DNA from: Pirellulales bacterium
GTDB taxonomy: Bacteria > Planctomycetota > Planctomycetia > Pirellulales > JADZDJ01
Length of the DNA stretch: 39,156 nt
Assembly (NCBI GenBank): GCA_035656635.1
Contig: DASRSD010000078.1
Span: forward strand, 1 to 39,156
Direction of reading: 5' to 3'
The notes under the pieces were generated by a model. It saw only the letters and a list, made by a program, of their open reading frames with translations, made no database searches and was not told where the DNA came from. Numbering within the stretch: position 1 is the stretch's first letter; every line of letters begins with the position of its first letter. The translations under genes and the position numbers were made by a program. This document shows, piece after piece, positions 1 through 39,156 of the stretch.

Positions 1-12
1 AGTGATTATACT

Positions 13-630
13 ATGAGGAACGATCAAACCCGCTTGCGACAGGGGCGGTGCGAACTGGAAGATGGTCGGCGTGTCAAATACTTACTGCACAGACGACAGC
101 GTGATCCGGTATATCTTGTTCGCTTTAAGGGACCGGACGGAAAGCGGAAAGAGATCAGCACCAAAGAGAGTGATGTGCGCAGGGCGCATAGTGCTGCCGT
201 GAGAAAAATGTACCTAGAATTTGGCAATTATGAACCCGCAGCACCGGTCGAAGTGCCCCTGTTTTCCAAGCGACCTTTGGGATGGGACGATGCAACCACA
301 CTCTTGAGCCTCCTAATGCGTATGTCGGGACTCCAAAGCGGCACAATCGAAGGGTACACGATCGCTGTTCGGGCATTGAAAAGAGTGTTTCCCGAAACGC
401 ATGGGCCGGCTGAGATTACGAAAGAAATGGCAGAGATATTCCGCGATCGCCGAATAGCCGCTGGCTCGTCAGAGCGAACGGTTCAAAGCAATCTGATGAC
501 GCTTAGTTCAATCTATTCAAAATGGTGGGGCGGGAATTGTGGAATGCTGGACTCCGATCCATTTGCGGGCGTAAAGGTCCTAGTCGCGAATGGGGTTAGG
601 CTTGACGAACCTAGTGTTACTAGGATGTAA
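13..630 (+). pseudogene. Truncated tyrosine-recombinase-type integrase (N-terminal half)
   Basis: The 205-residue product has an N-terminal segment (about residues 15-75) rich in basic and beta-type residues, including YLVRFKGPDGKRKEIS, like integrase arm-binding domains. A helical segment (about 95-190) resembles the SAM-like core-binding domain, with phrases such as SERTVQSNLMTLSSIYSKW and DPFAGVKV. It stops where the catalytic domain should begin, and no R...HxxR...Y signature follows in any frame before the tRNA. It should therefore be inactive as a recombinase. The reading frame is open to the left edge, so the true start could lie outside the window; ATG at 13 is the first visible one. 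It is probably the remnant of a mobile element, 280 bp upstream of a tRNA gene. Family assignment is from sequence character, without a profile search. Confidence 0.6.
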
Positions 631-910
631 TCCTTACGTATCGTTACACGGACAGGTAACGGTAGAAGTTTGACAGTGTGCGAACGAGTTTTGTGGAGAA
701 TCGGCTTTAATCAAGGGCAGAATAGCCGTTGATTTTGTTATCTAGGCAGTGGAGAAAGTGGATTTTGTAAATCGCACGATGAATGGCACCTAACACGGCA
801 CCTAAAGGCACCTATTTATGACCATTTATAACCACTTATGACGATCTAACGCACGAAACGAAGCGACGTAAACTATTGGAAACAAACAACTTAGACAAAG
901 ATAGGTATTC
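631..910. other. Gene-free spacer between integrase remnant and tRNA-Gln
   Basis: No convincing coding region is visible. The integrase frame continues for about 34 codons after its stop without integrase-like residues. The stretch is AT-richer than the rest of the window and holds two groups of short direct repeats near 785-845. I could not identify a convincing promoter for the tRNA. Confidence 0.5.
785..845. repeat. Two clusters of short direct repeats
   Basis: GGCACCTA occurs three times (785-792, 797-804, 807-814). It is followed directly by three 10-bp units of the form TTATGACCAT / TTATAACCAC / TTATGACGAT (816-845). Closely spaced direct repeats beside an integrase remnant could be accessory (arm-type) recombinase sites or iterons. 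That role is inferred; only the repetition is seen. Confidence 0.6.
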
Positions 911-981
911 TACCGGGTGGTGTAACGGTAACACTAGGGACTTTGGCTCCCTCATTCAAGGTTCGAATCCTTGCCCGGTAG
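911..981 (+). tRNA. tRNA-Gln (anticodon TTG)
   Basis: The sequence folds as a cloverleaf. The acceptor stem is TACCGGG (911-917) with CCCGGTA (974-980), plus discriminator G981. The D-stem is GTGT/ACAC (920-923/931-934), with GG in its loop. The anticodon stem is AGGGA/TCCCT (936-940/948-952) around loop CTTTGGC, giving anticodon TTG at 943-945. The T-stem is CAAGG/CCTTG (957-961/969-973) around TTCGAAT. All stems pair fully. CCA is not encoded. Position 37 is G rather than the commoner A. A heptamer repeat array begins 9 bases downstream. Confidence 0.95.
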
Positions 982-989
982 CTTGAAAA

Positions 990-1017
990 GTAGGCAGTAG
1001 GCAGCAGGCGGTTAGAA
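990..1017. repeat. Short tandem heptamer array (4 units)
   Basis: Four consecutive 7-mers are seen: GTAGGCA, GTAGGCA, GCAGGCG, GTTAGAA, then TTAAG. The unit type matches the arrays at 6999 and 33569. It lies just 3' of tRNA-Gln and 5' of the lipoprotein gene. Confidence 0.6.
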
Positions 1018-1146
1018 TTAAGACTACCGCCCTGCCCTCGATCGCTGCGCTAGGCGGTCGTGTAAATGGCCCGGCGTCCGCAAGCAGAGAAAGGCCGGTT
1101 CCGGCGTTTGGCATCTTGTGTCACACATTCCTGGGAGGGCCCTTCG

Positions 1147-1728
1147 ATGTGGAAAAAGCTGCTGCTGGCGGGTATCGCAATTCTGCCGCTGGCCGGGTGC
1201 ATTATTTCCGAAAATCCCTTGTCCGACCCGAAAGGGGCCAAAAGCGACAAGGCCCTGATCGGCGATTGGGTTTATCGGGACGCCAATGGTCAAAAGGGCT
1301 ATCTGCACATTGGCGAGGGAGTCCTCGGCAAGCAGCTGGGGTGGATGGAAGTCATTAAAGTGAAGGGAAACTCGGAGTTTGATCCCACGCACAATTTCGC
1401 ATTTCCCTCGGAGGTGGGCGACCACAAGTATTTCAACGTGGTGATGCTCAAATTTCCAGTGGACGATTACAAAGAGAAATCGGCCAGCGACATTCTGAAA
1501 GGCGTTTCTCAATACGCGGTTTTCAAGTACGAGGTTGATTCGAACGGGCTCACGATTTGGGAAGCAGATAAGAAGGTGTTAGATCAAGCGGTCAAAAAAG
1601 GGGAAATCAAAGGAGACGGCATCGTGTTGAAAGATACGACCGAAAACTTTCGCAAGTTTGTCGCTGCCCACGATGCCGAATTATTTAACTCCGACGACAA
1701 AACCCACTGCGAGAAACTAACAGAATAA
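1147..1728 (+). CDS. Hypothetical lipoprotein
   Basis: This is a 193-residue protein. It starts with a lipoprotein signal peptide: basic MWKK, a hydrophobic core, then lipobox LAGC at about residue 18. The longer frame from 1066 would place 27 polar residues before the signal. The ATG at 1147 has GGGAGG about 9 bases upstream, so I chose it. After the lipobox come a small polar linker and a soluble domain of about 160 residues with GDWVYRDANGQKGYLHI, which suggests a beta-rich fold. No catalytic motif is recognisable. It should be anchored to a membrane by its N-terminal cysteine. It sits alone between tRNA-Gln and a convergent radical SAM gene, so context gives no function. I do not recognise the family. 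Confidence 0.75.
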   Translation: MWKKLLLAGIAILPLAGCIISENPLSDPKGAKSDKALIGDWVYRDANGQKGYLHIGEGVLGKQLGWMEVIKVKGNSEFDPTHNFAFPSEVGDHKYFNVVMLKFPVDDYKEKSASDILKGVSQYAVFKYEVDSNGLTIWEADKKVLDQAVKKGEIKGDGIVLKDTTENFRKFVAAHDAELFNSDDKTHCEKLTE

Positions 1729-1770
1729 AGACGTGGTCGGAGGCCAGTGGTGAGTGGACGGTTATCCGTG

Positions 1771-3732
1771 TCAGGAGTCAGACGCAACCAGAATCGTGGG
1801 CTCTGGGGCGAGAATTTCAGGATGAGATTCGCCACGGTTATCTTGCCAAACGATGGCCGCGTAGTGGCCGATTGCTTCGAGCCAGTCTGAATTGTTGACG
1901 GTAAGTGCCTCCTGCAATTGTGCCGGCAGGAGCACAATCAGCCGTTTGGCCCCCTTCATGCGCCCCGGCTGCACGCTGTAGAAGCAATCTAAATACGTCG
2001 GCTGTTTCAGGGCGGCTCGAAAGATGGTTTCACAGGTGGCGGGAGTGATGGAATGGGTGATTGGGTGAGAGGGTGATGAAGGGAAGGAGTGAGCCCGAGC
2101 AGCGGCAACTTCATGGCCGCTATCGCTGCCCGACCCCCCGGCAGAGCCGGGGGCTAAAACGATCTGCAGCGTGGTGAAGGGATTGTCGGCCAAGAGCTGT
2201 TCCACGAATTGGGCCGCGCGTTTTCGATGCCGGTAAAAATCGCTCGATTGCAACCAGAGGGTGAAGGCCTGCGTGCGAAGATGTGGAGGTGAGCAGATGA
2301 TGAGGTGATCGGGTGATGAGGTAAATTCGTCGAGGTCGATGTGCCACGTATCAACGATTTCGCAATCCGCGCGACCATCGGTCACGGCTTGATGTAACAT
2401 CGGCTCCGGCAGCGGGTCGAACTCCGTTTCAAATGCATCTTCGGCCTCGGCCATCAGGTCGTACATTTGCTCGGTCGAAAGTGTTGGTGTTTGCAGCACG
2501 TAATAGGGCGGGCGATCTTGATAGATCAAACCAAGTTGCTCGGCCTCCTGTCGAAACGAGGTGCCGGGCAGCACTGCCAGGTTGAACACTTGCACCTGGC
2601 TGTACAGGCCGCTGTTGTGAATGTACTCGATGCCACGGCGGACCGAATCGACCGTGTCGCCGGGCAGCCCGATGATTAAATCGACCTTCACCTTAATGCC
2701 CAAATCGAGCATGGCCCGGGCGCCGCGCTCGAAGGAACGCAAATTGTTGTGGCGATCCATCAGCTCCATCGCCAAGGGATCGATCGATTGCAGGCCGATT
2801 TCCACTTCGGTGAAGCCGGCCTCGTGCAACAGCGCCGCCACTTGCGGCGTAATGCCTTCAGCCCGTAATTCGCCGAAGTAGGTGAATTGCTGCCGGGGAT
2901 TGCAGCGGGCCAGGAGCCGCAAAAAGTCGGGAAAGTTCCGCCGCTGGTTGAGCGTGGGGTCCAGCAGCACCACTTCCTTCGCGCCACGCCGCTGGGCGTG
3001 CTCCAAGTTGGCGACAATTTTTTCCTCACAGACAAAGTACAAATCGTCGTAGCTTTTCGGATAGTAACAAAACTTGCATTTGAAAATGCAGCCGCGAATG
3101 GTTTCCAGCAGCAGCATTTGCTCGTCGGCGGCGTCGAGAATGCCGGCCAAATACGGCGAGGAAATGTCGTTCAGGTGAGGCAGCGGCTGGCGAGGAAGAA
3201 ATGGGGAATGCGGAGTGCGGGATGGGGAATATAAAGCCGCGACCGGTGGTCGCGGGGAATTGCAAATCAATCCAGCAATCGGAGCAGTCAGTTCGCCGGT
3301 ATCAATGAGCGCCGTCAGCAGGTCAGCAAACGTTTGCTCTCCTTCGCCAATGGCCGCGTAATCGACCGCCGGATGATCCAGCACCCAGCGGTTATCGAGC
3401 GTGACTTCCGGCCCGCCAATCAGAATTCGCACTTGCGGTTGGCGCTCTTGAATGCGCTGGGCAATCCACAGTGTGCGTTCGATGTTCCACAAATAACACG
3501 TAAAGCCGATCATCCATGGGCGGCGGCTGAGAATAGCTTCCACCAGGCCTTGGTCGCCCAGTGTGTTCGCTTCCGCCGTGGGCAGCAAATCGATTTCGTA
3601 GTTCGATTCCAGCCCACGCCGCCGAGCATACATTTTCAAATAACCGGCCGCCAACGGCACATTGCCGCGAATCGGCTCCGGCCCGACCGGCGGAATGGGA
3701 AGCTGCACCAGGAGAATCGAACGCTTGGTCAT
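1771..3732 (-). CDS. B12-binding domain-containing radical SAM protein
   Basis: The 653-residue protein has the two-part layout of cobalamin-dependent radical SAM enzymes. An N-terminal Rossmann-like B12-binding region (about residues 1-145, with ILIGGPEVTLD and AIGEGEQTF) is followed by a radical SAM barrel. Its [4Fe-4S] motif CIFKCKFC places cysteines at 215, 219 and 222. Later phrases EVEIGLQSID and KVDLIIGLPGDT are typical of the barrel. The C-terminal part resembles the DUF4080-type extension. The substrate cannot be told from sequence; relatives carry out methylations and other radical chemistry. Three low-complexity segments (about residues 160-178, 469-482 and 526-559) are encoded by short DNA repeats and probably form surface loops. 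The ATG at 3732 has no clear ribosome site. Confidence 0.85.
   Translation of the reverse strand: MTKRSILLVQLPIPPVGPEPIRGNVPLAAGYLKMYARRRGLESNYEIDLLPTAEANTLGDQGLVEAILSRRPWMIGFTCYLWNIERTLWIAQRIQERQPQVRILIGGPEVTLDNRWVLDHPAVDYAAIGEGEQTFADLLTALIDTGELTAPIAGLICNSPRPPVAALYSPSRTPHSPFLPRQPLPHLNDISSPYLAGILDAADEQMLLLETIRGCIFKCKFCYYPKSYDDLYFVCEEKIVANLEHAQRRGAKEVVLLDPTLNQRRNFPDFLRLLARCNPRQQFTYFGELRAEGITPQVAALLHEAGFTEVEIGLQSIDPLAMELMDRHNNLRSFERGARAMLDLGIKVKVDLIIGLPGDTVDSVRRGIEYIHNSGLYSQVQVFNLAVLPGTSFRQEAEQLGLIYQDRPPYYVLQTPTLSTEQMYDLMAEAEDAFETEFDPLPEPMLHQAVTDGRADCEIVDTWHIDLDEFTSSPDHLIICSPPHLRTQAFTLWLQSSDFYRHRKRAAQFVEQLLADNPFTTLQIVLAPGSAGGSGSDSGHEVAAARAHSFPSSPSHPITHSITPATCETIFRAALKQPTYLDCFYSVQPGRMKGAKRLIVLLPAQLQEALTVNNSDWLEAIGHYAAIVWQDNRGESHPEILAPEPTILVASDS
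2055..2078. repeat. Octamer array inside the radical SAM gene
   Basis: Three consecutive 8-mers GGGTGATT, GGGTGAGA and GGGTGATG lie within the reading frame. On the coding strand they encode a Ser/Pro/His/Thr-rich stretch (SPSHPITHS). The array belongs with the palindrome at 2135-2153 to one low-complexity insertion. Confidence 0.6.
2135..2153. repeat. GC palindrome inside the radical SAM gene
   Basis: CCCCCGGC-AGA-GCCGGGGG forms an 8-bp perfect stem with a 3-base loop, followed by CTAAAA. It lies in the reading frame and encodes a Gly/Ser-rich stretch. It looks like a small dispersed REP-like palindrome that entered the gene without breaking the frame. Confidence 0.6.
2287..2326. repeat. 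Second octamer array inside the radical SAM gene
   Basis: Five consecutive 8-mers are seen: AGGTGAGC, AGATGATG, AGGTGATC, GGGTGATG, AGGTAAAT. The unit is close to that at 2055-2078. It encodes about 14 residues with the sense of SSPDHLIICSPPH in the C-terminal part of the protein. Confidence 0.55.
3200..3255. repeat. Heptamer array plus GC palindrome inside the radical SAM gene
   Basis: Heptamers AATGGGG, AATGCGG, AGTGCGG, GATGGGG and AATATAA (3200-3234) are followed directly by AGCCGCGACCGGTGGTCGCG (3235-3254), whose core CGCGACC-GGT-GGTCGCG is palindromic. The same order, heptamers then AGCCGCGACCG, recurs at 33569-33660 in lptE. Here it encodes about residues 160-178 of the radical SAM protein, just before the cluster-binding domain. 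Confidence 0.7.
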
Positions 3733-3745
3733 TTTGAGAGGAACG

Positions 3746-3953
3746 AATTAGCCGCAAATGAACGGGAATGAACGCAAATCAAAAGAGCAAGCAGTGACCA
3801 CAGATAAACACGGATGCACGTAGATCGAGAACAGAGATGTTTTAATCCTACACGAAATTAATTCGTCGGTAACAAATCGTTGATCTGTGTCCATCTGTGG
3901 CTACATTTTGTCGTGCTGAATTCGCGTTTATTTGCGTTCATTCGCGGCTGACG
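3746..3953. repeat. Nested inverted repeats between radical SAM and pseudouridine synthase genes
   Basis: The outer arms are 3746-3780 (AGCCGCAAATGAACG type) and 3923-3953, whose reverse complement contains AGCCGCGAATGAACG. The inner arms are 3797-3816 (CCACAGATAAACACGGATG) and 3881-3900, whose reverse complement begins CCACAGATGGACACAGAT. About 64 bases separate the inner arms. Both arm types look like dispersed repeats placed head to head. The right outer arm overlaps the 3' end of the pseudouridine synthase gene. Confidence 0.7.
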
Positions 3954-4968
3954 TTTGCCGTTTCAGTTGTCGCCAAAAATCGGCCAGGTCGGGCGGCAGC
4001 GCAGCCTGAAAGCGCAACCGTTTGCCCGTCACCGGATGCACAAACCCCAACTCAGCTGCATGGAGTGCCAGGCGCGGTGCGCCGCTGACATCTTCGCTGA
4101 TCTTGCCGAATTTCGATTGGCGATAAACTTTTTCGCCGCAGACAGGGTGCCCCTGCTCCGAGAGGTGAATGCGAATTTGGTGCGTGCGACCAGTTTCCAA
4201 ACGGCATTGAATCAGGGTGTAGGCGGCTTTCTCGCCCCGACACTCTCCCGGTAGGAGCGTGGGATGTTCCAGCGGCTGAACGTGCGTCACGGCCACCTTG
4301 CCCACGTTAGATTCCTCGGTGCTGCCGCGGCGGCCATCGCCCCGATCGCGCACTAAGTGGCTGCTAATGGTTTGGGCCTTGGCCACGCCTTCGACAATCG
4401 CCAAATAGCGCCGCTGAGTGGTGTGCTGGCGAAATTGCTGCGCCAGAATGCGCTCCGCGGCATGGGTGCGGGCAAACACAACCAGCCCGCTGGTGTCGCG
4501 ATCGATGCGATGCACGGCCCGCACCGGCGGAGGCACGCCGCGCTTGCCGCGCCGGCCTTCGATCTGCGTGATGATTTGCGGCAATAATTCGTCCAGCGTA
4601 GGTTGAATTTGGCGACGCCGCTTGGCCCACTGCTGTTCTTCACGATGGCGGTTTGTGGTCATGCCCGAGGGTTTTTCCACGACGACAACGTGCGCATCAA
4701 GATATTGCACTTTCACATCGTCTGGCCGTGGTGGGGCGGCGGTTGGCTGCGAAAGGAGCTTGACCACTTCGTCGGATTTCAATCGCCGGCCGGCATCTAC
4801 GCACAAATTTCCGCTGACCATGATCCGGCGAGATTCAATTACTTTTCGCACTTGTGACCACGACAGTTTCGGCAACCAGTGGCGCAAGGCGGCCCCCAGA
4901 GTTTGGTTTTCCAACTCCGGCGTGAGATGAAAAAGCTGCGCGGCAGATTTCGGTTGGGTGCGTCCCAT
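3928..4968 (-). CDS. RluA-family 23S rRNA/tRNA pseudouridine synthase
   Basis: The 346-residue protein has an N-terminal S4-like RNA-binding region (about residues 20-75, WSQVRKVIESRRIMVSG) and a pseudouridine synthase domain. The signature HRIDRDTSGLVVFAR starts at residue 153, with catalytic aspartate D156. GRTHQIRIHLSEQGHPVCG is the second conserved RluA motif. Such enzymes isomerise specific uridines in structured RNA; the exact target (RluD-like or RluC-like) cannot be set here. A basic insertion (QQWAKRRRQIQ...GRRGKRG) at about 112-145 may contact RNA. The last seven residues (SAANERK) and the stop are supplied by the dispersed repeat at 3923-3953, so the ancestral C-terminus was probably different. 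The ATG at 4968 is followed by MGRTQPKS. Confidence 0.9.
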   Translation of the reverse strand: MGRTQPKSAAQLFHLTPELENQTLGAALRHWLPKLSWSQVRKVIESRRIMVSGNLCVDAGRRLKSDEVVKLLSQPTAAPPRPDDVKVQYLDAHVVVVEKPSGMTTNRHREEQQWAKRRRQIQPTLDELLPQIITQIEGRRGKRGVPPPVRAVHRIDRDTSGLVVFARTHAAERILAQQFRQHTTQRRYLAIVEGVAKAQTISSHLVRDRGDGRRGSTEESNVGKVAVTHVQPLEHPTLLPGECRGEKAAYTLIQCRLETGRTHQIRIHLSEQGHPVCGEKVYRQSKFGKISEDVSGAPRLALHAAELGFVHPVTGKRLRFQAALPPDLADFWRQLKRQTSAANERK

Positions 4969-5142
4969 GACGGCCGGTGCGGAAGGAACGTAACGCGCCG
5001 CTGGGCGAAATGCTTGGCGGCAAGTGAATTTATCATTCTAACCGCTGCCGGGCTGGTTGTATTCAGGCAGCACGCAGCGGCGGCATTGGTCTATGCGGTT
5101 CTTTAGTTCACGGCGATAAGCTGTGCGGATTACAGGCCCCAA

Positions 5143-5171
5143 TTGACGCATTTCGCTACAATTGATAGCAT
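5143..5171 (+). promoter_or_regulatory. Candidate sigma-70-type promoter of rpsB
   Basis: TTGACG (5143-5148) is separated by 17 bases from TAGCAT (5166-5171). The -35 is strong and the -10 is imperfect. A better -10 word, TACAAT (5157-5162), has no -35 at correct spacing. Confidence 0.35.
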
Positions 5172-5180
5172 GAAGCGCTT

Positions 5181-5206
5181 GCCACGTGGAGTGTTTCCAC
5201 CGTGGC
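5181..5206 (+). promoter_or_regulatory. Hairpin in rpsB leader
   Basis: GCCACGTGGA (5181-5190) pairs with TCCA (5196-5199) and CGTGGC (5201-5206) around a GTGTT loop, with one bulged C. It is about 110 bases upstream of the rpsB start and not followed by a T-run, so it is not a simple terminator. A regulatory role is inferred. Confidence 0.3.
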
Positions 5207-5315
5207 ACAAGTCATTACTTGAACCGCCCGAATGCCCAACGCCGGACGCGGAACGTAGATCGTTCCGACTGGATTTTCCAGCCAGAGCCGGTGTGCCACG
5301 CCACAGGAGAACGGT

Positions 5316-6095
5316 TTGTCTACGGTCACTGCTAAACCCAATGTTTCAGCCAAGGAGTTGGTTGAAGCCGGAGTTCACTTCGGCCATCGAGCCAGCCGTT
5401 GGAACCCCAAAATGCGGCCCTACATTTACGGCCGCCGAAATCTGATTCACATTATTGACGTCAAGGAAACCATCCGCGGATTGTTGCGGGCGAAAAAATA
5501 TCTGAAGCAGGTTTCCGCAGGCGGCAGCCTGATTTTATTCGTGGGCACCAAGCGCCAGGCTTCGGAGCCCATTGAGCGCGAAGCCGTGCGTTGCAACCAA
5601 CCCCGGGTCAGCGATCGCTGGCTGGGAGGCACGCTCACCAACTTCCGCACCATCCGCAATCGGCTGAGCCGGTTGGAAGAGCTGGAAGGGCTGATTAAAT
5701 CGGAGCAGTTCGACACGTACTCCAAGAAAATGCAATCGGCGCTGAAGCGCGAGTTTCGGAAAATGTTCCGCAACTTAAACGGCATGCGGACCATGAATCG
5801 CTTGCCCGAATGCATGGTGATTATTGACCCCAAGAAAGAACACAACGCCGTGCGCGAAGCCAACAAGTTGGGCATTACGACGCTGGCGCTGATCGATACG
5901 GATTGTGATCCGGATAAGATTGATTTGCCCATTCCCGGCAACGATGACAGCATTCGGTCGATCGAAATTGTGCTCCAGCAACTGGCCGACGCCGTGCTGG
6001 AAGGAAAGACCGCCGCTGCCACGCAAAAGCAGCAAAAGCAGGAAGGCATGATGGCGGCCGCCAGCGTCGGCGGATCAGAACCAGAAGAAGAATAG
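5316..6095 (+). CDS. rpsB: 30S ribosomal protein S2
   Basis: The 259-residue product matches bacterial S2 throughout: [20 protein letters not shown] near the N-terminus, then [16 protein letters not shown] and [14 protein letters not shown], and near the end [20 protein letters not shown]. It binds the back of the 30S head and is needed for mature subunits. The start is TTG at 5316 with AGGAGA 5 bases upstream; no ATG fits the conserved N-terminus. The C-terminal tail is Gln/Ala/Glu-rich. It opens the conserved rpsB-tsf-pyrH-frr order. S2 and EF-Ts are commonly co-transcribed, which the 74-base gap to tsf allows. Confidence 0.97.
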
Positions 6096-6169
6096 CGCTA
6101 CCGCCGCCCACGGCGAAGCGCCGTTTTCTTGCGCGAATTATCCTTTCCATACGCTGCAGGGAGTTGAAG

Positions 6170-6997
6170 ATGCCCGAAGTTTCCGCCGCCGCCGTCAAGG
6201 CGCTTCGCGATAAAACGAACTTGCCGATGATGGAGTGCAAGAAAGCCCTGGAGTTTTCCGGCGGCGACGAAAACGCGGCCGTCGATTGGTTGCGCAAGCA
6301 AGGCAAGAAGACCATGGAATCGCGTTCCGGTCGGGAAACTTCGTCCGGCCGCATTGCCCAATACATTGATGCGGGAAAAAAAGTCGCCGCCATGATCGAG
6401 CTGCGGTGCGAAAGCGCGCCAGTGGCCAACAATGAGGAATTTTTGGCTCTGGCGAGCGGCTTGGCCCAGCAACTGGCCACCGGTCCCGGCGCCAAAACGC
6501 CGGAAGATTTATGGAAGCAACCCTCGCCCAACATGCCGGGCAAAACGCTGGCCGAGCAAAAGGACGAGCTGGCCAACAAAATCCGCGAAGTGTTCAACCT
6601 GGCCCGCATTGTCCGGTTCGACGGCCCCAGCGGCGGCTATGTGCACCACAACGGCGCCAGCGGCGTGCTAATGGAAGTGGAAGGGGGCACTCCGGAAGTC
6701 ATCAAAGATATTGCCATGCACACGGCGGCCATGCGTCCGCAAGCCGTCACCAAGGAGGAGCTTGATCCGGTCGTGGTTGCCAAAGAACGGGAAATTCTGG
6801 CTGAGGCAGCCCGCCAGGAAGGCAAGCCGGAAAATATCATCGAAAAAATGGTGGAAGGCCGGTTGCGCAACTTCTACAGTGAGCGAGTGCTCTTGGAGCA
6901 GCCGTTTGTGAAGGACGACAAAAAAACAGTCGGCCAACTGGCCAAGGAAGCTAAGTTAACGATCAAACGCTTAGTGCACTGGGAGTTGGGAAAGTGA
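6170..6997 (+). CDS. tsf: Translation elongation factor Ts
   Basis: The 275-residue EF-Ts recycles EF-Tu by exchanging GDP for GTP. The N-terminal UBA-like module contains KALRDKTNLPMMECKKALEF and the following AAVDWLRKQG, the contact region for the EF-Tu G domain. The core dimerisation domains follow, with GYVHHNGASGVLMEV and IAMHTAAMRP. The length is near the family norm. I chose ATG at 6170, with AGGGAG ending 6 bases upstream, over an in-frame TTG at 6164. It lies directly downstream of rpsB. A heptamer repeat array begins two bases after the stop. Confidence 0.97.
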   Translation: MPEVSAAAVKALRDKTNLPMMECKKALEFSGGDENAAVDWLRKQGKKTMESRSGRETSSGRIAQYIDAGKKVAAMIELRCESAPVANNEEFLALASGLAQQLATGPGAKTPEDLWKQPSPNMPGKTLAEQKDELANKIREVFNLARIVRFDGPSGGYVHHNGASGVLMEVEGGTPEVIKDIAMHTAAMRPQAVTKEELDPVVVAKEREILAEAARQEGKPENIIEKMVEGRLRNFYSERVLLEQPFVKDDKKTVGQLAKEAKLTIKRLVHWELGK

Positions 6998-6998
6998 T

Positions 6999-7026
6999 GT
7001 AGGATGCAGGATTTATGAGGTAGGAT
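6999..7026. repeat. Short tandem heptamer array between tsf and pyrH
   Basis: Units GTAGGAT, GCAGGAT, TTATGAG and GTAGGAT are followed by TACCAAAGTGCCGC. The tail resembles the AGCCGC tail after the arrays at 3235 and 33638, in degenerate form. It fills about a third of the 88-base tsf-pyrH gap. Confidence 0.55.
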
Positions 7027-7085
7027 TACCAAAGTGCCGCAGTTTTCAGCGCCGGCCGCCATCCTAATTCATCAAGCGAATCCCT

Positions 7086-7847
7086 ATGAGTTCCGATCCA
7101 TCATCTCCTACCTTCCGCCGTGTGGTGCTTAAGCTTTCGGGCGAAACATTTTGCCATGCTCGGGAACGGGGCATCAGCATGGACGAAGTGATTCACACCG
7201 CCCGGCAAACCTACCAAGCGGCGCAGCGAGGCGTCGAAATTGCCATTGTCATCGGCGGCGGCAACATTTTGCGCGGCGCGCAATTCACCGCCGCGGCCGG
7301 CGAAAGCATTCAGGAAGCCACGGCCCACTACATGGGCATGCTGGCCACGGTAATCAACGGGCTGGCGCTGCAAGATGCGCTGGAAAGTTTGGGAGCCGAA
7401 ACACGGCTGCTGTCGGCGGTGCGCATGGATGGCGTGGCGGAGCCGTACATTCGTCGCCGGGCTCGCCGCCATTTGGAAAAAGGGCGCATCGTCATTCTGG
7501 CCGCCGGCACCGGCAGCCCGTTTGTAACCACCGATACCGCCGCCGCCCAACGGGCCCTGGAAATGGGAGCCGACGTGCTGCTGAAGGCCACCCGGGTAGA
7601 CGGCGTGTACAGCGACGATCCGGAAAAAAACCCACACGCCCTGCTGTACCGCGAATTAAGTTATTCCCAGGTGCGCGATCAAAATTTGCGGGTGATGGAT
7701 CCCACCGCCATTGCCCAGTGCATGGAGCACAACATGCCCATCGTGGTGTTCAACTTCAAGAAGGAAGGGAACATCGAACGGGCCGTGCGCGGCGAGCGGG
7801 TGGGCACCATCATTTCCAGCCAGCGCGGTGAACAAGTGGCAAAGTAA
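7086..7847 (+). CDS. pyrH: Uridylate kinase (UMP kinase)
   Basis: This 253-residue amino-acid-kinase-fold protein phosphorylates UMP to UDP with ATP, in pyrimidine nucleotide synthesis. Visible signatures are [10 protein letters not shown] at the N-terminus (phosphate loop), [12 protein letters not shown], the Thr-rich [17 protein letters not shown] near the UMP site, and [19 protein letters not shown] (ATP side). The length is close to the bacterial norm of about 240. ATG at 7086 has no good ribosome site. It lies between tsf and frr as in most bacteria; heptamer-type repeats occupy the preceding gap. Confidence 0.97.
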
Positions 7848-7919
7848 AGGGTCCAAGGGGCGAGGGACGAGAGATCAGAGTAAACGAGTAAGATTATCCA
7901 GTGGAGTTATCGCCTCGGC

Positions 7920-8480
7920 ATGTCTACGGAAGAAATTATCTTTGACGTCGAAGAACGGATGGAAAAAGCCGCCGGCGTGTTCAAGCACGCGCTCACCGGG
8001 GTTCGCACCGGCCGGGCCAATCCGGGGCTGGTCGATTCGCTGCGCGTGGAAGTTTACGGCGCGCCGGTGGTGCTGAAATCGGTGGCGCAGGTGGGAGCGC
8101 CGGAGCCGACGCAAATTGTCATCCGGCCGTTTGACCCGGGCACCATTAAAGATATTGAAAAATCCATTCGAGCCAGCGATTTGGGGTTTAATCCATCGAA
8201 CGACGGTCGCGTGATTCGCATTGCCATCCCGCCGCTATCGACCGATGTGCGCCGCAAGCTTGTCAGCCGCATTAAGGAAATGGGAGAAGAAGCCCGGGTT
8301 TCCATCCGCAACGTGCGGCGTGACGGCAACAAGGCGGCCGACGATGCCGAAAAAGAGAAAACCCTGACCGAAGACGAGTGCAAGCAAGCTAAGGACCAAA
8401 TTCAAGAGTTGACCAAACAGTATGAAAACAAGGTCAACGACTTGGCCAAGGCCAAAGAAACCGAAGTGATGGAGCAGTAA
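7920..8480 (+). CDS. frr: Ribosome recycling factor
   Basis: This 186-residue protein has the expected length and pattern of RRF, which with EF-G splits post-termination ribosomes. The N-terminal helix of the three-helix bundle contains FKHALTGVRTGRANPGLVDS. Domain II follows (VEVYGAPVVLKSVAQVGAPE), then PFDPGTIKDIEKSIRASDLG and the returning helices with VSIRNVRRDGNKAADDAEKE. It is separated from pyrH by 72 bases containing degenerate GGGACGA-type repeats and may form an operon with it. ATG at 7920 gives the usual N-terminus. Confidence 0.97.
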   Translation: MSTEEIIFDVEERMEKAAGVFKHALTGVRTGRANPGLVDSLRVEVYGAPVVLKSVAQVGAPEPTQIVIRPFDPGTIKDIEKSIRASDLGFNPSNDGRVIRIAIPPLSTDVRRKLVSRIKEMGEEARVSIRNVRRDGNKAADDAEKEKTLTEDECKQAKDQIQELTKQYENKVNDLAKAKETEVMEQ

Positions 8481-8502
8481 CGCGGCGACGATATGATAGG
8501 TC

Positions 8503-8775
8503 ATGAAAACGATCGAGCTATCTCAGATCGCCGCGATTGCCCCGCACGTCAGTTCGGGAAGCCAGGAACCGGTCATTGTGCTGCAGGATGGTCATACTGT
8601 TGCCGCTATTGTTCCCGCGAATGAGGAAGATGTCGAAAACTTAATGCTGAGCGTGAACTCTGAGTTTCAATCGATTTTGGAACGTTCACAACGACGGTTG
8701 GAATCAGAGGGCCCTCTGACCAGCAAAGAAGTTCGCAGTCGGTTGGGTTTGCCTTCCTCGTCGCCGGATAAATAG
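8503..8775 (+). CDS. Phd/YefM-like antitoxin-type protein (orphan)
   Basis: This 90-residue protein begins MKTIELSQIAAIAPHV and has EPVIVLQDGHTVAAIVPA in the position where Phd-type antitoxins carry their short beta-strand 'prevent-host-death' motif. A helical tail with SEFQSILERSQRRLESEG and SKEVRSRLGL follows, as in many chromosomal proteins of this kind. Phd-type N-termini bind DNA and the tail normally wraps a toxin. No toxin-like gene follows: 8776-8916 has no credible ORF before the next gene. It may be solitary, act on a distant toxin, or be a plain regulator. It starts 22 bases after frr. Confidence 0.55.
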   Translation: MKTIELSQIAAIAPHVSSGSQEPVIVLQDGHTVAAIVPANEEDVENLMLSVNSEFQSILERSQRRLESEGPLTSKEVRSRLGLPSSSPDK

Positions 8776-8916
8776 CAAGCTATTTTTGGCCGATGACGGC
8801 AATCTTGGTTGTCCGTTTTTATCTCTCACCGCAGCTTCTCTTGTTGCCGCGGCATCTGTCGCTTAAAGTTCTCGCCCCGAATGCGCTTGGGAAATTGAGA
8901 ACTCACGGACAGGGCC

Positions 8917-11193
8917 ATGAAAAAACGGCGGAAAACTGGGCCAATGGCATCTCGCCCCATCTCGGCGGCTCCAGCTCAGTGGAGTTTGCGCGACTGGGTG
9001 CCGCTGCGTATTAACTTAGAGTGGCGTATCTGGCTGCCAGCGCTGCTGCTGGTGGCGATGGTGTGCGTAGCTTACCTGCCGGCGCTGCGCGGCAGCGATG
9101 TGCTGGATGACGACGTGTACGTTACCGGCAATTCGGCACTGCGCTCTGCCGCTGGGCTGCGGCGCATTTGGTTTGAAATTGGCTCCATGCCCGACTATTA
9201 CACGCTGGTCTATTCCTCGTTTTGGGTGGAATATCATTTGTGGGGTCTTTCGCCGTTGGGGTATCACGCGATGAACATTGCCTTGCATGCGCTATGTGCG
9301 GTTTTGCTGTGGCGGCTGCTTGTTCGATTGCGCGTGCCCGGCGGCTGGCTGGCAGCGGCGATTTTTGCGGTGCATCCGGTGTGCGTGGAATCGGTCGCTT
9401 GGATTACCGAGCGAAAAAACACGCTCTCGATGTTTTTCGCGCTGGCTTCGATGTTGTGCTATCTGCGGTTTGCGCCCATCGAAGCTTCGAGCAATGGGAC
9501 GCCAACGAAAACTGCCCGGCGATGGCAATATGCGGCAGCGCTTTTGCTGTTTGCGTTGGCACTGCTCAGTAAGACGCAGGTCGTAGCATTGCCGGCCGTG
9601 CTATTGGTGATTTATTGGTGGAAACAGGGGAGCATTGGCTGGCGCACCATCAAGCCGCTAACGCCGTTTTTCGCGCTGGGGCTGGCGCTGGCGGCGGTCA
9701 CCCTCTGGATTGAAACAGCGTACAACGGAGCGGGAAGCGCCGATTGGGCGCCGGCGCTGGGGAAACGGTTTATAATTGCCGGCCGGGCCGTGTGGTTCTA
9801 TGCCGGCAAACTATTTTGGCCGCAGCCGCTAGCGTTTATTTATCCGCGGTGGACGGTTGATTCGGCATCCCTGTGGCAGTGGATGTTGCCGCTGGCGGTG
9901 CTGCTGGTGACAGCCGCGCTGTGGCTGGCGCGGCGAAAAATTGGCCGGGGGCCGCTGGCGGGGACGCTCATTTTTGTCGGGCTATTATTTCCCGTGTTGG
10001 GGGTTTTTAACGTCTGCTTCCAACGGTTCTCGTTTGTCGCCGATCACTTCCAGTATCACGCAGCGGCGGCATTCATCGCACTGATGACGGCAATCGCGTG
10101 GAAAGTTGCCTCGCTATGGAAAGAAAGCTTCGCTCGCCGTGCAGCCGGAGGCATAGCGGCGGCAATCTTGGCGATGTTGATGTTATTGTCATGGCAGCAC
10201 AGCCGGCTGTTTGCCAACGCCGACACTCTTTACCGCGACACCCTGGCAAAAAATCCCGATTGTTGGCTCGCCCACAACAACCTGGGCAACGCCCTGCAGC
10301 AGGCTGGCCACTTGGACGAGGCAATGGCCGAATATCAGGCGGCGCTCCGGCTGAAAGCTAATTATCCCGAGGCGCTGGTGAATTTGGGAACGGCACTGGT
10401 GGAAAGCAACCGCATCGAGCAAGCGATTGCGCAATACCAACAAGCGATCGATCTGAAGCCCGAATATGCGCAGGCCCATAATTATTTGGGAGTGGCCCTG
10501 GCCAAATCGGGCCAGCCGCAGTCCGCGGTAGAGCAATATCAGTTGGCACTTCAGCTCAATCCCAATGATGCCGACGCCCACAACAACTGGGGCACCTTGC
10601 TTCTGGAACATGGACAACGCCGGGCGGCAACACAGCATTTTCAAGCGGCGCTGGCGCTGAACCCCGACGACGCAGAAGCGCACAGCAATTTGGGAAGCGC
10701 GCTACACCAATCGGGCCGAAATCGCGAAGCCGTGGAAGAGCTTGTCGAAGCCTTGCGGTTAAACCCTAACTTGGCCCAAGCACATAACATTCTCGGCGCC
10801 GCATTGATGGGCCTGGGGCGAACCGAACCGGCAATGGATCAATATCGAACTGCCGTGCGGCTGACGCCACATGATGCAGAAGCACAATTCAATCTAGGAA
10901 TCGCCTTATTGGGCACGCGCCGCCCGCAAGAGGCGGTGGAGCACTTTCAGGAAGTGCTTCGTCAAACGCCGCACGACTTGGTGTGTGCCTTGAACCTGGC
11001 CATTGCGTATGCGCAATCCCATCAACACGATCTGGCCGTGCAAGCCGCCCAAGCGGCCGAAGAAATCGCCCGTTCGACCGGGGAGAAATCTCAGGCGGAG
11101 CAAATTCAAACCTGGCTGAAGACCTACGAAGCTAGCACTCTGGACCGAAATGCCGTGCAACAGGCTGCGTTTGAGACCCCGATGCAGCGGTAA
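8917..11193 (+). CDS. TMTC-like multi-pass membrane protein with C-terminal TPR repeats
   Basis: The 758-residue protein has two halves. Residues about 35-430 contain roughly eleven hydrophobic segments. The first non-cytoplasmic loop carries an acidic DDDVY sequence, the place where GT-C glycosyltransferases keep a catalytic Asp, and FAVHPVCVESVAWITERKN follows, as in TMTC/DUF1736-type proteins. Residues about 445-730 form eight TPR units of 34 residues, each with the A-x-NLG...A...Y..AL.L.P pattern. Such proteins probably transfer sugar from a lipid carrier to proteins outside the membrane, with TPRs binding partners; this is inferred. ATG at 8917 keeps a basic N-terminus (MKKRRK); ATG at 8944 is an alternative. 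It stands between the frr cluster and a secreted foldase gene. Confidence 0.75.
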   Translation: MKKRRKTGPMASRPISAAPAQWSLRDWVPLRINLEWRIWLPALLLVAMVCVAYLPALRGSDVLDDDVYVTGNSALRSAAGLRRIWFEIGSMPDYYTLVYSSFWVEYHLWGLSPLGYHAMNIALHALCAVLLWRLLVRLRVPGGWLAAAIFAVHPVCVESVAWITERKNTLSMFFALASMLCYLRFAPIEASSNGTPTKTARRWQYAAALLLFALALLSKTQVVALPAVLLVIYWWKQGSIGWRTIKPLTPFFALGLALAAVTLWIETAYNGAGSADWAPALGKRFIIAGRAVWFYAGKLFWPQPLAFIYPRWTVDSASLWQWMLPLAVLLVTAALWLARRKIGRGPLAGTLIFVGLLFPVLGVFNVCFQRFSFVADHFQYHAAAAFIALMTAIAWKVASLWKESFARRAAGGIAAAILAMLMLLSWQHSRLFANADTLYRDTLAKNPDCWLAHNNLGNALQQAGHLDEAMAEYQAALRLKANYPEALVNLGTALVESNRIEQAIAQYQQAIDLKPEYAQAHNYLGVALAKSGQPQSAVEQYQLALQLNPNDADAHNNWGTLLLEHGQRRAATQHFQAALALNPDDAEAHSNLGSALHQSGRNREAVEELVEALRLNPNLAQAHNILGAALMGLGRTEPAMDQYRTAVRLTPHDAEAQFNLGIALLGTRRPQEAVEHFQEVLRQTPHDLVCALNLAIAYAQSHQHDLAVQAAQAAEEIARSTGEKSQAEQIQTWLKTYEASTLDRNAVQQAAFETPMQR

Positions 11194-11295
11194 GTTACGT
11201 TGGGATTCCTAAAGGCATCGCTGATTCTCAGGAAAGCTCGGCGGGCCGGGGAATTTGGCGGGAAAACGCCGCCTGCGTGAGCGGACCAAATTCTC

Positions 11296-11325
11296 TTGAC
11301 CTCTGCCCCGCATCCGCCCTATAGT
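11296..11325 (+). promoter_or_regulatory. Candidate promoter of the SurA-like gene
   Basis: TTGACC (11296-11301), an 18-base spacer and TATAGT (11320-11325) make a good sigma-70-type promoter. It lies about 137 bases before the start codon at 11462. Nothing else coding is seen in the 268-base gap. Confidence 0.55.
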
Positions 11326-11461
11326 TCCGTCCTCACAGCAGGCGGCGGTATTGGCGGAGCACAAGTGAGGTGCTTCGCTGCCATCCTTTCCAGGAGGGAA
11401 GGGATCGCGATCCGCCTGCCTGGACCGACCCAGTTCTCAAACGGTTTATGGAGAAACCGTC

Positions 11462-13654
11462 ATGACACGCAAGGATGCAACCCCGGAATTGCGCCGGGGA
11501 AAGTGGAAGCGTCGCTTTCTGGTGGCCAGCAGCTCGATTGCCGTGGTGACCGTTTGCGTTTTGATTCGCGCTATTGGCGGACGCGAGCAAGCCGGCGCGC
11601 AATCTCCCACCGGCCGCAGCACCATCAATCTTGGTTCCCGTTCCGCGAATGCCACATCTTCCGGCAGTGGCCCTACGGCGCATAGCTCGGCCCCCGCGCC
11701 AGGCAATCCTGGAGCCACGCAAGACGCCAACGCCACTTCGTCGCAACAGCAAACCGTGGCCGTGGTGAACAGCGAGGAAATTCATCGCCAGGAATTGGCC
11801 CAGCAGTGCCTTTCGCAATACGGCAAGGAAGTGCTGGAAACGGTGATGAACAAATACTTGATTCTCACCTATTGCGAAAAGCAAGGCATTAAAATTAGCA
11901 AGCAAGATGTCGACGAGGAAATTGCCCGCATGGCCAAGCAGTTTTCCATTCCCGTCGATCAATGGCTGCAAATGCTCAAGCAGGAGCGGGGCATTAAGCC
12001 GGAGCAATACGCCGACGACATTATCATGCCCACGCTGGCCCTGCGAAAATTAGCGGCCTCGCGCATTGAACCCACCGAGCAAGAACTGGATGACGCCTTC
12101 GAGGCGGAATACGGCACGGCCGTAAAAGCCCGGCTGATTGTGCTCGACAAGGCCGACAAAGCCCGCGACGTGCAGGCCCGGGCCGCCGCCAACCCCGCCG
12201 ATTTTGAAATGCTGGCCCGCAAATACAGCATCGACAGCAACAGCGCCAGCGTAGGCGGGCTGATCCAGCCGATTCGCAAGCACATTGGCGACCCGCAAGT
12301 GGAAGCAACGGCCTTCAAAATGAAGGAAGGAGAAGTTTCGCCGGTGATTGAAGTCCACAATCAATTCGTCATTCTCAAGTGCGAAGGGCAAACCGCTCCG
12401 TCAGGATTCCAAAAAGAACAAGTGATGGCGCGATTGAAGGAATTTGTACGCGATCGGAAGCTACGCTCCGTGGCCAGCGAAGTGTTCAAAAAGCTGCAAA
12501 ATGAATCGCAAGTGGTGAACGTGTACAACGATCCCCAAAAGCGGACGCAAATGCCCGGCGTGGCCGCCACCATTAACGGCAAGGCCATTACCATTCGCGA
12601 ACTGGCGGAAGCGTGCATCGATCGCCACGGCGACCAGGTGCTGGAAGTAATGATTCACCGTAAATTGCTGGAACAGGAGCTCAAGCGAAAGCACATTAAC
12701 GTCACCCAGCAGGAGCTCGATGCGGAAATTGGCCGAGCGGCTGTCTCCGCCGGCAAATTGAAAACCGACGGCAAGCCCGATGTCGACGCCTGGCTGAAAA
12801 TGATTACTGACGGCGGTCTGACCATGGACAAATACATGCACGATGCCGTGTGGCCCAGCACGGCACTGAAGCTCATCGTGGGCGACGTGAAAGTTACGGA
12901 CGACGACATCGATCGGGGCTATGACGCCAATTACGGGAAGAAAGCGCAGGTGCGGGCCATTGTGCTCGATACGCAGCGTCGGGCCCAGGAAGTATGGCAG
13001 AAAGCGCGCGATAACCCGTCGGTCGATTTCTTCGGCAAGCTGGCGGAGCAGTATTCCATCGAACCGGCCAGCCGCGCCAACGAAGGACGCGTGCCCCCCA
13101 TCCGCCGCTACGGCGGCCAGCCCGATTTGGAGCGCGAAGCATTCAATCTGAAGCCGGGAGAAATCTCCGGCATTGTGCAAGTGACCGATAAGTTCGTCAT
13201 TTTGTACTTGGAAGATTTCACCAAGCCCGTTCAGGTGCGCAAAGACGAAGTGAAAAGCCTGATTTACGAAGACGTGCACGAGAAGAAGTTGCGGCTGAAA
13301 ATGTCGAGCGAGTTCGACCGCTTGAAGGACGAAGCGAATATCGACAACTACCTGGCCGGCACCTCGCACTCGCCGCAGCGCAATGAGGCCAAGGCCGGTG
13401 CCCGCGGAAGTGGCATTTCGTCCACCGGACCCGCTTCGCCCGACAAGTTGGGCCTGACTGGTCCCGGCGGCCGCTCCATCACTGACGATGCTACCGTTCC
13501 GGCGGCTTACGAAACCACGGGCTTGATGCCGCGCACTCCGCCGACCACCCAAACCGCGTCGCCGTCCAATTCACGATCGAATTCCGGCTCACCGCCCGAT
13601 TCCGATCAGCCGCGATCGGGCTCCGTCTACAATTCGTCGGGCACAACGCGATAA
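11462..13654 (+). CDS. SurA/PpiC-type peptidyl-prolyl isomerase with two tandem modules
   Basis: The 730-residue protein has a basic start, one hydrophobic segment (about residues 19-36) acting as signal or anchor, a Ser/Ala/Pro-rich linker (50-97), then two copies of a SurA_N-like plus parvulin module. In the first, VAVVNSEEIHRQELAQQCL begins at about 99 and the parvulin domain covers about 220-312 (LARKYSIDSNSASVGGLIQP). In the second, ATINGKAITIRELAEACI begins at about 370 and parvulin covers about 490-585 (LAEQYSIEPASRANEGRVPP). The Ser/Pro/Gly-rich tail is probably disordered. It should assist folding of exported proteins, perhaps outer-membrane ones. The ATG has GGAGA 7 bases upstream. 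The second copy has a shorter conserved G-G-L-like turn, so its activity is uncertain. Confidence 0.85.
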   Translation: MTRKDATPELRRGKWKRRFLVASSSIAVVTVCVLIRAIGGREQAGAQSPTGRSTINLGSRSANATSSGSGPTAHSSAPAPGNPGATQDANATSSQQQTVAVVNSEEIHRQELAQQCLSQYGKEVLETVMNKYLILTYCEKQGIKISKQDVDEEIARMAKQFSIPVDQWLQMLKQERGIKPEQYADDIIMPTLALRKLAASRIEPTEQELDDAFEAEYGTAVKARLIVLDKADKARDVQARAAANPADFEMLARKYSIDSNSASVGGLIQPIRKHIGDPQVEATAFKMKEGEVSPVIEVHNQFVILKCEGQTAPSGFQKEQVMARLKEFVRDRKLRSVASEVFKKLQNESQVVNVYNDPQKRTQMPGVAATINGKAITIRELAEACIDRHGDQVLEVMIHRKLLEQELKRKHINVTQQELDAEIGRAAVSAGKLKTDGKPDVDAWLKMITDGGLTMDKYMHDAVWPSTALKLIVGDVKVTDDDIDRGYDANYGKKAQVRAIVLDTQRRAQEVWQKARDNPSVDFFGKLAEQYSIEPASRANEGRVPPIRRYGGQPDLEREAFNLKPGEISGIVQVTDKFVILYLEDFTKPVQVRKDEVKSLIYEDVHEKKLRLKMSSEFDRLKDEANIDNYLAGTSHSPQRNEAKAGARGSGISSTGPASPDKLGLTGPGGRSITDDATVPAAYETTGLMPRTPPTTQTASPSNSRSNSGSPPDSDQPRSGSVYNSSGTTR

Positions 13655-13658
13655 AGTA

Positions 13659-13673
13659 GTGGCATTGCGCCAC
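13659..13673. terminator. Small hairpin between convergent genes
   Basis: GTGGC-ATTGC-GCCAC forms a 5-bp stem in the 24-base gap between the convergent SurA-like and ligase genes. There is no T-run on either side, so it is a weak terminator candidate only. Confidence 0.25.
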
Positions 13674-13678
13674 GCGGG

Positions 13679-15208
13679 TTATGCCGATTCCTGTTGCACA
13701 ACGGCGTGCAATTGCTGGCGATCGACTTTGCCGGTCGAGTTGAGAGGCAATTGCGCCACTACGTGGATTCGCTCCGGCACTTTGTAAGCGGCAATTCGCT
13801 CGGCAACAAATTGCCGCAACTCCGCTTCCGTGGGCTTTACCGAGGCATCGTCGCGGAGCTGAACGTAGGCAATTACAATTTGCCCGAAATGGGCATCCTG
13901 CTTGCCGACCACGCCGCTCAGATGCACCGCATGGTGCGAATCGAGCACGCTTTCAATTTCCATGGGCGAAATGTTCGAGCCGGCGCGAATGATAATTTCT
14001 TTTTTCCGGCCCACAAACCAGAAGTAACCGTCGGCATCGCGCCGCGCCAAATCGCCGGTGTAAAGCCAGCCGTCGCGAATTGCGGCAGCCGTAGCAGCCG
14101 GATCGTTCCAATAACCTAGCAGCATGGACGGAGTTTGCACAATCAGCTCGCCCGGTTGATCGGGGGGCAAATCATTCCCTTGGACATCGACAATGCGGCC
14201 TTGCGTTTGGTCGACCGGCTTGCCAAACGAGCCGAACCGCTTGGCGCCGAACGGCGGATTGGTAAATGTGGTGACCGCCTCGGTCATGCCGTACAACTCC
14301 GTGACCTCAAAACCGGTCAACTTCTTAAACCGTTGTTGCAATTCGATGGGCACTACATCGCCGCCGGCCGTGCACACGCGCCAGCTTTGCAATTGGGCGC
14401 CGGGCTTGTGCTCCAGGTATTCCACAATGTCCTCCAAACTTGCCGGCAACATTTGGGTGCGGGTGACCCCGTAGGTTTCAATGGCCGCCACGAATTCGTC
14501 TGGCTGGGGCACATGAGTGAGCACACAAGTTCCGCCCGACCACAGGCTGGGCAACAGTTGCCCGCCAAAGGCCGCACAATGGCAGGCGGCCGTGGAAACC
14601 AGGTGCACGTCATCCGGGGTTAAGGCAAAGCTGTGCGTCTGGATGGCGCAGTTATTCCAAATGGACTGATACGAATGCGTCACGCCTTTTGGCTTCGCCG
14701 TGCTGCCGGAGGTATAGAGAATGGTGGCCGGTTGATTGTCGCCGCTGGGTTGTGGCGCATTTGCGGAGGCGGAACTATTCAGGAGCGTTTCGAATGGCAG
14801 GAACGGTAGATTCTTTGCCCCGCCGATGACATAACCTCGCGAAATTCCCATTCCGGCCAGCGGTAGCGAATCCACTTCGTCCAGAAGCTTTTCGTGAACG
14901 ATGAGCGTCGTGGCGCCGCAATGCGCGAGCGCATATTCAGCTTCCTCTGGGCGGTAGCGGTAGTTCAGCGGAACCGCAATCGCTCCGATTTTGAAAATGC
15001 CGAAATAGCCCAGCACCAGTTCGATGCAATTGGGCGTGAACATTGCCACGCGGTCGCCTGTCTGCACGCCGGCGGCAGATAAAGCGGCGGCAATGCGTCC
15101 GGTGGCATCATCCAGCTCGCGAAATGTCCACGACCGTCCGGCAAACCACAAGGCAGCCTTATTAGGCCAGCGGCGCTCGGAATCGCGCAGTAAAGTCGCC
15201 AAAGACAT
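13679..15208 (-). CDS. AMP-dependent acyl-CoA synthetase/ligase
   Basis: The 509-residue adenylate-forming enzyme should activate a carboxylic acid with ATP and pass it to CoA. All core motifs are present: phosphate loop YTSGSTAKPKGV (residues 165-176), ELYGMTEAVT, GWLYTGDLARRDADGYFWFVG with the adenosine-binding Asp, RKKEIIIRAGSNISPMEIE at the hinge, and the C-terminal catalytic Lys in LNSTGKVDRQQL. Its length and N-terminus (MSLATLLRDSERRWPNKAAL) are like medium/long-chain fatty acyl-CoA ligases. The acyl substrate cannot be determined. It is monocistronic on the minus strand, between convergent and divergent neighbours, with no beta-oxidation genes nearby. Confidence 0.9.
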   Translation of the reverse strand: MSLATLLRDSERRWPNKAALWFAGRSWTFRELDDATGRIAAALSAAGVQTGDRVAMFTPNCIELVLGYFGIFKIGAIAVPLNYRYRPEEAEYALAHCGATTLIVHEKLLDEVDSLPLAGMGISRGYVIGGAKNLPFLPFETLLNSSASANAPQPSGDNQPATILYTSGSTAKPKGVTHSYQSIWNNCAIQTHSFALTPDDVHLVSTAACHCAAFGGQLLPSLWSGGTCVLTHVPQPDEFVAAIETYGVTRTQMLPASLEDIVEYLEHKPGAQLQSWRVCTAGGDVVPIELQQRFKKLTGFEVTELYGMTEAVTTFTNPPFGAKRFGSFGKPVDQTQGRIVDVQGNDLPPDQPGELIVQTPSMLLGYWNDPAATAAAIRDGWLYTGDLARRDADGYFWFVGRKKEIIIRAGSNISPMEIESVLDSHHAVHLSGVVGKQDAHFGQIVIAYVQLRDDASVKPTEAELRQFVAERIAAYKVPERIHVVAQLPLNSTGKVDRQQLHAVVQQESA

Positions 15209-15383
15209 AAAATCCTCACTGAAATGACACGGCCGGTGTTCTTCCGCGAGTGGTGGGAAGCGGAATCCGAGTAGACTACCGTGTTACAATGGCTCTCACC
15301 AGTCTATATTTGAAGGGGTGCGCTTTGGCGCGCAGGCCTGCCCATTTCCATAAAAAGCATCGCTGGCGGTAACATTCGTAACC

Positions 15384-16676
15384 ATGTCGCACGCAGAAGA
15401 AAAGCCCGAACCGGTTGACGATTTGCGGCCGTTTCAAATTCAATTGGCCGAGCGAATGAAGCGCTTGCCCGCTTATTTGTTCGCCCGGCTGAATCAACTG
15501 ATGTACCAGAAGCGCCGGGCCGGCGACGACGTAGTTGACATGGGCATGGGAAATCCCACCGATCCGCCGGCTGATTTGATTATCGAAAAGTTGGCCGAAG
15601 CAGCGCACGATTCTAAGAATCATGGGTACAGTCCGTCGCTGGGAATCATGCAATTGCGGCGTGAAGTGGCCAGCCGGTATCTGAAAAAGTGGGGCGTTCG
15701 GCTGGACCCGGAAAGCGAATTAATTGTTACGCTGGGCTCCAAAGAAGGCTTCAGCCATTTGTGCCTGGCGCTCATTGGCCCCGGCGATACCGCCATTGTG
15801 CCGGCGCCGACGTATCCGGCCCACATGTACGCCGTGTCGCTGGCTTCCGGAAATGCCATTACGCTGGAAGTGGCCGACAGCGACAAATTCCTGTCGAACG
15901 TGGCTTACATTTGTCAGCACATCGAGCCGCGGCCGAAAATGGTGATTTTGAACTATCCGCACAATCCTTCGACGGTGACCATCGATCCCCCCTTTTATGT
16001 CGAAGCGGTCAAGCTGGCCCGCAAATATGGGTTCATTCTCATTAGCGATTTGGCATATGCCGATGTGTGTTTCGACGGTTATCAAGCGCCCAGCTTGTTG
16101 TCGGTGCCGGGCGCCAAAGAAGTGGCCGTGGAATTCACCACGATGAGCAAAGGCTTCAGCATGGCGGGCTGGCGAATTGGTTATTGCGCAGGCAATGCGG
16201 AAATTATTCGGGCGCTGGGCACCATTAAGGCGTACTACGATTACGGCATGTTTCGGCCCATGCAAATTGCCGCGATTATGGCGCTGCGGCATTGCGAATC
16301 GGCCGTGGAAGCGCAAGCGAAGGAATATCAACACCGGCGCGATGTGCTGTGCGAAGGGTTGAATCGCATCGGCTGGAATGTTACGCCGCCCCGGGCCAGC
16401 ATGTTCGTGTGGGCGAAAATTCCCGAGCCCTGGGCAAAAATGGGATCGCTCGATTTCGCCATGAAGCTGCTGGAAGAGGCCGATGTGGTAGTCAGCCCCG
16501 GCGCCGGGTTCGGGCCGGCCGGCGAAGGCTATTTGCGGATGGCGCTCGTCGAAAACGACAACCGCATTCGGCAAGCGGTGCGAAACATTGGCCGCACTTT
16601 GGGCAGCGATCCCAAACCGGGTGGTTCTTCCCATCCGGCCTCTGTATCTGGCCGACAAACGCCGGCTCAGGCGTAA
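15384..16676 (+). CDS. Class I/II PLP-dependent aminotransferase (AlaC-like)
   Basis: The 430-residue fold-type I aminotransferase contains the Schiff-base lysine K256 in [16 protein letters not shown]. Also visible are the NYPHNPST motif (Asn at about 194), [10 protein letters not shown] (Asp at 222 and Tyr at 225 that hold the PLP ring) and [16 protein letters not shown] near the C-terminus with the substrate-carboxylate Arg. N-terminal [12 protein letters not shown] matches the AlaC/LL-diaminopimelate aminotransferase group. It probably makes alanine from pyruvate and glutamate, though annotation within this group is often imprecise. The last 25 residues are Ser/Pro/Gln-rich and look unstructured. 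The methyltransferase gene starts 13 bases downstream, so the two may be co-transcribed. Confidence 0.9.
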
Positions 16677-16689
16677 CCTACACTTGTGC

Positions 16690-17574
16690 ATGCAGTCGGA
16701 ACAATTCCAACTTCATGCGCAAATTGAACAGCGGCACTGGTGGTTTGTCGCTCGGCGCCAAATTCTGCGCGAATTGGTTCGCACCATTGCGCCAAATTCA
16801 AAAGCGGCGACCGCGGAGCTTGCGGATCGAAAGGTTGTCGTCGATATCGGTTGCGGCACCGGCGCCAATTTGGCGGCGCTGGCGGAGGAATATCAGTGCG
16901 TGGGCATTGATACTTCGGCCGAGGCCATTAGTTTGGCCCGCCGGCGGTTTCCCGACATTTTTTTTGTGTGCGGATTTGCACCACAAGATGTGGCAGGATT
17001 TCTGCGCAAAGCAGCCGTCGTGATGCTGACCGATGTGCTGGAGCATGTGGCCGACGATCGCAAATTGCTGGCCAGCATTGTGGCCGCGTGTCCCGCCGGC
17101 GCCCAAATTTTGATTACCGTGCCGGCCGACATGCGGTTATGGAGCCCGCACGATGTGGCCTTTGGCCATTATCGCCGGTACGACGACCATTCGCTGGCCG
17201 CCGTCTGGGCTGGGCTGCCGGTAAAGCCGCGGTTAGTGTCGTATTTTAACCGTCGACTTTATCCGCTGGTTCGCGCCGTTCGGGCGGTGAATCACTGGCG
17301 CGGGCGGAGCTCCGGAGAAGCAAATACGGATTTTGCGCTGCCGGCGGCGCCAATCAATTCCATGCTGGAAAAGTACTTCGCAGGTGAGGCGCGACGATTG
17401 CTCCGCTCCATCGACCGTCCGTCGGCCGGTTATCGCCGCGGCGTGAGTCTGATTGCCATTTTGGAACGCGAAAATGTCCCGCTGCCCGCCGCAAAACCGG
17501 TAAATTTACTCGCTTTGGGCGGCAGTCCCATTGAGCTGGCGGCATCTACAATTCCGACGCCTATCGCTTTATAA
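16690..17574 (+). CDS. Class I SAM-dependent methyltransferase
   Basis: The product has 294 residues from ATG 16690. Motif I VVVDIGCGTGANLAAL binds S-adenosylmethionine, CVGIDTSAEAISLARRRFP is the acidic motif II region, and VVMLTDVLEHVADD is the post-motif with the usual LEH. The N-terminal HAQIEQRHWWFVARRQIL is typical of methyltransferases found with surface-glycan or lipid genes, and GHYRRYDDHSL also fits that group. The substrate is unknown. A longer frame from 16588 would overlap the aminotransferase by 89 bases and adds an unconvincing Arg-rich leader, so I chose 16690. The last 30 residues are probably a flexible tail. It converges with the minus-strand terminator at 17610. Confidence 0.85.
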   Translation: MQSEQFQLHAQIEQRHWWFVARRQILRELVRTIAPNSKAATAELADRKVVVDIGCGTGANLAALAEEYQCVGIDTSAEAISLARRRFPDIFFVCGFAPQDVAGFLRKAAVVMLTDVLEHVADDRKLLASIVAACPAGAQILITVPADMRLWSPHDVAFGHYRRYDDHSLAAVWAGLPVKPRLVSYFNRRLYPLVRAVRAVNHWRGRSSGEANTDFALPAAPINSMLEKYFAGEARRLLRSIDRPSAGYRRGVSLIAILERENVPLPAAKPVNLLALGGSPIELAASTIPTPIAL

Positions 17575-17609
17575 TGTGCAACGGCGTGTGTGCCGTTTGG
17601 CGTGCGCGC

Positions 17610-17648
17610 AAAAAAAGAGGGTTCTTGCTCGCCGGGACAAGAACCCTC
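17610..17648 (-). terminator. Strong intrinsic terminator on the minus strand
   Basis: Read on the minus strand, GAGGGTTCTTG - TCCCGGCGAG - CAAGAACCCTC is followed directly by seven T. This is an 11-bp perfect stem with a 10-base loop. On the plus strand the same stem follows the methyltransferase but is trailed by CAAATTGG, so it is much weaker in that direction. No minus-strand protein gene upstream explains it. Confidence 0.7.
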
Positions 17649-17790
17649 CAAATTGGCTGTCCGCATTTGAATTGGATTCAAATGTGGAGACCCACAGCCG
17701 TAACATGCGTATCGGGCCGCCGTGCTCCCTGACTTTAAGGGGGCCGGCCGACGCCCGCGTGAAGCGCACAATCTGACCAACCGGCAACGG
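17610..17790 (-). ncRNA. Candidate structured small RNA upstream of carA
   Basis: The 291 bases between the methyltransferase and carA lack a credible gene. On the minus strand they hold a long hairpin just before the terminator: GGCTGT (17699-17694), a GGGTCT bulge, CCA, CATTTGAA, loop TCCAA, TTCAAATG, CGG, ACAGCC (17660-17655). The inner 8-bp arms pair perfectly. Hairpin, short linker, terminator hairpin and T-run is the layout of a bacterial small RNA. The 5' end is not defined; 17790 is only a guess set by the repeat array that begins at 17794, and I found no clear promoter. It could also be the 3' end of an antisense RNA from the carA leader. It shows no tmRNA, SRP or RNase P hallmarks. 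Confidence 0.35.
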
Positions 17791-17793
17791 CCC

Positions 17794-17828
17794 AGTGACA
17801 AACGACTGAACGCGAACGACAAATGACT
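17794..17828. repeat. Heptamer array in the carA upstream region
   Basis: Five consecutive 7-mers are seen: AGTGACA, AACGACT, GAACGCG, AACGACA, AATGACT. They end 37 bases before the carA start codon. The unit differs from the GCAGAAG and CGATCCT types but has the same period. Confidence 0.55.
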
Positions 17829-17865
17829 GCCGAAATTCAAATTCGAATGCAGACTCCAACACGAA

Positions 17866-19056
17866 ATGAATAATCCAAAAATCGCTAAACTCGCGCTGGA
17901 AGACGGCACGGTTTTTACTGGAACTGCCTTTGGGGCAATGGGTGAGGTCGATGGCGAAGTGTGCTTTAACACTTCGATGACCGGCTACCAGGAAATTTTG
18001 ACCGATCCGAGTTATCGCGGGCAAATTGTCTGCATGACGTACCCGGAAATCGGCAACTATGGCGTAAATACTGAGGATCTGGAAAGCCCTAAACCCCAAT
18101 TGGCCGGCTATGTGGTGCGTGAGTGGAGCCGACGGGAAAGCAATTTCCGCTCCTCCGGCCGCCTGGATGAATATTTGCAGCGGCACGGCATTCCCGGCCT
18201 TGCCGAAATTGACACCCGGGCTTTGGTTCGCCGGCTGCGGTCAGGCGGGGCAATGAAGGGAATCCTTTCCAACCGCGATTTGGACGACGCCAGCCTTGTG
18301 GCGAAGGCGAAAGCCAGCCCTGGCTTGGTCGGCCGCGATTTGGTGCGCGAAGTCATTCCCGATCAACCGCGCACCTGGAACGAAAAGCTGCACGAGCTGG
18401 CGCGGCAAAAATTCGCCACCGGTTCGGGCAATCATTCCCAGGGCGCCATCGGCAGCAATGGAACGCCCGTTGCGGTCGCCTCACCGGACATCGATTTGCA
18501 TGTCATCGCGCTGGATTACGGCATGAAGTGGAATATCTTACGGCATTTGGCCGACATAGGTTGCCGTGTCACGGTTTTGCCCGGCACGGCGACGGCCGAC
18601 GATGTTCTGGCCCACAAGCCGGCCGGCGTGTTTTTATCGAACGGACCTGGCGACCCGGAGCCGCTGGAATATGCCACGACGACCATTCGCGGCATCCTGG
18701 GGCGCGTGCCGGTGTTCGGCATTTGCTTGGGGCATCAATTGCTGTCGCTGGCCTGCGGCGCAAAAACATTCAAGCTGAAGTTCGGACACCGTGGAGCGAA
18801 TCAGCCGGTGCAAAACTTGAGCACCGGCAAGGTGGAAATTACATCGCAAAACCACGGCTTTGCTGTCGCCGAAAAGACGCTGCCAGCCGAGTTGGAGATT
18901 ACGCATCGCAACCTGAACGACAACACCATCGAGGGCCTCCGGCACCGCTCGCTACCGGCCTTCTGCGTGCAATATCACCCGGAAGCTTCGGCCGGCCCGC
19001 ACGATAGCGCGTATTTGTTCGACTACTTCAAGCACTTGATGCTGAACGGCAAATGA
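17866..19056 (+). CDS. carA: Carbamoyl-phosphate synthase small subunit
   Basis: The 396-residue glutaminase subunit supplies ammonia from glutamine to the large subunit CarB for carbamoyl phosphate, feeding arginine and pyrimidine synthesis. The N-terminal CPSase domain has ALEDGTVFTGTAFG, GEVCFNTSMTGYQEILTDPS and GIPGLAEIDTRALVRRLR. The class I glutamine amidotransferase domain has LSNGPGDP, the nucleophile C287 in FGICLGHQ, and H371/E373 in QYHPEAS. A linker at about residues 185-208 (Gly/Ser/Asn-rich) is slightly longer than usual. ATG at 17866 has no ribosome site; a heptamer array lies just upstream. No carB follows, so the large subunit must be elsewhere. Confidence 0.96.
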   Translation: MNNPKIAKLALEDGTVFTGTAFGAMGEVDGEVCFNTSMTGYQEILTDPSYRGQIVCMTYPEIGNYGVNTEDLESPKPQLAGYVVREWSRRESNFRSSGRLDEYLQRHGIPGLAEIDTRALVRRLRSGGAMKGILSNRDLDDASLVAKAKASPGLVGRDLVREVIPDQPRTWNEKLHELARQKFATGSGNHSQGAIGSNGTPVAVASPDIDLHVIALDYGMKWNILRHLADIGCRVTVLPGTATADDVLAHKPAGVFLSNGPGDPEPLEYATTTIRGILGRVPVFGICLGHQLLSLACGAKTFKLKFGHRGANQPVQNLSTGKVEITSQNHGFAVAEKTLPAELEITHRNLNDNTIEGLRHRSLPAFCVQYHPEASAGPHDSAYLFDYFKHLMLNGK

Positions 19057-19057
19057 G

Positions 19058-19143
19058 CAATGACCAAAACCCAATGACCAACAAATGAATCACGGAACTG
19101 AATCGAGCAATTGGTCGTTGGAGCTTGGTCATTCTCAGTCATT
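19058..19143. repeat. Inverted dispersed repeat between carA and the GAP1-like gene
   Basis: Left arm 19058-19082 (CAATGACCAAAACCCAATGA...) faces right arm 19118-19143. The reverse complement of the right arm is AATGACTGAGAATGACCAAG followed by CTCCAAC. The arms share AATGACCAA-type words in opposite orientation. The right arm contains the stop codon of the minus-strand GAP1-like gene. It may serve as a two-way transcription barrier between the convergent genes. Confidence 0.5.
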
Positions 19144-20515
19144 CGGACTTGAACAGCAGCGTCAAAACGTCTAACGCTCCAATCGCTTTGTGTGCATCGC
19201 GCATCCCTTGTTCGTGGCAAGCGTCCCAGAGGGTTAACGCATAGTGCAAATACTGTTCACGCAGCGCGGCCATGGTTGATGCCGTAAGCCGCTCGCTAAG
19301 CTGGGTCCAAAGTTGATTTACATTTTCCACGGCCCCTGCCACGGCGTGAACTGCGTCGTAGATGGAATCGTCCAACTGCTCCAGAAGCTCGATGCACGCG
19401 GGGTCCGTTACCGTATGGATTTTTGCCCCTGAGCCAGCCACAAAACTAACTGGGTCACGGCTATAGTTGCTATGCGAACGAGTACGTGGCGAGCGCGGCT
19501 CGGAATTCGATTGAACGGCAGCCGTCTGATTTCGGGGACGGTCGGTGCGATATAGCCGTTCGGAGGCGGCGGCCAATCGTGGAGGCTGGGGAGCCGGCTC
19601 TTCGGAATTTGCCGCGACGACAATGGCCTCGCGATGCAATTCCTTCCGTAGTTGTTCTCCCAACGAATTTAATTCTTCCCAGCGCAAATCAGGACGTCGT
19701 TGTTGCAATGCTGCGGCGAGCTGGGGCAATTGATCGAACCGGATTGCGTCGGCCACATAGGCCGCCCAACCCGTGAGTTCCACCGCGGCGGCGCCCGGGG
19801 AAGACAGATCGATCAAGGTCACTCCTTCGTTGCGCACGGCACGGTGCTGTTCGGCGGCATCTTCCGACACGGGTGCTAAGCGAAACGGACGCCGGGGCGA
19901 AAATCGTAGACCGGTGGTAAACGTCAATGCGGTGCGACATTCTGTGGGAAAGCACTGCAGCAATCCGCCGAACAAAGTCTCGCAGTGTGCAGTGCCGGAC
20001 AGGAGATGAATTCCGGGCTCCATCGCCGCCGCAATCAATTGGGCCACCTCCTCCGGTCCGCGTTGATCGGCCAGTTGCGCCAGCAAACCCTCGTCGACGG
20101 TGTTGGCTCGGCCTACCAGAGTAAACGGCTCCAGCGTGGCTGGCGGCTGATCGTGCACCGTCAGCACGCCCTTGGCCCACGCGGCCCGCAACACGGCAAA
20201 CGGATTATTCGCAAACCGGGCCAGCACAGCAGCGGGCACGAGCAGAAACTGGGTGTAGATTCGTGCTCCGCCGCGACTGCTGTACTCTTGCCCCGCGGCC
20301 ACGGTTTTCGATACGCAATAGGTCCCGCACTGCAAACAGTGAAAATTCACGCTAGATTGTTCGTCCCGATCGGTATTCAACGCATCGTGCGATGGTCCCC
20401 ACACCGCCAATTCGCGCGCCTGCCTGTCCGTTACGCCCGGACTCCGTGCCAAAAGCTGATACCCTGCCGCGTGTTCGGTGCGGGCGGAAGTAAATATGGC
20501 CTGTTCGATCAACAC
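19139..20515 (-). CDS. GTPase-associated protein 1 (GAP1)-like protein
   Basis: From GTG 20515 the product has 458 residues; AGGAG lies 6 bases upstream. The open frame runs further upstream into the GTPase gene, but that part looks like a shadow. The first 115 residues (IEQAIFTSAR, GYQLLARSPGVTDRQARELAVWGPSH, SVNFHCLQCGTYCVSKTVAAG, YTQFLLVPAAVLARFANNPF) match what I recall of the GAP1 N-terminal type 2 domain. The region with RGPEEVAQLIAAAMEPGIHLLSG and LFGGLLQCFPTECRTALTFTTGL resembles the GAP1 middle domain. A polar linker and a C-terminal helical region follow. In published comparative genomics these proteins sit beside Double-GTPase genes in predicted conflict or signalling systems; their biochemistry is unknown. 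Here it is the last gene of the set, 85 bases after the GTPase. Confidence 0.75.
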   Translation of the reverse strand: MLIEQAIFTSARTEHAAGYQLLARSPGVTDRQARELAVWGPSHDALNTDRDEQSSVNFHCLQCGTYCVSKTVAAGQEYSSRGGARIYTQFLLVPAAVLARFANNPFAVLRAAWAKGVLTVHDQPPATLEPFTLVGRANTVDEGLLAQLADQRGPEEVAQLIAAAMEPGIHLLSGTAHCETLFGGLLQCFPTECRTALTFTTGLRFSPRRPFRLAPVSEDAAEQHRAVRNEGVTLIDLSSPGAAAVELTGWAAYVADAIRFDQLPQLAAALQQRRPDLRWEELNSLGEQLRKELHREAIVVAANSEEPAPQPPRLAAASERLYRTDRPRNQTAAVQSNSEPRSPRTRSHSNYSRDPVSFVAGSGAKIHTVTDPACIELLEQLDDSIYDAVHAVAGAVENVNQLWTQLSERLTASTMAALREQYLHYALTLWDACHEQGMRDAHKAIGALDVLTLLFKSE

Positions 20516-20600
20516 GTGGAGCTCCTGCAAGATTGGTTTGCTCTGCCGAAAGTCAAGCTGATATGGTTCGATGCAAAGGAAATGGAGTAACCGATACCTT

Positions 20601-21530
20601 TTAGCGTTTCGATCGTTCACGCTTGGACCGAATTTGCTCGACAATCCAGCGGAACGGTTCGAGAATGCCTCGCGGCTCAATCCGTAGCGGCGCGCGCACT
20701 CGGCCTGCGCTGGGAACGTTCCGCATGCCGGTCGCGCCGGCGACTCCCGCGGCAAAAAATTTGTGCTGATGGAATCGTTCCCGACAGTATTGCCACAAGC
20801 TAGCGGCATGCCGCTGGGCATAAATTGTCGGATCGTCGAAAGAATCTTCGCATTGATCGGCCTTGCTGAACACAAGCGCTACGGGCCGCTGTTGCCACGA
20901 GTTCTTTTCGTCGGTTTCTAATTCACTGAGATAGGTCAGCAACTTCATGGTGAAATAATTTTGTTCGTTATGGCCGGAAAGCAGGCCCGTGCTGTCGACC
21001 AGAATCATCGCGCCGGCACACTTCTGCAAAAACGAGCGAATGGCCACATAGGAATGGGGATGTTCGACCTCTTCCAGCAACGCTTCGCCCGCCACGTCGG
21101 GCATAATCAGCTCAAAGGGGTGTTTTTCTTGCGGGCGGCGAACCTGGCAGTGAACCCAATTCCAGCGATCCGGTTCGTTCGACGTTTTTGCCGGAAATTC
21201 GCAGCGCGCCAGCGCTTGCATGGCATTCTGCTGCAGCGTGACCGAGAAAGCCCCGCGGGCCACGATTTGCATTTCGTCCGGCATGCGCGAGAGCATATCC
21301 AGCAGCATGCCCAAGTACACCGTTTTTCCGACGCCGCTGGAACCGATGGTAGCGACCATTTGGGGCTGCAGTTTTTGCGACTGGGCCTGGTGCGCCAGCG
21401 CCATCGGCGCCTGGCAGTGCCGGCACAGCTCGGCATCGAATGCGTTTCCCTGGCCACAAATATAACAAGACACCTGTACGGCGTATTGGGCCAGGCGGTA
21501 CGAATCCATCGGCAGCACGGCTTTGGTCAT
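20601..21530 (-). CDS. Zinc-ribbon GTPase of the Double-GTPase (DO-GTPase) type
   Basis: The 309-residue protein has an N-terminal zinc ribbon (C22, C25, C36, C39 in CYICG...CRHC) and a P-loop GTPase domain. G1 is GSSGVGKT (63-70), G3 is DVAGE (145-149) and G4 is SKAD (222-225), which favours guanine. The spacing between G1 and G3 is long, with a helical insertion, as in TRAFAC-like GTPases of conflict systems. No membrane segment is seen, so it should be cytosolic. The start ATG overlaps the stop of the FGE-like gene (ATGA, 21527-21530), implying translational coupling. With the downstream GAP1-like gene it probably forms the core switch of the system. The Double-GTPase 2 assignment is from memory of the family, without a search. 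Confidence 0.8.
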   Translation of the reverse strand: MTKAVLPMDSYRLAQYAVQVSCYICGQGNAFDAELCRHCQAPMALAHQAQSQKLQPQMVATIGSSGVGKTVYLGMLLDMLSRMPDEMQIVARGAFSVTLQQNAMQALARCEFPAKTSNEPDRWNWVHCQVRRPQEKHPFELIMPDVAGEALLEEVEHPHSYVAIRSFLQKCAGAMILVDSTGLLSGHNEQNYFTMKLLTYLSELETDEKNSWQQRPVALVFSKADQCEDSFDDPTIYAQRHAASLWQYCRERFHQHKFFAAGVAGATGMRNVPSAGRVRAPLRIEPRGILEPFRWIVEQIRSKRERSKR

Positions 21531-22780
21531 GCCAGCGTCTCCTCGACGGCCTCGTCGTGAAACAATTCGGCTTGTTCAATGAATGGAGGTCCTTGGTGTG
21601 CCATCTCGCCACATGGCAATTCGTCTTGTTCCGCATGCGATTCACCGGGCAAGGAACTTCCCGCGATTGCAGCAGATGAATCAGCAAGTTGATCGAGAGG
21701 CTTACCCGGCGGCGGATCGGTCGGCGGTCCGGCAATGTCGCAGAGGCTTAAGGCACAACGAAAACCAATGTTATGCTTTCGCAGAATGGGGTTTTCGCCG
21801 CTGGCAAATTGGCACGTGGCCTGATGTTCGAAGTACGTGTCAAACGCGCCGCCACGAATGGTCTTCAACAGGGGGCCATGGCCGTATAACACTTCCTCCG
21901 TGGTCGGTTCGGTTTCCAAGGTGGTGGCGGTCCACTCCCAAGCATTTCCAATCAATTGATATACTCCGCCGACGCTAACGCCCTCTGCGAATTCGTCGAC
22001 CGCCACCATCCGGCCGGGCTCAGATCCCCAGACGTTTGCCTTGCTGCGATCGAACGTTTCTCCCCATGGATACTGGCGCTGCAGCGAGGTGCCTGCACTG
22101 AGGGTTACCGGCCAACTGCCGGCCTTGACCCATTCCGCATCGGTCGGCAAACGCTTGCCGACCCAACGTGCATAGGCGACCGCCTCGTACCAACTAACTC
22201 CGACCACAGGCAAGCGCTCCTCTCCGGGCAAATACCGTCCGTCTTTCCAAAACCGCGGTCCGGGTTCTCCCGTTTGATCTGTGAAATCGAGCACCGCGGG
22301 CCAAACCTCTTGGTCCCAAATTGCCATTTCCTGATATCCACCAGCGTTGACAAACTGCTGATACTGCTGGTTGGTGACCAAATAGCGGTCCAAAAATACG
22401 CTTTGCACCGCCACGGTGAATTCCTGAGGAGAATTGAAATCTTCGGTGGCAAACAGTGGGTAGTCGACATCGAACACACACGGCTCTAAATAAACAGTTC
22501 CCGCCGGCACCAAGCCCATCGAATCGCTTAACGCCTGCTTGGCTTTTTCGTAAAAATCTGGCATTAAATTGCGCGCAATTTGGGCCCGCAACAGCAACGC
22601 AAAGCGCCCGTCAACAAGCATTTGATCTACAAGCGAACCGACATCGTCCGCCGTTGGTACAGCATGGGCTGGCGGATGGCTAACCTGCACAGGTGGTTGC
22701 GGAAGAAGTTGCTTGCTTTTCAATAAAAAATGCGCGTGTTTGTGCCAATGCGGCAGCATGTGGCGGATGCGAGTAAACAT
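21527..22780 (-). CDS. FGE/SUMF1-like (formylglycine-generating enzyme fold) protein
   Basis: The product has 417 residues from ATG 22780; GGGAGGTG lies about 6 bases upstream, so it is preferred to the in-frame GTG at 22789. After a polar Pro/His-rich N-terminus and a helical segment (RFALLLRAQIARNLMPDFYEKA), residues about 90-345 show the FGE-sulfatase fold: DRYLVTNQQYQQFVNAGGY, LPVVGVSWYEAVAYARWVGKRLPTDAEW (in parts), YPWGETFD, GVYQLIGNAWEWT, RGGAFDTYFEHQATCQF and IGFRCALSL. The first catalytic cysteine of true FGE, just after the RGGxx element, is replaced (RGGAFDT) and only one Cys remains nearby. Enzyme activity on sulfatases is therefore doubtful and a binding or sensing role is likelier. 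The C-terminal 70 residues are acidic and disordered. Its stop overlaps the GTPase start. Confidence 0.8.
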   Translation of the reverse strand: MFTRIRHMLPHWHKHAHFLLKSKQLLPQPPVQVSHPPAHAVPTADDVGSLVDQMLVDGRFALLLRAQIARNLMPDFYEKAKQALSDSMGLVPAGTVYLEPCVFDVDYPLFATEDFNSPQEFTVAVQSVFLDRYLVTNQQYQQFVNAGGYQEMAIWDQEVWPAVLDFTDQTGEPGPRFWKDGRYLPGEERLPVVGVSWYEAVAYARWVGKRLPTDAEWVKAGSWPVTLSAGTSLQRQYPWGETFDRSKANVWGSEPGRMVAVDEFAEGVSVGGVYQLIGNAWEWTATTLETEPTTEEVLYGHGPLLKTIRGGAFDTYFEHQATCQFASGENPILRKHNIGFRCALSLCDIAGPPTDPPPGKPLDQLADSSAAIAGSSLPGESHAEQDELPCGEMAHQGPPFIEQAELFHDEAVEETLA

Positions 22781-22857
22781 GGTGGGCACCTCCCGTGAAG
22801 CTTTTTCATAACGCGGTCGTTTCTCAGGCGGTGTATCTGTATTCCGGATGGTCCGGA

Positions 22858-23568
22858 CTATTTTTGTTTGCGGCGTCGAGCAACATCTTTCTGCAAAATC
22901 TCGAATTGGGAAAGAACCGAGCCCAGCACCGGGTCGGGATTGCTTCCTCCGGCTGAGTGCGGTGGTGGGGCGTACGATGCTGATGAAGGCGAAGGCTCTT
23001 CGGCTGCAGCGGCATAATCTTCGTCTTCCATTTGCAGCACTGCCGAAGCCACGTGTTCGGCCGATAGTGGCGCAAGACGCCGCGGGGGCGTCGGCGGGGT
23101 AATTGCCAAATCACTTTGTTGGGTGATCCACTTGGTTTGCTTGTCGAGAATGCGGCGTAATTGGCGGAGCTCAGTCATCCACTGGACGTGCTCGTCCGAC
23201 ATTTGCCGTTTTTGCCCCGCAATAATTTCCGCCATGTTGACGGCTCGACCACGGATGTTTTCGAGTTCTTCTTCCAAAGCCTGCCGTTCGCTTTCCAGCT
23301 CGGCCACGCGAATTTCCAGCTCGGCATTGTTTTCCGTGTTCTCATCCAGCGTGGGCTGAAATTCCTCGGCCAGCGGGCTGCGCAACTCTTCCAGTTGTTG
23401 GCGCTGCAGCGCCATTTGCGCTTCCGCCTGCAACAGCCTGCCGTGCAAAGTTTCCAAATCAGTGAACAAATCGGTTACAAACTGGGCATAACTTTCTTGT
23501 CCCGCTTGTAACGCCGCCAGCGATTGTTTCAAGGTTGCTCCGGCGCCGGCAGCGGTGGATATAGACAC
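22858..23568 (-). CDS. Coiled-coil protein, first gene of the GTPase/GAP1 set
   Basis: The product has 236 residues from GTG 23568, with GAGGG about 7 bases upstream; another in-frame GTG lies at 23586. Residues about 25-150 are strongly heptad-patterned and Glu/Gln/Leu-rich (LETLHGRLLQAEAQMALQRQ, LEIRVAELESERQALEEELE), predicting a long coiled coil. The tail is Pro/Ser-rich and ends in basic DVARRRKQK. There is no signal peptide, membrane segment or catalytic motif. It lies 77 bases before the FGE-like gene on the same strand and may scaffold or oligomerise the system. I do not recognise a named family. Confidence 0.65.
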   Translation of the reverse strand: MSISTAAGAGATLKQSLAALQAGQESYAQFVTDLFTDLETLHGRLLQAEAQMALQRQQLEELRSPLAEEFQPTLDENTENNAELEIRVAELESERQALEEELENIRGRAVNMAEIIAGQKRQMSDEHVQWMTELRQLRRILDKQTKWITQQSDLAITPPTPPRRLAPLSAEHVASAVLQMEDEDYAAAAEEPSPSSASYAPPPHSAGGSNPDPVLGSVLSQFEILQKDVARRRKQK

Positions 23569-23967
23569 GAATGAGCCCTCGATCACCTTGGGCTTGAACT
23601 GCCCAAGGCAAAGTGTGAACTTCGGTCGCCAAGCTCAACAAGCGCGCTTTTGCCGGAAATCGATAAGTTGCAAAAACCGCGATCTGCTGTGAAATGCAAT
23701 CGCTGGTCGCGATACATTCCCCGCTTGGTCGAATTGCAGGAACGCCGCTGGAAATGACTTGGCGCCGATCCTCAATAGCAACCCTAGTTCATAAAAGGAT
23801 TAAGGGCAAACCAGAGGCGGTTCGCGCTATTTCGCACAGCGCCACGGACCAGCCTCCCCCTTGCAAGCCGCGGTAAATATGCCATCGTTCTCATATTGGA
23901 GCTAGAAACGGCGTGGATTTTGCACGATAGGCAACCAGAAATCAGCATCTTTATGAGGAGAACTCCC
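23569..23967. other. Divergent intergenic region upstream of the GTPase/GAP1 set
   Basis: This stretch of about 400 bases separates the minus-strand coiled-coil gene from the plus-strand cysteine-rich gene and must hold both promoters. The clearest element is the hairpin CCTTGGGC-TTGAACT-GCCCAAGG (23586-23608), 17 bases upstream of the chosen coiled-coil start and overlapping the alternative GTG. It could act as an operator or as a leader hairpin. No convincing -35/-10 pair was found. ORFs here are short and lack coding character. Confidence 0.45.
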
Positions 23968-24399
23968 ATGTTGAAAATTAGAAACATTTGTGGCTTGACC
24001 GCCGCGGCGCTGGTGCTGCTGGCTGGATTGGCAAACGTGAGCGCTGCCCAAAGCACCCCGGTTAAGAACGCCTCGCTCAACTCCAGTGGCGACTGCTGCC
24101 AAACCGCTCCCACGCCGGCGCCCGCCTGCACAACCTATAAGCCGTGCATCACCTATCGCGGTTGTTGCGATTGCTGTGGGCCGAAAGTCAGCCAGGTGCT
24201 GAAAGTGAAAGATCCGGGCGATTGCTGCTGCAACAGCCTGGCCGAAATTCCAGTGTGCTTGCCGGCGTGCTGCAAAAATCCGTGCGTGAGTTGCAAGTGC
24301 GGATTGTTAGGCCGCGGCGTGGTAACGTACTCCTACGATTGCTGCTGCGTCACCGTAATTTTCACACGCTGCGGCGATGTGATTGTGCGCTACAGCTAA
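23968..24399 (+). CDS. Small secreted cysteine-rich protein
   Basis: The product has 143 residues from ATG 23968, with GAGGAG 7 bases upstream. A clear signal peptide (MLKIRN, then hydrophobic GLTAAALVLLAGLANVSAAQ) should be cleaved after VSAA or SAA. The mature part of about 115 residues holds 21 cysteines, many in CC or CCC clusters (GDCC, GCCDCCG, GDCCC, PACCKNPC, YDCCC), so it may be a disulfide-stabilised or metal-binding exported protein. It ends VTVIFTRCGDVIVRYS, a beta-type segment. A longer frame from 23896 adds residues before the signal and is unlikely. Cys-rich small exported proteins are frequent in planctomycetes, but I do not recognise a named family. Confidence 0.75.
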   Translation: MLKIRNICGLTAAALVLLAGLANVSAAQSTPVKNASLNSSGDCCQTAPTPAPACTTYKPCITYRGCCDCCGPKVSQVLKVKDPGDCCCNSLAEIPVCLPACCKNPCVSCKCGLLGRGVVTYSYDCCCVTVIFTRCGDVIVRYS

Positions 24400-24479
24400 G
24401 CCGGTAATCGCTTTCACTACAGAAACCACCTGGCGGCTGAATGAGATAGCGCCGGCGCCAATTTAAAAATCTGCACTGC

Positions 24480-25871
24480 TTAAAAATCCGCGCTACCCGG
24501 CGTGCGGGGAAAGGGAATTACATCGCGAATGTTTCCCATTCCCGTGACAAATTGCAAAATTCGCTCCAGCCCGAGTCCAAAGCCGGAATGCGGCACGGTG
24601 CCATAGCGCCGCAAATCGAGATACCACCAATACGGCTCCGGGTTTAATCCCTGTTCTTGCATTCGTTGCTGGAGCACGTCGAGCCGTTCTTCACGCTGGC
24701 TGCCGCCAATAATTTCGCCCACGCCGGGCATTAAAATATCCATGGCCCGAACCGTTTTTCCATCGTCGTTCACGCGCATGTAAAAAGGCTTAATGCTGCG
24801 CGGATAATCGAACAAAATCACCGGGCTTTTGAATTCCTGCTCCGTCAGCCAGCGTTCGTGCTCGGCCTGCAAATCGTTTCCCCAGGTGACGGGAAATTCA
24901 AAGGTTTGGCCCGATTTCATCAATCGTTCCACGGCTTCCGTATAGGACAGCCGCACGAACTGGCTGCTGACAATGTGTTCCAGCGTGCCCCGCACGGTTT
25001 TATCAATCCGCTCGTGAAAAAACTGCATTTCTTCCGGGCAGTTTTTCAGCAAATCGGCCAGAATGTGCTTGATAAATTCTTCGGCCAACTGCATGTTGTC
25101 GGGCAATTCGTAAAACGCCATTTCCGGCTCAACCATCCAAAATTCTGCCAAATGGCGTGAAGTGTTGGAATTTTCCGCCCGAAACGTGGGCCCAAACGTG
25201 TAGATTTTTCCCAGTCCGCAAGCATAAGCCTCGCCGTTAAGTTGTCCGCTGACGGTGAGATAAGCGGCACGCTGAAAAAAATCTTGCGCGTAATCGACCG
25301 CCGCTTCTTTCCGCGGCAACTTGTTCAAATCGAGAGTGGTGACTTTGAACATGGCCCCGGCCCCTTCGCAATCGCTGGCGGTAATGATGGGCGTGTGCAA
25401 GTAAATGAATCCGCGCGCTTGAAAGAATTGGTGAATGGCCCAACTCACGCGATTTCGCACCCGGGCCACGGCCCCAAACGAATTTGTGCGGGGCCGCAAA
25501 TGCGCAATGGTGCGTAGAAACTCGAACGAGTGTCCTTTCTTCTGCAAGGGATAGCTTTCGGCATCGGCCAGGCCGTGAACGGTCACTTTTGCGGCAGCCA
25601 CCTCGGTCGATTGCCCTTTGCCTTGCGAGGCCTTCACTTCCCCTTCGATGGTCACACTGCAACCGGGGGAAAGATGTTTGATTTCGTTCTCGTAATTTGC
25701 CAATTTGGCATCGGCGACAATTTGAATGTTGCCCTGACACGAGCCATCGTTCAATTCCAAAAAAGAAAAGCCCCCTTTGCTGTCACGGCGAGTGCGAACC
25801 CAGCCCGACAACCGCACCTGGCGGCCAATGGCCTCCGTTTTTCGCGCCGCCGCAACGCTGATGGTTTCCAT
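24480..25871 (-). CDS. asnS: Asparagine-tRNA ligase
   Basis: The 463-residue class IIb aminoacyl-tRNA synthetase charges tRNA-Asn. The N-terminal OB-fold anticodon-binding domain contains [26 protein letters not shown]. Motif 1 is in [25 protein letters not shown], read in two parts. Motif 2 is the [21 protein letters not shown] region, and motif 3 is [15 protein letters not shown] followed by [11 protein letters not shown]. The pattern [11 protein letters not shown] fits asparaginyl rather than aspartyl enzymes. ATG 25871 has GGAGG about 4 bases upstream, and an A/T-rich TATATAAAAT lies about 30 bases further. It is 66 bases downstream of trxB and could share its transcript. Confidence 0.96.
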
Positions 25872-25937
25872 GGTTCCTCCGTGATTGCGGTCAATTTTAT
25901 ATAGCGCTCGCCTGTCGGCTCGCGGCTAAACGCTTGC

Positions 25938-27002
25938 TCAATGAATACCCTTGGCCGAAAGCCAACGTTCGGCATCAAGTGCAGCCATGCAACCAGTGCC
26001 GGCGGAGGTAATGGCCTGGCGATAATAATCGTCGGCCACGTCGCCCGCGGCGAATACGCCCTCGACACTGGTGTCCGTTCGAAATCGCGTGGTCCATTGG
26101 ATGTAACCTTTTTCGTTGGTCACCACTTGGCCTTTTAAGAATGCCGTATTGGGCGTGTGGCCAATCGCTAAAAACACGCCGCTGGCGGGCAATTCTTTGT
26201 GGGCCGCATCGCATTTTTCTGCATCGGTGCAACGCAGCCGCACGCCGGTGACGCCGTCTTTATCGTTGCCCACCACTTCCGCCAATTCGTGATTCCACTC
26301 CAGGTGAATTTTCTCGTTATCCATGGCTCGCTCTTGCATAATTTTGCTGGCTCGGAGCTTATCGCGGCGGTGGACCATATGCACTTTGGAAGCATACTTG
26401 GTGAGATAGGTAGCTTCCTCGACGGCCGAATCGCCGCCGCCAATCACGATCAGCGGCTTATTGCGGAAACGCGGCAAGGCGCCATCGCACACCGCACAAG
26501 CGCTGACGCCCCGGTTTTTGAACTTTTCCTCCGAGGGCAGACCCAAATAATTGGCACGCGCGCCGGTGGCGATAATTAGCGTGTGTGCTTCGGTCTGCAT
26601 TTTTTCGAGTGAGTGAATGACAAACGGGCGGTGTTTCAAATCAACTTCCACTACGTCGTCGGTAATGATGCGCGTGCCGAAGTTGAACGCTTGTTGCCGC
26701 ATCAATTCCATCAGCTCCGGCCCAGTCACGGCGTGCTTTTCCTCCAGCACGTTCAAATATTGCAACCGTTCCGGCGATAAGGCGGTGCCGACGAAGTGCT
26801 TTAGCTCTCCGGAAGGAAAGCCGGCATAATTTTCCACTTCGGTCGTCAAGGCCAACTGACCCAGCGGCAAGGTGCCATTCAGGCGATTTTCTTCTGTGAC
26901 GGCACCTTCAAAAACCAGCGGCTTAAGTTCCGCTCGGGCCGCATAAATGGCTGCCGACCAAGCGGCCGGTCCACTGCCAATAATCACAACTTTTTCCGCC
27001 AC
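25938..27002 (-). CDS. trxB: Thioredoxin reductase (NADPH)
   Basis: This 354-residue FAD flavoprotein reduces thioredoxin with NADPH. FAD binding is shown by [20 protein letters not shown] and by [23 protein letters not shown], in parts. The redox-active disulfide is CAVC (C169 and C172), and NADPH binding is by [20 protein letters not shown] followed by HRRDKLRAS. It is longer than the usual 310-320 residues. An extra segment at about 65-95 ([20 protein letters not shown]...) sits between FAD motifs and may be a lineage-specific insertion. The start is GTG at 27002 with AAGGAG 7 bases upstream. Confidence 0.95.
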
Positions 27003-27020
27003 AGGTTAGCTCCTTCGCAA

Positions 27021-27026
27021 ATTATA
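27021..27026 (-). promoter_or_regulatory. Candidate -10 element of trxB
   Basis: On the minus strand TATAAT lies about 19 bases before the trxB GTG. The -35 position falls inside the adjacent dispersed repeat (27031-27057) and reads GACTCC, a poor match. Either the promoter depends on another factor, or the repeat has replaced the original -35. Confidence 0.35.
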
Positions 27027-27030
27027 TTGA

Positions 27031-27193
27031 ACCGCAGAGACACGGAGTCGCGGAGAATACATTTATGTTCTTCAAGCCGGCAATTATAGGGAACTCCGTC
27101 AAGGCGTCCACCGGCATTCAACTTGTCGCAAGCGAATGGGTCGGTTATTCTGTCGACGGAGTGGTTTTCTCTGTGTCTCCGCGTCTCTGCGGT
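27031..27193. repeat. Head-to-head dispersed repeats between trxB and cstA
   Basis: Left arm 27031-27057 begins ACCGCAGAGACACGGAG. Right arm 27167-27193 reads ACCGCAGAGACGCGGAG on the opposite strand, and both continue to GAGAA. About 110 bases lie between. Repeats of this CCGCAGAGACACGGAG type occur in many unrelated bacteria. The arms abut the trxB -10 on one side and end about 31 bases before cstA on the other. Confidence 0.7.
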
Positions 27194-27224
27194 GAATTCT
27201 TCCGTCTGAACGAAAGTCGATTGA

Positions 27225-29336
27225 ATGCACGCCATGCCGGTGATGATTGTCGTTCTGTGCTGTTTAGCGATTGCATTTCGCTTCTACAGCAAATTTCTGG
27301 CCAGGAAAGTTGCCGTGCTGGACGACAGCCGCGTGACGCCGGCCCATACCATGTATGACGGCCAAAATTACGATCCCACGAACAAATGGGTATTGTTCGG
27401 CCATCATTTTGCCGCAATTTCCGGCGCGGGTCCACTGATTGGGCCCGTGCTGGCGATTCAATTTGGATATTTGCCGGGCCTGATTTGGATTGTCGTGGGC
27501 GTCTGCCTGGCCGGCGCTGTGCAAGACATGCTGGTGCTGGCCGCAAGTGTGCGGCATGGCGGTAAATCTCTAGCCGAAATTGCCCGCACGGAAATTGGCC
27601 GCGTGGCCGGAAACACCGCTTCCATCACGATTTTATTCGTGGTCATCGTGGCACTGGCCGGGCTGGGGATTGTGGTGGTGAAGGCGCTCGGGGGCGATCA
27701 AATCCAGTTCCCTCCGGACGCCGTCGTTATACTTCCGCCCAATTCGTCTCTGGAAACGTCGAGCGATGGCACCACGGACTTCGGCAAAGTGCCAGCGGGA
27801 GCGATCGTCAAGTATGCGGATGGGACGGAAGTCATTCGCAGCGAGAGTTTCAAAATCTCCGCGCCTGCGGCGACTGAGACGCCGCCGTTCGGACTGCACA
27901 ATGGCAAGCTGTATCCTTGGAAGCAAAACGTCCCTGGCAGTTCCTGGGGCACATTCACCATTGCCTGCACCATTCCCATCGCCCTGTTCGTGGGACTGTA
28001 CATGTACAAGCTGCGAAAGGGAAAAATTGTGGAAGCGTCGCTCATTGGCGCGGCGGCCACCATCGGCGTGACGGTGGCGGGCGCACTCATTCCCGGTTCG
28101 GCATGGGAGCGGTTTTTTTCGCTCTCACGGGAAGAGACGATTATTGCACTGTGCAGTTATGGCTTTATTGCCTCGGTGCTGCCGGTGTGGCTGCTGCTTT
28201 GTCCCCGCGATTATTTATCGAGCTTTCTGAAAATCGGCACGGTGGGTCTGCTCGTCACGGCGGTGATTGTGGCCAATCCGCAATTGCAGGCTCCCGCCGT
28301 CAATCCACAATTTGCCGGCGGCGGCGGACCCAATTTGAACGGCCCCATATTCCCGTTCTGCTTTATTTGCATTATGTGCGGAGCCATTTCCGGATTTCAC
28401 GCGCTGGTGTCGTCCGGCACCACGCCCAAAATGATTTCGAAAGAATCGCACGTGCGGGTGATTGGGTACGGTTCGATGCTGATCGAAGGCTTGGTCGCCG
28501 TGATCGCTTTGATTGCCGCTGCCTCGATGCCGCAGGGAGATTATTGGGCCATCAACATCGACTTGGCCCGCGCTCCGCAGTTTGCCAATCAATTGGCCGC
28601 CCTGGATGCCAATCACGACAATTTGTCACAAATCGAACAGCAAGTGGGGGGCGAATCGCTCCGCGGGCGCACCGGCGGAGCGGTCACCCTGGCCGTGGGC
28701 ATGTCGGAAATTTTTACCCAGGCCATGCACCGTGTGGCGGGCGATGCCGTCAGTCTCGATGCGGTGAAAAAGTACTGGTACCACTTCGCCATCATGTTCG
28801 AGGCGTTATTTATCTTGACGACCATTGATGCCGGCACGCGAATTGCGAGGTTCTTGCTCCAAGAAGTGCTAGGCAAAATCTGGAAGCCGTTTGAACGAAC
28901 CGATTGGCTCCCCGGCGCTGTGATTGCCACGGCCGCAGTAACCGCCGGCTGGGGCGGTTTGATTTGGGCCGGCTCGATCGACACCATTTGGCCCATGTTT
29001 GGCATTGCAAATCAACTACTGGCTGTGATTGCACTCACGGCCGTTACTTCGTGGATCATCAATTCCGGCCGCGGGAAATACGCCGTTCTCACCATCTTGC
29101 CGATGCTGTTTGTGATATGCACAACCATGACGGCCAGTTACCAACTCATGGCCGGACGGTTCCGCAATGATTGGCTCGACGGCTGGGCGCGAAACAATTA
29201 CGGGCTCATGATCAAAGGCTGCCTGAACATGGCGCTAACGCTGTTCATGATGGCCGCTGTAATGACCATTTTGCTGCAGGCGGTGACACGGTGGATCAAC
29301 TACTCACGGGCCCAAAGCGCACGCCTGAAGCGATAA
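27225..29336 (+). CDS. cstA: Carbon starvation protein A (CstA-type peptide/pyruvate transporter)
   Basis: The 703-residue multi-pass inner-membrane protein is close in length to E. coli CstA. Conserved CstA phrases are DDSRVTPAHTMYDGQNY, TNKWVLFGHHFAAISGAGPL, IGPVLAIQFGYLPG, FHALVSSGTTPKM and the C-terminal WPMFGIANQLLAVIAL. Family members import peptides or pyruvate during carbon limitation. An extra loop of about 60 residues around positions 160-230 (PPNSSLETSSDGTTDFG) is probably extracytoplasmic. An in-frame stop precedes ATG 27225, so this is the first possible start; ATG 27234 is an alternative. No ribosome site is evident. Confidence 0.93.
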   Translation: MHAMPVMIVVLCCLAIAFRFYSKFLARKVAVLDDSRVTPAHTMYDGQNYDPTNKWVLFGHHFAAISGAGPLIGPVLAIQFGYLPGLIWIVVGVCLAGAVQDMLVLAASVRHGGKSLAEIARTEIGRVAGNTASITILFVVIVALAGLGIVVVKALGGDQIQFPPDAVVILPPNSSLETSSDGTTDFGKVPAGAIVKYADGTEVIRSESFKISAPAATETPPFGLHNGKLYPWKQNVPGSSWGTFTIACTIPIALFVGLYMYKLRKGKIVEASLIGAAATIGVTVAGALIPGSAWERFFSLSREETIIALCSYGFIASVLPVWLLLCPRDYLSSFLKIGTVGLLVTAVIVANPQLQAPAVNPQFAGGGGPNLNGPIFPFCFICIMCGAISGFHALVSSGTTPKMISKESHVRVIGYGSMLIEGLVAVIALIAAASMPQGDYWAINIDLARAPQFANQLAALDANHDNLSQIEQQVGGESLRGRTGGAVTLAVGMSEIFTQAMHRVAGDAVSLDAVKKYWYHFAIMFEALFILTTIDAGTRIARFLLQEVLGKIWKPFERTDWLPGAVIATAAVTAGWGGLIWAGSIDTIWPMFGIANQLLAVIALTAVTSWIINSGRGKYAVLTILPMLFVICTTMTASYQLMAGRFRNDWLDGWARNNYGLMIKGCLNMALTLFMMAAVMTILLQAVTRWINYSRAQSARLKR

Positions 29337-29370
29337 ATCGGCCGCGGTTACTTATCACGGCCTGCTGTGG

Positions 29371-30501
29371 TCACTTTTTTTTCACAGGAACCTGGGCGGC
29401 GGGCTTGCCGGGTTGACCGGCTGCTGGGGAAGAAGCGGATGCCGATCCGCTGCCGGTCGTTTCGTTGGCGCCCGCTTTGGGCAGCGCGATCGCGGCCACC
29501 GGCTCATCAATGCGGATGGCTTTGCGGCCCTTGAACGCCCCGACCCGAGCATGATATTTGGCCACGCCTTCCACACTGATTGTAATTGGCGTGTTCACAT
29601 CTTTTTCCGTGGTGATAATATCGCCCACCCGCAGGCCGATTAAATCGCTGGTGGTAATTTTTGTGTCGGCCAGTTGCGCCACCAATTGCACGAGCGCGCC
29701 TCGCAAATTTTGACTGATCCGCTGGGTGCTTTCCGGCGTGGCACCACGCCGGCCATAGGCCACCCAACTGTTGGACGATAGTTTTTGCCCGATGCGCTCG
29801 ATCGAGTTGAAGGGAATACACAAATTCATCATGCCCCGCGCTTCCCCCAGCGTAATTTCAAAGCTGATGAGCACGATCACTTCGTTCGGTGGCACAATTT
29901 GCACCAGTTGCGGATTGCTTTCCACCCGTTCGACCGCCACGCGCAACTCGATGACGTTCATCCATGCCCGGCGAAATTCCTCCAAAAACAGTCCGGTAAT
30001 ACGGGCGACCAAGCGCAGCTCAATTTCGGTGAGAGGCCGCCGAGCCAGCGGCGTGGCATCTTTACCACCGCCCAACAGCCGATCAATAATCGGAAACAAA
30101 ATCGAGGGATTGATGTCGAGAATGAGATGCCCGTCGAGTGGCTCCGCCTTCAGCAAGTTGAAGCAGGTGGGATTTTCCAGACTGAACACAAACTCGCTAT
30201 AGGTGAGCTGATCGACGCTGGTTAGCTTTACCTCGACAATGCTGCGCAACAAGCCGGATAGCGCGGCCCCGTAGTTGCGGCTAAAACCCTCGTGCAGCGT
30301 TTGCAAGGCCCGCATTTGCTCCTTACCTACGCGTTCAGGCCGCTTGAAATCGTAAGGGACAATTTTTTCGCGCGGCCGGCCTTCTATGTCCGGCAAGGCC
30401 GATGGCGCGCCAGCCGGGGCAGCTTTTGCGCCGGAATTGCTGTCTGACTCCATTTGAGTCAGCAGTTTTTCGACATCGGCCTGACTGAGAACGTCGGTCA
30501 T
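29371..30501 (-). CDS. fliM: Flagellar motor switch protein FliM
   Basis: The 376-residue protein has the short N-terminal CheY-binding peptide LSQADVEKLL, then a polar linker. The middle CheC-like domain follows (YDFKRPERVGKEQMRALQTL, GFSRNYGAALSGLLRS, PLDGHLILDINPSILFPIID, LLGGG, LTEIELRLV). The C-terminal SpoA domain (about 265-335, LADTKITTSDLIGLRVGDII) is the part that pairs with FliN. The Ala/Gly/Ser/Pro tail ending VPVKKK is probably flexible. FliM forms the C-ring and reverses rotation on CheY-P binding. No other flagellar genes are in the window, so fliM is outside a flagellar operon here, 102 bases downstream of proA. Confidence 0.95.
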   Translation of the reverse strand: MTDVLSQADVEKLLTQMESDSNSGAKAAPAGAPSALPDIEGRPREKIVPYDFKRPERVGKEQMRALQTLHEGFSRNYGAALSGLLRSIVEVKLTSVDQLTYSEFVFSLENPTCFNLLKAEPLDGHLILDINPSILFPIIDRLLGGGKDATPLARRPLTEIELRLVARITGLFLEEFRRAWMNVIELRVAVERVESNPQLVQIVPPNEVIVLISFEITLGEARGMMNLCIPFNSIERIGQKLSSNSWVAYGRRGATPESTQRISQNLRGALVQLVAQLADTKITTSDLIGLRVGDIITTEKDVNTPITISVEGVAKYHARVGAFKGRKAIRIDEPVAAIALPKAGANETTGSGSASASSPAAGQPGKPAAQVPVKKK

Positions 30502-30577
30502 CCTTCGCCTCCATGCTTTGAAGGGGCGCAGACCGCGGGGTGAGGGACGAACAAGCTTGCGTCGGCATGGCTTGCTT

Positions 30578-30612
30578 CGATCCTCGACCCTCGATCCTGG
30601 TCCCTACTCTCT
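30578..30612. repeat. Heptamer array at the proA 3' end
   Basis: Five consecutive 7-mers are seen: CGATCCT, CGACCCT, CGATCCT, GGTCCCT, ACTCTCT. The proA stop (30604-30606) lies inside the array, so the repeat has supplied the end of the reading frame. The adjacent bases 30541-30577 contain CAAGCTTGC and GGCTTGCTTC words. Confidence 0.6.
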
Positions 30613-31878
30613 CACTTGTCCTGCACCGAGCACGACGTACTTGTAGCTGGTTAATTCCTTTAAACCACATGGCCCGCGAGCGTGAAATTTATCGGTGCTG
30701 ATGCCAATTTCCGCACCAAGGCCGAATTCGCCCCCGTCGTTGAACCGCGTACTGGCGTTGACCATGACGGCGGAACTGTCAACTTCCTCCGTGAATTGCG
30801 TGGCGGCCGAAAAATCGTCCGTAATAATTGCATCGGTATGGTGCGAGCCATCATGGTTGATGTGCCGGATGGCCTCTGCGAGGGACGATACTACACGGGC
30901 CGAAATAATTGGGCCAAGGTATTCCGCCGCGTAATCTTCCTCGGTGGCCGTTTTGGCTTGCGGAATGAACTCGCGCACCTTCGCGTCGCCGCGAATTTCG
31001 ATTCCCTTTTGTACCAGTGCCGCGCCGATGCGGGGCAGAAATTCCGCGGCCACGTCGGCATGCACCAGCAGCGATTCCGCCGCGTTGCAGACGCCCATCC
31101 GCTGGCATTTGGAGTTGATGGTAATACGCTGGGCCATGTCTAAATCGGCTGAGCGATCGACGTAGACGTGGCAGTTACCGGTGAAGTGTTTGATGACCGG
31201 CATGGTGGCCTCCTCGGCTACGCGGCGAATCAGGCTTTCGCCGCCGCGGGGAATGGCCACATCGATCCATTCGTGCAGGCGCAGAAAATGCCCCACTGCT
31301 TCCCGATCGGGTGTGTTCACCATTTGGACGGCATCCGATGGCAAGCCGACTTCGTCGAGCATCTGCCGTAGCAGTTTGACAATTGCGTAACTGCTGTGTG
31401 TGGCTTCTTTGCCGCCGCGCAAAATGACCGCGTTACCGCTGAACACGCAAATGGCCGCGGCATCGGCAGTGACATTCGGCCGCGATTCGTAAATGAAAAA
31501 CACCACGCCCAACGGCACGCGCACTTTGAGGACTTTGAGTCCATTGGGACGGACGGATGATTCCATCACCTCACCCACCGGATTGGGCAACATGGCAATC
31601 TGTTCCAGGGCAGCGGCGATGCTTTCGATGCGGGCCGGCGTGAGCTTCAAGCGGTCGATTTCGGCTTCGGTCAATCCAAAGCCGGGCGCGGCGGCCACGT
31701 CGAGCCGATTCGCTTCCAGAATTTCGGTGGCCCGCTGACGCATGACCTTGGCGGAACGACGCAGCCAATCGATTTTTTGCGCACCGGTGGCGCGGGCCAG
31801 CTCCGTGGATGCCGCTTTGGCGCGCTGCGCCACATCCAGGCAATAGGCTTTCAGATCAACCTTTTCAACGATGGCCAT
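30604..31878 (-). CDS. proA: Glutamate-5-semialdehyde dehydrogenase (gamma-glutamyl phosphate reductase)
   Basis: The 424-residue enzyme reduces gamma-glutamyl phosphate with NADPH to glutamate semialdehyde, the second step of proline synthesis. The ALDH-type fold is shown by [48 protein letters not shown] and [11 protein letters not shown]. The catalytic cysteine is C264 in [16 protein letters not shown]-terminal [18 protein letters not shown] and [15 protein letters not shown] are typical ProA. I chose ATG 31878 over an upstream in-frame ATG at 31932, since [12 protein letters not shown] is the normal N-terminus and the promoter at 31967-31995 leaves an 88-base leader. No proB is nearby. 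Confidence 0.96.
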
Positions 31879-31966
31879 GATACTTTTTGGCTCGTGGCAA
31901 CTTATTGCTGCAAAACAGTTTACGGCGGGCAATCTGCTTGCCGGCGCAGTTCAATGCGCTACCGGA

Positions 31967-31995
31967 AGTATCTCTGAAACTCCTATCAGAGTCAA
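31967..31995 (-). promoter_or_regulatory. Candidate promoter of proA
   Basis: On the minus strand TTGACT (31995-31990), a 17-base spacer and GATACT (31972-31967) form a good sigma-70-type promoter. It lies in the 209-base gap between folP and proA, so proA may have its own transcript. Nothing coding is seen in that gap. Confidence 0.55.
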
Positions 31996-32087
31996 CGTCG
32001 GAGCGATCGCGAAACGTCTTGTTTTAACGGTATTTGGCCCCTACCGGCGCTTTTCCATTGGCATCCACTGAGGCTGGGCCGTTACGA

Positions 32088-32972
32088 CTATTGAGCTTGT
32101 GTAGGTTGACCCCGATTCGTGCCAACCGCCTCGAACAGCATTAAAGCGTGTCTAACTTGAGCGACATCATGCACGCGCAGGATTTGCACGCTTTGTGCTG
32201 CCAGTGCGCACGACACGCCAATGCCGGCAGCGGTTCGATCAGCTCCTGTGCTCCCCAGCATGCCATTCAAAAAGCTTTTCCGCGAATGGCCAACAAGCAC
32301 CGGACAACCGAGTTCGTGCAGCCGCCAACAGTTGGCCAATAGCGTCAGGTTGTGCTGCGGCGTTTTTCCGAAGCCAATGCCGGGATCGAGGCAAATCCGA
32401 GACAATTCCATTCCGGCCGAAATTAAATGATCGCGCCGCTCCCGCAGAAAAGCAAACACTTCTGCGAAAACATTTCCGTAGTGTGGATTGTCCTGCATGG
32501 TTTGCGGCGTCCCCTGCATGTGCATTACGCAGATGCCGGCGCCGGTTTGGCAGACAACCTCCAATATTTTTGCATCGCCGCGCAAAGCCGTTACATCGTT
32601 GATAATTTCCGCGCCAACAGCCACGGCAGCGCTCGCCACGGCTGCTTTGGAGGTATCGATCGAGACAGGCACCTTCGCAAGTTTGCAAACCGCTTCGATA
32701 ACCGGCAGCACGCGGTCTAACTCGGTTTGTTGGCTCACGGGTTCGGCATACGGGCGTGTGCTTTCGCCGCCAATATCCAAAAGATCGGCCCCTTCGCTCA
32801 CGAGTTTTTGTGCGTGGGCAATGGCCGCTTGGGAATCGAGAAACTGCCCACCATCAGAAAAACTATCGGGTGTGACGTTCACAATGCCCATTAGCAGAGG
32901 ACGGCACGGCAGCTGCAAAGCGCGCGTGCGGAGCTGCCAAACGGCCGCACGTTTTGAAATAGATGGCTCCAT
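32088..32972 (-). CDS. folP: Dihydropteroate synthase
   Basis: The product has 294 residues from ATG 32972. It condenses p-aminobenzoate with the pterin pyrophosphate in folate synthesis and is the target of sulfonamides. TIM-barrel signatures are MGIVNVTPDSFSDGG, LLDIGGESTRPYAEPV, VPVSIDTSKAAVA, INDVTAL, LDPGIGFGKTPQHN and VLVGHSRKSFL. The frame can be extended to a TTG at 33023, but the extra 17 residues are not part of the family, so I chose the ATG. It is 114 bases downstream of lptE on the same strand and may be the end of that transcript. No other folate genes are adjacent. Confidence 0.95.
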   Translation of the reverse strand: MEPSISKRAAVWQLRTRALQLPCRPLLMGIVNVTPDSFSDGGQFLDSQAAIAHAQKLVSEGADLLDIGGESTRPYAEPVSQQTELDRVLPVIEAVCKLAKVPVSIDTSKAAVASAAVAVGAEIINDVTALRGDAKILEVVCQTGAGICVMHMQGTPQTMQDNPHYGNVFAEVFAFLRERRDHLISAGMELSRICLDPGIGFGKTPQHNLTLLANCWRLHELGCPVLVGHSRKSFLNGMLGSTGADRTAAGIGVSCALAAQSVQILRVHDVAQVRHALMLFEAVGTNRGQPTQAQ

Positions 32973-33086
32973 CAGATTGATGGTAGCACATCGGGCGGTG
33001 GCCAGCAGCACGCTATGCCGCAAGTCCGAATGGATTGCAGATCGGCGCCGAATCGGCAGGATCTATTCGTAGCAATCGATCACGGT

Positions 33087-33689
33087 TCACCACGGTCGTT
33101 CCATCAAGTCGACAATTTGCTTGGCCAGTTTTTCGACGACTTGATATTCGCTGGTCGCATACGATTGGCCGTACTCGGGAATGTATTGGGCGCTGGCGCC
33201 GATGGTGGTAAACTCGGGAGGGAGCGGGACGGCGCCGTTGTAAATGACGTCTCCCTTGCGATTGATCCACGTGACTTGCACCTGGTAGTTGACTTCGGTA
33301 TCGCGGGCTTCGTCGAAGCGGTTCAAATCGGTCACGCGCTTGGTATCGCGCACTAGCTTTGCCGTAAGCACGCTGTCAGCATTGGGGCTGCCGACAACTT
33401 TGTATGGCGTTTCTTTTTCGATTTGCTTGCCGATGGCTTCGGTCAATGCCTCGCCCAAACCGGGCCGAAAGCTGTGCGATTCGACCATCGGCACGTACAC
33501 CGTGCTAATATCGGGCGGGAATAGCGAGGCGTTGCCAAAGTGATAGGTCGCGCAGCCGGAAAGGAAAAGCAGAAGGCAGAAGGCAGAAGGCAGAAGGCAG
33601 TAAGCGGTAGGAGGTAGGCGGTGGGCAGAATTACAAAGCCGCGACCGTTGTTCGCGCGGCTGGCGAAAGGTGGATGTCAAATTGCGCAT
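33087..33689 (-). CDS. lptE: LptE-like LPS-assembly outer-membrane lipoprotein
   Basis: The 200-residue lipoprotein has lipobox LSGC (C46). After the cysteine, the domain with YHFGNASLFPPDISTVYVPM, FRPGLGEALTEAIGKQIEKE, DSVLTAKLVRDTKRV and NYQVQVTWINR fits the LptE/RlpB family, which plugs the LptD barrel to place LPS in the outer membrane. The signal peptide is odd: residues about 20-41 (SAHRLPPTAYCLLPSAFCLL) are encoded by a nine-unit heptamer array, and its period-seven peptide forms the hydrophobic core. The n-region of about 20 residues is longer than normal. It lies 42 bases after the BamD-like gene, so both envelope lipoproteins are probably co-expressed. Confidence 0.85.
   Translation of the reverse strand: MRNLTSTFRQPREQRSRLCNSAHRLPPTAYCLLPSAFCLLLFLSGCATYHFGNASLFPPDISTVYVPMVESHSFRPGLGEALTEAIGKQIEKETPYKVVGSPNADSVLTAKLVRDTKRVTDLNRFDEARDTEVNYQVQVTWINRKGDVIYNGAVPLPPEFTTIGASAQYIPEYGQSYATSEYQVVEKLAKQIVDLMERPW
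33569..33660. repeat. Nine-unit heptamer array plus GC palindrome encoding the LptE signal peptide
   Basis: Units 33569-33631: GCAGAAG four times, GCAGTAA, GCGGTAG, GAGGTAG, GCGGTGG, GCAGAAT. TTACAA follows, then AGCCGCGACCGTTGTTCGCG (33638-33657), an imperfect palindrome. The same heptamers-then-AGCCGCGACCG arrangement occurs at 3200-3255. On the coding strand the array reads as repeated CTGCCTT and gives the Leu/Pro/Ala/Phe/Cys hydrophobic stretch of LptE. Confidence 0.85.
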
Positions 33690-33731
33690 GCTTACCCACC
33701 GTTTGCTTCCAAGAAACTGCTTGAGCGAAAA

Positions 33732-35051
33732 TTATCGCGTTTGGACGGGGCTTTCCCCAGTTGCTTGGTAGTTTTGGTTGGCTTCCTGCTGACGATCTGC
33801 CGACTGAACAGCCGGAATTAGCGGATTGGGGTTATCCTTTTGCTGCTGAGCCAGGAATGTGTCTCGGCGATCTTGCGTATTGACATCTTCGGCAACACTT
33901 TTGGGCTTCGCCCAATCGGTCAAAAATGCCAGTCGGCTGGGCGGTTCATTTGGTTTGCCTTCCAAGGCCGCCAGACGGGTTTTGGCTTGGTCGGCGAATG
34001 GCGTTTGTGGATATTCCTTGAGTACTTGGGCGTAATAAATGCGGGCTGCGCCGTAATGATCGCCTTTGTCCCAATATTGGGCCAACTGCAAATCACGCGT
34101 GGCCATTTGGGCCTTTACTTCGGCCTTGGCACGAACCAGCCGCTCGCGCTCAGCGCCAATTTCATTGGGAAACTGCGCCAGCGTTTGGTCGATGAGTTGA
34201 TTGGCCTCTTCCAGCGGCTTGCTGTTGTAGCCGGGTCCTTGATATTTCAGCAGTTTGCATTGCACTCCCAGCAAATGCGCCTGCAGTTGATATTTGCTTT
34301 TCGGGTAATCGGTGCGGACGATGTTGTAATAATAATCGGCGTCTTCCCAGCGATGCCGCCGGAAGGCCATGTTGCCTTCCGTCATGCAGGCACAATCGGC
34401 CAGTGGGCCGCGCGGATCGTTCACCCGCACGCTGTTGTAGGCATTGGAAGCGTGACCGGCGGTATCGAACATGGGATCGTTTTTATCGGTCCAATTCGGC
34501 GTCAGCACCCAGTGGTGGTGCAATTCGTCTTCTTGCTGCCAGTAGCGTCCAATGGCAAACTGCCGGCTAGTGGTGGCATCGAGATGGTGCGTGTTAGGAT
34601 ATTTTTTCAATAATTCTTCGTATTCGTCTTCGGCATAGGGATAGCGGTCGGCGAAGAAATAACTTTCCGCCTCCAAAAACATGGAGTCTTCTTCCAGCGT
34701 GGAATTGGGCCAGCGATCGGCGGCAGAGGCAAATTTTTTGGCGGCCTTATCATATTGCTTGGCCTCGAAGAATTTTTCCCCCTCGTCGAAAAATCCTTCG
34801 GCAATTTTTTGATTTGGGCCCAAACCAACGGCTTTTTTCATCTCCTTGCTGACGTTTTCCGGCGCCAAGCGGGCCCAACCCGTGGGTTCTTGCGTTTCGT
34901 AATCGGACTTCACATCGTCGGGAATATCGGAATCGCTGGGACGCCCTTTAGCGACATCGATGGGCGTGCCTTTGCAGCCAATGGTGGCTGCCGCGGCGCA
35001 TAGAATGGCTACGAATGCAAAAAGCTTTGCTGTGCAAGTGGAATATGACAT
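33732..35051 (-). CDS. BamD/YfiO-like TPR outer-membrane assembly lipoprotein
   Basis: The 439-residue protein has a lipoprotein signal peptide with TIGC (C26), then TPR-like repeats. GEKFFEAKQYDKAAKKFASA, ESYFFADRYPYAEDEYEELL, RWEDADYYYNIVRTDYPKSK and GDHYGAARIYYAQVLKEYPQ are the helical hairpins typical of BamD. Canonical BamD is about 245 residues; this one has an insertion after the second hairpin (about 155-215, with QFAIGRYWQQEDELHHHWVL) and a Gln/Asn-rich tail of about 50 residues. It probably takes part in outer-membrane protein assembly, though a peptidoglycan-linked role is possible. It lies between recO and lptE with short gaps. Confidence 0.8.
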   Translation of the reverse strand: MSYSTCTAKLFAFVAILCAAAATIGCKGTPIDVAKGRPSDSDIPDDVKSDYETQEPTGWARLAPENVSKEMKKAVGLGPNQKIAEGFFDEGEKFFEAKQYDKAAKKFASAADRWPNSTLEEDSMFLEAESYFFADRYPYAEDEYEELLKKYPNTHHLDATTSRQFAIGRYWQQEDELHHHWVLTPNWTDKNDPMFDTAGHASNAYNSVRVNDPRGPLADCACMTEGNMAFRRHRWEDADYYYNIVRTDYPKSKYQLQAHLLGVQCKLLKYQGPGYNSKPLEEANQLIDQTLAQFPNEIGAERERLVRAKAEVKAQMATRDLQLAQYWDKGDHYGAARIYYAQVLKEYPQTPFADQAKTRLAALEGKPNEPPSRLAFLTDWAKPKSVAEDVNTQDRRDTFLAQQQKDNPNPLIPAVQSADRQQEANQNYQATGESPVQTR

Positions 35052-35067
35052 CCGTGTCGTATGGCTT

Positions 35068-35814
35068 TTACGCCGTCAGGTAGTTGTGCATTCGTGGCCG
35101 ATGGCCCAGCAAATGGGCCAGGTAGTTATTCATTAGTCCGCGCAACTCGCCGCGAGTGCGGGCATCAAGCTCTAATCGTTTCCAGGCTTCGGATTGCAAA
35201 TCGGCCAGTTGTGCCATGGTTTTCACCGTGCCACCGTGAACTGAAACCACCTGCCGCTTACCGGGTCGGCACTTCGAACACAGCACACCGCCTGCCAACA
35301 AGCCAAACGCAATCCGCTCGGTTCTGGGCACGATGACGCCGCATTCGACGCAAATTTCCGACGAGGGCAAGTGTCCCAACACGTTTAACGCCGCCAACTC
35401 CCAGTGCAAGACCGTATTCGATGCCGCTTCGCCGTGCGCAAGAGCAAGCAGAGTTTGGTCTGCTAGATCGAATAGCGCTGGATGCGGATCGTAATCGTCA
35501 GTCAATTCACTGAGTAGTTCGGCCACGTAATAACCTGCGTACAGGCAAGACAAGTTGCTACTGGGCGGACGGAATCGCCGATCCAGTTTGGCTTCTGTCA
35601 GCAGGTCTAGTGCTCCGGACGATTTGCGGAGGAACACTATTCGACACAAGGCCAACAGGTCAAGGGCGGATTCGAATGGCCCTTTCGGCCTGCGCGCACC
35701 TTTGGCCAAAGTCTGTATTTTGCCAAATTCGCGGGTAAATAGCGTCACCACGCTGCTAGTTTCGCTGAATTCGACCACTTTCAGCACCAGCGCGGTGGCT
35801 TTTTCAGATGACAT
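35068..35814 (-). CDS. recO: DNA repair protein RecO
   Basis: The 248-residue RecO loads RecA with RecR during gap repair. The N-terminal OB fold has ATALVLKVVEFSETSSVVTLFT followed by EFGKIQTLAKGARRPKGPF, in parts. The helical middle contains LYAGYYVAELLSELTDDYDPHP. The zinc finger is CVECGV...CSKC (CxxC-x(n)-CxxC), and the C-terminal helices include LARGEL-type residues. Its length is typical. It is 87 bases after the CNNM-like gene and 16 bases before the BamD-like gene. In many bacteria recO sits near ybeY and era; here era is missing. Confidence 0.93.
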   Translation of the reverse strand: MSSEKATALVLKVVEFSETSSVVTLFTREFGKIQTLAKGARRPKGPFESALDLLALCRIVFLRKSSGALDLLTEAKLDRRFRPPSSNLSCLYAGYYVAELLSELTDDYDPHPALFDLADQTLLALAHGEAASNTVLHWELAALNVLGHLPSSEICVECGVIVPRTERIAFGLLAGGVLCSKCRPGKRQVVSVHGGTVKTMAQLADLQSEAWKRLELDARTRGELRGLMNNYLAHLLGHRPRMHNYLTA

Positions 35815-35901
35815 GGAAAAAAGTTGCAGGGGCCAAGTGGTGAGCGGAAGGTAAATCCTACTCGCCGATCAGCGCCGGGGAAACCGCGAAACGGGCCAGT
35901 C

Positions 35902-37236
35902 CTAGTCGGCGCTGGGCACTTCAGATTCGGCGCTTGCTTCGTCTTCGGTCGGCGGCGGCAGCACTTCGATGGCCACCCGGTGAACGCGCCGACGAGCGGC
36001 CTCCAGCACTTTGATTTTAACGCCGTCGTATGTTAATTCCTCGCCCATGTGTGGAATGCGGCCAAGCTGATGAAAAACAAATCCGCCAATGGTGTCGAAA
36101 TGTTCGTCTTCCGGTAGATGCAGCCCCAGCCGTTCGTTGATTTCGCTGAGATGCACTCCGGCCAAGGCTTCGCAGTGCCGATCGTCGATGAGCTTGATTC
36201 CATCGCCGGCGGGAGCATCGTCATGTTCGTCGGCAATTTCACCGACAATCTCTTCCAACACATCTTCAATCGTCACCAGGCCGGAGACGCCGCCAAATTC
36301 GTCTAGCACCACAGCAATGTGGTTGCGGCTCCGCTGAAATTCCTGAAGTAAATCGTCCACCGGTTTGCTCTCGGGTACAAAAAACGGAGGCCGCAGTAAA
36401 TCGGAAACAGATCGATGCGGAGCATTTGGCCCGCGCGCCAGCTCATGCAGCATATCTTTAATGTGCAAAATCCCGACGATCTGGTCGTGGCTGTCGCCAT
36501 AAATAGGAATTCGGGTGTGGCCAGAGGCAATAACCTGCTGTAACGCTTCTTCCCAGAGTAAATCGTTGGGTATCGAAATCATGTCGGTGCGCGGCGTCAT
36601 AATTTCTGAAACCACCACTTCCCCCAAGGCAATCACGCTTTCGATCATTTCGCGGGCATCTTCTTCAATCAACCCTTCACGCTGTCCTTCGGTCACCACT
36701 TCACGAATTTCTTCTTCCAATTCCTCTTCGGCAAGCGTCGCGGATTCTTTGCCGGAGATGCGATTCATGGTCCGTTCCACGAAATCGGCGCCTGCGGCCG
36801 AGGGGGCCAGCACTCGACCGGAGGCGCGCCAAATGGGCCAAGTGCGGACAATCAATGGTTCGGCCCAAATGCGAGCCAACACGGCCGGGAACCAGACAAT
36901 GGCCAGCCATAAAATCAGTGCCCCTCCCATGGTTTCCCCGAAAGTGGTGAGCAACGAAATCGACCAGGAAAGCCCATCGGAATGTGTGTTCCACAAAAAC
37001 GCCACTGCAGCCACCACGGCGGCCGCAGTCGCAAACACGCGCAGACTTTCCGCCCCCAAGCCAGCCTGGCGATGATGTTCAATGATTTCGTCGTACTGCG
37101 GCAGCAAATTTCGGTGTCGCAGGAGTTCCCGAAGCTGCGATCGGGAAAAATCACGAAAGGCTTGCGCTGCACAGGCGGCGAAGCTGGCCAATCCCAGGGC
37201 AAAAACAGATAACCAAATTAGGGTCGCATTGCTCAC
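35902..37236 (-). CDS. CNNM/CorC (HlyC)-family transmembrane CBS protein
   Basis: The product has 444 residues from GTG 37236, with AAGGAAGG 6 bases upstream inside ybeY; the GTGA at 37236-37233 overlaps the ybeY stop, so translation is coupled. The membrane region has about three to four hydrophobic segments (to residue about 130). It is followed by EEEIREVVTEGQREGLIEED, the CBS pair (VVVSEIMTPRTDMISIPND; RIPIYGDSHDQIVGILHIKD; HIAVVLDEFGGVSGLVTIED) and a C-terminal CorC/HlyC domain (IGGFVFHQLGRIPHMGEEL). Such proteins export or sense Mg2+/Co2+. The start at 37242 (TTG) is a weaker alternative. The name 'hemolysin-like' for this family is historical. Confidence 0.9.
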   Translation of the reverse strand: MSNATLIWLSVFALGLASFAACAAQAFRDFSRSQLRELLRHRNLLPQYDEIIEHHRQAGLGAESLRVFATAAAVVAAVAFLWNTHSDGLSWSISLLTTFGETMGGALILWLAIVWFPAVLARIWAEPLIVRTWPIWRASGRVLAPSAAGADFVERTMNRISGKESATLAEEELEEEIREVVTEGQREGLIEEDAREMIESVIALGEVVVSEIMTPRTDMISIPNDLLWEEALQQVIASGHTRIPIYGDSHDQIVGILHIKDMLHELARGPNAPHRSVSDLLRPPFFVPESKPVDDLLQEFQRSRNHIAVVLDEFGGVSGLVTIEDVLEEIVGEIADEHDDAPAGDGIKLIDDRHCEALAGVHLSEINERLGLHLPEDEHFDTIGGFVFHQLGRIPHMGEELTYDGVKIKVLEAARRRVHRVAIEVLPPPTEDEASAESEVPSAD

Positions 37237-37721
37237 GGGCAACCTTCCTTATACCGTGGGCTCAGGCCGAACTGTCGGAGATAAAAGCGCTCGCGCCGGC
37301 GCATTTTTTCTTTAGCGGCGGCTGTTTGATCGTCGTACTCGACTAAATGCAGCGCGCCGTGAATAGCGTACAGCAACAGTTCATTGTCAGCCGACCATCC
37401 GAAGCGCTGAGCAGTGCGCGCAGCGGTATCGGCACTGACGACAATTTCCCCTTCGACAAAACCGTCGCCATGCTCCAGCGGGAAGCTAAGTACATCCGTC
37501 GATTCGTCGTGTTGCAGAAATCGCCGATTAAGCTCCTGGATGGTCCGATCGTCAACAACGACCAATGAAATATGCGCTCGCTGCAGACCTTCGCCCAACA
37601 ACACGGCGCGAATGCTTTCGGCCAGCTGACTTTTGCTAATGGCGTGTCGATCTTGCCGATTGGTAATTTCAACGACAATCGAGGGGACGGCATCCGATAT
37701 AGGATGCGGAGAATTAGACAT
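37233..37721 (-). CDS. ybeY: YbeY endoribonuclease (rRNA maturation factor)
   Basis: The product has 162 residues from ATG 37721; a second in-frame ATG at 37742 would give 169. YbeY is a zinc-dependent endoribonuclease for 16S rRNA 3' processing and ribosome quality control. Family signatures are VVDDRTIQELNRRFLQHDESTDVLSFP (in parts), GEIVVSADTAARTAQRFGW and ELLLYAIHGALHLVEYDD. The classical zinc motif is HxxxHxxxxxH; here the third ligand position is Asp (HGALHLVEYDD). Asp at this place is known in some YbeY proteins, but the effect is untested here. The C-terminal MRRRERFYLRQFGL is typical. It lies between the HD phosphodiesterase and the CNNM-like gene. Confidence 0.93.
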   Translation of the reverse strand: MSNSPHPISDAVPSIVVEITNRQDRHAISKSQLAESIRAVLLGEGLQRAHISLVVVDDRTIQELNRRFLQHDESTDVLSFPLEHGDGFVEGEIVVSADTAARTAQRFGWSADNELLLYAIHGALHLVEYDDQTAAAKEKMRRRERFYLRQFGLSPRYKEGCP

Positions 37722-37763
37722 GGTGCGCAGCGAAGATTTCATACGACGACAAAAGAGCTTGGC

Positions 37764-39156
37764 TCATGCAGTTCTTTGTTCCGGATACCGCACACGGCCA
37801 TGGTAGACCGCCGTCAGCGATTTCACCAGGCTTTCTTTTACCTCGTGCAATTCTTGCAGCGTTAGGCCGCAATCGTCAAATTGTCCGTCCAGCAGCCGCG
37901 CCATCACCAAATCGTGCACCAAGCCTTCCAGTCGGGCTGGAGCAGGATCGACCAGCGTACGGCTGGCACTTTCGGCAGCGTCGGCCATCATCAGGACGCC
38001 GGCTTCTTTGGTTTGCGGTTTGGGGCCTGGATAGCGGTACGAGTGTTCTTCAACTTCTCCGCGGGTAGGATCGCTTTCGCTTTGCTGTGCAGCCCGGCGG
38101 AAAAAATATTCCACCAGCGTGGTTCCATGATGTTGCTCAATGAAATCGATAATGCGCTGCGGCAAATGATGTTGTCGAGCCAAGTCGGCGCCGTCTTTCA
38201 CGTGGGCGACAATGATTAAGCGGCTCATCGCCGGTAGCAGCGTTTCGTGCAGACTGGGGGAACCCTGCGCTTGGTTTTCCGCAAAGTATTGCGGTTTGAG
38301 CATCTTCCCAATATCATGGAAATAAGCGCCCACCCGCACCAAAAGCCCGCGCGCACCAATGGCATCCGCGGCGGCCTCGCCGATAGCTGCCACGTTGATA
38401 GAGTGGTTATAGGTGCCTGGCGCCCGACGCACCAATTCCTGAAGCAGCGGATGCGAAATATCGCCAATTTCCAGCAGGCTGATGTCTGTAAGCACACCGA
38501 ACGATTTTTCAATGAACGGCAACAAACCCGTCATCAAAAATCCCGCCGCAACCGCACCCCAACCGGCCGGCGGAACATCATAAATTAAGGTTTGCTTCAG
38601 CGGTTGGCCGGCCAGAACGCTGTCGCCGATTTCAGTAAGCATCGCAATGATCGCCGACGCAATGCCCACATAAATCAGCTTGCTGCGGCTGCGCACTCTT
38701 CCCAGCAACAGAATGGACGAAACGGCTGCGCTCATCAGCGTAATATACGACGACAAATCTTCGTTCAATACCACGACCGACACTACCAGTACTAAAGCAG
38801 CCGTCAACAACAACGCCAGTTCCTGGTTATAAACCAGCGCCACGGTCATACCGAACAGCATCACCGGAATGGAATCAACTCGCCAGGCGTCTTTAGCCAT
38901 TGCCACCAGTGTCACCGCGGCGATAAACATGCCCAGCATGGCACTGAACCGGCCGTAATTGCGAAAAATCGAACGTTCGCGGTATAGGATGTAAAACCCA
39001 CTCAGCATGAACATGGCCAGCATCATGCCGAAGAAGGCCAGCGATCGAGAAATCTCCTCTCCAGGAGTTAAGGTTGCAATATACGCATCATGTTCTAGTC
39101 GCAGCAGTGCGACTTTGTCGTCGTTGATAGTTTCACCAGCTCTCACTAGAACGTCT
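37764..39156 (-). CDS. 7TM-HD family (PgpH-like) phosphodiesterase, 5' end cut by window
   Basis: The visible 464 codons are open to the window edge, so the N-terminal extracytoplasmic domain is cut off; it begins DVLVRAGETINDDKVALLRL, the end of the 7TMR-HDED domain. About seven membrane segments follow (residues about 35-220). Then the HD domain has HSINVAAIGEAAADAIGARG, VGAYFHDIGKMLKPQYF, with the metal-binding HD pair, and IEQHHGTTLVEYFFRRA, MMADAAESASR. PgpH proteins hydrolyse c-di-AMP; the assignment by homology is strong for the fold but the nucleotide is inferred. The order pgpH-ybeY, with phoH usually before them, is conserved in many bacteria; phoH would lie outside the window. Confidence 0.9.
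   Translation of the reverse strand, partial: DVLVRAGETINDDKVALLRLEHDAYIATLTPGEEISRSLAFFGMMLAMFMLSGFYILYRERSIFRNYGRFSAMLGMFIAAVTLVAMAKDAWRVDSIPVMLFGMTVALVYNQELALLLTAALVLVVSVVVLNEDLSSYITLMSAAVSSILLLGRVRSRSKLIYVGIASAIIAMLTEIGDSVLAGQPLKQTLIYDVPPAGWGAVAAGFLMTGLLPFIEKSFGVLTDISLLEIGDISHPLLQELVRRAPGTYNHSINVAAIGEAAADAIGARGLLVRVGAYFHDIGKMLKPQYFAENQAQGSPSLHETLLPAMSRLIIVAHVKDGADLARQHHLPQRIIDFIEQHHGTTLVEYFFRRAAQQSESDPTRGEVEEHSYRYPGPKPQTKEAGVLMMADAAESASRTLVDPAPARLEGLVHDLVMARLLDGQFDDCGLTLQELHEVKESLVKSLTAVYHGRVRYPEQRTA

Follow-up and report, generated by a model that had tools for sequence, protein, structure and literature searches.

A planctomycete zinc-ribbon GTPase encoded beside a predicted longin-DENN-like protein with a GTPase-coupled arginine

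We analysed a 39,156-nucleotide stretch of Pirellulales DNA (the window) that contains genes for a zinc-ribbon small GTPase and three companions. We propose, with moderate confidence, that the GTPase is switched off by a longin-type GTPase-activating protein (GAP) that carries an arginine finger and sits on a coiled-coil scaffold, with an FGE-fold protein as a constant, non-catalytic partner. Two elements are new here, the predicted longin-DENN-like fold of the GAP1 protein and the coupling of its Arg80 (R80) to the GTPase; an earlier, sequence-only reading of this DNA could see neither. The features are:

22858..23586, minus strand: CC, coiled-coil protein of 242 aa (called ORF; no Pfam family over the cut-off)
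21527..22789, minus strand: FGE-fold protein, companion of the GTPase (PF03781, 6.7e-40; ATG at 22780 the likely start)
20601..21530, minus strand: zinc-ribbon small GTPase of the DO-GTPase family (DO-GTPase1 7.5e-16, DO-GTPase2 6.6e-11)
19139..20512, minus strand: GAP1 (match to PF20013, GAP1-N2; start set from homologues and a GGAG)
20258..20287, minus strand: codons of EYSSRGGARI (GAP1 residues 76-85), spanning the predicted beta4-beta5 loop, in which R80 lies, and the first beta5 residues (marked for R80 conservation)
19142..19402, minus strand: C-terminal helical tail of GAP1, a separable domain that also occurs as its own gene

The four ORFs lie where the sequence-only reading had placed them, all on the minus strand, and the FGE and GTPase genes overlap by 4 nt, as it had noted (ATGA, 21527-21530). 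As listed, the FGE gene starts at a GTG (22789); GGGAGG precedes an ATG at 22780, which is the likelier start on sequence grounds. The listed GAP1 ORF of 578 aa begins too far upstream, homologues and a GGAG indicating a TTG at 20512. Pfam recovered the families that had been named: GAP1-N2 (4.4e-15), both DO-GTPase profiles and FGE-sulfatase match over the cut-off, GAP1-M stays below it (0.11), and CC has no family. An NCBIfam scan gave no family over the cut-off, and PADLOC gave weak coiled-coil and P-loop matches and nothing else. We took as chance the weak HBL/Nhe-type coiled-coil matches of CC and a below-cut-off SOG2 match to the GAP1 linker/tail region (Pfam 0.0041). Consistent with its earlier treatment as a set, the locus recurs: the FGE and GTPase genes are present in the identical 36 of 57 related genomes, and among the loci read we found the gene order again in Pirellulales, a reduced form in Isosphaeraceae, and the same FGE partner throughout. 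Duplicate removal left 84 distinct GAP1s and 95 distinct GTPases; duplicates were retained in the 97-locus CC/FGE count and the 114-row FGE alignment, and absences rest on searches that scored the top candidates of draft genomes.

The GTPase had been read as a switch with a complete G1/G3/G4 set and a four-Cys zinc ribbon. Its conservation supports this, since G1 (G63, G68-K69-T70), G3 (D145-x-x-G148), G4 (K223, D225) and the four cysteines (22, 25, 36 and 39) are invariant in 95/95 distinct homologues. It combines the profile matches of a DO-GTPase (PF19975, 7.5e-16; PF19993, 6.6e-11) with the Walker B-region glutamate. The nearest folds of its AlphaFold model (pLDDT 90.4) are Rab32, RalA/RalB, an Arl3/Arl13B entry, Rab8 and Ras, with Z about 17, and MglA is among its Foldseek matches. 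Ras has a catalytic Gln in switch II. At position 149, which we equate with that Gln, Glu stands in 83 and Asp in 10 of the 95 distinct GTPases (E149 in the window); hence, the GTPase alone is probably slow at GTP hydrolysis.

The FGE-fold protein shares its fold family and many scaffold residues with FGE/SUMF1 but does not retain their copper-site Cys pair. In the columns of the two copper-site cysteines, Cys is found in 0/114 rows at the first and 93/114 at the second. We therefore rejected a role as formylglycine-generating enzyme. Residues 313-346, equivalent to the variable region of DGR lectins, are among its most conserved, which argues against a DGR-type variable lectin or variable sensor. 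We infer that it is a constant, non-catalytic partner of the GTPase. Upstream of it, we detected a CC-profile match at 88 of the 97 FGE loci with at least 600 nt of upstream sequence (duplicates included). CC homologues differ greatly in length; their C-terminal motif is conserved, the window version being VLGSVLSQFEILQKDVARRR.

GAP1 had been assigned a GAP1-type N-terminus, and the GAP1-N2 profile matches all 24 members of its homologue set A3, GAP1-M matching 9/24. Pfam listed no GAP1-C match for GAP1, which has a different helical tail at that end. In the AlphaFold model (m0c615729a461, pLDDT 82.4), a longin-like domain (1-137) and a DENN-like alpha/beta domain (138-300) are followed by a disordered linker and the helical tail (371-457). 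Residues 1-287 of the model resemble longin-DENN proteins, which regulate GTPases of the Rab, Rag and Arf types. At the top of the Foldseek list stand two chains from folliculin complexes, TagF, and a chain from a DENND10 complex. VIA-align gave DENND1A, with 247 residues aligned (Z 8.4), and DENND1B (8.1), both from structures with Rab35, then a DENND10-complex chain (7.5), an FLCN-complex chain (6.8), a Lokiarchaeal roadblock-longin protein (6.7), TagF (9t0n, 6.6 over 227 residues, both domains aligned) and GATOR1/KICSTOR chains (5.6-6.1), complex entries being listed without the name of the matched subunit. Rows 1-17 hold longin/DENN proteins, complexes containing them, or TagF, and nothing else; Z values of 6-8 lie in the range that VIA-align rates common, and whole-model TM-scores are low. 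Sequence-level homology to longin or DENN proteins was not detected in a profile search of the PDB (one row, E 9.7) or by hhalign against a 55-residue NPRL2 fragment, which came back empty.

R80 follows the GTPase. It is present in 83/83 GAP1s from GTPase-bearing loci and in 3/41 from GTPase-less genomes. With the adjacent GTPase, GAP1 has both the GTPase partner and the GTPase-dependent Arg of a longin-DENN regulator; the three exceptions all fall among diverged sequences whose loop alignment is unsure. A looser motif count gave 83/83 versus 2/41, one of the closest orthologues (L214) scoring through chance spacing. The loop consensus is EYSxRGGxxVYT, and R80 also occurs in 23/23 larger planctomycete GAP1-N2 proteins that we read. 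Among the eight closest GTPase-less orthologues, none has R80, and all retain Q4, A5, Y18, S24, W38, P40, P104, P189, R193, L202, S205 and R208; S9, G17 (5/8), H42 (6/8) and E76 (3/8) vary. At six of these eight loci, CC adjoins GAP1 and the FGE and GTPase genes are absent. The other 33 GTPase-less GAP1s are more diverged: R208 is retained in 16/33, and G17, Y18 and P40 are mostly lost. Because other conserved residues are lost there too, R80 loss in these 33 is not specific, and its specificity rests on the eight close orthologues. One genome of the window's own genus (G001) lacks FGE and GTPase between CC and a full GAP1; this GAP1 carries R80W, S78N and S9F, with 6 of 21 longin changes in residues 77-85. 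Genome G481 (locus L207) has His at position 80. In the stretches fetched for 40 GTPase-less loci, we found no GTPase-profile match.

On a 91-row GAP1 tree built without the R80 loop, the GTPase trait changes four times, also when forced by starred branches, and R80 follows it in 4/4 independent pairs (sign test p 0.125). When the tree takes in all 124 rows, five R80 changes result, and some pairings leave one of the four pairs undiffering (p up to 0.25). The tree does not polarise the change in the deepest GTPase-less group. The GTPase side differs correspondingly: at 10 loci without a longin-DENN partner, the GTPase differs at F95, K115, E119, D121, P144 and M195, positions that the remaining 82 conserve. 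K115-D121 surround T116, which we take to be a switch I residue, and P144 precedes switch II. Human NPRL2 uses Arg78 as its GAP finger, as an excerpt of PMC9646525 reports. We confirmed the letters and numbering of the segment in which Arg78 stands (KKYSRNALLFNLGFV), and we take Arg78 to precede a strand, as R80 does in the GAP1 loop. We predict that R80 is an arginine finger, and the view of GAP1 as a likely regulator of the GTPase gains support.

The sequence-only reading framed these genes as a conflict system, possibly in a variable island, and kept a housekeeping role open. Such DO-GTPase/GAP1-N2 systems were defined through comparative genomics by Kaur et al. 2020 (PMC7159879); planctomycete versions with FGS effectors are among them, and an anti-invader system with a threshold set by GTPase and GAP1, and with the FGE-fold (FGS) protein as its variable effector, would fit the patchy occurrence of the GTPase (113/396 genomes of the order). 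We consider this improbable. All 36 carriers among the 57 relatives have a single copy, 10 of 12 multi-row families form one clade each in the GTPase tree (f2 and f20 do not), the window neighbours are housekeeping genes, and the FGE partner stays the same across the loci read, its equivalent of the DGR-variable region being highly conserved. Among 28 window proteins scanned with Pfam, no FN3 (FNIII-repeat) or toxin family exceeded the cut-off, in line with the earlier remark that no toxin was obvious. Mobile neighbourhoods and highly variable effectors are thus not what we see in the loci read, although the weak correlation of GTPase with CarA distances points the other way (r 0.30; 23/2000 permutations equally high). 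CarA is convergent, within 4.5 kb, in 15/72 loci, and flanks are not fixed. We nevertheless set aside a mobile island on copy number, tree and neighbours; judged from sequence, the set mostly follows family lines of descent, which favours the housekeeping alternative.

Many DENN proteins are guanine-nucleotide exchange factors (GEFs), so GAP1 could regulate the GTPase in the opposite direction. A DENN-like GEF with R80 as a binding, non-catalytic residue is unlikely in our estimate: the top VIA-align matches, DENND1A and DENND1B, are Rab35 GEF domains, and coupled loss shows merely that R80 serves the GTPase, but on our reading of sequence and predicted strands R80 lies in the same loop as the NPRL2 finger, and switch II lacks Gln (E or D in 93/95). 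Possible, though we lean away from it, is a structural scaffold of CC and GAP1 that does its principal work without the GTPase, FGE-GTPase being an optional input and R80 loss the drift of an unused surface. The set does fall into separable parts, which the sequence-only reading could not see either. The longin-DENN part of GAP1 is kept without the GTPase in 41/396 genomes; at 13 GTPase-less CarA loci that we read, CC stands with a tail-only gene at five and with a full GAP1 at one; and the tail profile occurs in 38/57 relatives, eight of them GTPase-less. The tail does not always accompany CC: Isosphaeraceae loci lack it, yet two have CC traces (L153, profile 4e-5; L156, motif). Against the scaffold reading, the longin-DENN domain tracks the GTPase, being found in 31/36 GTPase-bearing relatives and 1/21 others. 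Against the GAP reading, we detected no longin-DENN domain in 15/113 GTPase-bearing genomes, implying another regulator there, or none. A scaffold role is compatible with the GAP reading, not opposed to it.

Under the favoured GAP reading, a cytosolic GTPase would alternate between GTP and GDP states and, with E149, would probably hydrolyse GTP slowly unaided. GAP1 would contact it through the longin-like and DENN-like module, and Arg80, in the longin beta4-beta5 loop, would enter and complete its active site, making GAP1 a literal GTPase-activating protein. The helical tail, and probably CC, would anchor the module to the scaffold, and the FGE-fold protein would most likely be a ligand- or client-binding domain whose state the switch reads.

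TagF, also bacterial, aligns with GAP1 over both domains; we know of no such GTPase beside it. It is a type VI secretion accessory protein and regulator, reported in an excerpt of PMC3325213 to resemble the Sec22b longin domain. Myxococcus MglA/MglB is likewise a bacterial system in which a small Ras-like GTPase has a regulator of its own. There the regulator is the GAP MglB, a roadblock domain (PMC9481161), whereas GAP1 is longin-like plus DENN-like and its GTPase has a zinc ribbon and FGE and CC partners. Like the Kaur et al. systems, the set has an N-terminal zinc ribbon on its DO-GTPase, GAP1-N2 directly downstream and an FGE-fold protein; it differs in being single-copy, in the four-gene order that recurs, in its CC gene and helical GAP1 tail, in a window without an FN3 protein, in its housekeeping surroundings and, in the loci read, in showing no effector swapping. 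Under the DO-GTPase/GAP1 names, our literature search found nothing beyond that paper and a passing mention in PMC11237479. With eukaryotic longin-DENN regulators (DENND1, FLCN-FNIP2, NPRL2-NPRL3, C9orf72-SMCR8), GAP1 shares the predicted domain order, a Ras-like GTPase partner and a longin-loop Arg; unlike them, it shows no detected sequence similarity, and we found no second longin partner in the set.

It is conceivable, if doubtful, that the GAP1-N2 family consists of true longin-DENN regulators of bacteria, that it is homologous to DENN modules so far known from eukaryotes, and that its members act on a zinc-ribbon GTPase of Rab type through an arginine finger. If so, the GTPase/longin-DENN pair would be older than eukaryotes or transferred between domains, and a defined biochemistry would be gained for hundreds of GAP1-N2 systems that are currently classed as conflict systems (PMC7159879 tabulates 904 organisms). 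According to passages of a 2012 study (PMC3521125), prokaryotic roadblock GAPs are the proposed source of the longin domain, and DENN and d-DENN were known just in the DENN module; a longin-DENN-like GAP1 bears on the origin of eukaryotic DENN regulators. Our analysis sets a mostly vertical GTPase switch apart from mobile conflict systems bearing the same names. Many planctomycetes thus appear to carry neighbouring genes for a Rab-like switch and for a partner whose predicted shape is like that of eukaryotic switch regulators.

Within the window, open reading frames bore out the description in the sequence-only reading of four minus-strand genes, encoding a coiled-coil protein (CC), an FGE-fold protein, a zinc-ribbon GTPase and GAP1, together with their ATGA overlap and motifs. 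Pfam searches supported the family names (GAP1-N2, DO-GTPase1/2 and FGE-sulfatase); the GAP1-M match of the GAP1 protein, at 0.11, is under its cut-off, and CC has no Pfam family over cut-off. The GAP1 start is better placed at 20512 than at 20875. All 95 distinct homologues of the GTPase share its motifs and the four cysteines of the zinc ribbon without change. Two further genes are:

29371-30501, minus strand: FliM-like flagellar switch protein, near the locus
23896-24399, plus strand: Cys-rich 167-aa protein, no Pfam match

The Cys-rich protein recurs near the CC gene, with matches in 13 of 35 loci.

The expectation that these genes co-occur in other genomes held, both in the pairing of FGE and GTPase genes and in a recurring order. 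We found the GTPase in 36 of 57 related genomes, with one match in every carrier; FGE accompanies it in 36/36, and both are missing from the same 21. Across the order, 113 of 396 genomes, from 77 of 144 genera, carry the GTPase; a phylum-wide draw gave 16 of 392 genomes, seven of them only at E values of 1e-11 to 1e-18. For gene order and named carriers we used the best 80 of 110 relatives, which include Blastopirellula marina DSM 3645, Singulisphaera acidiphila, Tautonia sociabilis and Aquisphaera insulae. FGE lies ahead of the GTPase at 78 of these 80 loci; at the other two the contig starts <300 nt from the GTPase. After the GTPase, 73 loci have a GAP1-profile match, and two of the seven that lack one stop at a contig edge. 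Counting duplicates, 97 FGE loci have 600 nt or more of upstream sequence, and 88 of them show a CC match there; two further FGE loci (L159 and L156) show one on inspection.

The sequence-only reading had asked whether the set lies in variable islands. We reject a mobile island, since the GTPase tree mostly tracks family labels, the neighbours in the window are largely housekeeping genes and each of the 36 carriers among the relatives has one GTPase match. On the 36-row GTPase tree, the family labels can be fitted with 16 changes, as few as 17 families allow, whereas shuffled labels need a mean of 29.0 (0 of 200 shuffles as low as 16). Ten of the 12 families with at least two rows each form a single clade; f2 and f20 do not. 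The 28 scanned window proteins are mostly housekeeping (CarA, AsnS, TrxB-like, CstA, FliM, RecO, YbeY and others); no FN3 family exceeds its cut-off among them, nor does any toxin family, in agreement with the earlier statement that no obvious toxin is encoded. However, the flanks vary in places, GTPase distances correlate only weakly with those of CarA (r 0.30, against 0.81 with those of FGE), and presence across the order is patchy (113/396).

In the FGE-fold protein, the first of the two cysteines that we take to be active-site cysteines is absent from all 114 rows and the second is present in 93. Its RGGAFDTYF...QATCQF...RKHNIGFR stretch is nearly invariant, the opposite of what a diversified lectin would show, and we reject that role; the protein probably has a conserved site for a ligand or partner.

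The folds nearest to the GTPase model (pLDDT 90.4) are those of Rab32, RalA/RalB, an Arl3/Arl13B entry, Rab8 and Ras, at Z about 17. The GTPase's switch II position, which we take to be that of Ras Gln61, holds Glu in 83 of 95 homologues and Asp in 10. At six conserved positions, the GTPases of ten loci lacking the longin-DENN part of GAP1 depart from those of the other 82; K115, E119, D121 and P144, four of the six, lie near the switches. Six of these ten loci share a layout with a tail-only GAP1 gene, and their GTPases may be one clade.

GAP1 has separable parts. The longin-DENN part occurs in 31 of 36 GTPase-bearing relatives versus 1 of 21 others, and the tail in 30 of 36 versus 8 of 21. 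We sorted 107 GAP1-like ORFs by their parts: 65 are complete, eight consist of the tail alone (two of them split genes), and in 34 the profile finds no tail. Contig ends truncate some of these 34, which include the named Isosphaeraceae. At six loci (L059, L060, L061, L147, L149 and L150) the GTPase is accompanied by a gene for the tail alone, with FGE also present where the contig reaches; no longin-DENN domain was found in genomes G008, G025 and G047. Five GTPase-less loci have CC and a tail-only gene beside CarA (L163, L167, L169, L170 and L171).

The AlphaFold model of GAP1 (pLDDT 82.4) has an N-domain ordered strand-strand-helix-strand-strand-strand-helix-helix, then an alpha/beta middle domain, a disordered linker and a four-helix tail. 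Its top Foldseek and VIA-align matches are longin and DENN proteins: DENND1A and DENND1B (with Rab35), a DENND10-complex chain and folliculin-complex chains, and further a Lokiarchaeal roadblock-longin protein, TagF, GATOR1/KICSTOR and SEA chains, and Lst4. A folliculin crystal structure aligns separately to residues 142-281 of the model (Z 4.7). Neither the GAP1 profile against the PDB nor hhalign against an NPRL2 fragment gave a sequence link to longin or DENN; because of this and the moderate scores, the longin-DENN fold stays a prediction. The words longin and DENN are missing from the main text of the 2020 paper naming GAP1 (PMC7159879), and no literature among the matches listed links them with GAP1.

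A GAP1 arginine in a loop of the predicted longin domain, R80, follows the GTPase. Genome G001, from the window's own genus, keeps the order TrxB, AsnS, P167, CC, GAP1, CarA with FGE and GTPase missing; searches of the genome found neither a GTPase nor an FGE at E 1e-70. The G001 GAP1 shares 69% identity with that of the window (longin domain 85%), has Trp at R80, holds 6 of 21 longin-domain changes within residues 77-85, and is the sole one without R80 among 84 distinct GAP1s. To repeat this case, we sought the longin-DENN part in 396 genomes and found it in 139, of which 41 are outside the 113 GTPase carriers. We examined the loci of all 40 besides G001: none has a GTPase-profile match within the stretches examined, and one (L236) has a weak FGE-family match (2e-7) elsewhere. 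R80 is kept in 83 of 83 GAP1s at GTPase loci versus 3 of 41 without the GTPase. The eight closest GTPase-less orthologues (L161, L204-L207 and L214-L216) have all lost R80, and all keep twelve other near-invariant positions. As in G001, a CC match adjoins GAP1 in five of these (L204, L205, L214, L215 and L216), weakly in four (E 6e-8 to 2e-4). The 33 diverged GTPase-less proteins have lost other conserved residues too and therefore add little on R80. These 33 (L208-L213 and L217-L243) come from family f18 genomes; 22 have a tail match.

On a 91-row tree built with the R80 loop left out, the GTPase trait changes four times (starred branches). R80 goes with it in all four pairs (p 0.125, the least possible for four pairs), and in a mean of 3.9 of 4 with all 124 rows. 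The window is the partner of G001 (support 96), and GTPase-bearing L099 that of G481 (98); support for G445 with L136 is only 90. The arginine is also kept in 23 of 23 larger planctomycete GAP1-N2 proteins read, and hence is probably ancestral.

These proteins belong to a second, mostly larger GAP1-N2 type (L174-L194, L196 and L199), of which a genome can carry up to three copies (G435); all 23 read have the acidic-x-[ST]-x-R motif, and G431 and G343 have both types.

GAP1 could be a GEF of the GTPase, a reading we judge improbable; a scaffold role overlaps with both the GEF and the GAP reading. We lean towards the GAP reading, in which GAP1 would act as a longin GAP, supplying R80 as a predicted arginine finger and turning the GTPase off.
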